64,000 bases of DNA from an uncultured Alphaproteobacteria bacterium (lineage in GTDB: Bacteria > Pseudomonadota > Alphaproteobacteria > Micropepsales > Micropepsaceae), in contig CAIUCH010000054.1 of assembly GCA_903897605.1 (NCBI GenBank), positions 124,001 through 188,000 of the forward strand. Direction: 5' to 3'. A program made the translations under genes and the position numbers. Of this stretch, positions 1-64,000 are shown one piece after another (position 1 is the stretch's first letter; the number at the start of each line of letters is the position of its first letter). The notes beneath the pieces were generated by a model. That model searched no databases. It saw only the letters and a program-made list of their open reading frames with translations, and was not told where the DNA came from.

Positions 1-1051
1 GGGCAACGGCTTCTTCGTGGTGACGGCGAATCCGACCGGCACCGGCACCCGCGAATTCACCCGCGCCGGCAGCTTCACACCCGACGTGAACGGCAATCTG
101 GTCAACGCAGCGGGTCTTTATTTGCTGGGTTACAAACTGGACTCCGCCGGCAACGTGCCCACCGATGCCAGCGCGCTCAGCCTAGTCAATACATCGTCGA
201 TCTCGGGCGCGGCCCAGGCGACAGGCAATCTCACGATCCAGGCCAACCTTCAATCGCAGTCGACCGTGGATGGCAGTTATGTGGCGGGCGACATGACGGC
301 GGGCAATGTGTCGCCGGACTTCACCCGAACGGTCAATGTCTATGACAGCCAGGGCGGCAGCCAGCCGATCACCTTCTCCTTTATCAAGACCGCGGCCAAC
401 AAATGGGCCTATGAAGCCAGCTATGCCGGCAACGCCACCAATCTGACGGCGGCAGGCACGATCTCGCAGGGCACCGTCTCGTTCAACTCCGACGGCACGC
501 TTGGCAACGTCAATGGCGCTGCACCGGCATCGGGTGTGGTCGCACTGACCATTCCCTGGAAGCTTTCGACCTCGGGCCTCAATCCGCAGACCATCTCGCT
601 CAATCTGGGCACGGTCGGCGGCAGCGACGGCTTGACCCAGGCTGATGCACCCTCCGTGTTGAACGGTACGCATATCGACGGCACGCCCTATGGCAGTGTC
701 ACCGGCGTTTCCGTGGCCAAGGACGGCACCGTGACGGCGCAATTCTCCAACGGCCTCTCGCAAGATGTCTACAAAGTTCCCGTCGCCACCTTCACCAATC
801 CGAACGGGTTGGGGCAGGTTTCGGGCAACGCCTATGTCATCACCAAAAACAGCGGCGCCGCGAACATCAATTTGGCGAATTCAGGCACGGCGGGCACCAT
901 CCAATCCAAATCGCTGGAAGGCTCCACCGTCGATCTCGCCACCGAGTTTACCAATCTGATCACCACGCAGCGGGCTTATTCGGCGTGTGCACGAATCATC
1001 ACCACGGCGGATCAGATGCTGCAGCAACTCGAACAACTGCCGACGCAATAA
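1..1051 (+). CDS. flgE: Flagellar hook protein FlgE (5' end outside window)
   Basis: C-terminal 350 residues of the hook subunit, which polymerises into the extracellular hook joining rod and filament. The reading frame is open from base 2 and begins inside the gene with GNGFFVV, a conserved patch of hook and rod proteins. The end, EFTNLITTQRAYSACARI followed by TTADQMLQQL, is the usual C-terminal coiled-coil signature of axial proteins. The middle is the Ser/Thr/Gly-rich, Lys-poor surface domain expected of FlgE. An unusual Cys lies in the terminal helix (YSACARI) where Asn is common. A strong hairpin follows the stop. The next gene is sciP, the order seen in Caulobacter relatives. Confidence 0.93.
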   Translation, partial: GNGFFVVTANPTGTGTREFTRAGSFTPDVNGNLVNAAGLYLLGYKLDSAGNVPTDASALSLVNTSSISGAAQATGNLTIQANLQSQSTVDGSYVAGDMTAGNVSPDFTRTVNVYDSQGGSQPITFSFIKTAANKWAYEASYAGNATNLTAAGTISQGTVSFNSDGTLGNVNGAAPASGVVALTIPWKLSTSGLNPQTISLNLGTVGGSDGLTQADAPSVLNGTHIDGTPYGSVTGVSVAKDGTVTAQFSNGLSQDVYKVPVATFTNPNGLGQVSGNAYVITKNSGAANINLANSGTAGTIQSKSLEGSTVDLATEFTNLITTQRAYSACARIITTADQMLQQLEQLPTQ

Positions 1052-1065
1052 ACTTAACGCGATGA

Positions 1066-1101
1066 CCCGCGAAAAGCCCGAAAACATGGGCTTTTCGCGG
1101 G
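1066..1101 (+). terminator. Strong hairpin after flgE
   Basis: Perfect 14-bp inverted repeat: arm 1066-1079 (cccgcgaaaagccc) pairs with 1088-1101 across an 8-base loop, 14 bases after the flgE stop. There is no long T run after it, so it may be a terminator or an mRNA 3'-end stabiliser. Position and stem strength support a transcript end for the flgE unit. Confidence 0.65.
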
Positions 1102-1141
1102 CATTCTAAGGAGCGTCTTATCAGTTCATTTACCACGGCTC

Positions 1142-1156
1142 TTAGCCTTTTTTTAA
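1142..1156 (+). promoter_or_regulatory. Candidate CtrA box before sciP
   Basis: TTAG-N7-TTAA, seven of eight bases of the CtrA consensus TTAA-N7-TTAA, 49 bases before the sciP start. sciP is CtrA-activated in Caulobacter, so the location is what that model predicts. Binding is inferred from motif and position only. Confidence 0.6.
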
Positions 1157-1204
1157 CGGCGCAGGCGCTATTTTGGAGCCAAGTCGTGGTTTGGGAGTAG
1201 CGTA

Positions 1205-1480
1205 ATGATGGAAGAGCGCAAAGGACGTGTGAGCTATGTCATCGGCCCCGAAGGGAGCCCGCTGACGCTCGCCGATCTTCCACCGCCCTCGACGCGGCGC
1301 TGGGTCATCCGGCGCAAGGCCGAAGTCGTTGCCGCGGTGCGCGGTGGCCTGCTGAGCTTGGACGAAGCCTGCCGCCGTTATACGTTGACAGTGGAGGAAT
1401 TCCTCGCCTGGCAGCATGCGATCGATCGCTTCGGTCTGGCCGGGCTTCGTGCGACCAGGGTCCAGCAGTATCGCAATTGA
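1205..1480 (+). CDS. sciP: SciP, small CtrA inhibitory protein (DUF1153)
   Basis: 91-residue DNA-binding protein that in Caulobacter represses CtrA-activated promoters in G1 cells by contacting CtrA and DNA. The whole length matches the DUF1153 family. YVIGPEGSPLTLADLPPP is followed by RRKAEVVAAVRGGLLSLDEA, the helix-turn-helix entry, then YTLTVEEFLAWQ and GLAGLRATR. Two Met codons open the frame (1205 and 1208), with GGGAG upstream. It lies between flgE and fliF, a conserved alphaproteobacterial position. A CtrA-like box lies 49 bases before it. Confidence 0.93.
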   Translation: MMEERKGRVSYVIGPEGSPLTLADLPPPSTRRWVIRRKAEVVAAVRGGLLSLDEACRRYTLTVEEFLAWQHAIDRFGLAGLRATRVQQYRN

Positions 1481-1532
1481 CCGCGTAGCGGTCATCCCCG
1501 GCGAGCATCCGAAGGATGCGAAGGAAGGGGAT
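1479..1532 (+). repeat. Nested hairpins after sciP
   Basis: Two stem-loops follow or overlap the sciP stop. GACCGC-GTA-GCGGTC spans 1479-1493. A second has outer arms ATCCCC (1494-1499) and GGGGAT (1527-1532) around an inner GCATCC-GAA-GGATGC (1505-1519). The form resembles REP-type extragenic palindromes of alphaproteobacteria. No second copy is seen in this window. It may terminate or stabilise the sciP mRNA. Confidence 0.5.
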
Positions 1533-1615
1533 CCAGGAGAAACGTAAGTTCTACGCGCAGCCGCGTACTTCTTAAGAAAAGCTTTCCAGGGCGCGGAAAA
1601 TCTCCGCCCTTATGC

Positions 1616-1630
1616 TTAAGCCAAATTTTA
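1616..1630 (+). promoter_or_regulatory. Candidate CtrA box before fliF
   Basis: TTAA-N7-TTTA (seven of eight consensus bases), 60 bases before the preferred GTG start of fliF. fliF is a CtrA-dependent early flagellar operon in Caulobacter. The rest of 1533-1689 holds no gene; another TTAA lies near 1573. Confidence 0.55.
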
Positions 1631-1689
1631 CCACAAGCACGGCAATGTTTGCCTAGCAGGAACGGTTCCTGGCTGGGAGGATTTTGCTC

Positions 1690-3317
1690 GTGCCCGAATT
1701 TTTCAAGGCAGTCGGTGCTGCGCGTTTCGGCGTCATGGCCGGCGTCGCCGCTGTCCTGACGGCTTTCTTTCTCTATATCGCCGGCGCGATCACCGAGCCG
1801 CCCAAGACCATCCTCTTCGGCGGCCTGGAGCCGCGCGACGCCGCCGCCGTTACCGCCAAGCTCGAAGGCATGAGCGTGAAATACGATGCCAAGGCGGACG
1901 GCACGATCCTGGTGCCGGCCGACCAGGTGACCAAGCTGCGCATGGCGCTGGCGCAGGACAATCTGCCCGCCGCCGGCGTCGGTTATGAAATTTTCGACAA
2001 ATCCGACGCGTTCGGCACCACCGCTTTCGTCCAGAACATCAACCGCCTGCGCGCCGTCGAAGGCGAGTTGGCGCGCTCCATCCAGACTATCGACGGGGTC
2101 GAAAGCGCCCGCGTTCATCTGGTGGTGCCGGAACGGCAAGTCTTTTCCCGCGACGAGCAGACGCCGTCGGCTTCGGTGGTGCTGAAGACCCGCACCGTGA
2201 TGGGCCGCGGACAGGTCGCCGCCATCCAGCATTTGGTCGCCGCCGCCGTTGCATCATTAACCCCGTCCCGCGTCGCCATCGTCGATGACCGGGGCAATCT
2301 TCTGGCGGGCGGCGACGACAAGACCGGCACCGACGCCACCGCCGCCAATCAGGAACAAGGCACCACGGATTACGAGGATCGCCTGCGCCAGCGCGTCGAA
2401 TCCATCGTCGCCAGCGTGGTCGGCGCCGGCCATGTCCGCGTCCAGGTCGCGGCCGATATGAACTACAACCACACCGCCACCACTTCGGAAAGCTACGACC
2501 CCGACAGCAAGGTGATCCGTTCGACCCAGACGGTGGAGCAGAATTCATCCGACAATAATGGCAGCCCTCAGCAGGCGGTCTCGGTCGCCAATGCGCTGCC
2601 CAACGCCGCGGCCTCGGCGCCCGGCGATTCCAGCAAATCCACATCGGGCCGCACCGAGGAAACCACCAACTATGAAATCTCCAAGAAGGTCACGACTTCG
2701 ACCCAGGATGGCGGCGATGTGAAACATCTTTCCGTCGCCGTCGTCGTCGATGGCACCGTCACCGGCGTCGGCGCCAACGCCCCTACAAGCCGCGTACCGC
2801 CGCCGAGATGACTCAAATCACCAGCCTGGTGAAGTCGGCGATGGGCTTCGACCAGACCCGCGGCGACCAGGTGCAGGTCACCAACATGCAGTTCGCCCGC
2901 GTCACCGATATCGGCGATGCCGCCCCCGCATCCAAGCCGCTTTTGGGCCTGGACGCTTCCTATTGGTTCAAGATCATCGAAGCTTCGATCATGTGCTTGA
3001 CCGCGCTTCTGATCGGCCTGTTCGTGGCCCGCCCCCTGATCGGCCGCATGTTCGCGCCCAATCCGCCGTCGCAGCCGACCCAACTCACCAATTCCTCCCC
3101 GGTGGCAGGCGCACTGTCAGCGCCCGGCCAGCCCGCCGGCGCGGCGGACGCGCCACAGGCGCTCATCCAGATCCAGCCGGCGCAGCCCGGCATCGATCTC
3201 AGCCGCATCGAGAACCATGTGCGCGATTCTTCGGTCAAGAAAATCGGTGAAGTGGTCAATTCGCATCCCGAGGAAGCGCTGGCGATCATCCGCACCTGGC
3301 TGCATCAACCGGTATAA
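1690..3317 (+). pseudogene. fliF: Flagellar MS-ring protein FliF, frameshifted in this sequence
   Basis: FliF forms the inner-membrane MS-ring on which the rotor and export gate assemble. The first frame (1690-2811, ends TGA) holds the N-terminal membrane segment (AVLTAFFLYIAGAI), the ring-building motifs (SARVHLVVPERQVFSR) and the second domain. The C-terminal part continues in another frame. The first frame runs out as GVGANAPTSRV, whereas the other frame reads [16 protein letters not shown], the expected FliF sequence. Adding one C to the CCCC run at 2780-2783 would restore one reading frame of about 540 codons. GTG at 1690 is preferred to TTG at 1684 because GGGAGG (1675-1680) is then nine bases away. 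A sequencing error is the simplest cause; a real mutation or recoding is possible. Confidence 0.85.
2808..3317 (+). CDS. fliF: FliF C-terminal fragment (second frame)
   Basis: 169 residues opening at an ATG that overlaps the premature TGA of the upstream frame as ATGA. Contains the second membrane segment ([19 protein letters not shown]), a Pro/Ala-rich linker, and the cytoplasmic tail ([21 protein letters not shown]) that binds FliG. If the frameshift were real, the ATGA overlap could allow coupled translation of this piece, giving a split FliF. It is more likely the downstream half of a normal gene. fliG begins 2 bases after its stop. Confidence 0.8.
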
Positions 3318-3319
3318 TC

Positions 3320-4354
3320 ATGGCAAAACTCGCAAAACCCGCCATCAAGGACGATATCCGCGCGCTCTCCGGAGCCGAGCGGGCCGCCATCATCATGCTG
3401 TCCTTGGGCGAAGACCATTCGTCCAAGCTGTGGGCGATGATGGACGAGGAAGAAGTCAGGGAAATCTCGCAGGTAATGTCCAACCTGGGTTCGATCGCGT
3501 CAACTGTCATCGAGAAGCTGTTGATCGACTTCGTGTCGCAAATGTCGGGCACCGGCTCGCTGATGGGTTCGTACGAATCCACCGAGCGCCTGATCACTCG
3601 CTTTCTGCCGGGCGACAAAGTCTCCCAGATCATGGAAGAAATCCGCGGTCCCGCCGGCCGCACCATGTGGGACAAGCTCGCCAATGTGAACGAAAGCGTG
3701 CTGGCGAACTATCTGAAGAACGAATATCCCCAGACGGTTTCGGTGGTGCTGTCCAAGATCAAGCCGGAACATGCCGCCCGCGTGCTGGGCGCCTTGCCCG
3801 AGGAATTCGCGCTGGAAGTGGTGCAGCGCATGCTGCGGATGGAAAGCGTGCAGAAGGACATTCTCGACAAGGTCGAGCAGACCCTTCGCGTTGAATTCAT
3901 GTCCAACCTGGCGCGCACCGCCAAACGCGACGCCCATGAACAGATGGCGGAAATCTTCAACAATTTCGACCGCCAGACCGAAGCCCGCTTCATCACGGCG
4001 CTGGAGGAACGCTCGCGCGACGCCGCCGAACGGATCAAGGCCTTGATGTTCACCTTCGAGGATCTTTCCAAGCTCGATCCGGGCTCGATCCAGACCCTCC
4101 TGCGCAATATCGAGAAGGACAAGCTGGGCCTGGCGCTGAAAGGCGCCACCGACGGCCTGCGCGATGTCTTTTTCACCAATATGAGCGAACGCGCCGGCAA
4201 GATCCTGCGCGAAGATATGGAAGCGATGGGGCCGGTGCGCCTCAAGGATGTCGACGAGGCGCAGATGCGCATGGTCAACGTCGCCAAGGACCTCGCCAAC
4301 AAGGGCGAGATCATGATCGCCGGCGGCAACAGCGAAGATGAGTTGATCTACTGA
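3320..4354 (+). CDS. fliG: Flagellar motor switch protein FliG
   Basis: 344-residue C-ring protein that couples the MS-ring to the stator and transmits torque. N-terminal region [16 protein letters not shown] binds FliF. The middle domain carries EYPQ at residues 135-138, where most FliG proteins have EHPQ, followed by [15 protein letters not shown]. The C-terminal torque helix region ([10 protein letters not shown] ... [24 protein letters not shown]) keeps the charged residues. Usual family length. It starts 2 bases after fliF and overlaps fliH by one base (TGATG), so translational coupling is likely. Confidence 0.96.
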
Positions 4355-4989
4355 TGCAGAACAAGCCATCCCGCAAATTCACCTTCGACACGGAGTTCCG
4401 CGGTCAGAGCGACGTCGCGTCCGACGCCGCGCGCGCGCGCCAGAAACGCACGCTGTCCGAGGAAGAGATCGCTGCGATGTGCGCCAGCGCGCAGGCAGAG
4501 GGCGCCGAAACCGCCTCTGCCCGCGCCGCGGAGAGTATGGAACGGACCATCGCGGCTCTGGTCGTGGCGTTGCGCGCCGCGCTGGACCAGAGCCATGCTC
4601 AGATTGAAGCCGTGCGCACCGAGGCCGCCATGCTGGCCCTGGCCGCGGCCAAGAAAATCGCGCCGGCCGCCCTGGCGGCATTGCCTGCCGGCGATGTCGA
4701 GAATGCCATGCGCGAGGCCATGCATAAGGCGATCGGCGAACCGCGCATCACGCTGCGCGCCGCGCCCGATGTGATCGCCGCCCTGGAAGGCAGGGTCGCC
4801 GCGATCGCCCATGAAGAAGGGTATGACGGCCGGGTCATGCTGGCCGCCGATCCCACCATCACCAATGCCGATTGCCGCATCGAATGGCGCGGCGGCGGCA
4901 GCGAACGCAGCGAAGCCGCCATAGAAGCCGCACTGGACGCACTGATTGCGCGCCGTTTCCCCATGCCTTCGACGAACCAAGAGGAATAA
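4354..4989 (+). CDS. fliH: Flagellar export regulator FliH
   Basis: 211-residue soluble partner of the export ATPase FliI; it ties FliI to the C-ring and restrains ATPase activity. The N-terminal part is polar (KFTFDTEF near residue 8). The centre is an Ala/Glu-rich helix (about 38-110), as expected for the FliH stalk. The C-terminal part resembles V/F-type ATPase E/delta subunits (ITLRAAPDVIAALEGRV ... DPTITNADCRIEWRGG). Sequence similarity in this family is low, so the call rests also on position between fliG and fliN. Confidence 0.85.
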   Translation: MQNKPSRKFTFDTEFRGQSDVASDAARARQKRTLSEEEIAAMCASAQAEGAETASARAAESMERTIAALVVALRAALDQSHAQIEAVRTEAAMLALAAAKKIAPAALAALPAGDVENAMREAMHKAIGEPRITLRAAPDVIAALEGRVAAIAHEEGYDGRVMLAADPTITNADCRIEWRGGGSERSEAAIEAALDALIARRFPMPSTNQEE

Positions 4990-4992
4990 GCC

Positions 4993-5349
4993 ATGTCCGG
5001 CACCGACAATGTGGATCTGCCCGATCTGAGCAATGCACCGGGCGCAGCCCCTGCCTCGCTCCTGAACAGTGAAAACGCCAACGAAGCGGTGCAAAAGCAT
5101 ACCGCGCAGGACCTGGAAGCGGTGTTCGACATACCGGTGACGGTGTCCGCCATTCTGGGGAAAAGCGCCATGGAAGTGAGCCAGCTGCTCAAGTTGGGCA
5201 AGGGCACGGTGGTCGAACTCGACCGCAAGGTCGGTGAAGCGATCGACATCTATGTCAATGACCGCCTGGTCGCGCGCGGCGAGGTCGTGCTGGTGGAAGA
5301 CCGGCTGGGCGTCACCATGACCGAAATCATCAAAGCCGGTCAGTCGTAA
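4993..5349 (+). CDS. fliN: Flagellar motor switch protein FliN
   Basis: 118-residue C-ring component with a C-terminal SpoA fold. Motifs are VFDIPVTVSAILGKS, then ELDRKVGEAIDIYVNDRLVA and RLGVTMTEII, diagnostic of FliN. The N-terminal 40 residues are a variable acidic extension. It lies 3 bases after fliH and 21 before flbD in the same operon. FliM is not in this window. Confidence 0.95.
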   Translation: MSGTDNVDLPDLSNAPGAAPASLLNSENANEAVQKHTAQDLEAVFDIPVTVSAILGKSAMEVSQLLKLGKGTVVELDRKVGEAIDIYVNDRLVARGEVVLVEDRLGVTMTEIIKAGQS

Positions 5350-5370
5350 AGACCTGCGGGAGCAATCATC

Positions 5371-6744
5371 ATGCGTCTTCTCATTGTCGGCAGCCTCAAC
5401 GGGCAAATCGGAGCGGCCACCAAGATCGCGATGGAGCGGGGGGCGAAAGTCAGCCACGCCGCCTCGATCGCCCTGGCCCTGGATTCGCTTCGCGGTGGCG
5501 CGGGCGCGGACCTGGTTTTCTGCGACGTTACCTTGGAAATCGGAACCCTGGTGCGCGGCCTGGCCGCCGAGCGCATCTGCACCCCGGTTGTGGCGTGCGG
5601 CATCGGCACCGATACCCGCCGCGCCGTGGATGCGATCCGCGCTGGCGCCAAGGAATATCTGCCCCTTCCCGCAGACGCCGAACTGATTGCCGCCGTGCTG
5701 GCCGCGGTCGCCGACGAATCCCATCAGCTGGTCTATGAAGACGAAGCGATGGGCGCGGTGCTGAGCCTGGCCGACCAGATCGCGGGCAGCGAAGCCTCGA
5801 TCCTGGTGACCGGCGAAAGCGGCACGGGTAAGGAAGTGCTGGCCCGCTATGTCCACCGCAAATCGCAACGCGCCGACAAACCCTTCATCTCGGTCAATTG
5901 CGCCGCGATCCCGGAAAATCTTCTGGAATCCGAACTGTTCGGCCATGAGAAAGGCGCCTTCACCGGCGCCATCGCGCGGCGCATCGGCAAGTTCGAGGAA
6001 GCCCATGGCGGTACCCTGTTGCTGGACGAAATCAGCGAAATGGACGTCCGCCTGCAGGCCAAGCTGCTGCGCGCGATTCAAGAGCGCGAGATCGATCGCG
6101 TCGGCGGCACCAAGCCGGTCAAGGTTGATATCCGCATCATCGCCACTTCCAACCGCGACCTGGCGGAGGCGGTCAAGCACGGTACCTTCCGCGAGGACCT
6201 TCTCTATCGCCTGAACGTGGTCAATCTTCGCCTGCCCGCCTTGCGCGAACGGCCCAAGGACATTCGCGCTTTGTCGCAGCATTTCGCCCGCAAATATGCC
6301 GAGGCCAATGGCGTTCCGTTCCGGCCGCTGGCGGGCGCCACCGAACGGCTTTTGCTGAACCATCCCTGGCGCGGCAATGTCCGCGAACTGGAAAACACCA
6401 TCCATCGCGCCGTCCTGCTGGCGAAGGGCCCGGAGATTTCACCCGAAGCCATTCGCCTGCCCGACGGCACCCATGTCGGCCATCAGAGCGCCGCACCGCT
6501 GAATTCGTCGGTGCGCGATGCGGTGACCTCGGCCACCGTGGCGACCCGCAATCTGGTCGGCCGCACCGTCGCCGATGTGGAGCGCGACCTGATCCTGGAT
6601 ACGCTGGACCATTGCCTGGGCAATCGCACCCATGCCGCCAACATTCTGGGTATCTCGATCCGTACCTTGCGCAACAAGTTGCGCGAATATTCCGATTCCG
6701 GGCTTTCGGTTCCAAGCCATGGCGAACAGCGGCTGGCGGGCTGA
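5371..6744 (+). CDS. flbD: Sigma54-dependent flagellar regulator FlbD
   Basis: 457-residue enhancer-binding protein that activates late (class III/IV) flagellar promoters with RpoN. The N-terminal receiver-like domain (1-120) lacks the usual paired acidic residues near its start (VGSLNG) but keeps an Asp at position 52 and a Lys in KEYLPLP, as in atypical FlbD receivers. The AAA+ domain has GESGTGKE (Walker A), GAFTGA for sigma54 contact, LLLDEISEMD (Walker B) and an R-finger region. The C-terminal Fis-type helix-turn-helix reads NRTHAANILGISIRTLRNKL. Position between fliN and flhA matches Caulobacter. Confidence 0.93.
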   Translation: MRLLIVGSLNGQIGAATKIAMERGAKVSHAASIALALDSLRGGAGADLVFCDVTLEIGTLVRGLAAERICTPVVACGIGTDTRRAVDAIRAGAKEYLPLPADAELIAAVLAAVADESHQLVYEDEAMGAVLSLADQIAGSEASILVTGESGTGKEVLARYVHRKSQRADKPFISVNCAAIPENLLESELFGHEKGAFTGAIARRIGKFEEAHGGTLLLDEISEMDVRLQAKLLRAIQEREIDRVGGTKPVKVDIRIIATSNRDLAEAVKHGTFREDLLYRLNVVNLRLPALRERPKDIRALSQHFARKYAEANGVPFRPLAGATERLLLNHPWRGNVRELENTIHRAVLLAKGPEISPEAIRLPDGTHVGHQSAAPLNSSVRDAVTSATVATRNLVGRTVADVERDLILDTLDHCLGNRTHAANILGISIRTLRNKLREYSDSGLSVPSHGEQRLAG

Positions 6745-6751
6745 TTAGCAG

Positions 6752-8863
6752 ATGACCGATATCACCAGCGCGGCGCCGCCCGGCGGGCTCGTTCTTTCGC
6801 CCAACCGGCTGCTCGAGCATATCAAGAAGAGCGATCTGGGCCTCGCCATCGGCATCATGGCGATCCTGGTGGTGCTCATCGTGCCGCTGCCCACCTGGCT
6901 CTTGGACATCTCGCTGGCCTTTTCGCTGAGCTTTTCGATCCTGATCTTGATGACGGCGGTGTTCATCCGCAAGCCGCTGGAATTCAGCTCCTTTCCGGCC
7001 ATCCTGCTGATCACCACGATGATGCGGCTGGCGCTTAACCTGGCGTCAACCCGCCTAATCCTCAGCCGCGGCAACGAAGGCACCGACGCTTCGGGTTATG
7101 TCATTCAGGCCTTCGGCAAGCTGATCATGCAGGGCAATTTCGTCATCGGCCTGATCGTCTTCGCCATTCTCATCATCGTCAATTTCGTGGTCATCACCAA
7201 GGGTTCGGGCCGCATCGCCGAAGTCGCGGCGCGCTTCAGCTTGGACGCGATGCCCGGCAAGCAGATGGCGATCGACGCCGATCTGTCCGCCGGCCTGATC
7301 GAGGAAAAAGAGGCCAAGCAGCGGCGCAAGAATATCGAAGCGGAATCCAATTTCTTCGGCGCCATGGACGGCGCCAGCAAATTCGTGCGCGGCGATGCCA
7401 TTGCCGGATTGCTGATCGTGGCCATCAATGTCATCGGTGGCATCATTATCGCCGTGGCGCAAAAGGGTATGAGCTTCGGTGACGCCACCCAGACCTTCAC
7501 GCTTCTGACGGTCGGTGACGGCCTGGTCTCGCAGATGCCGGCCCTGATCGTGTCCACCGCCGCCGGCTTGATGGTGTCGAAGGCCGGCGTCGAAGGCGCC
7601 ACCGACAAGGCGCTGATGCGCCAACTGTCCTTTTATCCGCAGGCGCTGGGGATGGCCGCGGCCGTGATGGGCGTGGTGGCGATCCTGCCCGGCATGCCGA
7701 CCATGGTGTTCGGCGGACTTTCCCTTGGCACCGGCGCGCTCGCCTATTACGCCTTCAAACGCAAGGACGCCCGCGCCGCGACGGAACTGGCGCAGGAAGC
7801 CCAGGCCAAGGGCGATGCCACGCCCAAGGAAGAGCCGATCTCCACCGCGTTGGCGCTCGACCTTCTGCGCATCGAATTGGGCTATGGCCTGCTGCCCTTG
7901 ATCAACGATGTTCAGGGCCACCGCATCACCGACCAGATCAAGGCGTTGCGCCGTCAGCTGGCGCAGGAGATGGGCTTTGTCATGCCGGCGGTGCGCATCC
8001 TGGACAATATGCAGCTGGGCGCCAACGAATACCGCATCCGCATCAAGGAATTCGATTCCGGCAAGGGCGAACTTTTCCCCGGCTCCTTCCTGATCATGGA
8101 TCCCAAGGGCCTGCCGATCGACCTGCCCGGCACCCACACCACCGAGCCCGCTTTCGGCCTGCCCGCCACCTGGGTATCGAGCGCGCTGCGCGAGGAAGCT
8201 TCGTTCCGCGGTTTCACCGTGGTCGATCCCGGCACCGTCCTCACCACGCATTTGACCGAAATTCTCAAGAGCCACATGTCCGAGCTTTTGTCCTATGCCG
8301 AGACCAAGAAGCTGTTGGACGATCTGCCGCCGGAGAACAAGAAACTGGTGGAAGAACTGATCCCGTCACAGATTTCGGTCACCGGCGTGCAGCGGGTGCT
8401 GCAGACTTTGTTGTCCGAACGGGTCTCGATCCGCGATCTGCCCGCCATCCTGGAAGGCATCGCCGAAGCGGTGGGTCACACCAAGAACGCGCTCTACATC
8501 ACCGAACATGTGCGCACCCGCCTTGCCCGCCAGCTCTGTCACGCCAATCTGTCGCCGGGCGGTTATCTGCCGCTGCTTGCACTGTCACCCAACTGGGAAC
8601 AGGCCTTCAGCGAAGCGATTGTCGGCCAGGGCGAGGAACGCCAGCTGGCGATGGCGCCGTCACAGCTTCAGCAATTCATCCAGACGGTACGCGAACGATT
8701 CGAGGAAGCCACCGCAAAGAATGAAGTGCCGGTGCTCCTTACCAGCCCGCAGATCCGCCCCTTCCTGCGTTCCATCATCGAGCGCTTCCGGCCCCAGACC
8801 GTGGTGATGAGCCAGAATGAAATCCACGCCTCGGTCCGTCTGCGCACGTTAGGACAAATTTAA
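6752..8863 (+). CDS. flhA: Flagellar export gate protein FlhA
   Basis: 703-residue inner-membrane protein of the type III export gate. About eight membrane segments lie in residues 20-330 (for example IGIMAILVVLIVPLPTWLLDI), with the conserved FHIPEP-type cytoplasmic loop (SRGNEGTDASGYVIQAF, RFSLDAMPGKQMAIDADL). The large cytoplasmic C-terminal domain docks export substrates and chaperones. Length is normal. It starts 7 bases after flbD. Confidence 0.97.
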   Translation: MTDITSAAPPGGLVLSPNRLLEHIKKSDLGLAIGIMAILVVLIVPLPTWLLDISLAFSLSFSILILMTAVFIRKPLEFSSFPAILLITTMMRLALNLASTRLILSRGNEGTDASGYVIQAFGKLIMQGNFVIGLIVFAILIIVNFVVITKGSGRIAEVAARFSLDAMPGKQMAIDADLSAGLIEEKEAKQRRKNIEAESNFFGAMDGASKFVRGDAIAGLLIVAINVIGGIIIAVAQKGMSFGDATQTFTLLTVGDGLVSQMPALIVSTAAGLMVSKAGVEGATDKALMRQLSFYPQALGMAAAVMGVVAILPGMPTMVFGGLSLGTGALAYYAFKRKDARAATELAQEAQAKGDATPKEEPISTALALDLLRIELGYGLLPLINDVQGHRITDQIKALRRQLAQEMGFVMPAVRILDNMQLGANEYRIRIKEFDSGKGELFPGSFLIMDPKGLPIDLPGTHTTEPAFGLPATWVSSALREEASFRGFTVVDPGTVLTTHLTEILKSHMSELLSYAETKKLLDDLPPENKKLVEELIPSQISVTGVQRVLQTLLSERVSIRDLPAILEGIAEAVGHTKNALYITEHVRTRLARQLCHANLSPGGYLPLLALSPNWEQAFSEAIVGQGEERQLAMAPSQLQQFIQTVRERFEEATAKNEVPVLLTSPQIRPFLRSIIERFRPQTVVMSQNEIHASVRLRTLGQI

Positions 8864-8884
8864 GATGGGGGACCAAATCTGATC

Positions 8885-9529
8885 ATGCCGGCGTTGGTGC
8901 AACAGACGGCGCAGCTCTTGGCCTTTCCCGGCCGCGGCATCAGCCTGCGGGCCGCCTTGACGCCAGCGCTTAAGCATCACCGTCTGCCCGAGCAACTGAT
9001 CGAAGTGTTTCTGCGCGAGGCGTCGGCCTTTCAAGCTTGCGGCATCGACGAGGCCTTGACCCGGGTTCTGGCGGCGCGGATGCATGCCGCGCCCCTGGAT
9101 CTGGCAAGCTGCCAACGGATCTTTCTCATTGGGCCGTCCGGTGCCGGCCGCAGCACGGTCGCCGCCAAGCTGGTTCACGATGCCGCCCAGGCGGGCCACA
9201 ATCAGATGGTGGTCATTGACTCGCCCGGGTTCAATCCGCGCAACCTGAAGGCTCGCACGGCATTTGGCTGCATCGATGCCCGCCAGGACATGGAAACCAT
9301 TGGCGTGGTCTCGGCGCTGGCGGACGCTGAAGAGGTGAGCGAAACCATCGCCACCTTCCGTCTGGGGCGCATCATCGTCACGGGCTTGGACATGGCCCGC
9401 CGTTTCGGCGCATTGGCCGCGGCGGTGACGCAAGGCGCCAGCCTGGCGCATGTCACGCGCTCGCCCGATGCGGATGCCCCGCTGGAATCGCTCAGCCCCC
9501 GCGAACTGGCGAACCTGCTTCTGGATTAG
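8885..9529 (+). CDS. Compact FlhF-like SRP-family GTPase
   Basis: 214-residue protein in the usual flhF position after flhA. It has a P-loop (IGPSGAGRSTVAAKL, about residues 82-96), a switch-like DSPGFNP segment (about 113) and a C-terminal ARRFGALAAAVTQGASLAHVT segment matching SRP GTPases. Where these have TKLD for guanine recognition, it has TGLD. It also lacks the long N-terminal region of standard FlhF and is about half its length. It may place or count flagella, but nucleotide specificity is uncertain. Its end overlaps the convergent DoxX gene by 4 bases. Confidence 0.7.
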   Translation: MPALVQQTAQLLAFPGRGISLRAALTPALKHHRLPEQLIEVFLREASAFQACGIDEALTRVLAARMHAAPLDLASCQRIFLIGPSGAGRSTVAAKLVHDAAQAGHNQMVVIDSPGFNPRNLKARTAFGCIDARQDMETIGVVSALADAEEVSETIATFRLGRIIVTGLDMARRFGALAAAVTQGASLAHVTRSPDADAPLESLSPRELANLLLD

Positions 9530-9957
9530 CGCTTTTTACCTTTGGCGCCAGGCGGCGGGCGATTATCCCAGCCAAACGGCCCGCACCCCACTCCGATCAT
9601 CATCAGCAGACCGCCGCAGATCGCGACATCGCGGGAGAAGATCTCGAATTCCGCCCGGCGCGCCGCCGGATCGGCGATGTGCCAATAGTCATGCAGAACC
9701 ACCGTGGCGACGATGGTCATTGCGAACAGCAGAGCCGCGCCGTGGCGGGTGTGATAGCCGACCAAGAGCGAAAAGGTTCCCATCACCATCAGCACAAAGG
9801 CCAGCACCAGCACCAGGGGCGGCATTGGCACATGCTTGACGGTCAGCTGCTGCGTCAGCTGAGCCCAATTGTGGACGATGTTGAAGACGCCCGCGCCGAA
9901 GAACCAGCTCAGCGCGCAGCGGCCCAGGAACGGCGAAATGGTTTCGGAGAAAGACAT
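9526..9957 (-). CDS. DoxX-family membrane protein
   Basis: 143-residue integral membrane protein with about four hydrophobic segments and the DoxX layout: GRCALSWFFGAGVFNIVHNW at the N-terminus, then a second helix LVLVLAFVLMVMGTFSLLVG, then HDYWHIADPAARRAEFEIF before the last helix. The tail is Pro/Gly/Lys-rich and basic. The molecular role of DoxX proteins is varied and not predictable here. Unrelated to the flagellar genes around it, it is probably an insertion in that cluster. Confidence 0.8.
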   Translation of the reverse strand: MSFSETISPFLGRCALSWFFGAGVFNIVHNWAQLTQQLTVKHVPMPPLVLVLAFVLMVMGTFSLLVGYHTRHGAALLFAMTIVATVVLHDYWHIADPAARRAEFEIFSRDVAICGGLLMMIGVGCGPFGWDNRPPPGAKGKKR

Positions 9958-10080
9958 CGGATCCGGCCCCCGCGACTCGGTACCCCGGATCGTAGCTAAC
10001 CTGTCTGGGGGTTCAACTGTTTCAGAAGTAAGTGCCCGGAATCACTCGGTCGGCGCGCAGAATTTTGGCTGCGGGCTAGG

Positions 10081-10150
10081 AGCATCGCGCGGAGCGTGCG
10101 TTAGCCCGTGAGGCCGCGCGACGACGCCAGCGGACAAAAGGCCAGCGCCT
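10081..10150 (-). repeat. Dispersed palindromic repeat, family A copy 1
   Basis: About 70 bases that match 59742-59812 with one indel and roughly 85 percent identity by eye. Shared blocks include tcgcgcggagcgtgcg, cgcgcgacga and agcggacaaaag. It can fold: tcgcgcgg pairs with ccgcgcga. The copy ends exactly at the 3' end of fliJ, as copy 2 ends at the 3' end of recR, so it probably acts as a terminator or mRNA 3' structure. The rest of 9958-10080 shows no gene. Confidence 0.75.
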
Positions 10151-10578
10151 TAAGCTGAACGCAGGGAGTGTTTGCGGAGGTGGCGGACAAGTGCCATCTC
10201 ATCCATCCGGGTCTGAGTCCGGCGGGTTTCAATTTCGGCCAGGCGCTTGGCCTGCTGTTCGGTGGCAAATTCCAGCGCCTTGAGGTCCTGGAACGCATTG
10301 TTGAGGTCGAGCTGAGCGGAGGCGTGCTCGCGCTCGATTTCCTTCAGGGTGTTGCGCAGATTTTCCCGGCGCGCATCGATTGAGCGCAGGAAGGACGGGA
10401 AGGCCAGGCGACCGATATCGGAATCGCCGGCGCGCTGTTTTTCGCGCGCCACATTGTCGTCGAGATCGGAGAGTTTGCGTTCCAGGTCGGCGCGCATGGA
10501 ATCGATCGCGGCGATGCGCCGCTTCATTTCATCGACGCGGAAACGCTTCAAACGCAGCAGGGTATCGGTCCGCTTCAT
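10150..10578 (-). CDS. fliJ: Flagellar export chaperone FliJ
   Basis: 142-residue, highly charged, almost wholly helical protein, predicted to form the antiparallel coiled coil that inserts into the FliI hexamer and contacts FlhA. The start [21 protein letters not shown] is typical of the family. The ATG at 10578 overlaps the fliI stop as TGATG; a GTG one codon upstream is also possible. fliI-fliJ pairing supports the call, since FliJ sequences diverge widely. Confidence 0.88.
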   Translation of the reverse strand: MKRTDTLLRLKRFRVDEMKRRIAAIDSMRADLERKLSDLDDNVAREKQRAGDSDIGRLAFPSFLRSIDARRENLRNTLKEIEREHASAQLDLNNAFQDLKALEFATEQQAKRLAEIETRRTQTRMDEMALVRHLRKHSLRSA

Positions 10579-11912
10579 CACGCCCTCCCATTCTCTGCGC
10601 CGTCGAGAATGTCAGACAGCGCCGCATAAGATTCGCTTAAACCCGCCTGCTCGTCCTTTTTCTGTGTCAAAAAGGCTTCCAGGCGCGGATGAAGCATCAC
10701 GGCGTTGTCCACTTCAGGATTCGTGCCAGTCTTATAGGCCCCCAGGCGTATCAATTCGGCCATATCCTCATAGACGGTCATGGGGCTCCGGGCGCGGAAA
10801 ACCAGGTTTTGCTCGGTTTCTGTGTTGCAGCCGGGCATGGCGCGGCTGACCGATTTCAAGACGTTAATGGCTGGATAGCGTCCGCGTTCCGCAATGGCAC
10901 GGTCGAGCACGATATGACCGTCCAGAATGCCGCGCACGGCGTCGGAAACCGGCTCATTGTGATCGTCACCCTCCACCAGCACGGTAAACAGGCCCGTGAT
11001 CGATCCCGTGGCGCCATGTGCACCGGGTCCGGCGCGTTCCAACAGACGCGGCAGTTCTGCGAAGACCGTTGGGGTATAGCCTTTGGAAGCGGGGGGCTCG
11101 CCCGCGGACAATCCGATTTCGCGCTGCGCCATGGCGAAGCGGGTCACCGAATCCATCAGCAACAGCACGTTCAAGCCTTGGTCGCGCAACTGTTCGGCAA
11201 CGGACATCGCCACATAGGCGGCCTGGCGGCGCACCAGCGGCGCTTCATCCGATGTCGCGGCAACCACGACACTGCGGGCCAATCCTTCAGGACCCAGATC
11301 GTCTTCGATAAATTCCTTCACTTCGCGGCCGCGTTCGCCGATCAATCCGATGACGATGGCGTCGGCCTTGGAGTTGCGGGCCATCATCGCCAGCAAAGTG
11401 GATTTGCCCACGCCCGAGCCGGCGAAAATGCCCATGCGCTGACCTTCGCAGCAGGTGGCGAAAGCATTCAATGCGCGAACACCCAGATCCAGTTTGGGTC
11501 CGACCCGGCCGCGTGACGTCGCCAGTGGCGGCGCCGCTTTCAGCGGATAGGCGATGACCCCTTGCGGCAGCGGCCCTGCTCCGTCCACGGGTTCGCCAAA
11601 ACCGTTCAATACCCGGCCCAGCCAGGCTTTCGACGGATAGATGCAGGCCGGTATATTTTCGAAATCGGCGCGGGCGCCGAGGGTAATTCCGTCCAGCGGA
11701 CCAAGCGGCATCACCAGCGCCCGGCCATCCCGAAAGCCGACCACTTCACATGAAATTTTCTTGTTGTTACTAAGGGTTAGGCGAACCTGGCCACCCAGCG
11801 CAACGGCGCCAACGGCCCCCGTGACCTCCACTCCCAAGCCTTCGATCCGCGCCACCCGGCCGAAGCGGGTGAGGGTCGGCAAAGCCTCGATTTCCTTGAG
11901 CAACGCGCGCAT
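10578..11912 (-). CDS. fliI: Flagellum-specific ATPase FliI
   Basis: 444-residue hexameric ATPase of the export apparatus, related to F1-ATPase beta. Walker A is [12 protein letters not shown] (about 164-175). Walker B is in [13 protein letters not shown]. The family block is [14 protein letters not shown], and [18 protein letters not shown] is also conserved. N-terminal beta-barrel domain covers residues 1-90. It diverges from ctrA over a 262-base intergenic region and is followed by fliJ with overlap. Confidence 0.96.
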
Positions 11913-11971
11913 CCGGGTCCTTTTTTGGCCGCTTTCTGCGGCTCAGATATCCGCATTTTGCAGCCAAAAAT

Positions 11972-12160
11972 TTAAATGGCGGTAAACTTAACAAATCGAA
12001 TCAAGGCATTATCGGATTTTGACGAACATAGGTCCTTAATCTCAGATTTCTGGGGACTGAAAGGCCATCCGGGCGTTAAAGGCGCTGTTAACCATTTGCG
12101 CTTACCCTCCGGCAACCGTTTAACCGTGCCGGCAGGGGCCGGACGTGATTCATGGGACTC
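11972..12160. promoter_or_regulatory. fliI/ctrA divergent control region: CtrA-like boxes and GANTC sites
   Basis: Two near-consensus CtrA boxes: TTAA-N7-TAAA at 11972-11986 and TAAA-N7-TTAA at 12077-12091 (the latter also readable as TTAA-N8-TTAA from 12076). Three GANTC sites, the CcrM methylation target, lie at 11998-12002 (GAATC), 12147-12151 (GATTC) and 12156-12160 (GACTC). About one GANTC would be expected by chance in this length. The pattern recalls the Caulobacter ctrA promoters, which are autoregulated and GcrA/CcrM-dependent. Functional assignment is inference. Confidence 0.55.
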
Positions 12161-12174
12161 AAGAGGGGCCTGAC

Positions 12175-12879
12175 ATGCGCGTACTCCTGATTGAAGACGA
12201 CAGCGCCATGGCGCGCAGTATCGAGTTGATGCTGCGGAGCGAGGGGTTGAACGTCTACACCACCGATCTCGGGGAAGAAGGGATCGATCTGGGTAAACTT
12301 TACGATTACGACATCATCGTACTCGACCTGCAATTGCCCGACATGTCGGGCTTCGAGGTCTTGAAGGCGTTGCGTGTTGCCAAGGTGCAGACACCGGTCC
12401 TGATCCTGTCCGGTAACGCTATTGTCGAAGCCAAGGTTAAGGCTTTGGGCTTCGGCGCCGACGATTACATGACCAAGCCGTTCCACAAGGACGAGCTGGT
12501 TGCCCGCATTCAGGCCGTGGTTCGCCGTTCCAATGGCCACAGCCAGTCGGTCATCACCACCGGCAAGCTCACCGTCAATCTCGACGCCAAGACCGTCGAA
12601 GTGGACGGCCAGCGGGTGCACCTGACCGGCAAGGAATATCAGATGCTGGAACTTCTCTCCTTGCGCAAGGGAACCACTTTGACCAAGGAAATGTTCCTCA
12701 ACCATCTTTATGGCGGAATGGACGAGCCGGAACTCAAGATCATCGACGTCTTCATCTGCAAGCTGCGCAAGAAGCTGGCGGCGGCGATTGATGGCGACAA
12801 TTACATTGAGACGGTGTGGGGACGCGGCTATGTGCTGCGCGATCCGCAAGACAGCGAACCGGCCGTGGCCGTCGCCTGA
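12175..12879 (+). CDS. ctrA: Cell-cycle master response regulator CtrA
   Basis: 234-residue OmpR-family regulator of replication, division and flagellar genes. The start [20 protein letters not shown] is preferred over an upstream frame extension because GAGGGG lies 7-12 bases before it and all CtrA proteins start here. The receiver has D51 as phospho-acceptor ([11 protein letters not shown]) and [12 protein letters not shown]. The winged helix is nearly invariant ([49 protein letters not shown]). The C-terminus is hydrophobic (VAVA), compatible with ClpXP recognition as in Caulobacter. Divergent from fliI; a clear terminator follows. Confidence 0.98.
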
Positions 12880-12898
12880 ACGTTTCAAAATGAAGTTC

Positions 12899-12928
12899 AA
12901 AAAGGGCACCGGCAACGGTGCCCTTTTT
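12899..12928 (+). terminator. Rho-independent terminator of ctrA
   Basis: A5 plus stem GGGCACC (12904-12910), loop GGCAAC, stem GGTGCCC (12917-12923), then T5. The A/T flanks make it bidirectional, and it overlaps the 3' end of the convergent esterase gene, so it probably ends both transcripts. Confidence 0.93.
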
Positions 12929-14003
12929 ATTTCAGCTGGCAGTCCAGCATCTTGTTGTCCAGCACCGAGCCGATCAGAAGCCGCTTGCCGGTCACCGCCG
13001 CCGCGCTGGAGGCGCCGATGGCGGCGCCATCATTCGCGAAGATGGTCTCATAGCTTGCCGGCACCCCGGCCTGGTCGAGCGTGATCCGGAAAACCGCCGA
13101 AGGCGAAGGCTTGCCCGGATCGCCGCGAAACTGGTTGACGCGGATCAGGCTGGGATGACCAGCAACGATCAGGCGTCCTTGCCCGTCCATGGAAATATTG
13201 TCCGGCCGGGCCGGCAAGGAGAGCGAGCCGATCTCGGTAAGATTGCCGAAAAATGGCTCGCGCGAAAACGCGATCAGGCGACGCTCATTGGTAATGGCGA
13301 CATAGGCATGGCCGCCATCCGGTGAGACAAAAATACCGTTGGGGAATGCCATGCGCTGCACCGAGATGCGAAAATTCGTGCCAGTGAAATACAGCAGATC
13401 GGCGCGCGGCCAGACCAGATAATCCTCGGCAAAACGGCCCAAAGCGCTTTTGCTGACATGATCGTTGGTGATGTAGAATTTCTCGGGCCCGACCGCGAAA
13501 AGATCGTTGGGGCTGACCAACAGGCCACCGCCGATGCTGGAATGCGCCACCAGTCTGGCGGCGCCGTTTTCATAGGAAAGGCCGAAGACCTCCACCGCAT
13601 GGCTACCGTCGCTGCGGTGATTGATCGCCATCAGGGTCTCATCGCCATTGGGGGCGCGATAAAGACTGATGCCATGGGGATGAAAATCCTTGGGCACCCC
13701 GTCCAGCTTGACTGGGGTGGTGTCCGGCGCGCTCAACTTCAAAAGATAAAGCCCATCGCGCGGATCGGGCGAACCTTTGGAGGCGCGGCGGTTGGTGGAC
13801 GAAACGATGATCGCATCATGCGCGGCATCGACCTCGAAATCTTCAGGCCCTTGAAGCCCGGGAATTGCCTTGCAGATGCCGGGCGAAACCGGCGCGACGG
13901 ATGTGAACACCCCCGCCGCGGTCGACCAGCGCAAGACAAAAAACACCGCTAGGACCAGCAGCACCGACGACCAAGTCAATCCGGATTTCACCAAAGGCCG
14001 CAT
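12927..14003 (-). CDS. Paraoxonase/SMP-30-like arylesterase, membrane-anchored
   Basis: 358 residues: one N-terminal membrane segment (SSVLLVLAVFFVL, residues 13-25), then a six-bladed propeller-type sequence. PON-family features are EDFEVDAAHDAIIVSS, FHPHGISLY (about residue 106) and SPNDLFAVGPEKFYITND, where Asn and Asp would bind Ca. A lactonase or arylesterase activity in the periplasm is likely by family; the substrate is unknown. Its ATG overlaps by one base the stop of the upstream ABC exporter gene, so the two are probably co-transcribed. Confidence 0.8.
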   Translation of the reverse strand: MRPLVKSGLTWSSVLLVLAVFFVLRWSTAAGVFTSVAPVSPGICKAIPGLQGPEDFEVDAAHDAIIVSSTNRRASKGSPDPRDGLYLLKLSAPDTTPVKLDGVPKDFHPHGISLYRAPNGDETLMAINHRSDGSHAVEVFGLSYENGAARLVAHSSIGGGLLVSPNDLFAVGPEKFYITNDHVSKSALGRFAEDYLVWPRADLLYFTGTNFRISVQRMAFPNGIFVSPDGGHAYVAITNERRLIAFSREPFFGNLTEIGSLSLPARPDNISMDGQGRLIVAGHPSLIRVNQFRGDPGKPSPSAVFRITLDQAGVPASYETIFANDGAAIGASSAAAVTGKRLLIGSVLDNKMLDCQLK

Positions 14004-15805
14004 TACTGCGCCGCCTCGAGATGGCCAAATTGCAGGTCGGCCAGGCGCGCATAGAGCCCCCCCTGTCGCACCAGGTCGCTGTGACTGCCCTCGCCCACCA
14101 CCCGGCCCTGGTCCATCACCACGATGCGCTTGAGTTTCTGGATGGTGGCCAGTCGATGCGCGATCACAATGGTGGTGCGGCCGACCATCAGGTTGGCCAG
14201 GCCCTGCTGCACCAGCAATTCATTTTCGGCATCCAGGGCGCTGGTCGCCTCGTCCAGCAGCAGGAGCGGTGCATCGCGCAGTATGGCGCGGGCGATCGCC
14301 AGACGCTGGCGTTGACCGCCTGACAGCGTGACGCCGCGTTCTCCCACCAGGGTATCGAAACCGTCGGGCAGCTTTTCGATGAATTCGGAGGCGGCGGCGG
14401 CATCGGCGGCGCGGCGCACCTCATCGTGGCTGGCGCCTTCGCGGCCATAGGCGATATTGGCGGCGATAGTGCCGGAGAAGATCACCGGATCCTGCGCCAC
14501 CACCGCGATCGCACCGCGCAAGGCCACCGGATCGAGCTCGGCGATATCGATGCCGTCAAACCGCACGGTGCCTTTCTGGGCGGCGAAGAATCGCAGCATC
14601 AGCTGGAAGACCGTGGATTTTCCCGCCCCCGAAGGCCCCACCAGGGCCACCGCCTCGCCCGGCGCGATGGCGAGGGAAAAATCGCGCAGCGCCGCACTGT
14701 CGGGACGGCTGGGGTAATAAAACGTGACCTGCTCGAAATTGACGCCGCCTTTGGGCCGCGCCGGCAGCGGTGCCGGGCGCGCCGGCGGTGTGATCGCCGG
14801 CTTCTCGTGGAGCAATTCCATCAACCGCTCGGACGCGCCGGCGGCGCGCTGCAGATCGCCCCAGGTTTCGGACAGCGCGCCCACGCCACCGGCTACCAGA
14901 CCGCCATAAAAGATAAACTGAATCAGCAAACCGCCGGTCATGCGATGCGCGATCATGTCCTGAAGACCCACCAGGCCCACGGTTGCCAGACTGGCGAAGA
15001 CGGTAAAGATCGCCACCGCCGTCAGGATGGCACGCGCCAGGGTGCGGCTGCGGGCATACGCGAAGGCGCGCTCGACGGTTTGGCCAAACGCCCCCCGCTC
15101 GAATTTTTCCTGCGTGAACGCTTGCACGGTGGAGACGGCGTTCAAGGTTTCGCCGCCGCGCGCCGACGTTTCGGCGATGGAATCCTGGCTTTTGCGCGAC
15201 AGGGTTCTGACCCAACGCCCGAACAGCAGCATCGGCACCATCACCAGCACCACCGCGCCGACCACCAAAAGCGCAAGCTTCAGGCTGGTGAAAAACATCA
15301 AGATCAAGCCGCCGGTCAGCGTCACCACATTGCGCAATGCCACCGACACCGAAGAGCCCACCACGGTCTGAACCAGGGTGGTGTCGGCGGTCAGCCGCGA
15401 CAGCACCTCGCCGGTGCGGGTGACTTCGAAGAAAGCGGGTGTCAGGCCCAGCACATTGTCGAACACGGCCTTGCGAATATCCGCCACCACGCGCTCGCCC
15501 AGCCAGGTGACGAAGTAAAAGCGCGTTGCCGAGGACAGGCCCAGCACCGCTGCCGCCGCGACAAACGCGAGATAATATTGGCTGAGACTCTGGGCCTGGC
15601 TGATCGAAAGATTGTGGTCGATCAGCCCCCGGGCCAGCGCCGGCAGTACCAAGGTGGCGGTGGATGAGGCAATCAGCGCCACGATCGCGATGGCGATGCG
15701 GCCTCGGTAGGGCTTCAGGAACGGGAGTATCCGCCGCAGGGGGGCGAGCGAGCGCGAGCCGGGCCGTGCCGACAATCGTCCCAGTTCCGTGTCCCCTCGG
15801 GCCAT
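14003..15805 (-). CDS. ABC exporter, fused permease-ATPase (MsbA/LmrA type)
   Basis: 600-residue half-transporter. Six membrane helices in residues 20-320 are followed by an ATPase domain with GPSGAGKSTVF (Walker A), LSGGQRQRLAIARAIL (signature), LLLLDEATSALD (Walker B) and an IAHRLAT switch. Substrate is not predictable: lipid or drug export is usual. The ATG at 15805 (MARGDTELG) is preferred to an upstream in-frame Met at 15925 because family members begin just before the first helix. The gene diverges from rpmE. Confidence 0.88.
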   Translation of the reverse strand: MARGDTELGRLSARPGSRSLAPLRRILPFLKPYRGRIAIAIVALIASSTATLVLPALARGLIDHNLSISQAQSLSQYYLAFVAAAAVLGLSSATRFYFVTWLGERVVADIRKAVFDNVLGLTPAFFEVTRTGEVLSRLTADTTLVQTVVGSSVSVALRNVVTLTGGLILMFFTSLKLALLVVGAVVLVMVPMLLFGRWVRTLSRKSQDSIAETSARGGETLNAVSTVQAFTQEKFERGAFGQTVERAFAYARSRTLARAILTAVAIFTVFASLATVGLVGLQDMIAHRMTGGLLIQFIFYGGLVAGGVGALSETWGDLQRAAGASERLMELLHEKPAITPPARPAPLPARPKGGVNFEQVTFYYPSRPDSAALRDFSLAIAPGEAVALVGPSGAGKSTVFQLMLRFFAAQKGTVRFDGIDIAELDPVALRGAIAVVAQDPVIFSGTIAANIAYGREGASHDEVRRAADAAAASEFIEKLPDGFDTLVGERGVTLSGGQRQRLAIARAILRDAPLLLLDEATSALDAENELLVQQGLANLMVGRTTIVIAHRLATIQKLKRIVVMDQGRVVGEGSHSDLVRQGGLYARLADLQFGHLEAAQ

Positions 15806-15942
15806 GCACCTGATCTTTAAAGATTCCCAAGGCTTATATAGAGACGAATATCCCTGAACAAAGAGCGGGATGCCGCGCCGCTTGCCAGGGCGGGGCCTTT
15901 TGCCTATAAGCCCCCGCTTCTGCACTGAAAAAGGCCGTTCCC

Positions 15943-16167
15943 ATGAAAAAGGGCATCCATCCCGCCTATCATTTCGTTGATATCCAACTCAACGACGGCA
16001 CGACCTATCGGACCCGCACCACCCATGGTGAGGCCGGGCAGAAGATCACGCTCGACATCGACCCCACCACCCATCCCGCCTGGACCGGCGGTCAGCAGCA
16101 GTTGATGGATCGTGGCGGCCGGCTCACCCGCTTTAATAAGAAGTTCGCGGGCTTCGTAAAATCCTGA
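15943..16167 (+). CDS. rpmE: 50S ribosomal protein L31
   Basis: 74-residue L31. The start [20 protein letters not shown] matches the family. No Cys residues are present, so this is the zinc-independent form. The C-terminal basic stretch [12 protein letters not shown] is conserved. Monocistronic, with a hairpin at its stop. Confidence 0.95.
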
Positions 16168-16176
16168 TCGGATTTT
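16158..16176 (+). terminator. Hairpin at rpmE stop
   Basis: AAAATCC (16158-16164) pairs with GGATTTT (16170-16176); the TGA lies in the loop. A second 8-bp stem, CCCGTCGC (16183-16190) with GCGACGGG (16206-16213), follows. Together they probably end rpmE transcription. Nothing else is seen in 16214-16320. Confidence 0.55.
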
Positions 16177-16320
16177 CCTGCGCCCGTCGCACGACGCTGT
16201 CGCTGGCGACGGGTTCGTTGTGTCGTAAGACGTGTATGGCGGGATTCAAAATGGGCGGCCTGATCGGCTGCCTTTTTTACTTTTGACTTTGGAAGATCGG
16301 ACCCGGCGAAAGCGGCAAGG

Positions 16321-16830
16321 CTAGTCGCGGCCGAAGACCTGCTCCAGTCGACTCCAATGCCGGTGCGCGCCCGGTATGGTTTCGCGGTCACGACCGAACA
16401 GGACATCGTCCAGACGCGCGATGCGGCGATAAAGACTTTCGCTGCGGACCAGAAGATCGCGCAGCGCCGCCGGCAGCAATTCCTCGACATTGTCCGTCGT
16501 CGCGCCCAGGCAGATTTCCTTGGAGCCCAGGCGGTAACGGCTCGACGATGCCTGATCCGGTTCCATGTCGCCGTCATGCACGGCGCGTTGTACCAGAAGC
16601 CAGCTCGCCGTCTGCATCATCCGCGTGGTGACCCGCATGCTTTCGCCGGCATAAAGGAGCGCGCCCTTGCGCGACAAGTTGCGCGCCTCGTCGCGGCCCG
16701 GCCCATCGAGATAGCGCGCGGTTTCCTCTACCAGCGACATGCCCTCGTCGAAGGTGCGGACGAACAATTCGGAACCAGTGAAGGGTCGAGATGGCAGGTT
16801 GCGCAAATTCTCGACTTCACCGTATCGCAT
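16321..16830 (-). CDS. rcdA: RcdA-like CtrA-degradation adaptor (DUF1465)
   Basis: 169-residue helical protein of the DUF1465 family, to which Caulobacter RcdA belongs. RcdA helps deliver phospho-free CtrA and other substrates to ClpXP with CpdR and PopA. The core FDEGMSLVEETARYLDGPGR, then YAGESMRVTTRMMQTASWLL and QRAVHDGDM, matches the family helices. It is downstream of the DUF1192 gene and in a conserved alphaproteobacterial block with rpmE and trcR. Assignment to RcdA function is by family and by the presence of ctrA, cckA and sciP nearby. Confidence 0.78.
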   Translation of the reverse strand: MRYGEVENLRNLPSRPFTGSELFVRTFDEGMSLVEETARYLDGPGRDEARNLSRKGALLYAGESMRVTTRMMQTASWLLVQRAVHDGDMEPDQASSSRYRLGSKEICLGATTDNVEELLPAALRDLLVRSESLYRRIARLDDVLFGRDRETIPGAHRHWSRLEQVFGRD

Positions 16831-16949
16831 GCGATCCCCGAGTTCCCCGACGGCGCCGAAGCTAGCAAGCCGTGAAGCCCGCGCAAAGCATTACTGTTGG
16901 TAAATCGCGAGATTTTCCTTCGCCTCGCGATTCATGATGTGCATATTAA

Positions 16950-17147
16950 CTACGGCTGCCGTTTGAAGAAATTTTCCGCTGCGGATTTGGTAGCGTTGCG
17001 CGCACCGATTGCTGCTTTGCACCGCGCGATCTCTTCTTCCAGAAGCGCGATGCGAGCTTCCAATTCATGCGCGGAAAGCGCCCCAATATCCTCGCCCAAT
17101 TGAATTTGCGGCTGCTTCTTGCGGGGGGCGAGATCGTCAATATCCAT
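16950..17147 (-). CDS. Small DUF1192 protein
   Basis: 65 residues from ATG 17147 (MDIDDLAPRKK). Acidic start, then a coiled-coil helix LSAHELEARIALLEEEIARCKAAI, the DUF1192 signature. Function unknown; in alphaproteobacteria it commonly neighbours the DUF1465 gene, as here (119 bases). An in-frame upstream start at 17210 would add 21 residues that family members lack. Confidence 0.8.
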   Translation of the reverse strand: MDIDDLAPRKKQPQIQLGEDIGALSAHELEARIALLEEEIARCKAAIGARNATKSAAENFFKRQP

Positions 17148-17218
17148 CGCCACTTCCTTGGCGTTAACAGTTCCGCCCGCTAGTGTGCGGTCGCTCACTC
17201 CTGCTGGCAAGCTGGCTC

Positions 17219-18199
17219 ATGAAAGCAATTGCACTGCAAAATCCCGGCCAAGAGTACCGGCTGGCATTGACCGATATCCCCACACCCGTGCCCGGCACCG
17301 GCGAAATATTGATCAAGATCGCTGCCGCAGGTGTTAATCGCGCCGATCTGCACCAGGCCCATGGCGGTTATCCGCCGCCACCTGGCGCGCCGGAGACGCT
17401 GGGGATGGAAGTTTCCGGTCATGTCGCGGCGTTAGGCGATGATGACGGCATCTACAAGATCGGCGACGCGGTCTGCGCGCTTCTGGCCGGCGGCGGCTAT
17501 GCCGAATATGCCCTGGCACAGACGACCTGCGTGTTGCCTCTGGCAGCGGCGCTCGATCCGGTGGAAGCGGCGGCTCTGCCCGAAGCGCTGTTCACCGCCT
17601 GGACCAATGTCATGGACACGGGCCGGCTCAAGCCCGGCGAATCGCTTCTGATCCATGGCGGTGCCAGCGGCATCGGCGTCATCGCGATCCAGATGTTCGC
17701 GGCTTTGGGTCATGCCGTATTCGCCACCGCGGGCAGCGACGAGAAATGCCGCCTCTGCGAACGGCTCGGCGCCCGCCGCGCGATTAACTACAAAAGCGAG
17801 GATTTCGTCACAGCCGTGAAAACGCAAACCGGCGACAAAGGCGTGGATGTCATTCTCGACATGGTGGGTGGCGATTATGTCCAGCGCAACATGACCGCTG
17901 CGGCGATCTGGGGTCGCATCGTTAATATCGCCTATCAGAACGGCGCCAAGCTGTCCCTGGATCTCAATCCGCTGCTGCACAAGCGCTTGACCTTGGCCGC
18001 CACGACCTTGCGGGCGCGAACACTTGCCGAGAAAAGCGCCATTCGCGTCGCGTTGGCTGCAAGGGTGTGGCCCCTGGTGACGGCGGGACACATCCATCCC
18101 GTGGTAGACCGGCGCTTTGCGCTCGGCGAAGCGCAGGCGGCACACCGGCGCATGGCCTCTGGCGATCACGCGGGAAAAATTCTTCTGATACCGGATTGA
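17219..18199 (+). CDS. NAD(P)H:quinone oxidoreductase, zeta-crystallin type
   Basis: 326-residue medium-chain dehydrogenase/reductase without structural zinc. GroES-like domain with AAGVNRADLHQAHGGYPPPPG; Rossmann fold with LLIHGGASGIGVIAIQMFAALG for NAD(P)H; and DVILDMVGGDYVQRN. Residues match the quinone reductase (QOR/PIG3) branch. The ATG at 17219 (MKAIALQNPG) is the family start; an upstream in-frame Met at 17183 adds 12 unrelated residues. It is divergent from the DUF1192 gene. Confidence 0.88.
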   Translation: MKAIALQNPGQEYRLALTDIPTPVPGTGEILIKIAAAGVNRADLHQAHGGYPPPPGAPETLGMEVSGHVAALGDDDGIYKIGDAVCALLAGGGYAEYALAQTTCVLPLAAALDPVEAAALPEALFTAWTNVMDTGRLKPGESLLIHGGASGIGVIAIQMFAALGHAVFATAGSDEKCRLCERLGARRAINYKSEDFVTAVKTQTGDKGVDVILDMVGGDYVQRNMTAAAIWGRIVNIAYQNGAKLSLDLNPLLHKRLTLAATTLRARTLAEKSAIRVALAARVWPLVTAGHIHPVVDRRFALGEAQAAHRRMASGDHAGKILLIPD

Positions 18200-18574
18200 T
18201 CACCAGGCCGGATCGGGCAGAACGAAGCCTTGCCGCGCGGCAGGGTCGTTCAATCTTTCCGGCTTGTACCAACGCGCCAGTGCGGACTTGTCCATCAGGT
18301 CCGCATTCGCTTTCGCAAATTCCTCGAAGCCGGCATGACGCTCCATCGCCGCTCGCTCGGCGATCAAGGCCAGGAATGCCAGCGTAACGGTCAGGTGAAA
18401 CGCTTCCGGCTTTCCGATCCGCGCCGTCATCATTTTCAGGACCCGGCAATAGGCGGACGCGGCGTCCAGGAAATCGCGATCCGCCAGCAATTCATATCCC
18501 GCGCGCACATGATCGGCGTGGCGGAAATCCTCGGCCCTGATTTCGCCGCCAAGAAAGCGCTCAAGAAACGTCAT
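18200..18574 (-). CDS. Uncharacterised HADHVR/YHxT-type protein
   Basis: About 124 residues, all helical by composition. FRHADHVRAGYELL near the N-terminus and AFHLTVTLAFLALIAER in the middle match a widespread uncharacterised family with conserved F-x-HxDHVR and H-x-T-x-T motifs; the His/Asp set suggests metal or ligand binding. No function is known to me. It follows the RHH-type gene and overlaps its end by 14 bases, so they are coupled. An alternative ATG at 18598 adds 8 residues. Confidence 0.6.
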   Translation of the reverse strand: MTFLERFLGGEIRAEDFRHADHVRAGYELLADRDFLDAASAYCRVLKMMTARIGKPEAFHLTVTLAFLALIAERAAMERHAGFEEFAKANADLMDKSALARWYKPERLNDPAARQGFVLPDPAW

Positions 18575-18815
18575 CGGCTTCGGCCAAGCGATGGGCATTG
18601 GCCGCTGTCAGGGTCAGCCCATAGACGCGCTTCAACAATTCAATCTGCCGCAGGGTCGCTTCGCCGAAAGCGGGCTTGCCCTCAAAGGCATGCAGCACAA
18701 TGCCTTCCAGCAGTTCCCCCAGCGACAAATCCAGGGACTCCGCCAGTGCCTTCAGGACCTTCAGGGTTCGCCGTTCCAGCCGGACACCGGTCTGGACGCG
18801 TTCTACAGTTTCCAT
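18561..18815 (-). CDS. Small ribbon-helix-helix-like DNA-binding protein
   Basis: 84 residues from ATG 18815. RVQTGVRLERRTLKVLKALA could be the beta strand and first helix, and SLGELLEGIVLHAF the second helix of an RHH (CopG/Arc-like) fold. The pattern is by eye, not a database hit. A perfect 6-6-6 palindrome lies 7 bases upstream of this start, which fits an autorepressor. Starts at ATG 18830 or TTG 18839 would place the palindrome inside the gene. The neighbour could be its functional partner, as in toxin-antitoxin layouts, but nothing identifies a toxin. Confidence 0.55.
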   Translation of the reverse strand: METVERVQTGVRLERRTLKVLKALAESLDLSLGELLEGIVLHAFEGKPAFGEATLRQIELLKRVYGLTLTAANAHRLAEADDVS

Positions 18816-18821
18816 GTTATC

Positions 18822-18839
18822 TTGGTACATAAATACCAA
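18822..18839. promoter_or_regulatory. Palindromic operator candidate TTGGTA-N6-TACCAA
   Basis: Perfect inverted repeat with 6-base arms and spacer CATAAA, in an AT-rich patch just before the RHH-type gene. Likely binding site for that protein or promoter element. The remaining 18840-18968 before trcR shows no CtrA box or gene. Confidence 0.5.
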
Positions 18840-18968
18840 ATATCAGTCAAGACAATTCCCTGTCCAAGCCAAAGGCTTTCGGCTAAAAAACCCACCTTCC
18901 TCGACAATTCATCATCGAGCGAAGGGACGGGCTGGAGAGGCCCGCCCTGGACCAAAAGGAATTACGCC

Positions 18969-19661
18969 ATGGCCGCAGAGACCAAGCCGCTGATGCCCAA
19001 AGCCACCGCCGTCTGGCTGGTGGACAATACCGGGCTCTCCTTCGAACAGATCGCTGATTTTTGCGGTCTGCATCCGCTGGAAGTGAAAGGCATCGCCGAC
19101 GAGGACGTGGCCAAGGGCATCAAGGGCATGGACCCGGTGACCACCGGCCAGCTCACCCGCGAGCAGATCGAGGAAGCGGAGAAAAATCCCAAGGTCCGTC
19201 TCAAGATGGCCGCCCCCAAGCACAAGATGCCGAATGTGCGCCTCAAGCGCGCGCCGCGTTACACACCGGTCTCAAAGCGCCAGGATAAGCCCGATGCGGT
19301 CTATTGGATCATCCGCAATCATTCCGAATTCTCCGATGCCGACATCATCAAGCTGATCGGCACCACCAAGGCGACGATCCAAAAGATCCGCGAGCGTTCG
19401 CATTGGAACGCCACCAACATCAAGGCGGTGGATCCGGTGACCCTGGGCCTGTGCTCGCAGCTGGAATTGGATCTGGCCGTCACCCGTGCCGCCGCAAAAC
19501 ATGAACGCGCCCAAAAGCGCGCCGCCAAGAAAGGCGCCACCTTGAAGCCGGTCAGCGAAAGCCTGGCGCCGGCACCTGCACCGGCACCCGCACCTGATAC
19601 GGTCGAAATGCCGCCCGATTCCGACGAATGGAAACTGTCCAGCGAACTGGAACAGGACTGA
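18969..19661 (+). CDS. trcR: Cell-cycle regulator TrcR (DUF1013)
   Basis: 230-residue DUF1013 protein, named TrcR in Caulobacter. Conserved blocks are KATAVWLVDNTGLSFEQIA, FCGLHPLEVKGIADEDV, then a Lys-rich linker and DAVYWIIRNHSEFSDADI with LIGTTKATIQKIRER, a repeat of two HTH-like units. The C-terminal tail has an AlaPro run (about residues 200-210) and an acidic end. The ATG at 18969 is preferred because the upstream in-frame sequence is not family-like. The exact regulatory targets here are unknown. Confidence 0.85.
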   Translation: MAAETKPLMPKATAVWLVDNTGLSFEQIADFCGLHPLEVKGIADEDVAKGIKGMDPVTTGQLTREQIEEAEKNPKVRLKMAAPKHKMPNVRLKRAPRYTPVSKRQDKPDAVYWIIRNHSEFSDADIIKLIGTTKATIQKIRERSHWNATNIKAVDPVTLGLCSQLELDLAVTRAAAKHERAQKRAAKKGATLKPVSESLAPAPAPAPAPDTVEMPPDSDEWKLSSELEQD

Positions 19662-20267
19662 TCAGAGATAGATTGCTGCGACGACGCCCAGCACGACCAG
19701 CAGCAGAAAACCGATCAGCGCCAGCTCGAGATATTTCTCGAGCAGCTCCTTGGCCTGGGCGCCGAAGAAATGCACCAGCAATCCTTCCAGCACGACAAAG
19801 CGGAAGGACCGCGTGATCGCCGAAAAGAACATGAAGGCGGCGAAGGGCACGCCGGCCAGGCCGGATGCGATCGTCACCAGCTTATAGGGAATCGGCGTCG
19901 CGCCCTGGACCGCGATCATATAGGCGTGGTTGCTGAAGCTCTGGCGGTAAAGCTCCACCTTGGCCAGTGGAATATGCAGCACGCCGATCAACCATAGACC
20001 CGCCGTGTTCCAGAACAGGGCGCCAATCGCATACCCCAGCATGCCGCCCATCACCGACCAGAAGGCGCACCAGGCGGCCAGCCGGAAGGCATGGCGGCGA
20101 TCCGCCAGCATCATCGGCAGCAGCATCACATCCGGGGGAATGGGAAAGAAGGATGCTTCGGCGAAGGCGAAACAGGCCAGCGCCCACCAGGCATTGCGGC
20201 CTTGCGATTTGGTCAGCATCCAGGCGTAAAGCGCGCGCAATCCGCGTGGTTTGGCGACATCCGACAT
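19662..20267 (-). CDS. YqaA/DedA-like VTT-domain membrane protein
   Basis: 201-residue inner-membrane protein. FAEASFFPIPPDVMLLPMML and GATPIPYKLVTIASGLAGVP are the re-entrant loop motifs of the SNARE-associated Golgi/VTT family; FPIPPDV and PIPYK are typical of the YqaA branch. At least four hydrophobic segments. Possible role in lipid flipping or membrane homeostasis by family only. It begins immediately after the convergent trcR stop. Confidence 0.85.
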   Translation of the reverse strand: MSDVAKPRGLRALYAWMLTKSQGRNAWWALACFAFAEASFFPIPPDVMLLPMMLADRRHAFRLAAWCAFWSVMGGMLGYAIGALFWNTAGLWLIGVLHIPLAKVELYRQSFSNHAYMIAVQGATPIPYKLVTIASGLAGVPFAAFMFFSAITRSFRFVVLEGLLVHFFGAQAKELLEKYLELALIGFLLLVVLGVVAAIYL

Positions 20268-20341
20268 GCAGCCCTTCTAGCAAGCTTCACAACCCTGTCC
20301 AATCTTGCCGTTTCCCAGGGCTTTCTCTAGCGTGCCGGGCC

Positions 20342-22162
20342 ATGGCGAAATCCGACAAGCGTGGAAAGAAAAAGGCGCGGCCCGCCAAGAAGCGTGCGGC
20401 CACCAAGCCCGCGCGCGTCAAGGCGGCGAAACCCGCCAAAAACCTGTCCAAAAAGCCTGTGCCCAAACCGGCCCAGCGGCTGGCGCCCCTGCGTGTGCGC
20501 GCCAAGCGGCAGCTTCGCCCTTCGCCCCAACCGCGCCGGCCAAAGCCCAGCAATGTTTATGACGAATTGCCTCGCACGCCGGCGAATTTTCAACCGCTGA
20601 CGCCACTGACCATGCTGGAGCGCGCGGCCGGCGTGTTTCCCGACCGGATCGCGGTGATCCATGGCGCGCAGCGCACAAGCTATGCGGAATTTTATCGCCG
20701 CTGCGGCCGACTGGCCGCGGCACTGGCGGCCCATGGCATCGGCAAGAACGACACCGTCGCGGCCGTGCTGGCCAACACGCCCGCCATGCTGGAAGCCCAT
20801 TACGGCGTGCCCATGGCCGGCGGCGTATTGAATGCGATCAACACCAGGCTCGATGCCGCCTCGATCGCCTATATGCTGGAGCATGGGGATGCAAAAATTC
20901 TCATCACCGACCGCGAATTTTCCGCCGCCGTCGGCGCGGCGCTGAAACTGCTCAAGCATCCGCCGCTGGTGATCGATTATGACGACCCGGAATTTCCCCA
21001 GAATGGCGCGCGGCTGGGCGAGGATTATGAATCCTTCCTGGCATCTGGCGATCCGGAATTCACTTGGATAATGCCGGCCGACGAATGGGACGCGATATCG
21101 CTCAACTATACATCAGGCACCACCGGCAATCCCAAGGGCGTGGTCTATCACCATCGCGGCGCGGCGCTGATTGGCTACAGCAACATGCTGGCGGGCATCA
21201 TGGGCCGCCAACCTGTCCTGCTGTGGACCTTGCCGATGTTTCACTGCAATGGCTGGTGTTTCCCTTGGACCTTGTCGGTCAATGCCGGCACCCATGTCTG
21301 TCTGCGTTGGGTGCGGGCGGGTGCGATCTATCAGGCGATTGAAGAACATGGCGTCACCCATCTGTGCGGCGCGCCCATCGTGATGTCGACCTTGCTGGAT
21401 GCGCGGAAAGAGGAAGTCCGTGCATTTTCCCAGCGCGTCACTTTCATGGTGGCGGCGGCGCCGCCGCCGGAATCCGTGCTGGCGGCGATGGCGGACGCCG
21501 GCTTCGACATCGTTCATGTCTATGGCCTGACCGAAACCTACGGACCCGCCGTGGTCAATGAATGGCATGAGAGCTGGAACGGTCTGGATGGCGCCGCGCG
21601 TGCCACGCGCCAGGCCCGCCAGGGCGTTCGCTATCACGCGCTGGAAGGTCTGGCGGTGATGGATCCCCAGACGATGGAGCCGCTGGCGCCCGATACGTTG
21701 GGCGAGGTGATGTTTCGCGGCAATGTGGTGATGAAGGGTTACCTGAAAAACCCCGACGCCACCCGCGCCGCCTTCGCCGGCGGCTGGTTTCATTCCGGCG
21801 ATCTGGGGGTGACGCATGAGGACGGCTACATCCAGCTCAAGGATCGCTCCAAGGACATCATCATCTCGGGCGGCGAGAATATCTCCTCCATCGAGATCGA
21901 GAATGTTCTGAGCCGTCACCCCGCCGTGCAATTCGCCGCCGTCGTCGCCAAGCCGGACAGCAAATGGGGCGAGACGCCATGCGCCTTTGTCGAGAAACGG
22001 CGCGGCCATGACGCGGTGACTGAGGAGGATATCCTCGCCTTCTGCCACCAGCACCTGGCCAAGTTCAAGGCGCCGCGCTTTGTGATCTTCACCGAGCTGC
22101 CCAAGACCAGCACCGGCAAAATTCAGAAATTCACGCTGCGCGCGCGCGCGAAAACGCTCTGA
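20342..22162 (+). CDS. AMP-dependent acyl-CoA synthetase with basic N-terminal extension
   Basis: 606-residue adenylate-forming ligase. Core motifs are NYTSGTTGNPKGVVYHHRG (P-loop), HVYGLTETYGPAV, WFHSGDLGV, DRSKDIIISGGENIS and the C-terminal catalytic Lys in KTSTGKIQKFTLR, all of fatty acyl-CoA synthetases. It loads an acyl acid onto CoA; chain length is not clear. Residues 1-75 form an unusual Lys/Ala/Pro/Arg-rich, histone-like extension before YDELPRTPANFQPLTPLTML, where normal members start. GGGCC-type spacing gives no strong RBS for ATG 20342, so a later start is possible. Confidence 0.85.
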   Translation: MAKSDKRGKKKARPAKKRAATKPARVKAAKPAKNLSKKPVPKPAQRLAPLRVRAKRQLRPSPQPRRPKPSNVYDELPRTPANFQPLTPLTMLERAAGVFPDRIAVIHGAQRTSYAEFYRRCGRLAAALAAHGIGKNDTVAAVLANTPAMLEAHYGVPMAGGVLNAINTRLDAASIAYMLEHGDAKILITDREFSAAVGAALKLLKHPPLVIDYDDPEFPQNGARLGEDYESFLASGDPEFTWIMPADEWDAISLNYTSGTTGNPKGVVYHHRGAALIGYSNMLAGIMGRQPVLLWTLPMFHCNGWCFPWTLSVNAGTHVCLRWVRAGAIYQAIEEHGVTHLCGAPIVMSTLLDARKEEVRAFSQRVTFMVAAAPPPESVLAAMADAGFDIVHVYGLTETYGPAVVNEWHESWNGLDGAARATRQARQGVRYHALEGLAVMDPQTMEPLAPDTLGEVMFRGNVVMKGYLKNPDATRAAFAGGWFHSGDLGVTHEDGYIQLKDRSKDIIISGGENISSIEIENVLSRHPAVQFAAVVAKPDSKWGETPCAFVEKRRGHDAVTEEDILAFCHQHLAKFKAPRFVIFTELPKTSTGKIQKFTLRARAKTL

Positions 22163-22206
22163 CGCGTCAAACGAAATTGAGGGGCGGTGAAGGAGGCCGA
22201 AGCCTG

Positions 22207-22377
22207 CTAATGAACGGCTTTCAACCGTTCCAATTCATCTTTGATTCGGAGTTTTTGCTTTTTAAGCGCCGCCACCCGGGCTTCATCCCAATCGGGGTGC
22301 CTCATTTCGGTGGCGATGATCTCTTCGAGTTTCTTATGCTGAACAGCGAGATTTTCGATCTGTCCTTCTGATTCCAT
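22207..22377 (-). CDS. YdcH/DUF465 small coiled-coil protein
   Basis: 56 residues starting MESEGQIENLAVQHKKLEEI and ending KLRIKDELERLKAVH. The spacing of HKKLEEII ... VAALKKQKLRIKDEI-like helices is the DUF465 hairpin. Function unknown. It is one of two DUF465 genes flanking ubiX in opposite orientation. Confidence 0.8.
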   Translation of the reverse strand: MESEGQIENLAVQHKKLEEIIATEMRHPDWDEARVAALKKQKLRIKDELERLKAVH

Positions 22378-22496
22378 GCTTTCACCTCTTCGGTTAGGGC
22401 CCCAAAATTAAAGCACCAAGAACGGGGTCTGTCACCTCAAAAAGTTTTGGAACCAAGGCCTCTTTCGGGACGGGCGCGCGAGTTGTAAACGAAGGT

Positions 22497-23111
22497 ATGG
22501 CAAGGGCACCCAAGACCAAAAAAACCGCGGAAAGACTGGTTATCGGACTTTCCGGCGCCTCGGGCGTGATCTACGGCATCCGGCTTCTGGAGGCCCTCAA
22601 GGATCTGCAGATCGAGTCGCATCTGGTGATGACCAAGCCCGCCCAGATGACCATCGCCTATGAAACGGACATGACGCCGAAACAGGTGGCAGCGAAAGCG
22701 GATCATTCGCACGCGATCGAGGATATCGGTGCGCCTATCGCCAGTGGCAGTTTCAAGACCGCGGGCATGATCGTGGCGCCCTGCTCGGTCCGCACGATGA
22801 GCGAAATCGCCACCGGCGTGACCACCAATCTTCTCACCCGATCCGCGGATGTCATGTTGAAGGAACGGCGGCCATTGATCCTGATGGTGCGCGAGACGCC
22901 GTTGCATCTGGGTCATTTGCGCACCATGACGGCGCTGGCCGAAATGGGCGCGATCATTCTTCCGCCGATGCCGGCATTTTACACCGAGCCAAAGACGCTT
23001 GCCGATCTGGTGGATCAGATGGTGGGCCGCGCACTGGATCTGCTGGGATATGACTGGCCGATGAAACGCTGGGGCGAAGATCTGCCCAAGACGAGACGGG
23101 GCAAGCGTTGA
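22497..23111 (+). CDS. ubiX: Flavin prenyltransferase UbiX
   Basis: 204 residues. UbiX makes prenylated FMN, the cofactor of the UbiD decarboxylase in ubiquinone synthesis. IGLSGASGVIYGIRLLEAL is the FMN-binding start, IASGSFKTAGMIVAPCS the central signature, and RRPLILMVRETPLHLGHLR the substrate-binding stretch. The stop overlaps the ATG of the next DUF465 gene (TGATG). ubiD is not in the window. Confidence 0.95.
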   Translation: MARAPKTKKTAERLVIGLSGASGVIYGIRLLEALKDLQIESHLVMTKPAQMTIAYETDMTPKQVAAKADHSHAIEDIGAPIASGSFKTAGMIVAPCSVRTMSEIATGVTTNLLTRSADVMLKERRPLILMVRETPLHLGHLRTMTALAEMGAIILPPMPAFYTEPKTLADLVDQMVGRALDLLGYDWPMKRWGEDLPKTRRGKR

Positions 23112-23329
23112 TGAACGAACAGGTCACCCGTCCCGATGAAGTCGGCGCCCGCGCCAAGCTGGCGACATTGACCCAGGAGCATCGCGACCTGGATGCGGCG
23201 ATCGAGGCCATGGCCGTGGCGGGCGCCGGCGATCAACTGGCATTGTCGCGGCTGAAAAAACGCAAGCTGCAGTTGAAGGACGAGATCACCGAGATCAACA
23301 ATTCGCTGCTCCCGGATATCATCGCCTAG
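23111..23329 (+). CDS. YdcH/DUF465 small coiled-coil protein
   Basis: 72 residues. LATLTQEHRDLDAAIEAM and LSRLKKRKLQLKDEITEI form the two helices of the DUF465 family. It is translationally coupled to ubiX (TGATG). Function unknown; the pairing with ubiX is common in alphaproteobacteria. Confidence 0.85.
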   Translation: MNEQVTRPDEVGARAKLATLTQEHRDLDAAIEAMAVAGAGDQLALSRLKKRKLQLKDEITEINNSLLPDIIA

Positions 23330-23415
23330 CGCGCCATTGGCACAAAGGCGATTATTCCGAACTTGGCCAACCATGCGGAGCGCAGTAATTACGGCTCCGA
23401 TAGGCCACGCTCACT

Positions 23416-24279
23416 CTAATCATCGTATTCATAATCTGCATCTTGGGCAGTCAGTGGGAGAAAGCGTCTAGTTGCGGTGTCAAGCCGCCGAAAAACGCCA
23501 AGCCGTCGGTTTTCTCCGTTGCCATCCTGGTAAAGAATTTTGCCCCCAAAGAATATCCCCTGGCGCGGGCTCACGTACCCATGGAAATCGTCCTCAGTCC
23601 ATCGAGTGCCTGATTCGTATGGAAATTCTCGCCAAACGGCGTTCACCGTTAAACGACTGGCGCCCAAGAAATTGCGCGGCGGGTCTCCAACAATGGGTGG
23701 GGGTTTGTTGTCGTAGGTTCCGATAGGAGCAAGAGATCGAATTTCAAAAGAGCTAGCGATAATAAAGGCGTCAGAAGTCCCGATATTAATAACCTCAAAT
23801 TCAATCTTAATGGGATTTCCAGGATCGGCCTCTATAGCTCTGACATTTCGGACAACGAGATGGGGACGATGGGTGAGAATATGCTGACGGTCAGCAAGGA
23901 TTTGTTGTCTTCCAGCAGTTTTCTCGGAGGACGAGATTCCCCACCATCCAACGACAACCAAGCAGTACGTGAAAAAGGCCAGCGCCATATCGCCGGGCCT
24001 TACGTCACAATACCAATACCCTATGAATGGCTCTATGTATTTGGGGTGGGGTTGCTTGGTTGTGCCGGAATTTATTTGATCTCGTCCAGAAGCACTATTG
24101 TCAGCTGCGCGAGCGCTTGTTTGTTCGGGATTGGGCTGATGAGCAAATTCTATGCTGGATTGATTATCTACTGGCCGACAAACTGGTGAGAAAAGAAATA
24201 GGGCTGGCAGTACTACGCAAACTAGAAATCCAAGCGCAATCAAGCCCAAATAAATGCGCGCAGGTTTTTCGTTCGGCAT
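23416..24279 (-). CDS. Orphan membrane protein in an AT-richer patch
   Basis: 287 residues. First helix IYLGLIALGFLVCVVLPALF (9-28); a polar loop to about 90 with a Cys pair region (YWYCDVRPGD); second helix FFTYCLVVVGWWGI (about 102-115); then a soluble C-terminal domain with beta-like sequence (RPHLVVRNVRAIEADPGNPI, IKIEFEVINIGTSDAFI). The latter resembles immunoglobulin-like domains of small membrane proteins found in mobile contexts, but I recognise no family. Base use is visibly AT-richer than neighbours, which suggests acquisition. Confidence 0.6.
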   Translation of the reverse strand: MPNEKPARIYLGLIALGFLVCVVLPALFLFSPVCRPVDNQSSIEFAHQPNPEQTSARAADNSASGRDQINSGTTKQPHPKYIEPFIGYWYCDVRPGDMALAFFTYCLVVVGWWGISSSEKTAGRQQILADRQHILTHRPHLVVRNVRAIEADPGNPIKIEFEVINIGTSDAFIIASSFEIRSLAPIGTYDNKPPPIVGDPPRNFLGASRLTVNAVWREFPYESGTRWTEDDFHGYVSPRQGIFFGGKILYQDGNGENRRLGVFRRLDTATRRFLPLTAQDADYEYDD

Positions 24280-24439
24280 CCCCTTTTTGCTTCCCCAAAG
24301 GTGTCGGCGTTCAGGCGGTTGTTATACCGGATCTGGAACTCGGCCATAGTTCGATAATAATCGCTGTCACAAAAATAGTTCTTGATTTGTTCCTTGTCCC
24401 GAGCGAGGGTGCGCGGCATTTTTTTGAGACAGGGAGATC

Positions 24440-24841
24440 ATGACAAAAATTGCCTATGTGACGATTGGCGCGCGCGACAGCGATGCGTCGGTGAAATTCT
24501 ATGACGCGGTGTTCACGGCGCTTGGCGACGAGCGCAAATTTTCCCAAGGCGGCTGGACGGGCTATGGGGTGCCCAGCGAGGACAAGGGCTTCACCGGCTG
24601 CCACACCATGCTGTGCAAGCCGCAAAACGGCAAAGACGCGGCCGGCGGCAACGGCATCATGATTTCCTATCTGGCGCCCAACGCAAACGCCGTGAAGGCG
24701 GCGCATGCCGGCGGCATGGCCAATGGCGGCACCGACGAAGGCGCGCCGGGCTTCCGTCCGCCCGAGGCGACTTCCGGTTTCTATGGCGCCTATCTGCGCG
24801 ATCCCACCGGCAACAAGATCTGCCTTTTTAGCATGGGCTAG
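24440..24841 (+). CDS. VOC-family (glyoxalase-like) protein
   Basis: 133 residues of the vicinal oxygen chelate fold. [25 protein letters not shown] opens the first beta-alpha-beta-beta-beta unit, and [18 protein letters not shown] closes the second, with the usual DPxGN metal-proximal loop. Substrate unknown. GGGAGA lies well placed before ATG. Its end overlaps alaS (convergent) by 4 bases. Confidence 0.85.
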
Positions 24842-27516
24842 GCGGGCGCAAGCTCGCCGAGTTTTTTCTCGATTGCGACAAGCGCGGCCCCGGCATTTCC
24901 CGTGTCGGGGCCGCCTGCTTGCGCCATGTCGGGGCGGCCGCCGCCACCCTTGCCGCCCAGGGCTTCGGCGCCCAGCCGCACCAGATCGACCGCGCTGATG
25001 CGCGCGGTGAGATCGTCGGTAACCCCGACAACCAGTGAAACCTTGCCATCGGCCGCGGCCACGAACGCCACCACGCCCGAGCCCAGCCGGGCCTTGGCAT
25101 CGTCCGCCAGGCCTTTGAGATCCTTCGGCGCCACGCCTTCCACGCTGCGCAGCACGGCCTTGATGCCGGCAATGGTTTTCATTCCGTCATCGCCGCCGGC
25201 CTTTGCCGGCCCCGCCAACGCCAGCGCCTTCTTGGCATCGGCAAGCTCGCGCTCCAGCCGTCGCCGTTCATCGGACAAGGCCGCGACCCTGGCCGGCAGA
25301 TCGCCGGTATTGGTCTTGAGCGCCGCCGCCGCTTCGCGCGCCAGTTCGGCCTGATGCGACAGATAGCGGCGCGCCCCTTCGCTGGTCAGCGCCTCGATCC
25401 GCCGCACGCCGGCGGCGACCGCGCTTTCCGACAGGATGGCGAAGATGCCGATATCGCCCAGCCGCCGCACATGGGTGCCGCCGCAGAGTTCGACCGAATA
25501 GGGTTTGGGATCGGTGAGATCGTCGCCCCCAACTTCACCACCCATCGTCAACACGCGGACTTCGTCGCCGTATTTTTCACCGAACAACGCTTCGGCACCG
25601 GCCGCGATCGCCTGGTCGGTGGGCAGCAACCGGGTTGAGGTGTCGGAATTCTGCCGGATCACTTCGTTTACCTGCAGCTCGATCCGCTCCAATTCCTCCG
25701 GCGTCACCGGCTTGGGATGCGAGAAATCGAATCGCAGCCGATCCGCCGTCACCAGCGAACCTTTCTGGCTGACATGCGCGCCCAGCGCCCGCTTCAAGGC
25801 GGCATGCAACAGATGGGTGGCGGAATGATTGGCGCGGGTGGCGCGGCGGCGCTCGCGATCCACCTTCAGATCGACGCCATCGCCGAGCGAAAATGTGCCG
25901 CGCGTGACCTCGACCACATGCACATGCAGGGAGCCGAGCTTCTTCTGGGTATCGCTGACCTTGCCGTCCGCCTTGGGCGACAGCATCAGGCCGGTATCGC
26001 CGGCCTGGCCGCCCGACTCCCCATAGAAAGGCGTCTGGTTGGTGAGAATCTGCACCGTCTCGCCGGTATGGGCTTTTTGCACCCGCTGGCCGTCCTTGAA
26101 GATGGCGAGGATCTGGCCTTCCGCTTCCTCGGTGTCATAGCCGAGAAATTCCGTGCGCCCGACTTCGTCGAAGATCGTGAACCATTGCGCGTCGCTGGCC
26201 GCATCGCCCGAGCCTGCCCAGCTGGCCCGCGCATCGGCGCGCTGTTTTGCCATCGCAAAGGTAAACCCGTCCTGGTCCACCGCGATGCCGCGCGCGCGCA
26301 GCGATTCTTGCGTCAGGTCCAAGGGAAAGCCGTACGTGTCGTAAAGCTTGAACGCGACATCGCCGGTGAGGCGGTCGCCATCCTTCATGCCAAGCGTCGC
26401 CTCGTCCAAAAGCTTGATCCCGCGCGCCAGGGTTTCGCGGAAACGGATTTCCTCCAGCTTCAAGGTCTCGGCGATCAAGGCTTCGGCGCGCTTCAATTCC
26501 GGATAGGCGGCGCCCATTTCCGCCACCAGGGTCGGCACGAGGCGGTGCATCAAGGGATCCTTGGTGCCCAGCAGATGCGCATGGCGCATGCCCCGGCGCA
26601 TGATGCGGCGCAGGACATAGCCCCGCCCTTCATTCGACGGCAGCACGCCGTCGGCGATCAGAAAAGATGTCGAGCGCAGATGATCAGCGATGATGCGGTG
26701 GCTGAACACCGCATCGCCGTCGCTCTTGATGCCCGACGCCTCGATCGAAGCGGCGATGATGTGGCGGAACAGATCGGTCTCGAAATTGCTCTGCACGCCC
26801 TGCAGCACGGTGGAGATGCGCTCCAGCCCCATGCCGGTATCGATGGATGGTTTGGGCAGATTGAGCCTGGTCTCTTTGTCGACCTGCTCATACTGCATGA
26901 AAACCAGATTCCAGACTTCGACGAAACGGTCGCCGTCTTCCTCCGGGCTGCCGGGCGGTCCGCCCCACACCTTGTCGCCGTGATCGTAGAAGATCTCGGA
27001 ACAGGGGCCGCAGGGACCGGTCTCGCCCATCGACCAGAAATTGGCGCTGGTGCCGATGCGGATGATCCTCTGATCCGGCAGGCCTGCGATCTTGCCCCAC
27101 AGGCCGAACGCTTCATCGTCATCGGCATAGACCGTAACGCTGAGTTTTTCCTTGGGCAGCCCTAGGTCCCGGGTGAGAAACTCCCAAGCGAACTTGATCG
27201 CATCTTCCTTGAAATAATCGCCGAACGAGAAATTGCCCAGCATCTCGAAGAAGGTGAGATGGCGCGCGGTATAACCGACATTGTCGAGATCGTTGTGCTT
27301 GCCGCCGGCGCGGACGCATTTTTGCGCCGTAGTCGCGCGCAGATAGGGCCGCTTCTGGGCCCCCGTGAACAGGTTCTTGAATTGCACCATGCCCGCATTG
27401 GTGAAAAGCAAGGTGGGGTCGTTGCGCGGCACCAGCGGCGAGGACGCCACCACGCTGTGACCGTTGGCGGCGAAATAATCCAGGAAGCTCGAGCGGACGT
27501 CGGAGAGGCTTTTCAT
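24838..27516 (-). CDS. alaS: Alanyl-tRNA synthetase
   Basis: About 892 residues; charges tRNA-Ala. Class II catalytic core at the N-terminus ([27 protein letters not shown]); editing domain with [13 protein letters not shown] and [13 protein letters not shown], which supply the HxxxH and Cys-x3-His zinc ligands; C-Ala domain at the end with Gly-rich [16 protein letters not shown]. The ATG at 27516 ([11 protein letters not shown]) is the family start. It is downstream of recA, separated by a terminator. Confidence 0.97.
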
Positions 27517-27663
27517 GGGTTTAGCTTGTAGCGGGCGGGCCAAAACTTGTCATCCCAAACAGCGGCATGGCCGTCCGCCGCTCAGGTTCTGAATGCCCGC
27601 CCCCAAAAACAGAAGGCGCCCTGTTGCTGGAGCGCCTACGGCGTCGGCGAGAGCCAGAGCCCG

Positions 27664-27700
27664 GAAAAACAAAGGGCGCCCTTTTTAAGGGGCGCCCTTT
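27664..27700 (-). terminator. Rho-independent terminator of recA
   Basis: Perfect 11-bp stem: AAAGGGCGCCC (27671-27681) with GGGCGCCCTTT (27690-27700). On the minus strand the stem is followed by GTTTTT, so it ends the recA transcript. A smaller stem TGATTTC/GAAATCA lies at 27710-27733, nearer the recA stop. Between 27517 and 27663 no gene is seen. Confidence 0.88.
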
Positions 27701-27753
27701 GCGAGGAGCTGATTTCCCTGCGAAAAGAAATCAACTCGATTGTTGGACCGAGG

Positions 27754-28833
<1,080 letters not shown>

Positions 28834-28976
28834 CGCTGTCTCCCGGTTATTTCACAGCGCCGGGCGATCCCCAAGCGAATCCCTGATGACACTGTGAAGA
28901 CCCGAAAGTACACGCTTTGTTCTCATTTGCAAGATACTGGCTAAAGCTATGCAATTTCACGATAATACTAGATATT

Positions 28977-28991
28977 GTTCCTAACCCGTTC
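28977..28991. promoter_or_regulatory. LexA (SOS) box, GTTC-N7-GTTC
   Basis: GTTC at 28977 and GTTC at 28988 with a 7-base spacer: the direct-repeat LexA operator of alphaproteobacteria (read as GAAC-N7-GAAC on the recA strand). It lies between recA (start 28833) and the divergent gene at 29124, 144 and 132 bases away. One such match per window could occur by chance, but its place upstream of recA makes it credible. No gene is seen in 28834-29123. Confidence 0.75.
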
Positions 28992-29123
28992 CTGTTGGGG
29001 AACTTTACGGAACCGGGCAGGAAAATCCACCTTTTTCACCTCAATCGATTCGCCAGCCCGCGCGGCCGGTCCGCCGAATTTGGGTGGTTCGATTGCGGCG
29101 GTCCGGTGCGATAGATTCGCTCC

Positions 29124-29453
29124 ATGGTTCATCTCTTCTCCTATGGGACTTTGCAGCAGGCAGGCGTGCAGATGGCGTCATTCGGTCGCCTGCTGGCGGG
29201 AACCCCCGACGCCTTGCCCAGTTGGAAGCGCGAGATGGTGGAAATCACCGATGTCGAAGTGTTCGCCAAAAGCGGTGAGCGATTTCATCCCATCGTGGTG
29301 CCAGCCGATGCGTCCGACGAAGTGCAGGGCATGGTGTTTGAAATCACCAGCGAAGAACTCGCCAGCGCCGATCGCTATGAAGTCGCCAATTACAAGCGCA
29401 TCGCGGCGCGGCTGAAGTCCGGAAAAGAAGCCTGGGTCTACGTCAAGGCGTAA
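29124..29453 (+). CDS. Gamma-glutamylcyclotransferase-like (AIG2) protein
   Basis: 109 residues. Begins VHLFSYGTLQQAGVQ, with the YGTL motif that forms the GGCT substrate cavity, then VEITDVEVFAKSG and VQGMVFEITSEELASADRYE, where the conserved catalytic Glu (LASADRYE region) sits. Possible role in glutathione or gamma-glutamyl peptide breakdown, by family. It ends 1 base before the convergent lipoprotein gene. Confidence 0.8.
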   Translation: MVHLFSYGTLQQAGVQMASFGRLLAGTPDALPSWKREMVEITDVEVFAKSGERFHPIVVPADASDEVQGMVFEITSEELASADRYEVANYKRIAARLKSGKEAWVYVKA

Positions 29454-29454
29454 A

Positions 29455-29778
29455 CTACTGCGCTTGCGTGTTGCCGAAGATGGTCACGCATTGCTGGTAG
29501 CTGCGGACAAAAACGCCTTGCTGGGTGGCGGCGTCGAATTCGTTGCTTTCGGCATCCTGCCTGGCCACCGACGTGCAGAACTCATTGGGGCCGGCCGCCT
29601 GCGCGGTTTGCGCGGGCACGGCAGGCACCGGCCTGGTCCGAGCTACCGGTCGCGCCTTGGGCGCAGCCTTGCCGGATTCATCCAGGCCGATGAAACTCAT
29701 GGTGTGCGACCAGTTGGCGTCGGTACAGGCGCTGAGGGCAATGGTCGCGGCGAGCGCGGCGAAGATGGGCAGTTTCAT
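29455..29778 (-). CDS. Small putative lipoprotein
   Basis: 107 residues from ATG 29778. Signal MKLPIFAALAATIALSAC has a lipobox LSAC, so Cys18 should be lipidated. The mature part has a Pro/Ala/Arg-rich linker and a C-terminal piece with two Cys (FCTSVARQDAESN and SYQQCVTIFG) that could form a disulfide. No known family recognised. It lies downstream of cckA. Confidence 0.65.
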   Translation of the reverse strand: MKLPIFAALAATIALSACTDANWSHTMSFIGLDESGKAAPKARPVARTRPVPAVPAQTAQAAGPNEFCTSVARQDAESNEFDAATQQGVFVRSYQQCVTIFGNTQAQ

Positions 29779-29814
29779 GGCGCGCAATGTAACCTTCCGC
29801 GCGCCCCACGCAAG

Positions 29815-31917
29815 CTAGCCCGGCTTTGCGGGCGCGCCTGACAATACTTCCTTGACCTTGGCGGCGAGCTGCTTGAGGCCGAACGGCTTGGGCAGGAAGT
29901 GCAGGTCCGAGGCATTCTCGTCGTTGCGGCGGAAGGCTTCCTCGGCATAGCCGGACATGAAGATCACCGGTAGTCCCGGCTTCAGCCCTTTCACATGACG
30001 AACAAGAGTGGGGCCGTCCATGCTGGGCATCACCACATCGGTGATCAGAAGATGGATTTCCTGCTTTCCGGCCTTGACGATTTCCAGCGCTTCCTCGCCG
30101 CCGCCCGCTTCCAGCACCTGATAGCCGCGCATGCGCAAGGCCCGCGCCGCAAAGCTGCGGACCGCTTCTTCGTCCTCGACCAATAGGATCGTGTCCTGGC
30201 CGGTGACATCGCGTGGCGCGGCAACGGCAGCCATTTCGACAACCGGTGCATTCGCATCGATGCGATGGCGGGGCAGATAGATCTTGAAACTGGTGCCGCG
30301 CCCAACCTCGCTCTCCACCGTGATGAAGCCGCCCGATTGCTTGACGATGCCATAGACGGTGGCAAGCCCCAGGCCGGTGCCCTGGCCCACCGGCTTGGTA
30401 GTGAAGAAGGGATCGAAAATCTTGCCGATATTTTCCTTGGCGATTCCGGTGCCGGTGTCGGCGACTTCGATCCGCACATATTCGCCCGCCGGCATGGTGG
30501 CGGTGCCAAGCGCGGCAGCCTGAACCACCGTGTCGTTGGCGGTGGTGATGGTGACCGTGCCGCCGCCGGGCATGGCGTCGCGGGCGTTGACCACCAGATT
30601 GATGATGGCGTTGGAAAGCTGGGTCTCGTCGGCATGGACGGGCCACAGATCCGGACCATTGTCGAGCTTGAGTTCGACCCCTTCGCGCAGCAGACGGCGC
30701 AGCATCTGGGCCAATTCGCTGGTCAGGCTGGACAGCGCCAGCACCTTGGGCTGCATGGTCTGCTTGCGGCTGAAGGCCAGAAGCTGGCCCACCAGGGCGG
30801 CGGCGCGCAGCGCGTTCTGATGGACTTCGTTGATCTCCTTGAATGAGGGATCGCCCGCCGGATGGCGCATCAAAAGAAATTCGCAATTGCCGATGATGAC
30901 GGTGAGAAGATTGTTGAAGTCGTGCGCCACGCCGCCCGCCAACTGACCCACCGCCTGCAGCTTCTGGGACTGGGCGAATTTGACTTCCAGGGATTTCTGT
31001 TCGGATACGTCCGTCAGGAAAAGCACTGCTCCGTCGGGCATCGGGCTTGCGGACAATTCCGCCATCCGCTCCTCCAGCCGCAACTCCAGCGGGCGGATTG
31101 CGCTTTCGCCCCGCGCCGAAGCCGCGATCAGCGCGCGCAAGGGGGCGCGGTCGGCTTCCTCCACCAGCGTGGTGGCGTCGCGCCCCGCCAGCGGGCCGGC
31201 AAGAGCAAAGAATTTGATGAACGCGGGGTTGGCGTCGCGGATGATGCCGCGCGCATCGGCGAAGGCCATGCCCATCGGCGCATTGCGGAAGAGATCGCCG
31301 ACATTGTGCGTTTGTTCCGGCGCCGCCGCCGCGACAGGCGCGGGCGCGACCACCGGCGCGTGTGATCCGGTGGCGGCAAGGCGGGGAGTGAACCACCACA
31401 CTGTCCGCTGATCCTTGAGCGGGCGCACGGCGGCGACCAGTTCCAGCCCCGGCATCACCACAAAACTTTCTTCGCGGGGGCGGCCTTCGCCGGCATCGCG
31501 CGACAAACGATAGAGCACGGCGCTGGAGGCCTCCCCTGCCAGGGCCAATTCGGGCGGCGCGGCGCTGTCGCCATCCTTGGTCCCGGCCATGCGGCGATAG
31601 ACGGGATTGCAGTCCACCACCGTGCCGTCGGGACCGGTGATCGCCCAGGCGACATTGGCCCGGGCCGCGGCCTCGGCAACGCGCCTGGCGTCTTCTGTCT
31701 TGAGACCCTCGCGCGGCCACACCGCATAAAGCAGCAGGGACGCCACCGCACCGATGCCGCCCAGAAGGGCATAACCGGCGAACCCGGCCTTTTCGGGCTG
31801 GGAAAGCGCCAGGCCCGCCGCCGCCAGCGCCACCAGGGTGAAGGCGATCGCCGCCCAGCGCCAGGCGCCGGCGGAAACACCAAATGTGCGGAGGGAAAGC
31901 GTGCGGGAGGCTTGCAT
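29815..31917 (-). CDS. cckA: Hybrid histidine kinase CckA
   Basis: 700 residues from ATG 31917 (a GTG three codons upstream is possible). CckA feeds phosphate through ChpT to CtrA and CpdR, and reverses the flow under c-di-GMP. Two membrane helices near residues 20-70; PAS-like regions (about 90-190 and 205-310); the H-box [20 protein letters not shown] with His332; ATPase boxes [16 protein letters not shown] and [14 protein letters not shown]-terminal receiver with Asp627 ([11 protein letters not shown]) and [10 protein letters not shown]. The H-box is nearly identical to CckA. It is the last gene of the flhB strand run; chpT is not present. Confidence 0.92.
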
Positions 31918-31931
31918 TAACCGCACTTTAC
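31917..31931. promoter_or_regulatory. CtrA-like half-perfect box at the cckA start
   Basis: TTAA-N7-TTAC (seven of eight consensus bases) overlaps the cckA start; further single TTAA sites lie at about 31946 and 32002. This could let CtrA feed back on cckA, but the motif is imperfect and overlaps the start codon. No gene is seen in 31932-32034. Confidence 0.35.
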
Positions 31932-32034
31932 AAGATTCGGTTAACGAATGGTTTCTGACGTGTAAACCATTGGAAAAACTGGTTAATTTCCAGCGCCGCT
32001 TCGGCTCCTAAATGGCTGGGCGCGCGGCCGGATT

Positions 32035-33111
32035 CTAGCGGCGCGCCATGGTGCCGTTCAGGCGCATGACATAGCCGATGATCTGCGCCACCGCCTTATA
32101 ATGTTCGGGCGGCACGGTTTCGTCGATTTCCACGCTGGCGTGCAGGGCACGGGCGAGCGGCGGATTCTCGATCACCGGCACATCGTTTTCTTCCGCGACA
32201 GAGCGGATGCGCAAGGCCAGCGCGTCAATACCCTTGGCGACGCAAATCGGCGCTTCCATCTTGCCGGACTCGTATTTCAGCGCCACCGCATAATGGGTCG
32301 GGTTCATGATCACCACGGTGGCCTCTGGCACCGCCGCCATCATGCGTTTCCTGGCGCGCTCCTGGCGGATCTGGCGGACCTTGGCCTTGATCGCGGGATC
32401 GCCTTCATTCTGGCGATACTCCTCCTTGATCTCCTGCTTGGACATGCGGTTGCGCTTCATGAAGCGCGCGCGTTGGAGAAAATAATCGAAACCCGCGATC
32501 ACCAGCAGCGCCGCCAGCGACGCCATCAGCACCTTGAACATCAGGTGCGTCATGTCGCCGACCACCGCCCCGGGCGACTGCGACATGATGGCTTCCAGCA
32601 TTCCGCGTTCGGGCCAAAGCTGAGTCCAGATCGCGGCGCCGACAATGGCGATCTTGAGCAGACCCTTGAGAAGATTCACCCAGCCTTCGGGCCCGAACAT
32701 CCGGCCAAGGCCTCTGGGGATTGATAGTTTCGAAAAATCCGGCGCGAGCCGTTCTGGATTGAAAGAAGGCCGGCTTTGCGCGACATGGCCGGCCAGACTG
32801 GCCAGGATCATCACGCCCATGAAGGGCGCCAGGATCAGCGCCAGATGAAAGACCAGGCCGCGCATCATTGATGCCAGGCCGGCGCCATCGACCGCCAGTT
32901 GATCGGGCTGCTCAATGAACATGGTCATAAGTTTCGCGATGCCGATCGCGGTCGAATGACCGAACATGGCGATCGCCAAGGTGCCGCCCGCCAGCAGAAC
33001 AAAGGAGGTGACTTCGGACGATTTGACGATATCGCCGGATTCACGAGCCTGTTCGAGCCGTTTCTGTGTCGGCTCTTCGGTCTGCTGCGACTTGTCCTGG
33101 TCGTCAGCCAT
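32035..33111 (-). CDS. flhB: Flagellar export switch protein FlhB
   Basis: 358-residue inner-membrane protein that switches export from rod/hook to filament substrates. Four membrane helices are followed by the cytoplasmic domain with the autocleavage site NPTH at residues 270-273. The N-terminus DKSQQTEEPTQKRLEQARESG is family-typical. Its ATG follows the fliR stop directly. Confidence 0.97.
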   Translation of the reverse strand: MADDQDKSQQTEEPTQKRLEQARESGDIVKSSEVTSFVLLAGGTLAIAMFGHSTAIGIAKLMTMFIEQPDQLAVDGAGLASMMRGLVFHLALILAPFMGVMILASLAGHVAQSRPSFNPERLAPDFSKLSIPRGLGRMFGPEGWVNLLKGLLKIAIVGAAIWTQLWPERGMLEAIMSQSPGAVVGDMTHLMFKVLMASLAALLVIAGFDYFLQRARFMKRNRMSKQEIKEEYRQNEGDPAIKAKVRQIRQERARKRMMAAVPEATVVIMNPTHYAVALKYESGKMEAPICVAKGIDALALRIRSVAEENDVPVIENPPLARALHASVEIDETVPPEHYKAVAQIIGYVMRLNGTMARR

Positions 33112-33876
33112 CTAGAGGAATATCCCCATCGAGGTCGTGTAATAGTTGAGAAACAGCGTAATCATCGAACCCAGCAACGCCATCATGATGACGAAGCCGC
33201 AGAGAATATTGATCGGCACCGCGACAAAGAAGACCTGCAATTGCGGCATCAGCTTGGCCAGGATTCCCAGCGCGGCATAGACCGCGAAGCCGAACACCAG
33301 GAATGGCGCGGCCAGTTGGAACCCCAGCGCGAAGGACGATGACACCAGCTGGATCACCAATTGCGCCATGTCGGCGGTGGGCAAATGTCCCCCCGGCGGC
33401 AGCATCCGGTAGCTGCCGGCGATGGCGCCGATGGCCAGATGGTGCAGATCGGTGGCAAAGATCATCACCGTCCCCAGCAAGGTGAGAAAATTGCCCACCA
33501 CCGCGCCTTGGGTGTTCTGGGTCGGATCCACGGTCTGGGCATAGGCGAGGCCGATTTGGGTGGCGATCAGCGCGCCCGCGATCTGCAATCCGCTCATGAT
33601 GACCGCCGCCATGGCGCCCACCAGGACGCCGGCCGTGACCTCCTGGCCGATCAGAATGGCCAGCGCGATGGCGGTCTGCGGTGCTTCGGCGGGATATTGG
33701 TTCTGCACCGTCGGGGTCAAGGCAAAGGAAACCGCCAGCGCCAACACCAGCCGCACGCGCGCCGGCACGCCCATGGTGCCGATACCCGGCAACAGCATCA
33801 TCATCGCGCCGACGCGGGCGAACACCAGCAGATAAGTGAAGATGATGCCCGAAAGCGCGGGAAGCTGGATGTGCAT
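33112..33876 (-). CDS. fliR: Flagellar export gate protein FliR
   Basis: 254-residue membrane protein of the FliP5-FliQ4-FliR1 export gate. VFARVGAMMMLLPGIGTMGVPARVRLVLALAVS is the typical opening; six hydrophobic segments; PFLVFGFAVYAALGILAKLMPQLQVFFVAVPINI is the conserved C-terminal half. It is followed directly by flhB. Confidence 0.96.
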   Translation of the reverse strand: MHIQLPALSGIIFTYLLVFARVGAMMMLLPGIGTMGVPARVRLVLALAVSFALTPTVQNQYPAEAPQTAIALAILIGQEVTAGVLVGAMAAVIMSGLQIAGALIATQIGLAYAQTVDPTQNTQGAVVGNFLTLLGTVMIFATDLHHLAIGAIAGSYRMLPPGGHLPTADMAQLVIQLVSSSFALGFQLAAPFLVFGFAVYAALGILAKLMPQLQVFFVAVPINILCGFVIMMALLGSMITLFLNYYTTSMGIFL

Positions 33877-33886
33877 GGCCTATTCT

Positions 33887-34150
33887 TCAATAGGCGGCGA
33901 TACGCGCGGCGACGTCCGTCATCAATCCGCCCAGCGCCTGACCCGCGAAAGGCAAGGCGATCAACAGCACGACGAAGACCGCGACGATCTTGGGAACGAA
34001 TACCAGGGTCTGTTCTTGGATCTGGGTCAATGCCTGCAGCAGACCGATGCCCAGGCCCACCACCAGAGCGGTGATCATGGCGGGCGCGATCACTTCCAGC
34101 AGGACCAGCATGGCATTGCGGGCGAAATCGATGGCGGTGGCGGGATCCAT
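33887..34150 (-). CDS. fliQ: Flagellar export gate protein FliQ
   Basis: 87 residues with two membrane helices separated by QALTQIQEQTLVFVPKIVAVF, the FliQ signature. The N-terminus (DPATAIDFARNAMLVLLEVIAPAM) and GLGIGLLQALTQ match. Ten bases before fliR. Confidence 0.96.
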   Translation of the reverse strand: MDPATAIDFARNAMLVLLEVIAPAMITALVVGLGIGLLQALTQIQEQTLVFVPKIVAVFVVLLIALPFAGQALGGLMTDVAARIAAY

Positions 34151-34222
34151 AACTACCTCTTATTTGTCGCGCGGACTTTACGTTTTATTGACAGGCGGAA
34201 AACCGGAAGTCCGCAGTTCCCG

Positions 34223-34537
34223 CTAAATCGGCATACTCATGATGGACTGATAGGCCGCGACCACCTTGTCGCGCACCGCCACCACGGTATCGAGCGTGAG
34301 TTCGGCGGAGTTCACCGAGTTGACCACATCGACGATGTTGGCCTTACCGCTGACTTGCGCGGCGGCGGCCTGCTCGCCCTGGCGAATGGTCGAAATCGAA
34401 TCCTTGACCGCACCGGAGAGAAAATCCGAGAAGCTGGAGCCTGGCATCTCGGCCGGCGCGATGCCGGGCGAAGACGCGGCCTGCGCCATGCGGGCGACAT
34501 TCTGGTAAGCAGCGGCGGCGGCGGCGGGAAGCGCCAT
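34223..34537 (-). CDS. fliE: Flagellar hook-basal body adaptor FliE
   Basis: 104 residues. FliE links the MS-ring to the proximal rod. C-terminal VNSAELTLDTVVAVRDKVVAAYQSIMSMPI is diagnostic; the N-terminal 40 residues are variable and Ala-rich. It lies 72 bases before fliQ and follows a large hairpin after flgC. Confidence 0.95.
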   Translation of the reverse strand: MALPAAAAAAYQNVARMAQAASSPGIAPAEMPGSSFSDFLSGAVKDSISTIRQGEQAAAAQVSGKANIVDVVNSVNSAELTLDTVVAVRDKVVAAYQSIMSMPI

Positions 34538-34576
34538 CAGAGATTCCTTTCAATTGTCGAAGCCCACAATGACTTT

Positions 34577-34611
34577 CTTCCCCCGCATGGCGGAGCCATT
34601 GGCGGGGGAAG
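34577..34611 (-). terminator. Strong intercistronic hairpin between flgC and fliE
   Basis: Perfect 10-bp arms CTTCCCCCGC (34577-34586) and GCGGGGGAAG (34602-34611), with a further inner pairing of ATGGC and GCCAT. No T run follows on the minus strand, so it may attenuate or stabilise the flgBC mRNA rather than end it. Confidence 0.55.
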
Positions 34612-34685
34612 ATGTGCGCTAGCGGGCTTGCCCGCGTGGCGCACAGATGGGGGCGAAAAGATTTGAAGGGTGGAGGGGGTCATCA

Positions 34686-35096
34686 TTACTTATTCAGAAG
34701 ATCGACGGTCTTGGCCAACATCTGCTTGGTCGCTTCCATCACGGTGAGGTCGGCCTCGTAGGAACGCTGCGCCTCGCGCATGTCCATGATTTCGATCAGG
34801 GGATCGACATTGGGCAGTTTGACATAGCCCTTCTTGTCGGCATTGGGATTGCCCGGATCATATTGGGTGCGAAATTCGCTCTTGTCCGGCACGGTGCGAC
34901 CGTTCTGCACCATGTTGGCGCCAAGCTCGCTGTCGAATTTGGACGTCACGGTCGGCACCTTGCGGCGATAGGGATCGGTGCCGGGCGTCGGCGAAGTGGA
35001 ATCGGCATTGGCGATATTTTCCGAGATGACCTTCATGCGTTCGGATTGAACGCGCATGCCGGACGCGGCAACGGCCATGGAAGTCGAGAAGTCCAT
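34686..35096 (-). CDS. flgC: Flagellar proximal rod protein FlgC
   Basis: 136 residues. Starts DFSTSMAVAASGMRVQSERMKVISENIANADST, the rod-protein N-helix, and ends AQRSYEADLTVMEATKQMLAKTVDLL. Twenty-three bases after flgB. Confidence 0.96.
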   Translation of the reverse strand: MDFSTSMAVAASGMRVQSERMKVISENIANADSTSPTPGTDPYRRKVPTVTSKFDSELGANMVQNGRTVPDKSEFRTQYDPGNPNADKKGYVKLPNVDPLIEIMDMREAQRSYEADLTVMEATKQMLAKTVDLLNK

Positions 35097-35119
35097 CTTT
35101 GATCTCCTTGTCGTGGTTC

Positions 35120-35527
35120 TCAGTGCCCGATTGCGGTCTTCATCAGACTCATCGCCTTGGCGTAGAGATTGGCGGCGGCCTGGAATTGCGCCTGGGTGTC
35201 GGACACTTTGATCATTTCCGCTTCCAGCGAAATCGAATTGCCATTGGGATTGGATTCGATGTCGTGGATTTCGGTATCGTCGAATTTGGGTGTGCCGCCC
35301 GCTGGCCGGATCGCGATGTGATGCGGATCAGTCACCGTCAGGCCACTGGCCTTGTTCACGGTCGAAGAACGCAGCGCGTCATTGAAATCCAGCGGCTTCA
35401 AGTCGCGCGCGGTAAAGCCTGGCGTATCGGCATTGGCGACATTGCGGGACAAAACATCCTGCCGTTGATGCAGCCAGGACATGCGGGTCCGCAACATGGA
35501 CATCAGTGGCACATCGGGGAAGTTCAT
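35120..35527 (-). CDS. flgB: Flagellar proximal rod protein FlgB
   Basis: 135 residues. RMSWLHQRQDVLSRNVANADTPGFTARDL is the conserved rod N-terminal motif, and QAAANLYAKAMSLMKTAIG the C-terminal helix. It opens the minus-strand run flgB-flgC-fliE-fliQ-fliR-flhB. The shared upstream region with fliO carries two perfect CtrA boxes. Confidence 0.96.
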   Translation of the reverse strand: MNFPDVPLMSMLRTRMSWLHQRQDVLSRNVANADTPGFTARDLKPLDFNDALRSSTVNKASGLTVTDPHHIAIRPAGGTPKFDDTEIHDIESNPNGNSISLEAEMIKVSDTQAQFQAAANLYAKAMSLMKTAIGH

Positions 35528-35581
35528 CGCGGTAACTTTCTGTTAGCCTTCGAATGCAAGCCGATCCTGACCCCACCATGC

Positions 35582-35596
35582 TTAAGCGCGACTTAA
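35582..35596. promoter_or_regulatory. Perfect CtrA box (flgB side)
   Basis: TTAA-GCGCGAC-TTAA, an exact TTAA-N7-TTAA match, 55 bases upstream of the flgB start. By base composition about 0.1 exact match is expected per 64 kb, so two within 66 bases are very unlikely by chance. Confidence 0.82.
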
Positions 35597-35632
35597 CAGC
35601 GGTCGTTTTTGCCGGGCATTTTCTTCCCACGT

Positions 35633-35647
35633 TTAACGCGCGATTAA
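35633..35647. promoter_or_regulatory. Perfect CtrA box (fliO side)
   Basis: TTAA-CGCGCGA-TTAA, exact consensus, 101 bases upstream of the fliO ATG and 106 from flgB. With 35582-35596 it marks a divergent CtrA-controlled promoter pair. The region 35528-35747 has no gene. Confidence 0.82.
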
Positions 35648-35747
35648 GGTTGATGCTTCTTTACTCGGACCCCTGAGCGTTTCGGCGAAATGCGCCATGC
35701 CGACGAAATCTGTCGGTCGCCATCGTCGAAACGCGAAAAGGAATGAG

Positions 35748-36026
35748 ATGACAATCGAAATTCTTCGCTATGTCGGCGCCCTGCTTCTGGTTCTCGCCCT
35801 GATCGGCGCCGCTGGAATCGCCGCACGCAAATGGGGCGTGCCGGGTGTCACCAAATCCGTGGAACAGAAGCGTCTCGCCGTGGTCGAGACTTTGATGATC
35901 GGGCCGCGTCAACGTCTTTTCATCGTGCGCCGCGACAATGTCGAGCATCTGATCTTCACCGGTCCCGACGGCGCCTGCCTGGTCGAAAATGGAATTGCGT
36001 CCGCCGGCAGGAATGGCGTGGCATGA
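35748..36026 (+). CDS. fliO: Flagellar export protein FliO
   Basis: 92 residues from ATG 35748 after AAAAGGAATG. One membrane helix (YVGALLLVLALIGAAGIAA) then a small cytoplasmic domain with RLAVVETLMIGPRQRLFIVRRDNVEHL, the FliO signature. It assists FliP assembly. Its stop overlaps the fliP ATG by 4 bases (ATGA). Confidence 0.92.
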   Translation: MTIEILRYVGALLLVLALIGAAGIAARKWGVPGVTKSVEQKRLAVVETLMIGPRQRLFIVRRDNVEHLIFTGPDGACLVENGIASAGRNGVA

Positions 36027-36835
36027 ACCGCTTCCAGAGAATTCTTCCCTTGCTGGTATTGCTGCTCGCGCTGATGGCGCCAAGCTTCGCTTCTGCCGCG
36101 ACCCTGGCGCCCGTCGCCGCCAATGCCGCCGCTGCCGCCACTGCCGCACCCAATTCCGGCCTTTCCATCGACCTCAATGGCACTGGCCTGTTCACCGACC
36201 GCATGGTGCAGATCGTCGCCTTGATCACGGTGCTGTCGATCGCTCCGTCCATCCTGATCATGATGACCAGTTTTGTGCGCATGGTGGTGGTGCTGTCCCT
36301 GCTGCGCACCGCGCTCGGCCTGCAGCAAAGCCCACCCAACAGCGTGCTGGTATCGCTGGCGATGTTCCTTACCTTGTTCGTGATGACCCCGACCTTGACC
36401 GAGGCCTATCACCAGGGTGTCGAGCCGATGATGAACAATCAGGTGACGGCCGAGCAGGGCTTCACCGCCGCGATGGTGCCGATGAAGAAATTCATGCTGG
36501 CACATGTGCGCGACGCCGATCTCAATCTGTTCTTGAACATGTCGCACACCAAGGCGTCCGCGAAAGCGGAAGACACCGCGCTGACCACCTTGGCGCCCGC
36601 CTTCATGCTGTCGGAGTTGAAACGGGCCTTTGAGATCGGCTTTTTGATCTTCGTGCCCTTTCTCATCATCGACATGGCGGTGGCCTCGATCCTGATGAGC
36701 ATGGGCATGATGATGTTGCCGCCGGTGATCATCTCCCTGCCCTTCAAGCTGATCTTCTTCGTCCTGGTGGATGGCTGGCGGCTGATCGCAGGCTCGCTGG
36801 TCGAGAGCTATCTCCACAGTCCTCCGCATAGCTGA
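36023..36835 (+). CDS. fliP: Flagellar export gate protein FliP
   Basis: 270 residues from ATG 36023. Cleavable signal peptide (RILPLLVLLLALMAPSFASA), then ALITVLSIAPSILIMMTSFVRMVVVLSLLR and FEIGFLIFVPFLIIDMAVASILMSMGMMML, the FliP family blocks. It forms the core of the export gate with FliQ and FliR. It overlaps fliO. A 41-base hairpin follows. Confidence 0.97.
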   Translation: MNRFQRILPLLVLLLALMAPSFASAATLAPVAANAAAAATAAPNSGLSIDLNGTGLFTDRMVQIVALITVLSIAPSILIMMTSFVRMVVVLSLLRTALGLQQSPPNSVLVSLAMFLTLFVMTPTLTEAYHQGVEPMMNNQVTAEQGFTAAMVPMKKFMLAHVRDADLNLFLNMSHTKASAKAEDTALTTLAPAFMLSELKRAFEIGFLIFVPFLIIDMAVASILMSMGMMMLPPVIISLPFKLIFFVLVDGWRLIAGSLVESYLHSPPHS

Positions 36836-36864
36836 CGCTTCCTGACCGTCCGGCGGTTGACCAT

Positions 36865-36905
36865 CTCCCAGACCCAGGAGAGGATCGCCCGATACGGTCT
36901 GGGAG
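36865..36905 (+). promoter_or_regulatory. Hairpin covering the tannase RBS
   Basis: Perfect 10-bp arms CTCCCAGACC (36865-36874) and GGTCTGGGAG (36896-36905). The second arm runs into GGGAGGGG (36901-36908), the Shine-Dalgarno sequence of the gene starting at 36912. It could be the fliP terminator, or a structure that limits tannase translation. Confidence 0.5.
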
Positions 36906-36911
36906 GGGTTC

Positions 36912-38546
36912 ATGCCGCGCATCTCGCGTCTGAAGGCGTTTGTCTCGGTTTTCAGTTTGCTGCCGGTCTTGAGCATTGCCGTGCCCGCCGGACACGCAGC
37001 CTCCGCGCCTCCCAAAGGCACCGGCGATGCCGCAAGCTGCCGAGCGCTGACCGGAAAAACCATCGCGCCGGGCATGCGCGTTCTCACCGCCGAATATGAC
37101 GAGTCCGGCACGATTGTCGGCAACACACAGATCGATGTGCCGCTGTGCCGGGTTGTGGGCGTCGCCAACCCCACCGCTGATTCCCGCGTCGGCTTCGAAG
37201 TCTGGATGCCGCCCGCCACCGTCTGGAACGGAAAATTCCAGGCCGAAGGCGGCGGCGGTTCGGCGGGCGCGATCTCACCCGGCCCCATGCTGACAGCGCT
37301 GAAGGCCGGCTATGCCACCATGTCCACCGACAATGGCCACATCAGCGATCCCAACGCGCCCAATGGCGGCAATGAACAGGGCTGGGCCCTGGGCCATCCC
37401 GAAAAAATGGTCGATTTCGCCTATCGCGCCCTGCATGTCTCGACCGTCGCGGCCAAGGAACTGGTGCAGGATTTCTACGGCAGGAAAGCCAGCGAATCCT
37501 ATTTCGTGGGCTGTTCGCAGGGCGGCCATCACGCGCTGATGGAAGCGACACGCTTTCCCGACGATTATGACGGCATCGTCGCGGGCGCGCCGGCCTGGCA
37601 TTGGGCCAACCAGATGATCAATGCCGCCTGGAACAGTCGCGCCGCGCTGCTCGACCCCACCGCCTTGACGGAAGAAAGCGCCGCCCTGCTCAACCGGCGG
37701 GCGATCGCGGCTTGCGATGCGCTGGATGGCGTCAAGGACGGCGTGATCGAAGATCCCCGCCAATGCCATTTCGATCCCGCTTCGCTTACCTGCAAGACGG
37801 GCGACGCGGCGAATGAATGTCTCACGCCCGTGCAGGTCGCGGCGGCTAATGCGATTTATAATGGCGCCAAACGCTCCGATGGCCGCGCGATCTTCGTGGG
37901 TTATCCGCGCGGCAGCGAAGCGCAATGGGCGCGGCTGTGGGCGGGCGCCGGGCCGGGCGGCTCGTCATTCGATTTCTTCCGCTACTCTGTGTTCCAGGAC
38001 AAGAATTTCGACAACACCAAATTCGACTATGACAAGGACACCGACCGCGCCTTGTCCGCGAAGGTGGTGGGCAAGCAGACGGTGGCGGACGTCTATAACG
38101 TCAAACCCGATCTGACCGGCTTCTACCGGCATGGCGGAAAGCTGATCATGTATCATGGCTGGGCCGATCAGCAGATTTCATCCTTGGCCAGCATCGATTT
38201 CTATCAGCAGATCCTGGCCCAGGAAGGCCAGGTCAAGACCGACAGCTTTGTCAGATTGTTCATGCTGCCGGGGATCTTTCATTGCACCGGCGGTCCGGGC
38301 GTGGGTAATTTCGGCGCCGCCGGTCCGGCCATCCAAGACGACGCCAAACACGACATCGTCAAGGCGCTGGATGTCTGGGTGACGCAAAAAAAAGCGCCCG
38401 ATCTCTTCATCGGCACCCATCTCAATCAAAGCAAGATCGCGGACCGCACGCGCCCGCTCTGCCCCTTCCCCAAGGTGGCGAAGTATAGCGGCAGCGGCGA
38501 CACCAATGAGGCGGCGAATTTCACCTGTGCCGCGCCACCGACCTAA
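36912..38546 (+). CDS. Tannase/feruloyl esterase family protein, secreted
   Basis: 544 residues with a signal peptide (VFSLLPVLSIAVPAGHA). Alpha/beta hydrolase of the tannase family. FVGCSQGGHHALMEATRFP carries the nucleophile in GCSQGG; KLIMYHGWADQQIS has the family HGWAD; the catalytic His is in MLPGIFHCTGGPG. Predicted to cleave phenolic esters (tannin or feruloyl ester) in the periplasm or outside. GGGAGGGG gives a strong RBS inside a hairpin. It stands outside the flagellar operon by function. Confidence 0.88.
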   Translation: MPRISRLKAFVSVFSLLPVLSIAVPAGHAASAPPKGTGDAASCRALTGKTIAPGMRVLTAEYDESGTIVGNTQIDVPLCRVVGVANPTADSRVGFEVWMPPATVWNGKFQAEGGGGSAGAISPGPMLTALKAGYATMSTDNGHISDPNAPNGGNEQGWALGHPEKMVDFAYRALHVSTVAAKELVQDFYGRKASESYFVGCSQGGHHALMEATRFPDDYDGIVAGAPAWHWANQMINAAWNSRAALLDPTALTEESAALLNRRAIAACDALDGVKDGVIEDPRQCHFDPASLTCKTGDAANECLTPVQVAAANAIYNGAKRSDGRAIFVGYPRGSEAQWARLWAGAGPGGSSFDFFRYSVFQDKNFDNTKFDYDKDTDRALSAKVVGKQTVADVYNVKPDLTGFYRHGGKLIMYHGWADQQISSLASIDFYQQILAQEGQVKTDSFVRLFMLPGIFHCTGGPGVGNFGAAGPAIQDDAKHDIVKALDVWVTQKKAPDLFIGTHLNQSKIADRTRPLCPFPKVAKYSGSGDTNEAANFTCAAPPT

Positions 38547-38569
38547 CAGAAGCTTGGCGCGCCCGACGC

Positions 38570-40213
38570 TCAGGACGAAGTCTGACCCTGGCGCACATGA
38601 ATGTCGGTGATGGCCAGACGCGCCTCCGCATGCGGATCGACCACCAGCTTGCACTGATCGTTGAAGATCATCACCGCACGATCCGAGGCCGCGTAAGGCC
38701 GCCATGTCGGCAGCCCCGAGACATTGGGATTGCCGGTCCTGGCGAAATTGGTCCAGGCGCGGCTCATCTTGTCGGCCAGAGGATAGCGGTCCTTGCCCTT
38801 GCCGGTGACGAGATCGTCGGTGGGTCCATCCAGATTGTCGAACACATAGGAGACTTCCAATGTGTGCGGCACACCGAGCTTGCCGTCATGCACGGGGGTC
38901 GGCTTCTCGAAATGATAGACATAGGCCGGCGCCTGGCCCAGTGCCGCCTTGCGCTCCGCCACCAGCGCGACATTGGCGGTGAGCCAATTGTCGGTGGCGA
39001 TGAGCTGGAACAGCCGCACATTGTCGGCCTGCGGGAAATCCTTTTTGTAGAGTGCGATCAGCTTTTCGGTCTGCGCATCGTCCACCCTCAGCCCGCGCTT
39101 GATGTCGGTACGCAAGGCGGCATCGTCGATGGGATCCAGCGGCGTGCTGTTGAGAAACGTGATCTCGGTCAAGGTCGAACCCAGGATCATCGGCACCTTT
39201 GCTGAAATCGAAGGCGCCACCGGATCGAAGGGGCCGTTGCCGGACACCAGGTTGCGGCCATCCAGCACCGGTCCGAAGCGGCCCGCCGGACCCATCGGTC
39301 CCAGCGCGGCGATGATCTGCTGAAAGGGAACCTGCTGCAGTTGATCGACCTGGTTCGGCTGCAAGCCGAGCTGGGCCATGATCTTGCCGGCGATCTCGGT
39401 GCCCTCGTCCCGCGTGATCGCCTTCAGCGACACGCCGCTTTCGGCGATGACGCGATGGAAGCGGCCAACCGCCTGCGGCATCGCCATGGCAGTGGTGACT
39501 TTGCTGCCGCCGCCCGACTGGCCGAAGATGGTGACATTGCCGGGATCGCCGCCGAATTCGGTGATGTTGTCCTTGACCCAGTTCAACGCCGCGAAGATGT
39601 CGAGCATGCCGACATTGCCGCTATCGGCATATTTTTCGCCGCCCAGCTTGGCGAGATAAAGAAAGCCCAAAGCGTTGAGGCGGTGATTGATCGTCACCAG
39701 CACCACGCCATGTTTCTTCGCCAGCATGGCGCCGTCATAACGGACATTGCCGCCCGAGCCGCCGGTGAAGCCGCCGCCATGGCACCACAGCATGACGGGA
39801 CGCTTCTTGTCGTCCTTCAGACCTGTGGTCCAGATGTTCAGCCGCAGGCAATCCTCGCTTTGGGCGGTGCGATCCAGCGCCACCACTTCTTCTTCCATGA
39901 ATCCGGTGGCATCGGTCTGCGGCGCCCGATTGCCGAACATGGTGGTGTCGCGCACATCGTTCCAGGGCGCTGGCGGCTGGGGCGGCATGAAACGATTGGC
40001 GCCGGCGGTCGAGGCGCCATACGGCACGCCCTTGAAGATCTTGACGCCGCCATCGGCGCGCCCGCGAATTTTTCCGTATCTGGTGTTCGCCACGGGCGCG
40101 GCACTGGCCGCCATCGCGCCGGGCGCATCCAGAGCCAGGCCGGCCGCCGCGACGCTTGCCGCCGCCAGCATTTGGCGACGATTGAACCCCTTGGTTTTTT
40201 TTCCGTCGGTCAT
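38570..40213 (-). CDS. Type B carboxylesterase, Tat-exported
   Basis: 547 residues from ATG 40213. Tat-like signal NRRQMLAAASVAAAGLAL. Carboxylesterase B family: EDCLRLNIWTT, CHGGGFTGGSGG (oxyanion hole) and FGQSGGGSKVTTAMAMP with the nucleophile Ser. His in DKYPL-type C-terminal region not pinned by eye. Convergent with the tannase gene, so a shared ester-degrading theme is possible. An upstream Met at 40246 adds residues without RBS support. Confidence 0.85.
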   Translation of the reverse strand: MTDGKKTKGFNRRQMLAAASVAAAGLALDAPGAMAASAAPVANTRYGKIRGRADGGVKIFKGVPYGASTAGANRFMPPQPPAPWNDVRDTTMFGNRAPQTDATGFMEEEVVALDRTAQSEDCLRLNIWTTGLKDDKKRPVMLWCHGGGFTGGSGGNVRYDGAMLAKKHGVVLVTINHRLNALGFLYLAKLGGEKYADSGNVGMLDIFAALNWVKDNITEFGGDPGNVTIFGQSGGGSKVTTAMAMPQAVGRFHRVIAESGVSLKAITRDEGTEIAGKIMAQLGLQPNQVDQLQQVPFQQIIAALGPMGPAGRFGPVLDGRNLVSGNGPFDPVAPSISAKVPMILGSTLTEITFLNSTPLDPIDDAALRTDIKRGLRVDDAQTEKLIALYKKDFPQADNVRLFQLIATDNWLTANVALVAERKAALGQAPAYVYHFEKPTPVHDGKLGVPHTLEVSYVFDNLDGPTDDLVTGKGKDRYPLADKMSRAWTNFARTGNPNVSGLPTWRPYAASDRAVMIFNDQCKLVVDPHAEARLAITDIHVRQGQTSS

Positions 40214-40314
40214 GATTGCCCTGGCCCCCGCTTCTTGGCGCGGCACTATAAGGATTGGGAAATCGAGGCGCTATCGCTAAAAGCCTGATCCCGCGACCCC
40301 AAAGAGATCCCGCC

Positions 40315-40623
40315 ATGCAGCACGATTTGACCCCGCCCCAAGCCTGCGGCTCCATGGCGGAGCTGCGCGCGGCCATCGACGTCCTGGATAGACGCCTGGT
40401 GGCGTTGCTGGCGCTGCGTCAAAGCTATATCGAACGCGCCGCCATCCTGAAACCGGCGCGCGGATCGGTGCGCGACCCGGATCGTATCGAACAGGTGGTG
40501 CGCAATGTGGTGCGCGAAGCGGCGGCCGCCGGCCTGTCGCCGGCAATAGCCGAACCGGTATGGCGCGCCTTGATCGAAGCCAGCATCGCGCATGAATATG
40601 AGGCCTTCGACGCCAAGGCCTGA
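40315..40623 (+). CDS. Chorismate mutase, AroQ type
   Basis: 102 residues from ATG 40315. MAELRAAIDVLDRRLVALLALRQSYIERAAILK is the AroQ first helix with the catalytic Arg and Lys, and PVWRALIEASIAHEYEAFD the C-terminal helix. Converts chorismate to prephenate for Phe/Tyr synthesis. Stand-alone enzyme, not fused to a dehydratase. Divergent from the carboxylesterase gene. Confidence 0.88.
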   Translation: MQHDLTPPQACGSMAELRAAIDVLDRRLVALLALRQSYIERAAILKPARGSVRDPDRIEQVVRNVVREAAAAGLSPAIAEPVWRALIEASIAHEYEAFDAKA

Positions 40624-40641
40624 AATGCCGACCGATCGTCC

Positions 40642-41175
40642 TCACCCGTCGGTCTGAACTTGCCTCTGCGCAGCGATCATCATCCGCGTAATGCCGCGAT
40701 GAATATTGACCTTGACCAAGGAGACCGATTGTCCGGTCTTGGCGGACGCCTCTTCGATGCTGAAGCCATGCATTTTCACCAGACGGACGACCTCGGCCTG
40801 GGCCGGCTTCAGATCGGCGAGAAGTCTTTCCAAGGTGGTGGCGTTCTGGATGGCGGCGCCATGATCCTCGATCGCCAGTTCCTCGCTGATCGGCAGGGTG
40901 GCGGATTTGCGCAGCGCGCGAAGCCGGTCGATCCATTTGTAGCGCGCGATCGCCACCAGCCAGGGCCCGAAAGGCCGCGCCGGATCGAAGCTGTTGCGCT
41001 TTTCATGCAAGGCGAACAGCGTGTCCTGCACCGCATCGTCAACCATGGCGGGCGGGAGCCGCGTTCCGAAATAGCGTTTCAGCCAGGGACGGATTTCCTC
41101 AAGCAGCCGGCGATAGCGCGCGCTATCGCCTTTCTGCGCGGCGGCCATCAACCCTGACCATTCTTTATCCGACAT
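40642..41175 (-). CDS. ECF sigma factor, SigF-like
   Basis: 177 residues from ATG 41175. Region 2 is DDAVQDTLFALHEKRNSFDPARPFGPWLVAIARYKWIDRLR and region 4 SIEEASAKTGQSVSLVKVNIHRG, the extracytoplasmic-function layout. The divergent neighbour is NrsF, the anti-sigma of Caulobacter SigF. A full SigF-type promoter lies between them. In Caulobacter sigF and nrsF form one operon; here they are divergent. Upstream in-frame codons to 41241 exist but are not family-like. Confidence 0.8.
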   Translation of the reverse strand: MSDKEWSGLMAAAQKGDSARYRRLLEEIRPWLKRYFGTRLPPAMVDDAVQDTLFALHEKRNSFDPARPFGPWLVAIARYKWIDRLRALRKSATLPISEELAIEDHGAAIQNATTLERLLADLKPAQAEVVRLVKMHGFSIEEASAKTGQSVSLVKVNIHRGITRMMIAAQRQVQTDG

Positions 41176-41292
41176 GGCGCGCTTTCGACCTGGGAGTTGA
41201 AATACTGCAACAACTCGGGACATTCGGCAATCGAACGCCACCGCTGGCCGCGAAAATCAAAATTATTGAGGCAAATTCACGATGCGCCTCTT

Positions 41293-41318
41293 GTAACCCC
41301 GCCTGTCCGGGTGCCGAA
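41293..41318 (+). promoter_or_regulatory. SigF-type promoter GTAACC-N16-CGAA
   Basis: GTAACC at 41293-41298, exactly 16 bases, then CGAA at 41315-41318. This is the SigF-dependent promoter consensus described in Caulobacter. It reads toward nrsF (start 41382) with a 64-base leader. By base composition, about 0.1 match is expected per window on both strands. No gene is seen in 41176-41381. Confidence 0.8.
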
Positions 41319-41381
41319 ATACCAATGACCGTCGCGGGCTTTGGCCGGTGCCGGCGTTCACCATTCAAGCATTGAGCGGCC

Positions 41382-42071
41382 GTGCCATCATCCAATCATC
41401 CCACCAATGTTCCGCCGGCCGCCGCGTCGCACGACATTGATCTCATGGTCGAGCGGCTGGTCGCGGATCTGCGGCCGGTCGCCAGCCCTCCGGTTGCACG
41501 GCGTCTGGCGCTTGGGCTGGGCGTGGGGCTTGGCATTTCGATTCTGCTGGTGGGAATCACGCTGGGTTATCGCCCCGATATGGCGACCGCGTCCCTGACG
41601 ACGATTTTCTGGATAAAACTCGCCTATGTTTCCGGCATCGGCGCCATCGCGCTGTGGGCGGTGGAGCGGCTGGTGCGTCCGGGCGTGCCGACCGGCAATC
41701 TGCTTTTGTGGCTGCTGGTCCCGGCGATGGCGATGGCGAGTTTGGCTGCTATTCAATTGATCGACGGCCCCGCCGACATGCGGGCGCATTTGATCATGGG
41801 CTTCAGCGCGGTGACGGCGCCCTGGCGCATTCTCGCCGCCGCCGCGCCGCCGCTGGTCGGTCTGGCCTGGGCGGTGCGGGGTCTAGCGCCGACGCGGCTG
41901 GTGTTTGCCGGCGCCATGGTTGGCTTGAGCGCGGGCGGCTTTGGAGCGGCATCCTACGCGATGCATTGCCAGGAATCGGCGGCGCCGTTTCTGCTGATCT
42001 GGTACAGCCTGGGCGTGTTGGCCTGCGGATTCGTCGGCGCGGTTCTGGGGCCGCGTGTGCTGCGCTGGTAG
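41382..42071 (+). CDS. nrsF: NrsF-family anti-sigma factor (DUF1109)
   Basis: 229 residues with six hydrophobic segments (for example ALGLGVGLGISILLVGITLGY and LGVLACGFVGAVLGPRVL at the end). DUF1109/NrsF proteins hold SigF at the membrane and release it under oxidative or metal stress; a Cys in YAMHCQESAAPF (about residue 195) fits a redox sensor. GTG start at 41382. Expressed probably from the SigF promoter 64 bases upstream, giving autoregulation. Confidence 0.82.
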   Translation: MPSSNHPTNVPPAAASHDIDLMVERLVADLRPVASPPVARRLALGLGVGLGISILLVGITLGYRPDMATASLTTIFWIKLAYVSGIGAIALWAVERLVRPGVPTGNLLLWLLVPAMAMASLAAIQLIDGPADMRAHLIMGFSAVTAPWRILAAAAPPLVGLAWAVRGLAPTRLVFAGAMVGLSAGGFGAASYAMHCQESAAPFLLIWYSLGVLACGFVGAVLGPRVLRW

Positions 42072-42125
42072 GGCTATTTGCCGGGAACCCCTGATGGAAA
42101 GGCGCCTCCTCGCAAGCTCGAAGAA

Positions 42126-42152
42126 GCGCTCAGTAAGAAAAACTGGCGCGCC
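42126..42152. repeat. Left copy of split direct repeat near tRNA-Arg
   Basis: GCGCTCAG directly followed by TAAGAAAAACTGGCGCGCC (42134-42152). The same two blocks occur at 43634-43641 and 43666-43684, where 24 bases separate them. The 19-base block includes the last nine bases of tRNA-Arg. It may be an attachment-site scar. The rest of 42072-42336 holds no gene. Confidence 0.6.
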
Positions 42153-42336
42153 GCGCAGGATGAAACAGGGAACTGGCAATTGACGGTCCCGCGCGACCCG
42201 TTCGCGGCGATCAGGGCGTTATGTTTAATCTGACCCCAATTCTTTGCCCCGATTGAAGAGCGAGGTACCAAAATTCGTCTTGCATACACGCGTCAGGTTG
42301 TGGCTTGGTCTGGGTATCGTCGGTTGGGGCCCGAGC

Positions 42337-43359
42337 ATGCGAATTTTCCAGCGCGCTGTTCTTATTTTAAATGGTCTGACCGCTGCCGCTTTTTTTCTGT
42401 CTGTGAATTCTGCACGCGCTGCTGACGCACCTGGGTGCAAGCCGCTCCAACTCATTAACAGCATCAAGATGACGACCAATGAGGATCGGAGCAGGTTCTA
42501 TGTTCCAGTCACCATCAATGGCACGCCTAAGAATCTCCTTCTTGATACGGGCGGGCAAATGACCTCGATCTCACAGAAGGCCGCCAAAGAGCTGAAGCTG
42601 CCGGACATTTTCAGCAAATATAATTCCGGAGATTTGGCCGGTGACACGAGCGACCGAGCCGTTCGTGTCGCGACCTTCGATCTGGGCAATCTGCGGGGAG
42701 AGAACATGAAGTTTCTTGTTGCCCCGTTTCCGAAACTTCCCGGCGAAGCGGCGGGCATACTTTCAGCCGACCTGTTCCTGCAATATGACGTCGACCTGGA
42801 TTTCGGCGCCAATCGCTTGAATTATTTTTCGCAGGACCATTGCGAAGGCCGAGTGGCCTATTGGCCGGAGCGGCCCTTGGCAATCTTGCCGGGCGATTTC
42901 CGCAACGGCTATCTGATCGTTGATGTCACGCTTGATGGCAAGGTTTTTCAAGCCATTCTGGACACCGGCGCGCCGATAACAACTGCCGGTGTCTCGGAAG
43001 TCATCAGCAACTTCCACCTGACACCAGGTTCACCGGAACTGCCGGAGTATACACCGGTGATTAAGGAAGAAGACTTGGTCAAGCCGGAAGACAAGGACAA
43101 GCCCCATTGGAAATCCTATTCCCATAAATTCGAGCGCTTGTCCTTTGGCGATATCACTGTTCTCAATCCGCAGGTGGATCTGTTGCCCGAGACGATCTTC
43201 GGCGGCCCTCTATCCAATCATGGTACGATCATCATCGGTATCAATGTGCTCAGGCAATTGCACATCTACATCGCCTATGGCGAAAAGAAGCTCTATATTA
43301 CGCTCGCAGGCAACGGTGAGTCTGCGCTTGTTAAGCCTATCTCGACGGCTCCACCCTGA
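42337..43359 (+). CDS. Retropepsin-like aspartic protease, secreted
   Basis: 340 residues from ATG 42337 with signal peptide (AVLILNGLTAAAFFLSVNSARA). Two retropepsin-type half-domains: LLLDTGGQMTS (Asp70) and AILDTGAPITT (Asp209), and the ending IIIGINVLRQLHIYIAYGEKKL of the second. Bacterial members of this type are periplasmic or outer-membrane proteases, or ligand-binding relatives. Codon use is visibly AT-richer than neighbours. It lies between a split direct repeat that reaches tRNA-Arg. A longer frame from 42244 is possible but lacks a signal start. Confidence 0.75.
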   Translation: MRIFQRAVLILNGLTAAAFFLSVNSARAADAPGCKPLQLINSIKMTTNEDRSRFYVPVTINGTPKNLLLDTGGQMTSISQKAAKELKLPDIFSKYNSGDLAGDTSDRAVRVATFDLGNLRGENMKFLVAPFPKLPGEAAGILSADLFLQYDVDLDFGANRLNYFSQDHCEGRVAYWPERPLAILPGDFRNGYLIVDVTLDGKVFQAILDTGAPITTAGVSEVISNFHLTPGSPELPEYTPVIKEEDLVKPEDKDKPHWKSYSHKFERLSFGDITVLNPQVDLLPETIFGGPLSNHGTIIIGINVLRQLHIYIAYGEKKLYITLAGNGESALVKPISTAPP

Positions 43360-43675
43360 GCGTCGCTTTGCGGACGCTTCATGGCGATTGATTCCAAACG
43401 CTCGCTCTCGCGTTGCCTGGAATAGAAATGGAGTCAGAGTGGAATTTCTGGGCTCCATTATGGGATGGGCAGGATGGCAGCGGCGTTTGTTGTCACCAGC
43501 CGCCCTCGCTTCGGGCTCTTCGCTCGCGCTCAGAACCCTCCGCTTGAAGCGGCGCCAGGTCCTCTAAGCTCGCTATGCTCGCTAAGAGGGCAGCGGAAGG
43601 GCGCCCACTCGGGTCGCTGCGCGCCCCTCGGTGGCGCTCAGTTTTTCTAAGCTCGCTTCACTCGCTAAGAAAAAC
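43360..43675. other. Hairpin-rich spacer beyond tRNA-Arg
   Basis: No convincing gene. Hairpins: CCTCT...AGAGG around 43560-43588, CCGCTT-GAAGCGG near 43538, and the stem CAGTTTTTCT-A-AGC with GCT-A-AGAAAAACTG at 43639-43677, which on the minus strand directly follows the tRNA and would terminate it. A motif TCTAAGCTCGCT..CTCGCTAAGA occurs twice (about 43562 and 43646), so part of the spacer is repeated. Confidence 0.6.
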
Positions 43676-43684
43676 TGGCGCGCC
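43634..43684. repeat. Right copy of split direct repeat, overlapping tRNA-Arg 3' end
   Basis: GCGCTCAG (43634-43641), 24 bases of hairpin arm, then TAAGAAAAACTGGCGCGCC (43666-43684). The last nine bases belong to the acceptor end and CCA of tRNA-Arg. The copy at 42126-42152 lacks the 24-base insert. Confidence 0.65.
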
Positions 43685-43752
43685 CGGAGAGATTCGAACT
43701 CCCGGCCCTCAGATTCGTAGTCTGATGCTCTATCCAGCTGAGCTACGGGCGC
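43676..43752 (-). tRNA. tRNA-Arg (anticodon ACG)
   Basis: 77 nt with encoded CCA. Acceptor GCGCCCG pairs with CGGGCGC, D-arm AGCUCAGCUGGAUAGAGC, anticodon stem UCAGA/UCUGA with loop CUACGAA (ACG, read as ICG), T-arm CCGGGAGUUCGAAUCUCUCC. G is the discriminator. All four arms fold. The spacer 43753-44053 upstream shows no gene. Confidence 0.97.
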
Positions 43753-44053
43753 ATTCCAAGCCGAAGGGCGCAGAACCTATTGATGCCGCTTCGCAAAGGC
43801 AAGCGCGCGCCCGCCCGTCCCCGCGACCTCACGCCGCTGGGCCGCCAGGGGGCGATTTCGGTGCCCGGATTGCCGCCAAGTCCTCACGACGATTGTGTAA
43901 AACGGCAAAAGCGGGCTCCCATGCCCTTGTCCGTCCTCGTGGGCCTCGTTAAGACTAAACCCCCGCGTCTTGGCTGGCGGGCGTCGGCCAAGCGGGTTGG
44001 GAATGCGTGCCGCCCCCCTTTTTGGGGCAGGGGCGCCGGCAGCGGAGAGCAGA

Positions 44054-45214
44054 ATGAGGGGATATTCAGCCAAACGGGGCCTTAAATCGGGCCTTCTTCT
44101 GGCATGCGTGGTGACGGCGGGCCTGAGCTTGGCTGCCTGTACCGACCTCGACAATATGTTCGACGACAATAACGACATCTCCGCTTCGGATGCTGCAGCG
44201 CCAACCGCGGCCGGCGCCGCCGCGACGCCTGCCCCCACCGCCGAGGCGCCGCCATTGGCTGGCGGCGGCGGCATCGCCCCGGTCGCCACCATCACCCCGA
44301 TCGCGATCGATCCGGGCAGCGATACCGGCACCCAGGTCAGCAAGACCATCCAAACCCTGCGGGGCCAGGTTTCCGGGCTGGAAGGCAAGCTCGGCGCCAA
44401 CGCCCAGCGCCTGGCCGATCTGCGCAACAATGGCGCGGCCGCGGCGGGCGCCTATCAGGAATCCAAGGCGCGGATTACCACCCGGCTCCAGGTCGGCACC
44501 ACCAAGGGCAATCCCGAGCTGGTGAGCGAATGGAATTCCGCACAGGCCTCGCTCGACAGCCTGTCGAGCAACATCAATCAGTTGAACGCGCTTGGCACCG
44601 AAGTGACGGGCGATTCATCCAATGCCCATTTCGCGCTCAACCAGATCGGCGCCACTTTCAATGTGTCCGGCGCGGTGGATGAAGATCATCGTCAGCTTTC
44701 GCTGCTGGAGGATGAAACCAACCAGACCATCGTGCTGATAGACCGGCTGCTGAAGGAAATCTCCGACGATGTGCAGCGCCAGACGGCTTATGCCGCCAAT
44801 GAGCGCAACAATCTCGTCATGCTGTCCAGCGCCGTCAAGAATGGCGAATTGTATGGTGGCACACCGGGCCTGTCGGCTGCCGCGGCTTCGAGCAATCTTC
44901 AGTTCGCGTCCAGCGGCACGCCGCTGGTGGTGGTGCGCTTCGATCGTCCCAATGTGGATTATCAGCAGATTCTGTATGCCGCGCTGAACCAGGCGCTGCA
45001 GTCCCGCCCCAACGCCAATTTCCAGGTGGTCGCAGTGTCGCCGACACGCGGCAACGCTGCCTCGGTGCAGATCGCCCAGACCACGGCCCGCCGCCATGCG
45101 CAGGAGATCATGCGCTCGATGACCGACATGGGCGTGCCCGCTTCGCGCATGAATGTGGCATCGTCCACCGATCCCAACGCCGCTGCCAGCGAAGTGCGCG
45201 TGTTCGTGCGGTAG
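44054..45214 (+). CDS. Uncharacterised lipoprotein with coiled coil
   Basis: 386 residues from ATG 44054, after GGAGAGCAG. Signal ends LLACVVTAGLSLAACTD with lipobox LAAC. Residues about 30-80 are Ala/Pro/Gly-rich. Then long helices (TQVSKTIQTLRGQVSGLEGKL ... NQLNALGTEVTG ... LSLLEDETNQTIVLIDRLLKEI). The C-terminal 85 residues (VVVRFDRPNVDYQQILYAAL ... SSTDPNAAASEVRVFVR) look like an OmpA-like or SPOR-like small domain by pattern. Function unknown; envelope role likely. Confidence 0.7.
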   Translation: MRGYSAKRGLKSGLLLACVVTAGLSLAACTDLDNMFDDNNDISASDAAAPTAAGAAATPAPTAEAPPLAGGGGIAPVATITPIAIDPGSDTGTQVSKTIQTLRGQVSGLEGKLGANAQRLADLRNNGAAAAGAYQESKARITTRLQVGTTKGNPELVSEWNSAQASLDSLSSNINQLNALGTEVTGDSSNAHFALNQIGATFNVSGAVDEDHRQLSLLEDETNQTIVLIDRLLKEISDDVQRQTAYAANERNNLVMLSSAVKNGELYGGTPGLSAAAASSNLQFASSGTPLVVVRFDRPNVDYQQILYAALNQALQSRPNANFQVVAVSPTRGNAASVQIAQTTARRHAQEIMRSMTDMGVPASRMNVASSTDPNAAASEVRVFVR

Positions 45215-45218
45215 CTGC

Positions 45219-45272
45219 GGGAGCGTCGGTCAGGAAAAGTGTTGAGCGGTTTTCCGCCCGGCCGCGCGACCA
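45219..45272. repeat. Dispersed repeat, family B copy 1, between convergent genes
   Basis: 54 bases matching 56368-56420. Shared pattern: ggagcgtcgg, cag, aaaagtg, agcggtttt, ccggccgcgcgacca. Here GGAAAA pairs with TTTTCC, and outer arms are GC-rich. Like copy 2, it begins at the stop of a plus-strand gene and faces a minus-strand gene, so it is probably a bidirectional terminator that is itself repeated. Confidence 0.75.
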
Positions 45273-45294
45273 ATAAAGAATCAGCTTTTTTGTT

Positions 45295-46059
45295 TCAGGC
45301 CTTGGTCGCCACCACGAACAATCGCTGAAACGGAAACAGCGTGGTGCCGTTGGTGCGGCGCGGATAGGCGAGATTGAGTTTTGCCTTGTAGGCGGCGACG
45401 AAGGCGTCGCGCTCTTCGCCCGCAAGCGCCTGCACAAAGGGGCGCAGCGCCGTGCCGGAAACCCAGCGATAGACCGCATCCTCGCCTTCCAGCAGCTGCA
45501 GATATTCTGTCGTCCAGATATCGAGAGCCGCCGCGTGGGGCATCAATATCTCGTAATAAGCCTGGGCCGATCCGCGCTCGACTTCGCGCACCTGCGCCAG
45601 CGCCTCGCGCCAGCGCGGATCGCGCGCGGTCTCGAGCATCAGCACATGGTTGGCGGCGTTGAAATTCACCGGCACCTGGAACGCGAAAATGCCGCCGGGT
45701 TTCACAAAGGACATCAGCCGGGGGAACAATGCCGCCTGATCCGGCAGCCACTGGAAGGTGGCGTTGGAGAAAATGACGTCATAGGGCGCCTCGGGCACCC
45801 AGCTTGCGATCGGGGCCTCGATCGATTTTGCCGGCACGCCGCTTGCCCCGGCCTGCTCCAGCATGGCGGCGGAACTATCCAGCCCTTCCAGGGCGGCACG
45901 AGGCCAGCGCGCCGCCAGAAGCGCGGTGGAATTGCCGGGGCCGCATCCCAGATCGATGACCCGGGCGGGGCGCAAGCCTGGAACCCGGGCCAGCAGGTCG
46001 GCGGCGGGCCGGGTGCGCTGGTCCGCGAAAGCCAGATAGGTTTGAGGATTCCAGGCCAT
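45295..46059 (-). CDS. tam: Trans-aconitate 2-methyltransferase
   Basis: 254-residue SAM-dependent methyltransferase. MAWNPQTYLAFADQRTRPAADLLARV is the Tam start. Motif I is VIDLGCGPGNSTALLA, motif II DVIFSNATFQWLPD, and WTTEYLQLLEGEDAVYRWVSGT is the Tam-specific segment. It esterifies trans-aconitate to relieve aconitase inhibition. Confidence 0.88.
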   Translation of the reverse strand: MAWNPQTYLAFADQRTRPAADLLARVPGLRPARVIDLGCGPGNSTALLAARWPRAALEGLDSSAAMLEQAGASGVPAKSIEAPIASWVPEAPYDVIFSNATFQWLPDQAALFPRLMSFVKPGGIFAFQVPVNFNAANHVLMLETARDPRWREALAQVREVERGSAQAYYEILMPHAAALDIWTTEYLQLLEGEDAVYRWVSGTALRPFVQALAGEERDAFVAAYKAKLNLAYPRRTNGTTLFPFQRLFVVATKA

Positions 46060-46193
46060 CTGGGGCCGGCTTGTAAGGCAAAATCCACCCGCTGGGCGAT
46101 TGTAATTTTATTGCGCGGTGACTTTGCCCGGCGGTTGACAGGCGCGGCCGGGAGCCATAGAAACCGCGCTCTTTTCCGCCTTCGGAGCCCCGT

Positions 46194-46328
46194 ATGAAGC
46201 GCACGTATCAGCCGAGCAAAATTGTGCGCAAGCGCCGCCATGGCTTCCGTTCGCGCATGGCGACCGCCGGCGGCCGCAAGGTCCTGGCCCGCCGCCGCGC
46301 CCATGGCCGCAAGAAACTCTCTGCCTGA
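46194..46328 (+). CDS. rpmH: 50S ribosomal protein L34
   Basis: 44 residues starting [20 protein letters not shown] and ending [18 protein letters not shown], the full L34 sequence. First gene of the conserved rpmH-rnpA-yidD-yidC block. Confidence 0.97.
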
Positions 46329-46338
46329 TCCCGTCAGC

Positions 46339-46713
46339 GTGGCCAAAGGGCTGCGCATAGACCGGCTGTGTAAGCGCGCCGATTTTCTGGCCGCCGCCCG
46401 GCATCTGCGCCGCGTGAGTGGCGCGGTGACTTTGGAGATGGCGCCCACGCCCGAATCCGTCCGCGCCCCCGAAACCCTGCGTCTAGGCTTCACCGCCAGC
46501 AAGAAGATCGGCAATGCGGTGGCACGCAACCGCGCCAAACGGCGCCTGCGCGCGGCGGCCTATGATCTGCTTCCCCTTTCAGGGCGCACCGGCCATGACT
46601 ATGTTCTGGTCGCCCGCGCGGGCATCTTGGTCCGCGATTTTGCCGCTCTGAAAGACGATATCGCCGAGGCGGCACGGGCGGCCCATCGCAAGCTGGATGA
46701 CCGGCCAGTTTAA
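46339..46713 (+). CDS. rnpA: Ribonuclease P protein component
   Basis: 124 residues from GTG 46339. LRIDRLCKRADFLAAARHLR opens the fold; RLGFTASKKIGNAVARNRAKRRLRAAAY is the RNR motif that binds RNase P RNA; DYVLVARAGI follows. GTG 46339 fits the usual protein start; an ATG at 46303 would overlap rpmH by 26 bases and add 12 residues. Confidence 0.92.
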   Translation: MAKGLRIDRLCKRADFLAAARHLRRVSGAVTLEMAPTPESVRAPETLRLGFTASKKIGNAVARNRAKRRLRAAAYDLLPLSGRTGHDYVLVARAGILVRDFAALKDDIAEAARAAHRKLDDRPV

Positions 46714-46779
46714 CCCGGTCCGTTTTACCCGGTCTGTCCAAGGCCTGTCTGTTTGAGAAAAGTGAGTCTGAGGAAAAGC

Positions 46780-47034
46780 ATGACGCGCCTTGTGACCATC
46801 GCCCTCAGCGCGCCGATCCATTTCTATCGCCGCTTTTTGTCGCCGCTGGCCCCGCCATCCTGCCGGTTCCAGCCCACCTGCTCGGCCTATGCGCTGGAAG
46901 CGATCAAGACGCACGGCCCGGCGCGCGGATCGCTGCTTGCGGTGCGGCGGATCGCCCGCTGTCATCCCATAACCTGGCTCGGCGGTTCGTCGGGCTTCGA
47001 TCCTGTTCCTCTTCATAAACACCCTCAGGCGTGA
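46780..47034 (+). CDS. yidD: Membrane protein insertion efficiency factor YidD
   Basis: 84 residues from ATG 46780 after [40 protein letters not shown] is the YidD hallmark with three Cys in the family (SCRFQPTCS and RIARCHP). Ten bases before yidC. Confidence 0.95.
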
Positions 47035-47044
47035 AAATCAGTCC

Positions 47045-48820
47045 ATGAATGGCAATCGCAACAATGTCTATCTCGCCATCGCCTTGTCGGCGCTGGTGAT
47101 CTTTGCCTGGCAATATTTCGTGGTCGCGCCGCAGATGAAGGCCACCCAGGCGCGCCAAGCTGTCCTGGCGCATCAGGTGAAGAAACAACCAGCGACTCCA
47201 GACGCCGCGCCTGGAACCGTGCCGGGCATGGCGGGTACCACCACTCATATGGCGCGCGAAGCGGCGCTGAAGGCGGGCGGGGAACGCGTGGCGATCGACA
47301 GCCCGTTGCTGGATGGTTCGATCGCGCTCAAGGGCGCCAAGCTCGACGATCTGCGGTTGAAGAAATATCGCGAAACCACCGACCCGAAGAGCCCGGAAAT
47401 CGTGCTGCTCGCGCCCAAGAGCACGGCCTATCCTTATTACGCCGAGTTCGGCTGGATCGGCCAGAATGTGCCCACCGACCAGACGGTATGGACCCAGGCC
47501 GGCAGCGGCGCCCTGTCGCCCGGCCATCCGGTGACCCTGAGCTGGGACAATGGCCAGGGCCTGACTTTCACGCGTGTCATTTCGGTCGACGCGCAATACA
47601 TGTTCAGCGTCGCCGACAACGTGGCGAACAAATCCGCGCAGGCGCAGACACTTTATCCGTTCGCCTATGTCGCGCGCGAAGGGGTTCCCAAGGAACAGAC
47701 CAGCTGGGTCCTGCATCAGGGTTTTGTCGGCGTCGCCGATGGCAGCGAGGTCGACGCCAACTACACCGACTTCAAGGACGAAGGCACCCCGCCCAAGAGC
47801 TTCTCATCCACGGGAGGCTGGGTCGGCGTCACCGACAAATACTGGATGGCGGCCGTCATCCCGCCGCAAGGCGAAACCTATAACGGCGCCTATCTGGGTT
47901 CGACCCTCAGCGGCGATACCAAAGCCTATCAAGCCAATTATCGTCTGGGCGCGCGCATCATCGCGGCCGGCGCGCAGGCGCAAGTGACGCATCGGCTGTT
48001 CGCGGGCGCCAAGGTGGTGGATATTCTGCGCGCCTACGAAAAGTCGGAAGGCATTGCGCGCTTTGACAATGCGGTGGATTGGGGCTGGTTCTGGTTCCTC
48101 ACCCAGCCCTTGTTCTGGCTGCTCGACATCTTCTCCCATTTCATCGGCAATTTCGGCATCGCCATCCTGATGCTGACGGTGGTGGTGAAGCTCTTGTTCT
48201 TCCCGCTGGCCAACGCCTCCTTCAAATCCATGAGCCGGATGAAGAAGGTGCAGCCGCAGATGGAAGAGATCAAGAAAGCCCACAAGGAAGATCCGCAGCG
48301 TCAGCAGCAGGAAATGATGGCGCTGTACAAGCGCGAAAAGGTCAATCCGCTGACCGGCTGCCTGCCGATGCTGATTCAGATCCCGGTATTCTTCTCGCTC
48401 TACAAGGTTCTCTATGTCACCATCGAAATGCGCCAGGCGCCTTTTTATGGCTGGATCCACGATCTGTCGGCGCCCGATCCAACTTCGATCCTGAACCTGT
48501 TCGGGCTGCTGCCGTATCACATCCCGGCTTTCATCCCGGCCTATCTGTCGATCGGCATCTGGCCGATTCTGATGGGCATCACCCAATTCGTTCAGACCAA
48601 GCTCAATCCGGCGCCTTCCGATCCGGTGCAGGCCAAGATGTTCACTTTCATGCCGCTGATCTTCACCTTCATGTTCGCGACCTTCCCGGCCGGCCTGGTG
48701 ATCTATTACACCTGGAACAATCTTCTGTCGGTGAGCCAGCAATATTTCATCATGCGCCGCGAGGGCGTCGAGGTGCATCTGTTCGAGAATCTGAAGTTCA
48801 ACAAAGCGAAAGCGAAATAA
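47045..48820 (+). CDS. yidC: Membrane insertase YidC
   Basis: 591 residues. N-terminal helix (NNVYLAIALSALVIFAWQYF), a periplasmic domain of about 300 residues with the supersandwich fold pattern, then the five-helix insertase core starting NFGIAILMLTVVVKLLFFPLAN with SFKSMSRMKKVQPQMEEIK and LTGCLPMLIQIPVFFSLYKVL. Ends in a Lys-rich tail (KFNKAKAK). engB starts at the next base after its stop. Confidence 0.98.
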   Translation: MNGNRNNVYLAIALSALVIFAWQYFVVAPQMKATQARQAVLAHQVKKQPATPDAAPGTVPGMAGTTTHMAREAALKAGGERVAIDSPLLDGSIALKGAKLDDLRLKKYRETTDPKSPEIVLLAPKSTAYPYYAEFGWIGQNVPTDQTVWTQAGSGALSPGHPVTLSWDNGQGLTFTRVISVDAQYMFSVADNVANKSAQAQTLYPFAYVAREGVPKEQTSWVLHQGFVGVADGSEVDANYTDFKDEGTPPKSFSSTGGWVGVTDKYWMAAVIPPQGETYNGAYLGSTLSGDTKAYQANYRLGARIIAAGAQAQVTHRLFAGAKVVDILRAYEKSEGIARFDNAVDWGWFWFLTQPLFWLLDIFSHFIGNFGIAILMLTVVVKLLFFPLANASFKSMSRMKKVQPQMEEIKKAHKEDPQRQQQEMMALYKREKVNPLTGCLPMLIQIPVFFSLYKVLYVTIEMRQAPFYGWIHDLSAPDPTSILNLFGLLPYHIPAFIPAYLSIGIWPILMGITQFVQTKLNPAPSDPVQAKMFTFMPLIFTFMFATFPAGLVIYYTWNNLLSVSQQYFIMRREGVEVHLFENLKFNKAKAK

Positions 48821-49447
48821 ATGAGCGGCGCGGATGCGGAGTTCGCGCGCAAATTATTCGCGGGTCCGTGCGATTTCTTCTGGGGCACGGGCGATATCAA
48901 GAGCCTGCCGCCCGAAAGCCTGCCCGAGATCGCCTTTGTCGGCCGCTCCAACGCCGGCAAGTCCAGCTTGATCAACGCCCTGACGGGCCGCAAGACGGTG
49001 GCCCGCGTCAGCAATACGCCGGGCCGCACCCGTGAGATCAATTTCTTCAATCTGGGTGGCAAGCTGATCCTCACCGACCTGCCCGGCTATGGCTATGCCA
49101 AAGCCTCCAAACAGTTGGCGATGGAATGGCAGAACACGATCTTCGCCTATCTGTGCGGCCGCGCCACACTGCGCCGCGTGGCGTTGCTGATCGACAGCCG
49201 CCGGGGCGTGATGGACACTGACAGGGCGGTGATGGAATTGCTGGACCGCGCCGCCGTTTCCTATGGCATGGTCCTGACCAAGACCGATGAACTCAAGCCC
49301 GCCGAAATCGACGCCGCGTTGACCGCGGTAGCGGCGGAAGCCCGCAAGCACACCCCGGCCCTGGCGGAAATCCACGCCACGTCGTCCCGTAACGGCGAGG
49401 GGCTGACGGGCCTGCGCCAGAGCATTGCGAAGCTTGCAAAACCTTAA
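48821..49447 (+). CDS. engB: GTP-binding protein EngB (YihA/YsxC)
   Basis: 208-residue ribosome-assembly GTPase. FVGRSNAGKSSLINALTGRK (G1), NTPGRTREINFF (G2), LTDLPGYGYAKA (G3), LTKTDELK (G4) and ATSSRNGEGL (G5) are all present. Coupled to yidC. Confidence 0.97.
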   Translation: MSGADAEFARKLFAGPCDFFWGTGDIKSLPPESLPEIAFVGRSNAGKSSLINALTGRKTVARVSNTPGRTREINFFNLGGKLILTDLPGYGYAKASKQLAMEWQNTIFAYLCGRATLRRVALLIDSRRGVMDTDRAVMELLDRAAVSYGMVLTKTDELKPAEIDAALTAVAAEARKHTPALAEIHATSSRNGEGLTGLRQSIAKLAKP

Positions 49448-49504
49448 GGGTTGGCGTGGCGCGTCAGGGCGCGTATAAGGCCCCGCTTTCTCAGGTTTTC
49501 CGGC

Positions 49505-50425
49505 ATGGCGGACGACAGCGACCAGGAAAAGAATCTGCGGCTGATGGCGCGCTGGCGCCAGACCGGCCGCGTGCTGGTCGAGGCGCTGCCCTACATTCTC
49601 AAATACGACCAGAAGACCATCGTGGTGAAGTATGGCGGCAATGCCATGACCGGCGGCGGCACTGACGATTTCTCCCAGGACATCGTGCTGATGAAGCAGA
49701 CCGGCATCGACCCGGTGGTGGTGCATGGCGGCGGGCCGCAGATCGACGCCATGCTGAAAAAGCTGGATATCCATTCGCGCTTCATCGACGGATTGCGCGT
49801 CACCGACGAAGCGGCGGTGGAAGTAGTCGAGATGGTGCTGACCGGTTCGATCAACAAGCACATTGTCACCGCCATCAATGCCGCGGGCGGGCGCGCTGTC
49901 GGCCTGTCCGGCAAGGACGGCAATATGGTGGTGGCGCGCAAGTTGGCGTTGACCCGCACCGATTCAGTGACCGGCAAGACCACGGTCGAGGATCTGGGCT
50001 TTGTCGGCGAGCCGGCGAGCGTCAATCCCGAAGTGCTGTACACCATGATGAAGTCGGAAATCATTCCGGTGATCGCACCGATCGGCGTCGGCCCCAAGGG
50101 CGAGACCTACAACATCAATGCCGACACGGTGGCCGGCGCGGTGGCCGGGGCGGTCAAGGCGGAGCGCCTGGTCCTTTTGACCGATGTCGAAGGCGTGCTG
50201 GACAAGGACAAGAAACTGATCCCGCACCTCACCGTGGCGGAGGCGCGCGATTTGATCGCCAATGGCACGATTTCCGGCGGCATGATTCCCAAAATCCGTA
50301 CCGCCATCGAGGCGGTGGAAGCCGGTGTGCGCGCGGCCGTGATTCTGGATGGCCGCATCCCGCATGTGCTGCTGCTCGAGCTTTTCACCGAGCATGGCGC
50401 CGGAACGCTGATCACCGCCGGCTAA
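49505..50425 (+). CDS. argB: Acetylglutamate kinase
   Basis: 306 residues from ATG 49505; second step of arginine synthesis. [12 protein letters not shown] (ATP site), [11 protein letters not shown] (substrate site) and [24 protein letters not shown] match, ending AGTLITAG. An upstream in-frame Met at 49451 adds 18 residues not shared by the family. Order engB-argB is common in alphaproteobacteria. Confidence 0.97.
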
Positions 50426-50428
50426 AGG

Positions 50429-51424
50429 ATGCGGCGCCTGCTCGCAGCCTTGGCGGTGCTGGCGGCAAGTTCCGCCCTTGCCGCGCCGGCCCAGGCCGCA
50501 CTCAAGCTCTGCAACCGCACCAGCTATATTCTTTATGCCGCGACTTCGTCGGTGGCGGGATCCGGTTCCACCACCCAGGGCTGGACCCGCATCGCGCCGG
50601 GCGATTGCCAGATCGCGATTCCGGAAAAGCTCAAGGCCCAAAGCTATCTGGTCTATGCCCGTTCCGCGCTCGCCTATTCCGGACCGCAGCATGCCTGGGG
50701 TGGCGACTTCGCCCTTTGCGTGAAGGACTCGAATTTCACCATCAACCGGAAGGACAGGCTCCCCAACTGCACCGGCGACGTCTTTCCAGTGCCGTTCGCG
50801 ACAGTGCAAACCCATAACCGCCCCGACTGGACCATGACCTTCGACGATCAACCGCAGCTTGCATCCTTGGAGGCGGCGCAACTGACAGGCGTCAAGCGAT
50901 TGCTCAAGGACAATGGCTACAAGATCGCGGCGATCGACGCCAAGCCCGACAAGACCACCGGTGCGGCGCTGAACGATTTCCGCAAGAAGATGCGATTTTC
51001 AGATCGTGACGGAAATACCGAACTGTTCGCCGCCCTGGAAACCGAGGCAGGCAAACGCGGCACGCCCCAGGGCTATACCGTCTGCAATGATGCCAAGGCG
51101 GAAGTGACGGCCGCCATAGGCGAGGCCGCGGGTGCCGATTACATCAGCCGCGGCTGGTGGCGCATCGCGGACGGCGCCTGCGCCCGCATCATCACCGAAC
51201 CCCTGAAGCAAGCCACGGTGTGGCTGTCGGTGCAAAAGCCCGGCGGCGGCGCCTTGGTATCGGGACCCGATCAATTCTGCGTTAGCGGCGAGGCGTTCGA
51301 GATCAAGGGCCGGCGCGATTGCGTTCCGCGCGGCTTCACCGCTTCCGGGTTCGCCCGCACGCCAACCCATGGCAAGAGCGGCAGCATCGTCCATGTCGAT
51401 GAGAACGGCCTGGCGGCGCGCTAG
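50429..51424 (+). CDS. Secreted protein with two DUF1036 domains
   Basis: 331 residues with signal peptide (LLAALAVLAASSALAAPAQA). Two DUF1036 units: LKLCNRTSYILYAATSSV ... GDCQIAIPEKLKAQSYLVYAR and YTVCNDAKAEVTAAIGEA ... GACARIITEPLKQATVWLSVQ. Each has the C-x-x-(N)-(R/D) start and a Cys after the W-R-I-x-(P/D)-G-(D/A)-C block. Function unknown. It starts 3 bases after argB. Its stop overlaps the stop of the convergent DUF2336 gene. Confidence 0.85.
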   Translation: MRRLLAALAVLAASSALAAPAQAALKLCNRTSYILYAATSSVAGSGSTTQGWTRIAPGDCQIAIPEKLKAQSYLVYARSALAYSGPQHAWGGDFALCVKDSNFTINRKDRLPNCTGDVFPVPFATVQTHNRPDWTMTFDDQPQLASLEAAQLTGVKRLLKDNGYKIAAIDAKPDKTTGAALNDFRKKMRFSDRDGNTELFAALETEAGKRGTPQGYTVCNDAKAEVTAAIGEAAGADYISRGWWRIADGACARIITEPLKQATVWLSVQKPGGGALVSGPDQFCVSGEAFEIKGRRDCVPRGFTASGFARTPTHGKSGSIVHVDENGLAAR

Positions 51425-52692
51425 GCCGGGATATCGAAATAGTTCAAATGCCAGCGCATCTCTTCCTTGCTGAGCGGAAAGTTGATCCCGCCCCGCGCCG
51501 GCAACAGCTCACGCCCCGCCAGCTTCATCACCCGGGTCTGGATCTTGAAGGCTGTGCGCATGCTGAGATGGGCGCGCCAGACCAGGGCGACCAGCGGCTT
51601 GGCGCTGCGCTGGCCCAAGATCTTGCGTGCCGTGGCTTCGGGCACCTGCGCCAGCGCCGCCAGCGCCAAGGTCACAATCTCGCGATGGCCGGCAACTGCC
51701 GCATGCTCGACAAAAGCGTCGTCGAGGGTTCCTCCCGCCTTCGCAGATGACACGATTTGCGCCGCGCTGTCCGATTCGCTGTGAAAATCGCTGTCCTGCT
51801 CCAGCCGTCCGCGCAGGCGGCGATTGAGATGGGTGCGGGTCGCCTCGCTCAAATCGCCGCGCGCCGCCAACTGTTCCAGCAGCGAGGCGCCGACAAAGCT
51901 ACCGATGCGGCGAATGGCGCGCGCGGAAAGATCGGCGTACCGCACCAGCGGCAGATGCCAACTTTCGATTTCCTCGGCTTCCTCGACGATACGATCCAAA
52001 GTCTCCTTGCGGATTTTCGCGTCCGGATTGACCAGCAGCGCCGCCACCGCGGACACGTCCAAGGATTGCACCAGCACGTCGCTGACATTCTCGCTCAAGG
52101 AGCGGCGGCGCGCCACGGCGGCAAGAACCTGCTGCACCCGGCCACCGGCGATGATTTCCATCAGATCGGCATCGGACAGAAGCGGCGAATATTCCAGGAT
52201 CGGCGCCGCCACCAATTCATCCACGTCATGCGCCAGCCGCAACACCACTTCGTGGGGCACGCAATCCAGATGCTTGATCTCGTCCGCCAGGATGGCGCGC
52301 ACCCGGACCGCCGAATCCTGCGCCAGCAACTCCAAGGTCGCGATGGTCAACGCCACGGTCTCTTCACTCTCACGATCTTGCAGGCCGGGCATCAGGCGGG
52401 CGATCTTGGCGGCCAGCTCCGCGCGCACATCCTCGACGCCGTCATCCGCCAGGAGACGATTGATCCGGGCCGGCGTGGCGGGATTGGCGGCGACGGCCTG
52501 ACGGGTGGCGGGCGCGCCATATTCGGCAAGATATTCGAACACGGCGGAGCCGACATCCGCATTGCGGATGATGTAATCCTCGCTCTCGCGGGCGCGGATT
52601 TCCAGGATGTCCAGCGCCTCGCGCGGATTCAATCCATCACGCTCAGGCTCCGGCGCATCGGGCATGCGGCCGCTCACGGCTTTTTTCATCAT
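51421..52692 (-). CDS. DUF2336 domain protein
   Basis: 423 residues, DUF2336 family of alphaproteobacteria, with HEAT-like helical repeats in the middle (RVRAILADEIKHLDCVPHEVVLRLAHDVDELV; ILEYSPLLSDADLMEII). RBS GGAGAAA sits directly before the ATG. Some DUF2336 proteins are linked to polar or motility functions, but no specific role is predicted here. Confidence 0.85.
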   Translation of the reverse strand: MMKKAVSGRMPDAPEPERDGLNPREALDILEIRARESEDYIIRNADVGSAVFEYLAEYGAPATRQAVAANPATPARINRLLADDGVEDVRAELAAKIARLMPGLQDRESEETVALTIATLELLAQDSAVRVRAILADEIKHLDCVPHEVVLRLAHDVDELVAAPILEYSPLLSDADLMEIIAGGRVQQVLAAVARRRSLSENVSDVLVQSLDVSAVAALLVNPDAKIRKETLDRIVEEAEEIESWHLPLVRYADLSARAIRRIGSFVGASLLEQLAARGDLSEATRTHLNRRLRGRLEQDSDFHSESDSAAQIVSSAKAGGTLDDAFVEHAAVAGHREIVTLALAALAQVPEATARKILGQRSAKPLVALVWRAHLSMRTAFKIQTRVMKLAGRELLPARGGINFPLSKEEMRWHLNYFDIPA

Positions 52693-52805
52693 TTTCTCCG
52701 CTCGGCGGAGTGTCGGGGCAGGAATTTAAGGACCGCTAAACAGCCATGGTTGCGGGACCGTTAACGTGACTTGCGCGAGGCAAGGACCGGAGCCATGGTT
52801 CGCCC

Positions 52806-53540
52806 ATGCGCCAGCCCTCGCCCTCGAATATGACAATCAGCGCTCCGCAGGCGGGAGCCGAACCGGCCCCCGATTTTACCCATGTGCGGGACTGGATATT
52901 CGATCTCGACAATACGCTGTATCGGGCCGACAGCGGCATCTTCGCCCAGATCGATGCCAATATGACCAGCTTTGTGGCGCGGCTGCTGGGCATGGAGCGT
53001 GATGCCGCGCGCCTGGTCCAGAAACAGCTTTATCGCGATCACGGCACCACCCTGGCGGGCCTGATCGCGATCCACAAAATCGATCCGGAACCCTATCTGG
53101 ATTTCGTCCACGATATCGACCTGTCCGGACTTGCCCCCGACCCCATGCTGAACGGCGCGGTGGCGCGGCTGCCGGGGCGGCGCTTTGTCTTCACCAATGC
53201 CTGCCGCAATCATGCCGCGCGCATTCTGGAACATCTGCAGATAGCCGATCTGTTCGACCAGGTTTGGGACATCCGCACCATCGGCTTTGTCCCCAAACCC
53301 GATCCCGCCGCCTATCACGCCGCGATGGCGGCGGGCGGCATCGTACCGGCCCAGGCCGCTATGTTCGATGATATCGCTCGCAACCTGGTGGTGCCGCATG
53401 AATTGGGCATGACCACGGTCTGGCTGGATTGCCAAAGCGAATGGTCGCGCCAGGGGCCGGAATTTCCCGTTGCGTCGGACACGCATATCGATCATGAAAT
53501 CCGGGAATTGGGTCCGTTTCTGAGCAGCATCGGAATTTAA
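52806..53540 (+). CDS. HAD-family pyrimidine 5'-nucleotidase
   Basis: 244 residues. HAD motif I is [13 protein letters not shown], motif [15 protein letters not shown], motif III with Lys in [11 protein letters not shown], and motif [11 protein letters not shown]. The size and the NTLYRAD form match the PyrE-linked 5'-nucleotidases found next to dapD in alphaproteobacteria. ATG 52806 is used; ATG 52830 is possible. A non-SD leader makes this start uncertain. Confidence 0.88.
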
Positions 53541-53541
53541 A

Positions 53542-54396
53542 ATGACGAATGATCTGGCGCGCGTGATTGACAGCGCCTGGGACGCACGCGAAAGCCTCGG
53601 TCCCGCCACCAAGGGCGAAGTGCGTGATGCGGTCGAAACCGCGTTGGCGGGGCTGGACGATGGCTCGCTGCGGGTGGCGGAAAAATCCGCCGGCGAATGG
53701 ACGGTGCATCAATGGCTGAAGAAAGCCGTGCTGCTGTCCTTCCGCATCAACGACATGAAAATCATCTCCGACGCGCCGGGCGGCGCGGTGTGGTGGGACA
53801 AGATCGATTCCAAATTCCTGGGCTGGGACGAGCCACGGTTTCGCGCCGCCGGCTTTCGCGCCGTGCCGGGCGCGATCGTCCGCCGCTCCGCGTTCATCGC
53901 CAAGGGCGTGGTCTTGATGCCCAGCTTCGTCAATGTCGGCGCCCGGGTCGGCGAAGGCACCATGATCGATACCTGGGCCACGGTCGGTTCCTGTGCCCAG
54001 GTCGGCGCCCATTGCCATATCTCGGGCGGGGCAGGGTTGGGCGGCGTGCTGGAACCTCTCCAGGCCGCGCCCACCATCATCGAGGACAATTGCTTCATCG
54101 GGGCGCGCGCCGAAGTTGCGGAAGGCGTCATCGTGGGCGAAGGCAGCGTACTGTCGATGGGTGTTTTCCTGTCGGGTTCGACCAAGATCGTGGATCGTGC
54201 CAGCGGCGAGATCTTCATGGGCAAGGTGCCGCCCTATTCGGTGGTGGTGTCCGGCTCACTGCCGGCCGGTAATGGCCGCAGCGAAGACGGAGGCCAAAAC
54301 AAAATATCCCCGTCGCTTTATTGTGCCGTGATCGTGAAGCGGGTGGACGAGAAGACCCGCGCCAAGACTTCGATCAACGAATTGCTGCGCACCTGA
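53542..54396 (+). CDS. dapD: Tetrahydrodipicolinate N-succinyltransferase
   Basis: 284 residues; lysine/DAP pathway. Left-handed beta-helix acyltransferase with [36 protein letters not shown] and [19 protein letters not shown], and the C-terminal [10 protein letters not shown]. It overlaps dapE by one base. Confidence 0.97.
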
Positions 54397-55550
54397 TGCT
54401 GGATGCGGTCGCCCTCACCCAGGCCCTGATCCGTTGCCCTTCGGTAACGCCGGCCGATGCGGGCGCGCTGGCTGTTTTGGAAGCGGCGCTGAAGCCGCTT
54501 GGCTTTGTCTGCCACCGCCTGTGGTTTGAACAGGACGGCACGCCGCCGATCGAAAATCTCTATGCCAGGCTGGGGACCGGCGCGCCGCATTTCTGTTTTG
54601 CCGGTCATAGCGATGTGGTGCCGCCCGGCGATGGCTGGGCGCATGACCCGTTCGCCGCAACGATTACCGATGGCATGCTGCACGGGCGCGGCGCCGCCGA
54701 CATGAAATCGGCGCTGGCCGCTTTCGCGGCGGCCGTGGCGCGGGTGATCGGCAATGGCGCCCCCAACGGTTCCATCAGTCTGCTGATCACTGGCGACGAG
54801 GAAGGCCCCGCCATCAACGGCACCACCAAGGTGCTGGCCTGGTTGAAGGCGCGCGGCGAACACATCAATCACTGCGTGGTGGGTGAGCCCACCAGCGTGG
54901 CGCAGGCCGGCGACACGTTGAAGATCGGCCGGCGCGGCTCGATCAATTTCAAACTGGCCGTGAAAGGCGCCCAAGGCCATGTGGGCTATCCGCAAAAGGC
55001 GAACAATCCCATTCCGGTCCTGGCCGAGTTGGTCACCCAGCTTGCCGGATACAAGCTCGACAAGGGCAATGCCCATTTCGATCCTTCGACCCTGGCCTTC
55101 ACCACGATGGATGTCGGAAATGTGGCGACGAATGTGATCCCGGGCGGCGCCTATGCGGCCTTCAACATCCGCTTCAACGACGCGCACACTCCGGACAGCC
55201 TGGTCGGCTGGGTGAATGACCGCGCCGACCGCATCGCCAAGGAAAGCGGCTGCACCATCACGGTCACCCATTCGGTGAGCGGCGTATCCTTCCTGACCCA
55301 GCCCGGCAAATTCACCCAGCTGGTCAGCGATACGGTGGCAAGGATCACCGGCCAGTCGCCGGTCTTCTCGACCAGCGGCGGCACTTCGGATGCGCGCTTC
55401 ATCAAGGATCATTGTCCCGTGGTCGAGTTGGGTCTGGCCGGTGCGACCATGCACAAGACCGACGAATGCGTGGCGGTGAGCGAGATCGAAAAACTCACCG
55501 ACATTTATGCCGCGCTGCTGACCGATTATTTCGCCAAGCCGCCGCTTTGA
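54396..55550 (+). CDS. dapE: Succinyl-diaminopimelate desuccinylase
   Basis: 384 residues from ATG 54396 (TGATG with dapD). M20 metallopeptidase: FAGHSDVVPPG (first zinc His), GRGAADMKSAL (Asp), LITGDEEGPA (Glu-Glu) and STSGGTSDARF. An in-frame upstream Met at 54321 lies inside dapD. Followed by murI with 4-base overlap. Confidence 0.97.
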   Translation: MLDAVALTQALIRCPSVTPADAGALAVLEAALKPLGFVCHRLWFEQDGTPPIENLYARLGTGAPHFCFAGHSDVVPPGDGWAHDPFAATITDGMLHGRGAADMKSALAAFAAAVARVIGNGAPNGSISLLITGDEEGPAINGTTKVLAWLKARGEHINHCVVGEPTSVAQAGDTLKIGRRGSINFKLAVKGAQGHVGYPQKANNPIPVLAELVTQLAGYKLDKGNAHFDPSTLAFTTMDVGNVATNVIPGGAYAAFNIRFNDAHTPDSLVGWVNDRADRIAKESGCTITVTHSVSGVSFLTQPGKFTQLVSDTVARITGQSPVFSTSGGTSDARFIKDHCPVVELGLAGATMHKTDECVAVSEIEKLTDIYAALLTDYFAKPPL

Positions 55551-56368
55551 GTATTTCCACCAAAGAACTTCCCATCGGTATTTTCGATTCCGGCATGGGC
55601 GGGCTGACGGTGATGCGCGCCATGCGGGCGCGGCTGCCGGGCGAGAATCTGCTTTATCTGGGCGACACGGCGCGGCTGCCCTATGGCACCAAGAGCGCCG
55701 ACACCGTGATCCGTTATGCGGTGACGGCGGCACGGGCGCTGACCGCGCGCGGCATCAAGATGCTGGTGGTGGCCTGCAACACCGCCTCGAGTGTTGCCTT
55801 GCCGGCGTTGAACCAAGCGTTGGCGCCGCTGCCGGTGATCGGCGTGATCGAACCGGGCGCGGCTGCGGCGGTCGCCGCCGCGAAGGGAGAACCCGTCGCG
55901 GTGATCGCCACCGAGGGAACCGTCAAAGGCGGCGCCTATGTCCGCGCCATCCAGACGCTGGCGCCCGATCTTCCGGTGGTGCAGCAGGCCGCGCCCCTGT
56001 TGGTGCCGCTGGCGGAAGAAGGCCTGGTCACGGGCGAAATCGCGCGGCTGGCGGTGGCGCGCTACCTGACGCCGCTGCTGGCGACCATGCCGCATCCGCG
56101 CATCCTGGTGCTGGGCTGCACACATTTTCCCGCGCTCAAGCAAACCATCGCACAGGTCGCAGGCCCGGACGTCACATTGGTGGACAGCGCCGCGACCACG
56201 GCCTGCGCGGTGGAAGCAAAGCTCGAAGCGCTGGGCCTGCGAAATCCCGGAACACAAGGCGTCTCGCAATTCCTTGCCACCGACGCGCCGGACCGCTTCA
56301 GCCGGGTGGGCGAGATTTTCTTGGGCGCGCCGATCGATCCAGGCAGCGTCGAAGTCGTCGATCTATAG
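55547..56368 (+). CDS. murI: Glutamate racemase
   Basis: 273 residues. IGIFDSGMGGLTVMRAMR, YLGDTARLPYGTKS, VVACNTASSVALPAL (first Cys) and ILVLGCTHFPALK (second Cys) are the MurI blocks. Makes D-Glu for peptidoglycan. The start is TTG 55547, which overlaps the dapE TGA as TTGA; no ATG is available near the family start. Genes dapD-dapE-murI serve cell-wall precursor supply. Confidence 0.9.
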   Translation: MSISTKELPIGIFDSGMGGLTVMRAMRARLPGENLLYLGDTARLPYGTKSADTVIRYAVTAARALTARGIKMLVVACNTASSVALPALNQALAPLPVIGVIEPGAAAAVAAAKGEPVAVIATEGTVKGGAYVRAIQTLAPDLPVVQQAAPLLVPLAEEGLVTGEIARLAVARYLTPLLATMPHPRILVLGCTHFPALKQTIAQVAGPDVTLVDSAATTACAVEAKLEALGLRNPGTQGVSQFLATDAPDRFSRVGEIFLGAPIDPGSVEVVDL

Positions 56369-56420
56369 GAGCGTCGGCCAGAAAAAGTGCGCAGCGGTTT
56401 TGCGTCCGGCCGCGCGACCA
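56368..56420. repeat. Dispersed repeat, family B copy 2, between convergent genes
   Basis: 53 bases similar to 45219-45272. Copy starts at the murI stop and ends 2 bases before the truA stop on the other strand. Outer arms CGGCC and GGCCG and inner AAAA/TTTT can pair. Likely a mobile or duplicated bidirectional terminator. Confidence 0.75.
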
Positions 56421-56421
56421 T

Positions 56422-57159
56422 TCAAAAGTAATCCACCTTTACCAAATACAATCCGTCCGGCGGCGCCACCGGGCCGCAACGGCTGCGGTCGCGCGCCGCC
56501 AAGGCATCGGCCACATCCTTGGCAGTCCATTTGCCTTCGCCCGCCAGTTTCAGGGTACCCGCGAAAGAGCGGATCTGATGATGCAGGAAAGACCGCGCCG
56601 AGGCTTCGATGTGAATTTCCTCGCCCCGCTGCGCCACATCGAGCTGGTCGAGCGTCTTGACCGGCGACAATGCCTGGCATTCGGCGGCGCGAAAAGTGGT
56701 GAAGTCGTGATGGCCCACCAGGGTCTGCGCGGCGCGGTGCATGGCCCCCGCGTCCAGCGCGGTTGCCACATGCCAGACATGTCCCGCGTCCAGCGCGGGC
56801 GGGCTGCGGCGATTGAGAATGCGATACAGATAATGTCGGCCGGTGGCGGAAAACCGAGCGTGGAATTCATTGTCCGTCGCCGCCGCATCCAGCACCACCA
56901 CCGGCGCCGGGCGCAGGAAATGATTGAGCGCGTCGCGCACCTTGTCGGGCGCGAACTCCTTGTCCAGATCGAAATGTGCCACTTGGCCCAGGGCATGAAC
57001 GCCCGCATCGGTGCGACCCGCGCCGATGACCGTGACCCGCGCGCCGGAGAGTTTCTCGATTGCCTCTTCCAGCGCGCCTTGCACAGACGGGCCATTGTCC
57101 TGACGCTGCCAGCCGACAAAAGGTCCGCCGTCATATTCCAGGGTCAGGCGATAGCGCAT
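56422..57159 (-). CDS. truA: tRNA pseudouridine synthase A
   Basis: 245 residues; makes pseudouridine at positions 38-40. [18 protein letters not shown] start, [19 protein letters not shown] with the catalytic Asp, and [14 protein letters not shown]. Its ATG overlaps the fmt stop (TGATG). Confidence 0.97.
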
Positions 57160-58076
57160 CAGGAAAAGCGCGTGCCTCTGGGCAGCGCAAAGCCCTTGAG
57201 CAATTCATCCGCCGCCATCGCCTTGCCGCCCGCGCGCTGAAGCTTCAGCAGACGCAGTGCGCCGGTGCCGCAGGCGATGGTGAGATCGTCGCCTATCATT
57301 TCCCCCGCTGCGCCGTTACCCGGCGCCGGTTCCGCAAAAAGAATTTTCAGCCGCTCGCCCTTCACTTCTGTAAAGGCTCCCGGCGACGGTGCCAGCCCAC
57401 GGATCAAACAATCGATTTCGGTCGCGCTTTTCGACCAATCGATGCGGGCCTCGTCCTTGGAAATCTTCTTGGCATAGCTGACGCCTTCCGCCGATTGCGG
57501 TTGCGCCGTGATCGCACCGCGTTCCAGCCCCCCCAGCGCCCGCACCATCAGATCGGCACCCAGCCGCGCCAGCCGCGCCGCCAGCTCGCCGGAGGTCTGG
57601 CGGCCGATCGCCAGCTTTTCGGCCATCAGGACGGGGCCGGTGTCCAGCCCCTCGTCCATCCGCATCACCATCACGCCGGTCTCGCTGTCGCCCGCCATCA
57701 CGGCGCGCTGGATCGGCGCGGCACCACGCCAGCGCGGCAAGAGCGAACCGTGCAGATTGAAGCAGCCCATCCTGGGCGCATCGAGAATCGGTTTGGGCAG
57801 CAGCAGGCCATAGGCCACCACCACCGCGGCATCGAGATCCAGTGCCGCGAAGGCCGCCTGTTCGTCGGCGCCTTTCAGCGACAGTGGCGTGCGCACCTCC
57901 AGACCGGCGGTTTCGGCGAATTTGTGGACCGCGCCTTTTTCCAGCGCCAGGCCACGGCCCTTGGGACGCGGCGGCTGGGAATAAACGGCGACGATCTCGT
58001 GCCCCTGCGCCAGCAGTTCGGCCAAGGTCGGCACCGCGAAGTCCGGCGTTCCGAGAAAGGCCAACCTGAGTGTCAC
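57159..58076 (-). CDS. fmt: Methionyl-tRNA formyltransferase
   Basis: 305 residues, GTG start ([18 protein letters not shown]) overlapping the def stop as TAGTG. Formyl-transfer core with [32 protein letters not shown] and the [10 protein letters not shown] catalytic motif. It formylates initiator Met-tRNA; def then removes the formyl group. Confidence 0.97.
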
Positions 58077-58588
58077 TAGCTTGCCAGCTTCTTGGCTTTG
58101 GTGAGCTTCTTGATCGCCATGCTGCGCTTGAGGCGCGAGAAATGGTCGATGAACAGCACGCCTTCGAGATGGTCCATCTCATGCTGCAGGCAGGTCGCCA
58201 ACATACCATCGGCCTCGATCTCAACTCGCTTGCCGTTGAGATCGAGATACTCGGCCTTGATGCGGGCCGGGCGTTCGACATCGTCCCAGATTTCCGGCAC
58301 CGACAGGCAGCCTTCCTCGAAGATCGCCATCTCCTCGGAGGCCCACAGAATCTTGGGGTTGATGAAGGCCCGCCAATTCTTCTTGTCGTCCTTCTGGTCC
58401 AGATCCATCACGATGACGCGCTTGGGCACCCCGATCTGGACAGCGGCCAGGCCGATGCCATCGGCGGCATACATGCTGTCGGCCATGTCCTCGGCCAGTT
58501 TGCGAATCTCGGCATCCACCTTTTGGACAGTGGCGGAGACGGCTTTCAGGCGCGGATCGGGCGCGATAAGGATAGGGCGGACGGCCAT
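58076..58588 (-). CDS. def: Peptide deformylase
   Basis: 170 residues. [20 protein letters not shown] (motif 1), [11 protein letters not shown] (motif 2, Cys) and [17 protein letters not shown] (motif 3, HExxH-type as QHEMDH) bind the metal. First gene of the def-fmt-truA operon. Confidence 0.97.
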
Positions 58589-58629
58589 GGCCGTGAGATA
58601 AGACGGCAGGGCGCAAGGGTCAAGGATCG

Positions 58630-59694
58630 ATGGATTTCGCGATTGTTATTCTGGCGGTTGCGGTGCTGGCGGCGGCGCTGATCGTGGCGTTCGCCCGTCC
58701 CAAAATGGCGATCCCGGAGCCGGCAAAGCCCGACCCCAGGCTGGACGCGGTGCTGTCGGGCCAAGGCGCGATCGAAGGCCGCTTCCAGGCAACCCTGGAA
58801 TCCCAGGCGCAATTGCAGCGCCATCTGGCCGAACGGCTGGAAGCCCTGGACAAGCGGCTGGGCGAAAGCCTGGGCGACAGCGCCACCAAGACAGCCGCCA
58901 GCATCGCGGGCATTGGCGAACGCCTCACCGTGATCGACGAGGCGCAGAAAAACATCTCGGCTCTGTCGGGCCATGTCGTGTCGCTGCAGCAGATTCTGTC
59001 CAACAAGCAGTCGCGCGGCGCCTATGGTCAGGCGCAGATGGAAGAGATCGTGCGCGACGGCTTGCCCGCCAGCCTCTATGATTTCCAGTTCACCCTCACC
59101 AACCGCAACCGGCCCGACTGCGTCATCCGCATTCCCGGCAATAAGGCATTGCTGGTGATCGATTCCAAATTCCCGCTGGAATGTTTCGAATTGTTGCGCG
59201 TCGCGGCCACCGATGAAGAAAGGAAAATCGCATTCGCGCGGGTGCGCGCCGACATCGCCAAGCATGTGGGCGATATTGCCGACAAATATCTCATTCCCGG
59301 TGAAGTGCAAACACCGGCGATCATGTTCGTGCCCTCGGAATCCATCTATGCCGAACTGCATGACAGTTTCAGCGATGTGATCCAGAAGGCGCATCGCGCC
59401 CAGGTGATCGTAGTCTCGCCCAATATCCTGATGCTGGCGATCAATACCATCCAAACGGTGATGAAGGATGCGCGCATGCGCGAACAGGCCGATCTGATCC
59501 GCAAGGAAGTCGGTGTCCTGGTGAATGATGTGAAGCGGTTGGGCGAGCGGGTGGGAAATCTGCAGCGGCATTTCAATCAGGCGGAAGCCGACCTGAAGGA
59601 CATCACGGTTTCGACCGACAAGATCGTGGCGCGCGGCGAAAAGATCGAGAAGGTCGAACTGGCCCCGCCGGAGCAAACAAAGAGCATCTCATAA
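58630..59694 (+). CDS. rmuC: RmuC-family DNA recombination protein
   Basis: 354 residues: one N-terminal membrane helix (IVILAVAVLAAALIVAFA), coiled coil to about 120, then the nuclease-like RmuC domain (RGAYGQAQMEEIVRDGLPA; NKALLVIDSKFPLECFE; IMFVPSESIYAELH). Somewhat shorter than E. coli RmuC. Suppresses recombination at inverted repeats by family. It ends before repeat A copy 2. Confidence 0.92.
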   Translation: MDFAIVILAVAVLAAALIVAFARPKMAIPEPAKPDPRLDAVLSGQGAIEGRFQATLESQAQLQRHLAERLEALDKRLGESLGDSATKTAASIAGIGERLTVIDEAQKNISALSGHVVSLQQILSNKQSRGAYGQAQMEEIVRDGLPASLYDFQFTLTNRNRPDCVIRIPGNKALLVIDSKFPLECFELLRVAATDEERKIAFARVRADIAKHVGDIADKYLIPGEVQTPAIMFVPSESIYAELHDSFSDVIQKAHRAQVIVVSPNILMLAINTIQTVMKDARMREQADLIRKEVGVLVNDVKRLGERVGNLQRHFNQAEADLKDITVSTDKIVARGEKIEKVELAPPEQTKSIS

Positions 59695-59711
59695 CGATTT
59701 GGCGTGAGAAG

Positions 59712-59812
59712 AGGCGCTCGGGTTTTTGTCCGATGAGCAAGAGCGTCGCGCGGAGCGTGCGAATAGCACGTGAGCACGCGCGACGAACTCAGCGGACAAA
59801 AGACCAGCGCCT
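59712..59812. repeat. Dispersed palindromic repeat, family A copy 2
   Basis: The core 59742-59812 matches 10081-10150. Here the left arm is also present: AGGCGCTCGGGTTTTTGTCCG (from 59712) pairs with CGGACAAAAGACCAGCGCCT at the right end, and inside it CGTCGCGCG pairs with CGCGCGACG. The result is one imperfect hairpin of about 100 bases between convergent rmuC and recR. The copy ends at the recR stop, as copy 1 does at the fliJ stop. Confidence 0.75.
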
Positions 59813-60401
59813 ACATCGCGCGCCGGGCCCTAAAAGCGGCGGAGAGCGTACCTTCATCAAGGTAATCTAGTTCGCCACCCACCGGCACACCATGGGCGAG
59901 CCGCGTCACTTTCAAGCCTTCGAGCAGATCCATCAGATAATGCGCCGTGGTCTGGCCTTCGACCGTGGCGTTCATCGCCAGCACCACTTCCTCGACGCCC
60001 TCGGCTTTCGCCCGCTCCAGCAAGGAACCGATATTCAATCGCTCCGGCGTGACGCCATCCAGCGCCGACAGCGCGCCGCCCAGCACATGATAACGGCCGC
60101 GAAACACGCTGGCCCGCTCCAGCGCCCAGAGATCGGCGACATCTTCCACCACGCACAGCAGATGCGGATCGCGGCGCGGATCGCGGCAGATCGTGCAGGG
60201 ACTGGCGGTATCGAGATTGCCGCAAACTTCGCAGGAGCGCGTCGCCGCCGCCGCTTCGGCCATGGCGGCGGCCAGTGGTTCCAGCAGCAGGTCGCGCTTT
60301 TTCAGCAGCACCAGTGCGGCGCGCCTGGCCGAGCGTGGGCCTAGGCCCGGCAGCTTGGCCAGCAACTGAATCAACCGTTCGATCTCGGAACCGGATGCCA
60401 T
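59811..60401 (-). CDS. recR: Recombination mediator RecR
   Basis: 196 residues from ATG 60401. Helix-hairpin-helix start ([24 protein letters not shown]), zinc finger [18 protein letters not shown], and Toprim domain ([37 protein letters not shown]). Its ATG overlaps the dnaX TGA by one base. The ybaB gene that usually lies between dnaX and recR is absent. Confidence 0.96.
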
Positions 60402-62161
60402 CAATTGTCCGTCGAATCCGGGGCCGGTGGCGCGACATCCTGGGTTTCGATATCGCGCACCGCCACAATTTCGGCGCCAGGGAAGCGGTCCAGCACGGCG
60501 CGGACCAGGGGCGCCTGCATTACGCTTTCGATGCGCGCCGCCTTGGCGTTTTTCTTCTTTTCGGCCAGGGTGGGCAGGCCGGCTTCGTTGGAAATCGAGA
60601 CGGACCAGCGCACACCCGTCCAGTCCCGCAATTTCTGCTGCAGATCGCCCGCCAGGGTGCGTGGCGCTCGCAGGCTGGGGCGAAATTCCAGGCGGCCCGC
60701 TTCCAACTTCACCAGATGCATGTCGTTTTCGATATGCACTTTCAACACCGGCGCACCATTCTTTTGCGCCATCAGGGCGATGTCTTCCAACCCGCGCACT
60801 GGATTGACGCGCGCCTCTGGCGCGACATTGACGCGCGCTTCCAGCGCGACTGAAGCGCTGTCCGGCATCGTTTGCGCCGAAGGTTGTAGCCGCGCGGCGG
60901 TGGTCGGACCGCGCCCGCTGCCCGTTGGCGCATTACCCGATGACGAGGGCGCACGTGCGGCGGGCGCGTTGCCGTCCAATATATCCTTGACCAGCTTGTC
61001 GGCGGGCGGCAGTTCGGCGGCATAGGCCAGCCGGATCAGCGCCATCTCGCAGGCCGCGATGGGGCGGGTGGCGTCTCGCACCTCGAACAAGCCCTTCAGC
61101 AGCATCTGCCAGGCGCGGGTGAGCGAAGGCACCGACAATTGCGCCGCCAGCGCCGCAGCACGCTTCGCCTCGCCCGAAGCACCGTCGAAGAAGCCCTGTG
61201 CCGCGGGCGCGACTTTCAGGCGGGTGAGAAAATGAGTGATCTCCAACAGATCCTGCATCACCGCCAGGGGATCGGCGCCGGAATCGTACAGCGCGCCCAA
61301 ATCCGACAGCGCGGCGGGGACTTCGCCGCCCATCACTTTCTCGAACAGGTCCAGCACCCGGCCCCGGTCGGCCAGGCCCAAGGTGGCGCGCATCGCTTCC
61401 GCCGTGATCGCGCCGGATTCGTTGTGCGCGATCGCCTGGTCGAGCAGCGACAAGGCATCGCGCGCCGAGCCTTCGGCGGCGCGGGCGATCAGTGCCAGGG
61501 CGCCCTCCTCTATCCCGACTTTTTCCTTGGCGGCGATCTGGCCCAGATAGCTCGCCAGTTCGCCCGAATCGATGCGGCGCAGATCGAAACGCTGGCAGCG
61601 CGACAGCACCGTCACCGGCACCTTGCGGATCTCGGTGGTGGCGAAAATGAATTTCACGTGCGGCGGCGGCTCTTCCAGCGTCTTCAGGATCGCGTTGAAG
61701 GCCGGCTTGGACAGCATATGCACTTCGTCCAGGATATAGACCTTGTAGCGCGAGGAGGCGGGCGCATAGCGCACCGCTTCGATGATCTGGCGCACTTCGT
61801 CGACGCCATTGTTGGAGGCGGCATCCATCTCCTGGACATCGACATTGCGCGATTCCGCGATGGTGACGCAGGGATCGCAAACACCGCAGGGATGGATGGT
61901 GGGGTCGGTGCGCTTGCCGTCGGGGCCGATGCAGTTGAGGGCGCGCGCAATGATGCGCGCAGTGGTGGTCTTACCGACGCCGCGCACCCCCGTGAGCATG
62001 AAGGCATGGGCAATGCGGCCGGTGGCGAAGGCGTTCGACAGGGTGCGCACCAGCGCCTCCTGCCCGATCAGGCCGGTGAAGTCGGAGGGTCGGTATTTGC
62101 GCGCCAAGACGCGATAGGCTTCCCCGGGCGCGCCAAGGTCTGAAGACGTGGGTTCGGACAT
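60401..62161 (-). CDS. dnaX: DNA polymerase III tau/gamma subunit
   Basis: 586 residues. AAA+ clamp-loader ATPase with [14 protein letters not shown] (Walker A), zinc finger [32 protein letters not shown] (Walker B) and sensor residues; polar Pro/Ala/Ser linker about 395-440; C-terminal domain VKIHIENDM-like [18 protein letters not shown] ending with a conserved Ser-Arg-Trp region. A single full-length tau is predicted; no A-rich slippery site for gamma is obvious. Confidence 0.96.
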
Positions 62162-62220
62162 GGGCGGACTATAGCAAGGGTGCGGCCCGGCGGCGGCAAG
62201 ATTTGAACGGGGCTGTGGGT

Positions 62221-62319
62221 AAGGTGGAAGCCGGTACGACCCGGACCGAATTCGTTACGGCTGCTTTCTTCCGAACCTGACCGGATTGGCGACAGGTCCG
62301 TCCATACCGACTTCCGAGT
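62221..62319 (-). ncRNA. ffs: Signal recognition particle 4.5S RNA
   Basis: The minus-strand transcript contains the S-domain core GGTCAGGTTCGGAAGAAAGCAGCC (about 62258-62282), matching the consensus with a compensated change (U-A for C-G) at the GGAA tetraloop stem. Flanking arms GGAAGTCGGTATGG and CCGGGTCGTACCGGCTTCC pair to form the long hairpin. A -10-like TTATAT lies just upstream. Location directly upstream of dnaX is usual in alphaproteobacteria. Ends are approximate. The rest of 62162-62381 shows no gene. Confidence 0.88.
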
Positions 62320-62381
62320 GGGGATATAAGCCGGTCCCGCCGGAATTGCGAGTCCGCAAACAGGCCTCTACAAGCCCCCCC

Positions 62382-63263
62382 ATGCTGTCTTTCACAGGAA
62401 ACCCGCTCGACCGGGCCAGCGCCGAACGGTCTGACCCAAATTGGATCGCCGCCCAGCAGGCGCGAGCCGATGCCCTGTTCCTGCCGATCTGGCAGACCAA
62501 GCCGCTGTTGCAGGGCAAACGGGCGGGTTTTCTCGCCGCGACCGAATTTGGCCTCAAGCCGGAAAATTTCTGCGTCTTCCTGGGGCTGCGCGGGGAGCAA
62601 CCGCTTTTCGCGGTGGCGATAGCCGACAGCGAGGAGCCGCCGCTGCGCGGGCTGGGCGAATTTTGCGACATGCGCGCGGCCGCCTTTGTGCTGTCCGATG
62701 CCGATTCCGCAATCGCCGGTCAGGCCAAGGCCCTGATCGACTGGCACCGGCGGCATCGCTTCTGCGCCAATTGCGGAACCGAGACCAATCCCACAGACAG
62801 CGGCTATCGCCGGCTTTGCCCCAAATGCGGGGCCGAACATTTTCCCCGCACCGATCCGGTGGTGATCATGCTGCCGCTGTTCGGCGGAGAATGCCTGATC
62901 GGGCGCAATGCCCGCTTTCCCGGCGGACTCTATTCCGCTTTCGCCGGTTTCGTTGAACCGGGCGAGACCATGGAAGAAGCCGTGATGCGCGAATTGAAAG
63001 AGGAAGTGTCTCTGAAGGTCACTTCGGTCCGCTATCACGCCTCGCAACCCTGGCCATTTCCGTCTTCGCTGATGCTGGGTTGCTATGCGGACGCCACATC
63101 GAAAGAATTTCGCATCGACGAACATGAGATCGAGGATGCGCGCTGGATGACCAAAGCCGAGGCCCGCCTGCGCTTGGCGGACGGGATCGCGGACGATGTC
63201 AAAATACCGACCACCATCGCCATCGCGCGCCTGCTGATCACGGACTGGGTGCAAGACGCGTGA
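62382..63263 (+). CDS. nudC: NADH pyrophosphatase NudC
   Basis: 293 residues from ATG 62382. N-terminal NUDIX-like domain, zinc ribbon RFCANCGTETNPTDSGYRRLCPKCG, NUDIX box GFVEPGETMEEAVMRELKEEVSL, and the NudC-specific SQPWPFPSSLM. Cleaves NAD(H) and removes NAD caps from RNA by family. An in-frame Met at 62286 adds 32 residues overlapping the SRP RNA region, so it is not used. Its stop overlaps the next gene by 4 bases. Confidence 0.93.
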   Translation: MLSFTGNPLDRASAERSDPNWIAAQQARADALFLPIWQTKPLLQGKRAGFLAATEFGLKPENFCVFLGLRGEQPLFAVAIADSEEPPLRGLGEFCDMRAAAFVLSDADSAIAGQAKALIDWHRRHRFCANCGTETNPTDSGYRRLCPKCGAEHFPRTDPVVIMLPLFGGECLIGRNARFPGGLYSAFAGFVEPGETMEEAVMRELKEEVSLKVTSVRYHASQPWPFPSSLMLGCYADATSKEFRIDEHEIEDARWMTKAEARLRLADGIADDVKIPTTIAIARLLITDWVQDA

Positions 63264-63703
63264 ACATCCGAAAAGCGGTGCCCGGGGACCATGAGACGCT
63301 GGCCCGTATCTGGCTGGAGAGTTGGTATTCCACCGGACTCAAATCCCTGTTCGATCCGGGCCTGGAGATGCTGCGCACCCGCATCCCCGCGGACATCGCC
63401 AAAGGCCGGGATTTCTACGCTGCCGAGGAGGCGGACGGGATCGTCGCCATGCTGGCGCTCGATCCGCGCGATTTTTATCTCGACCAGCTCTGGGTCGCGC
63501 CCGCCCATCAGGGCCGCGGACTTGGCCGCGCCCTGCTCGGCTTCACGCGGCAGCAATTCCCCGAAGAAATCTTCCTGCGCTGCGTGGTGGAGAATACCGC
63601 CGCCTGGGCCTGGTATGAACGCGAGGGCTTCCGCTTCGAAGGCGAGGAAATTGTGCCGCCGTCCAATATGCGGATGCGGCGCTATCGCTGGAAACGCGGC
63701 TGA
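63260..63703 (+). CDS. GNAT-family N-acetyltransferase
   Basis: 147 residues, GTG start in a GTGA overlap with nudC. FYLDQLWVAPAHQGRGLGRALLGF is the acetyl-CoA-binding Q/RxxGxG/A motif, and RCVVENTAAWAWYEREGFRFEGEE the C-terminal strand-helix. Substrate unknown. Coupled to nudC, so a possible related role is inference. Confidence 0.9.
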   Translation: MNIRKAVPGDHETLARIWLESWYSTGLKSLFDPGLEMLRTRIPADIAKGRDFYAAEEADGIVAMLALDPRDFYLDQLWVAPAHQGRGLGRALLGFTRQQFPEEIFLRCVVENTAAWAWYEREGFRFEGEEIVPPSNMRMRRYRWKRG

Positions 63704-63868
63704 TTATTTTCTCTTCTGCGCACGCTTGACCGTCGCGTGCAACATTTCGCTGCTGACTTCCGCCAGGCGATTCACATCCACGATCAGCTCGACGGTGATG
63801 CGGACCTTGGTGTCGGTCGCCGCTTCAATGCCTGTGACGCGGACGGTGGTTGCCGGAACGGCGCTCAT
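63704..63868 (-). CDS. Small uncharacterised protein
   Basis: 54 residues from ATG 63868 (MSAVPATTVRVTGIEAATD). Two beta-like strands then a basic helix (NRLAEVSSEMLHATVKRAQKRK). No family recognised. Convergent with the acetyltransferase gene with no gap. An upstream in-frame start at 63931 is possible. Confidence 0.5.
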   Translation of the reverse strand: MSAVPATTVRVTGIEAATDTKVRITVELIVDVNRLAEVSSEMLHATVKRAQKRK

Positions 63869-63933
63869 GACGGTGTTTCCCTGAAGTTGCGCGGAGCCTA
63901 ACGGAGGGTGCGAAATCGCACAAACCGTCACAT

Positions 63934-64000
63934 TCAGGCCGGCATATCCTCGCGGAACGGATGTGCCGGATAGACGCCCATGATGGTCAAAGTCGAGGTG
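63934..64000 (-). CDS. C-terminal end of an unidentified gene (5' end outside window)
   Basis: Open minus-strand frame ending at a TGA complementary to 63934-63936; the last codons read TIMGVYPAHPFREDMPA. Too short to identify. It is in frame with a plausible gene that continues beyond the window and is followed by the small gene at 63868. Confidence 0.4.
   Translation of the reverse strand, partial: TSTLTIMGVYPAHPFREDMPA

Follow-up and report, generated by a model that had tools for sequence, protein, structure and literature searches.

A protease gene between probable copies of a dispersed hairpin repeat, one of them fused to a tRNA-Arg 3′ end, in an uncultured alphaproteobacterium

The repeats and the gene between them

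Does a protease gene flanked by two related repeats, one of which touches a tRNA-Arg gene, mark the place where a mobile element entered the genome? In the 64,000-nucleotide stretch that we analysed as a whole (the window), TAAGAAAAACTGGCGCGCC occurs twice without a mismatch, at 42134-42152 and 43666-43684, the chance expectation for a match with up to three mismatches being 0.01. GCGCTCAG directly precedes it at 42126 and recurs at 43634, there with 24 bases between the two. The first-pass annotation, which had described the pair as joined on the left and split by 24 bases on the right, was accurate, with a sequence match far beyond chance, and the right repeat does end, as it had claimed, in the 3′ end of a tRNA-Arg, identified by ARAGORN as tRNA-Arg(acg) on the minus strand. 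It took the arrangement for a small element in a tRNA-Arg integration scar that had lost its integrase or, failing that, for a duplicated terminator.

The right repeat is part of an inverted repeat with arms at 43639-43652 and 43664-43677, and is contained in a full hairpin (hairpin A, Table 1), the 24 bases being part of the hairpin's head. The stem of hairpin A enters the 3′ end of the tRNA, with which it is still in contact: GCGCCAG pairs with CTGAGCGC. As RNA, this 60-nt stretch folds at -30.8 kcal/mol (z -5.6). The left copy is without the 24 head bases and scores 8.4 bits with R1, our covariance model of the hairpin, which is no better than noise (next chance match 7.7 bits); the 19 and 8 letters identical with hairpin A, together with its tail, suggest that it belongs to the same family. 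That tail, of the TCTTCGAGC type, resembles the tail of a tRNA-Glu hairpin on contig C42 and not that of hairpin A. The left copy and tRNA-Arg have only nine tRNA letters in common (GGCGCGCCA, the last nine of the tRNA), after which hairpin letters follow. Examined as a direct repeat of the kind expected of an att pair, the two copies thus share nine letters of tRNA, and the remainder of the repeat is hairpin.

Table 1. Features of the locus, in window coordinates
Feature	Position	Strand	Basis and remarks
NrsF-type anti-sigma factor, left flank common to G251	41382..42071	+	PF06532; 80% identity in G251
Left copy: collapsed hairpin and second small TCTTCGAGC-type hairpin	42101..42152	-	19+8 letters as in hairpin A; R1 8.4 bits; fold z -1.4
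Degenerate GGGGTCAGA motif	42221..42237	-	2 mismatches; as at the ends of the resident RAYT unit
Two-lobed DTG aspartic protease	42337..43359	+	PF13650; ATG 42337 start and signal peptide are a reading of the sequence; longest frame from TTG 42244
Second degenerate GGGGTCAGA motif, facing the first	43430..43446	+	2 mismatches
Hairpin B (also full), a little downstream of hairpin A	43545..43605	-	R1 56.1 bits (also an R1 seed)
Hairpin A (full), fused to tRNA-Arg at its 3′ end	43628..43688	-	R1 76.5 bits (R1 seed); fold z -5.6; counterpart in G251
tRNA-Arg(acg)	43676..43752	-	ARAGORN; Rfam RF00005; CCA encoded; hairpin A has the tRNA 3′ end as its outer 5′ arm
OmpA-like protein, right flank, adjoins the tRNA in most relatives	43970..45214	+	weak PF00691 match, below cut-off

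The open reading frame between the repeats had been called a two-lobed DTG protease. Indeed, it matches PF13650 (E 2.7e-20) and has both DTG motifs; D101-G103 and D240-G242 (numbering of the 371-aa frame) were invariant in the 17 rows of an alignment that omits three matches with a stop inside the matched stretch (L007, L010 and L014). A predicted structure (mean pLDDT 76.6) matched a Bacteroides endopeptidase (PDB 9iy9) and pepsins with TM-scores of about 0.5; by sequence, the search for a solved relative gave no significant match (best E 0.077). By its motifs and its predicted pepsin-like fold the protein is a clan AA two-lobed aspartic protease. It shares DTG in both lobes and the predicted two-lobed, pepsin-like fold with the known retropepsin-like and pepsin-like proteases (PF13650; PDB 9iy9), from which it differs in being a single-chain bacterial protein that is probably secreted, with a family that is genus-wide and often tandem. 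Read from ATG 42337, with a putative signal peptide, the frame encodes a probable secreted form.

The AT-richer codon use ascribed to the gene was also confirmed: GC3 was 62%, against 72-79% in eight neighbouring genes, and the GC content of 53.2% lay 8.8 points below that of the window (62.0%). However, all 24 homologous stretches compared were 1.3 to 9.3 GC points under their own flanks, so the AT-richness is partly a trait of the family. Homologues were present in 33 of 61 genomes (the own genome included). The nearest, 52-55% identical, stand in groups of three in two relatives (G251 and G235), and a third (G253) has four in a row; the three loci are L303, L304 and L305. The own genome has, on contig C10, an apparently truncated sibling that matches in two pieces, at 63-74% identity. 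The protease is an ordinary paralogue of a large, genus-wide, often tandem, probably secreted family.

Spread and covariation of the hairpin

R1 was built on eight aligned seeds from the own genome and its relatives, hairpins A and B among them, in which 8 of the 16 predicted pairs showed compensatory changes. Searched with it at E<=1e-4, 16 of 41 genomes of the genus (the own genome included) gave a match and 25 did not. The own genome (G000) had ten matches at E<=1, nine of them at E<=1e-8 and one at 6e-4; at the same threshold we found 18 in G009, 13 in G008, 12 each in G014 and G035, and 7 in G006. When 81 matches were aligned, all 16 pairs changed on both sides, 95.8% of cells were paired, and none of 500 shuffles did as well on any of five measures, in an alignment that was fitted to the structure and so leans towards it. 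Matches were few in a sample of the class: six of 190 genomes had one at E<=0.001, and two of the six belong to the own genus. A scan of named genomes for the core pattern returned 30 stretches, mostly labelled Alphaproteobacteria or a subgroup of it, including a Rhizomicrobium MAG; a few carried other labels, such as Parcubacteria or Marinimicrobia. The hairpins are thus a dispersed, covarying family of this alphaproteobacterial genus, and a little-known one. A known RNA family was sought in Rfam at gathering thresholds; the eight sources searched returned five tRNAs and the SRP RNA of the window only, the latter a small one at 62222-62316 on the minus strand.

The 64 copies away from tRNA ends were mostly intergenic (55 of 64): by rough gene calls, 25 lay between convergent genes, 25 between unidirectional and 5 between divergent ones, 7 inside predicted ORFs and 2 at the edge of a stretch. 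Two copies appear by eye to lie inside genes, one transporter-like and one Maf-like (L199, on contig C8 of G006, and L246), and may be translated. The hairpins do not travel with the protease family, as a hairpin was found in none of 23 loci with protease homologues.

The distribution bears on the idea that the repeats are a duplicated transcription terminator, ordinary intrinsic terminators that end the tRNA and the neighbouring genes. Fifty of the 64 copies off tRNA ends lie between convergent or unidirectional genes (by the same rough calls), and the T-run of the hairpin forms part of one terminator-like site on the plus strand (43621-43637). However, on neither strand does the stem have a T-run after it; the runs are inside, T in the 5′ arm and A in the 3′ arm. 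Shuffled sequence gave no fewer terminator-like sites than 41900-44000 did (a mean of 2.4, against one). We therefore regard this explanation as unlikely. As first proposed, it was nearer the truth in that the repeats are copies of one family; the canonical layout of a terminator, with the T-run outside the stem, is what they lack.

Hairpins at tRNA 3′ ends

We read 80 places with their flanks, a set that omits 11 weaker ones (E 1e-6 to 1e-4) among the matches at E<=1e-4. Thirteen hairpins lay at a tRNA 3′ end, meaning that the stem starts inside the last letters of the tRNA or about one base from the CCA; two lay beside a displaced tRNA end and 65 elsewhere. By a rough estimate of our own (50 tRNAs, 8 start positions, 3 Mb, both strands), random placement would give about 0.005 in 80. 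The tRNAs concerned were Arg-acg, Arg-ccg, Glu-ctc, Glu-ttc, Ile-gat, Leu-taa and Pro-tgg, and in the own genome 4 of 10 hairpins were so placed. The named set, in which some records are genomes already counted, had 7 of 30 at tRNA ends and added Val-gac. Beyond the genus, two of five inspected places (a sixth, L268, being left out) were at tRNA ends, Arg-acg in G163 and Trp-cca in G210. Altogether, nine kinds of tRNA carry the hairpin at their 3′ end. The portions of the literature that our search covered held no description of hairpin repeats at tRNA 3′ ends. In one MAG labelled Marinimicrobia (L251), a tRNA-like 3′ end with a hairpin has no intact tRNA within 600 nt upstream; an integrated element may have its right end there.

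In all 16 rows chosen among hairpins whose stem includes the tRNA end, the discriminator faced its complement in the arm, C opposite G73 in 13 of 13 and T opposite A73 in 3 of 3 (pairs assigned by eye). These rows were picked by hand: four are displaced tRNA ends, two of them among the three A73 rows, and the set contains neither G250 nor L244, L254 and L257, near-duplicates with an identical arm. Duplex energies calculated with swapped 3′ arms agreed for G73, where the difference was clear (GCGCCA ends, -9.1 versus -7.0), and were flat for A73 (GCACCA ends, -8.3 versus -8.2). GCGCCAG arms also occur in copies distant from tRNAs (L199 and L194).

The tRNA-Arg(acg) loci hold hairpins with other heads as well. 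Among 29 such loci (window included), eight had a strong local hairpin starting in the last six letters of the tRNA, with z from -1.9 to -7.5, a count that leaves out weaker folds pairing some of these letters (for example L062, L307 and L060). In four of the eight (G001, G017, G254 and G036) the head is unrelated to that of the family; there are two head types, one of them common to G001, G017 and G036. These four hairpins (L063, L064, L309 and L312), which keep the layout and pair with the end of the same tRNA, would favour selection on the structure and a role for it. The tRNA-linked hairpins may be kept as 3′-trailer structures, covering the acceptor end and CCA before processing; the present data accommodate either such a trailer or a palindrome that prefers tRNA ends. 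As a tentative proposal, somewhat short of an even chance, the element settles at tRNA 3′ ends with a 3′ arm matched to the acceptor end, discriminator included, and would be either a mobile palindrome whose arm takes up a copy of part of the target, or a trailer structure under selection, locking the pre-tRNA at its CCA end.

Turnover of the interval between NrsF and tRNA-Arg

A search of the whole genus yielded one syntenic relative, G251, which is also the nearest relative found (contig record CALMGU010000116); with NrsF as a guide, 40 relatives had given only diverged homologues. Seven of eight flanking query proteins matched in G251 in the same order, at 69-90% identity: carboxylesterase, chorismate-mutase-like protein, sigma factor and NrsF on one side and, beyond tRNA-Arg, the OmpA-like protein, a methyltransferase and yidC on the other. 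The eighth, a tannase-like gene further left, had no match in the G251 stretch. Between NrsF and tRNA-Arg, G251 has no protease but a GreA/GreB-like gene and two SnoaL-like genes, and no left copy stands next to its NrsF. The interval holds a single, full hairpin. Its alignment with hairpin A, at 84%, spans 86 columns and includes the tail; the hairpin is displaced from its own tRNA by 123 nt. Since the counterpart includes the tail, hairpin A would be the old copy and the left copy the newcomer.

Around tRNA-Arg and the OmpA-like gene, the protease was absent at this place from all 27 informative loci among 29 in relatives (of the other two, one has no tRNA and one stops 28 nt past it); the gene with both repeats is not conserved here throughout the relatives. 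This absence, together with the different content in G251, shows that the hairpin interval between NrsF and the tRNA is a variable spot, whose content turns over between species.

A variable spot from which relatives lack the gene is what the integration scar proposed at the outset would predict, and this part of the proposal stood; the repeats as its att sites were not supported. In that proposal, the protease came with an element that entered tRNA-Arg at its 3′ end and has lost its integrase, and the repeats would be attL and attR. The protease is AT-rich as well as absent here from relatives, and the left copy does hold GGCGCGCCA before its hairpin letters. Tyrosine integrase att sites sit at tRNA 3′ ends, as the hairpins do, and att-like duplications adjoin hairpins in three relatives. 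In G014 (L121), 226 nt of AT-rich DNA, in which GTTTGGGAGG is repeated, separate an intact tRNA-Glu(ttc) from a second copy of its last 44 nt (two mismatches); the hairpin comes after that copy, and the duplication looks like a true integrase scar. In G006 (L068, 6390-6508) and G251 (L306, 7200-7325), tRNA-Arg(acg) is followed by 118 and 123 nt, respectively, and by a second copy of its last 16 nt, with one mismatch in the former and exact in the latter, and then by the hairpin; the two inserts are related in sequence. Insertions, then, occur at such tRNA ends and displace the hairpin, whereas in the window hairpin A still touches its tRNA. We also noted another small tRNA-end duplication in G253 (L307; tRNA-Arg at 12415-12491, minus strand), where CGGGCGCGCCATTCCT, present at the tRNA end, is found a second time 61 nt downstream.

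It is these scar-like duplications and the nine tRNA letters in the left copy that leave integration at the window a small chance. Unlike an att site, however, the hairpin is not a duplicated fragment of the tRNA; instead, the tRNA end has its complement in the 3′ arm. By an att model the old copy should be the left one, while it is the full hairpin on the tRNA side, tail included, that has the counterpart in G251, and the tail of the left copy differs from that of hairpin A. As GCGCCAG arms are found off tRNAs (L199 and L194), the nine common letters need no tRNA. A relative without the protease had been predicted to hold a single joined repeat; the one syntenic relative, whose interval has other genes in it, holds one full split copy instead, and no joined empty site was seen in relatives. 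Furthermore, the closest protease homologues stand in tandem arrays (G251, G235 and G253). An integrase relic was not noticed at the locus, a weak argument by itself: both integrase matches listed for the own genome (two of four) are on other contigs, and comparison by eye of the PF00589 matches listed for relatives found none beside tRNA-Arg. On balance, we consider integration improbable.

Capture by the resident RAYT/REPIN system, whose Y1 tyrosine transposase would have brought the protease in with an end motif on both sides, is very doubtful: a single Y1 transposase unit is present in the genome, with three derivatives of about 145 bp beside another tRNA-linked hairpin, and degenerate GGGGTCAGA motifs flank the protease (Table 1), but these are oriented wrongly for a unit (right end, gene, left end), unrelated-looking matches occur at their level of two mismatches each, and three of five genomes rich in hairpins, examined for both, gave no match to a Y1 transposase. 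The unit itself, with GGGGTCAGA ends (L228; G000 C42:16646-19747), makes up a small REPIN system together with its three derivatives and a bare palindrome of its two ends on contig C30 (L229; C30:30030-30068). Spread of the hairpin by a resident RAYT was rejected, as G006, G009 and G014 have 7, 18 and 12 hairpin matches at E<=1 and no Y1_Tnp match.

The hairpins also differ from known REPs. The RAYT unit ends in GGGGTCAGA motifs and not in the hairpin, so the shared ends of a REPIN are lacking. Copy numbers (10 in G000, up to 18 in G009) are low beside the over 100 per genome usual for REPs, going by the part of the source consulted (PMC2817692), and by eye neither a GTAG nor a CGTC tag stands out in the eight-seed alignment or the 80 listed copies. 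The CGTC-type REPs of Alphaproteobacteria, in the sections seen of their description, have stems of 8-9 bp, loops of 4-5 nt and a CGTC-type tag (PMC3733652). Like our hairpins, they are dispersed palindromes that have no linked transposase, lie mostly between genes close to gene 3′ ends and are widespread in the class, whereas the hairpins have at least 16 pairs, no CGTC tag, about ten copies per genome and a covarying arm; a preference for tRNA 3′ ends is not mentioned for CGTC-type REPs in those sections (PMC3733652). To GTAG REPs and REPINs with RAYT, as far as the same sections describe them (PMC3733652), the likeness is that the own genome holds a RAYT unit with palindromic derivatives beside one tRNA-linked hairpin; the hairpin consensus, however, has no GTAG tag, and hairpins are found in genomes without a Y1 transposase match.

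We thus think it probable that the repeats are copies of the dispersed, covarying hairpin, one of them fused to tRNA-Arg, and that the protease is an ordinary gene in a variable interval. One full copy would form a single stem with the 3′ end of tRNA-Arg(acg), and would be old, since G251 has its counterpart; a second full copy stands next to it, and a collapsed copy, apparently of another subtype, lies 1.5 kb away after NrsF. Loss of the head is a common fate of palindromes, and the left copy may be an independent or derived member of the family that lost its own. The protease would have arrived by ordinary gene turnover.

The part worth following is the habit of the hairpin of standing at tRNA ends; the protease is an unremarkable member of its family. 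Repeats at tRNA ends are usually taken for integration scars, and a hairpin family that mimics such scars could mislead those who search for islands in Alphaproteobacteria. If the tRNA-linked copies are maintained, they would indicate either a level of tRNA 3′ maturation that has gone unstudied or an element that is directed to tRNA ends by pairing with them.
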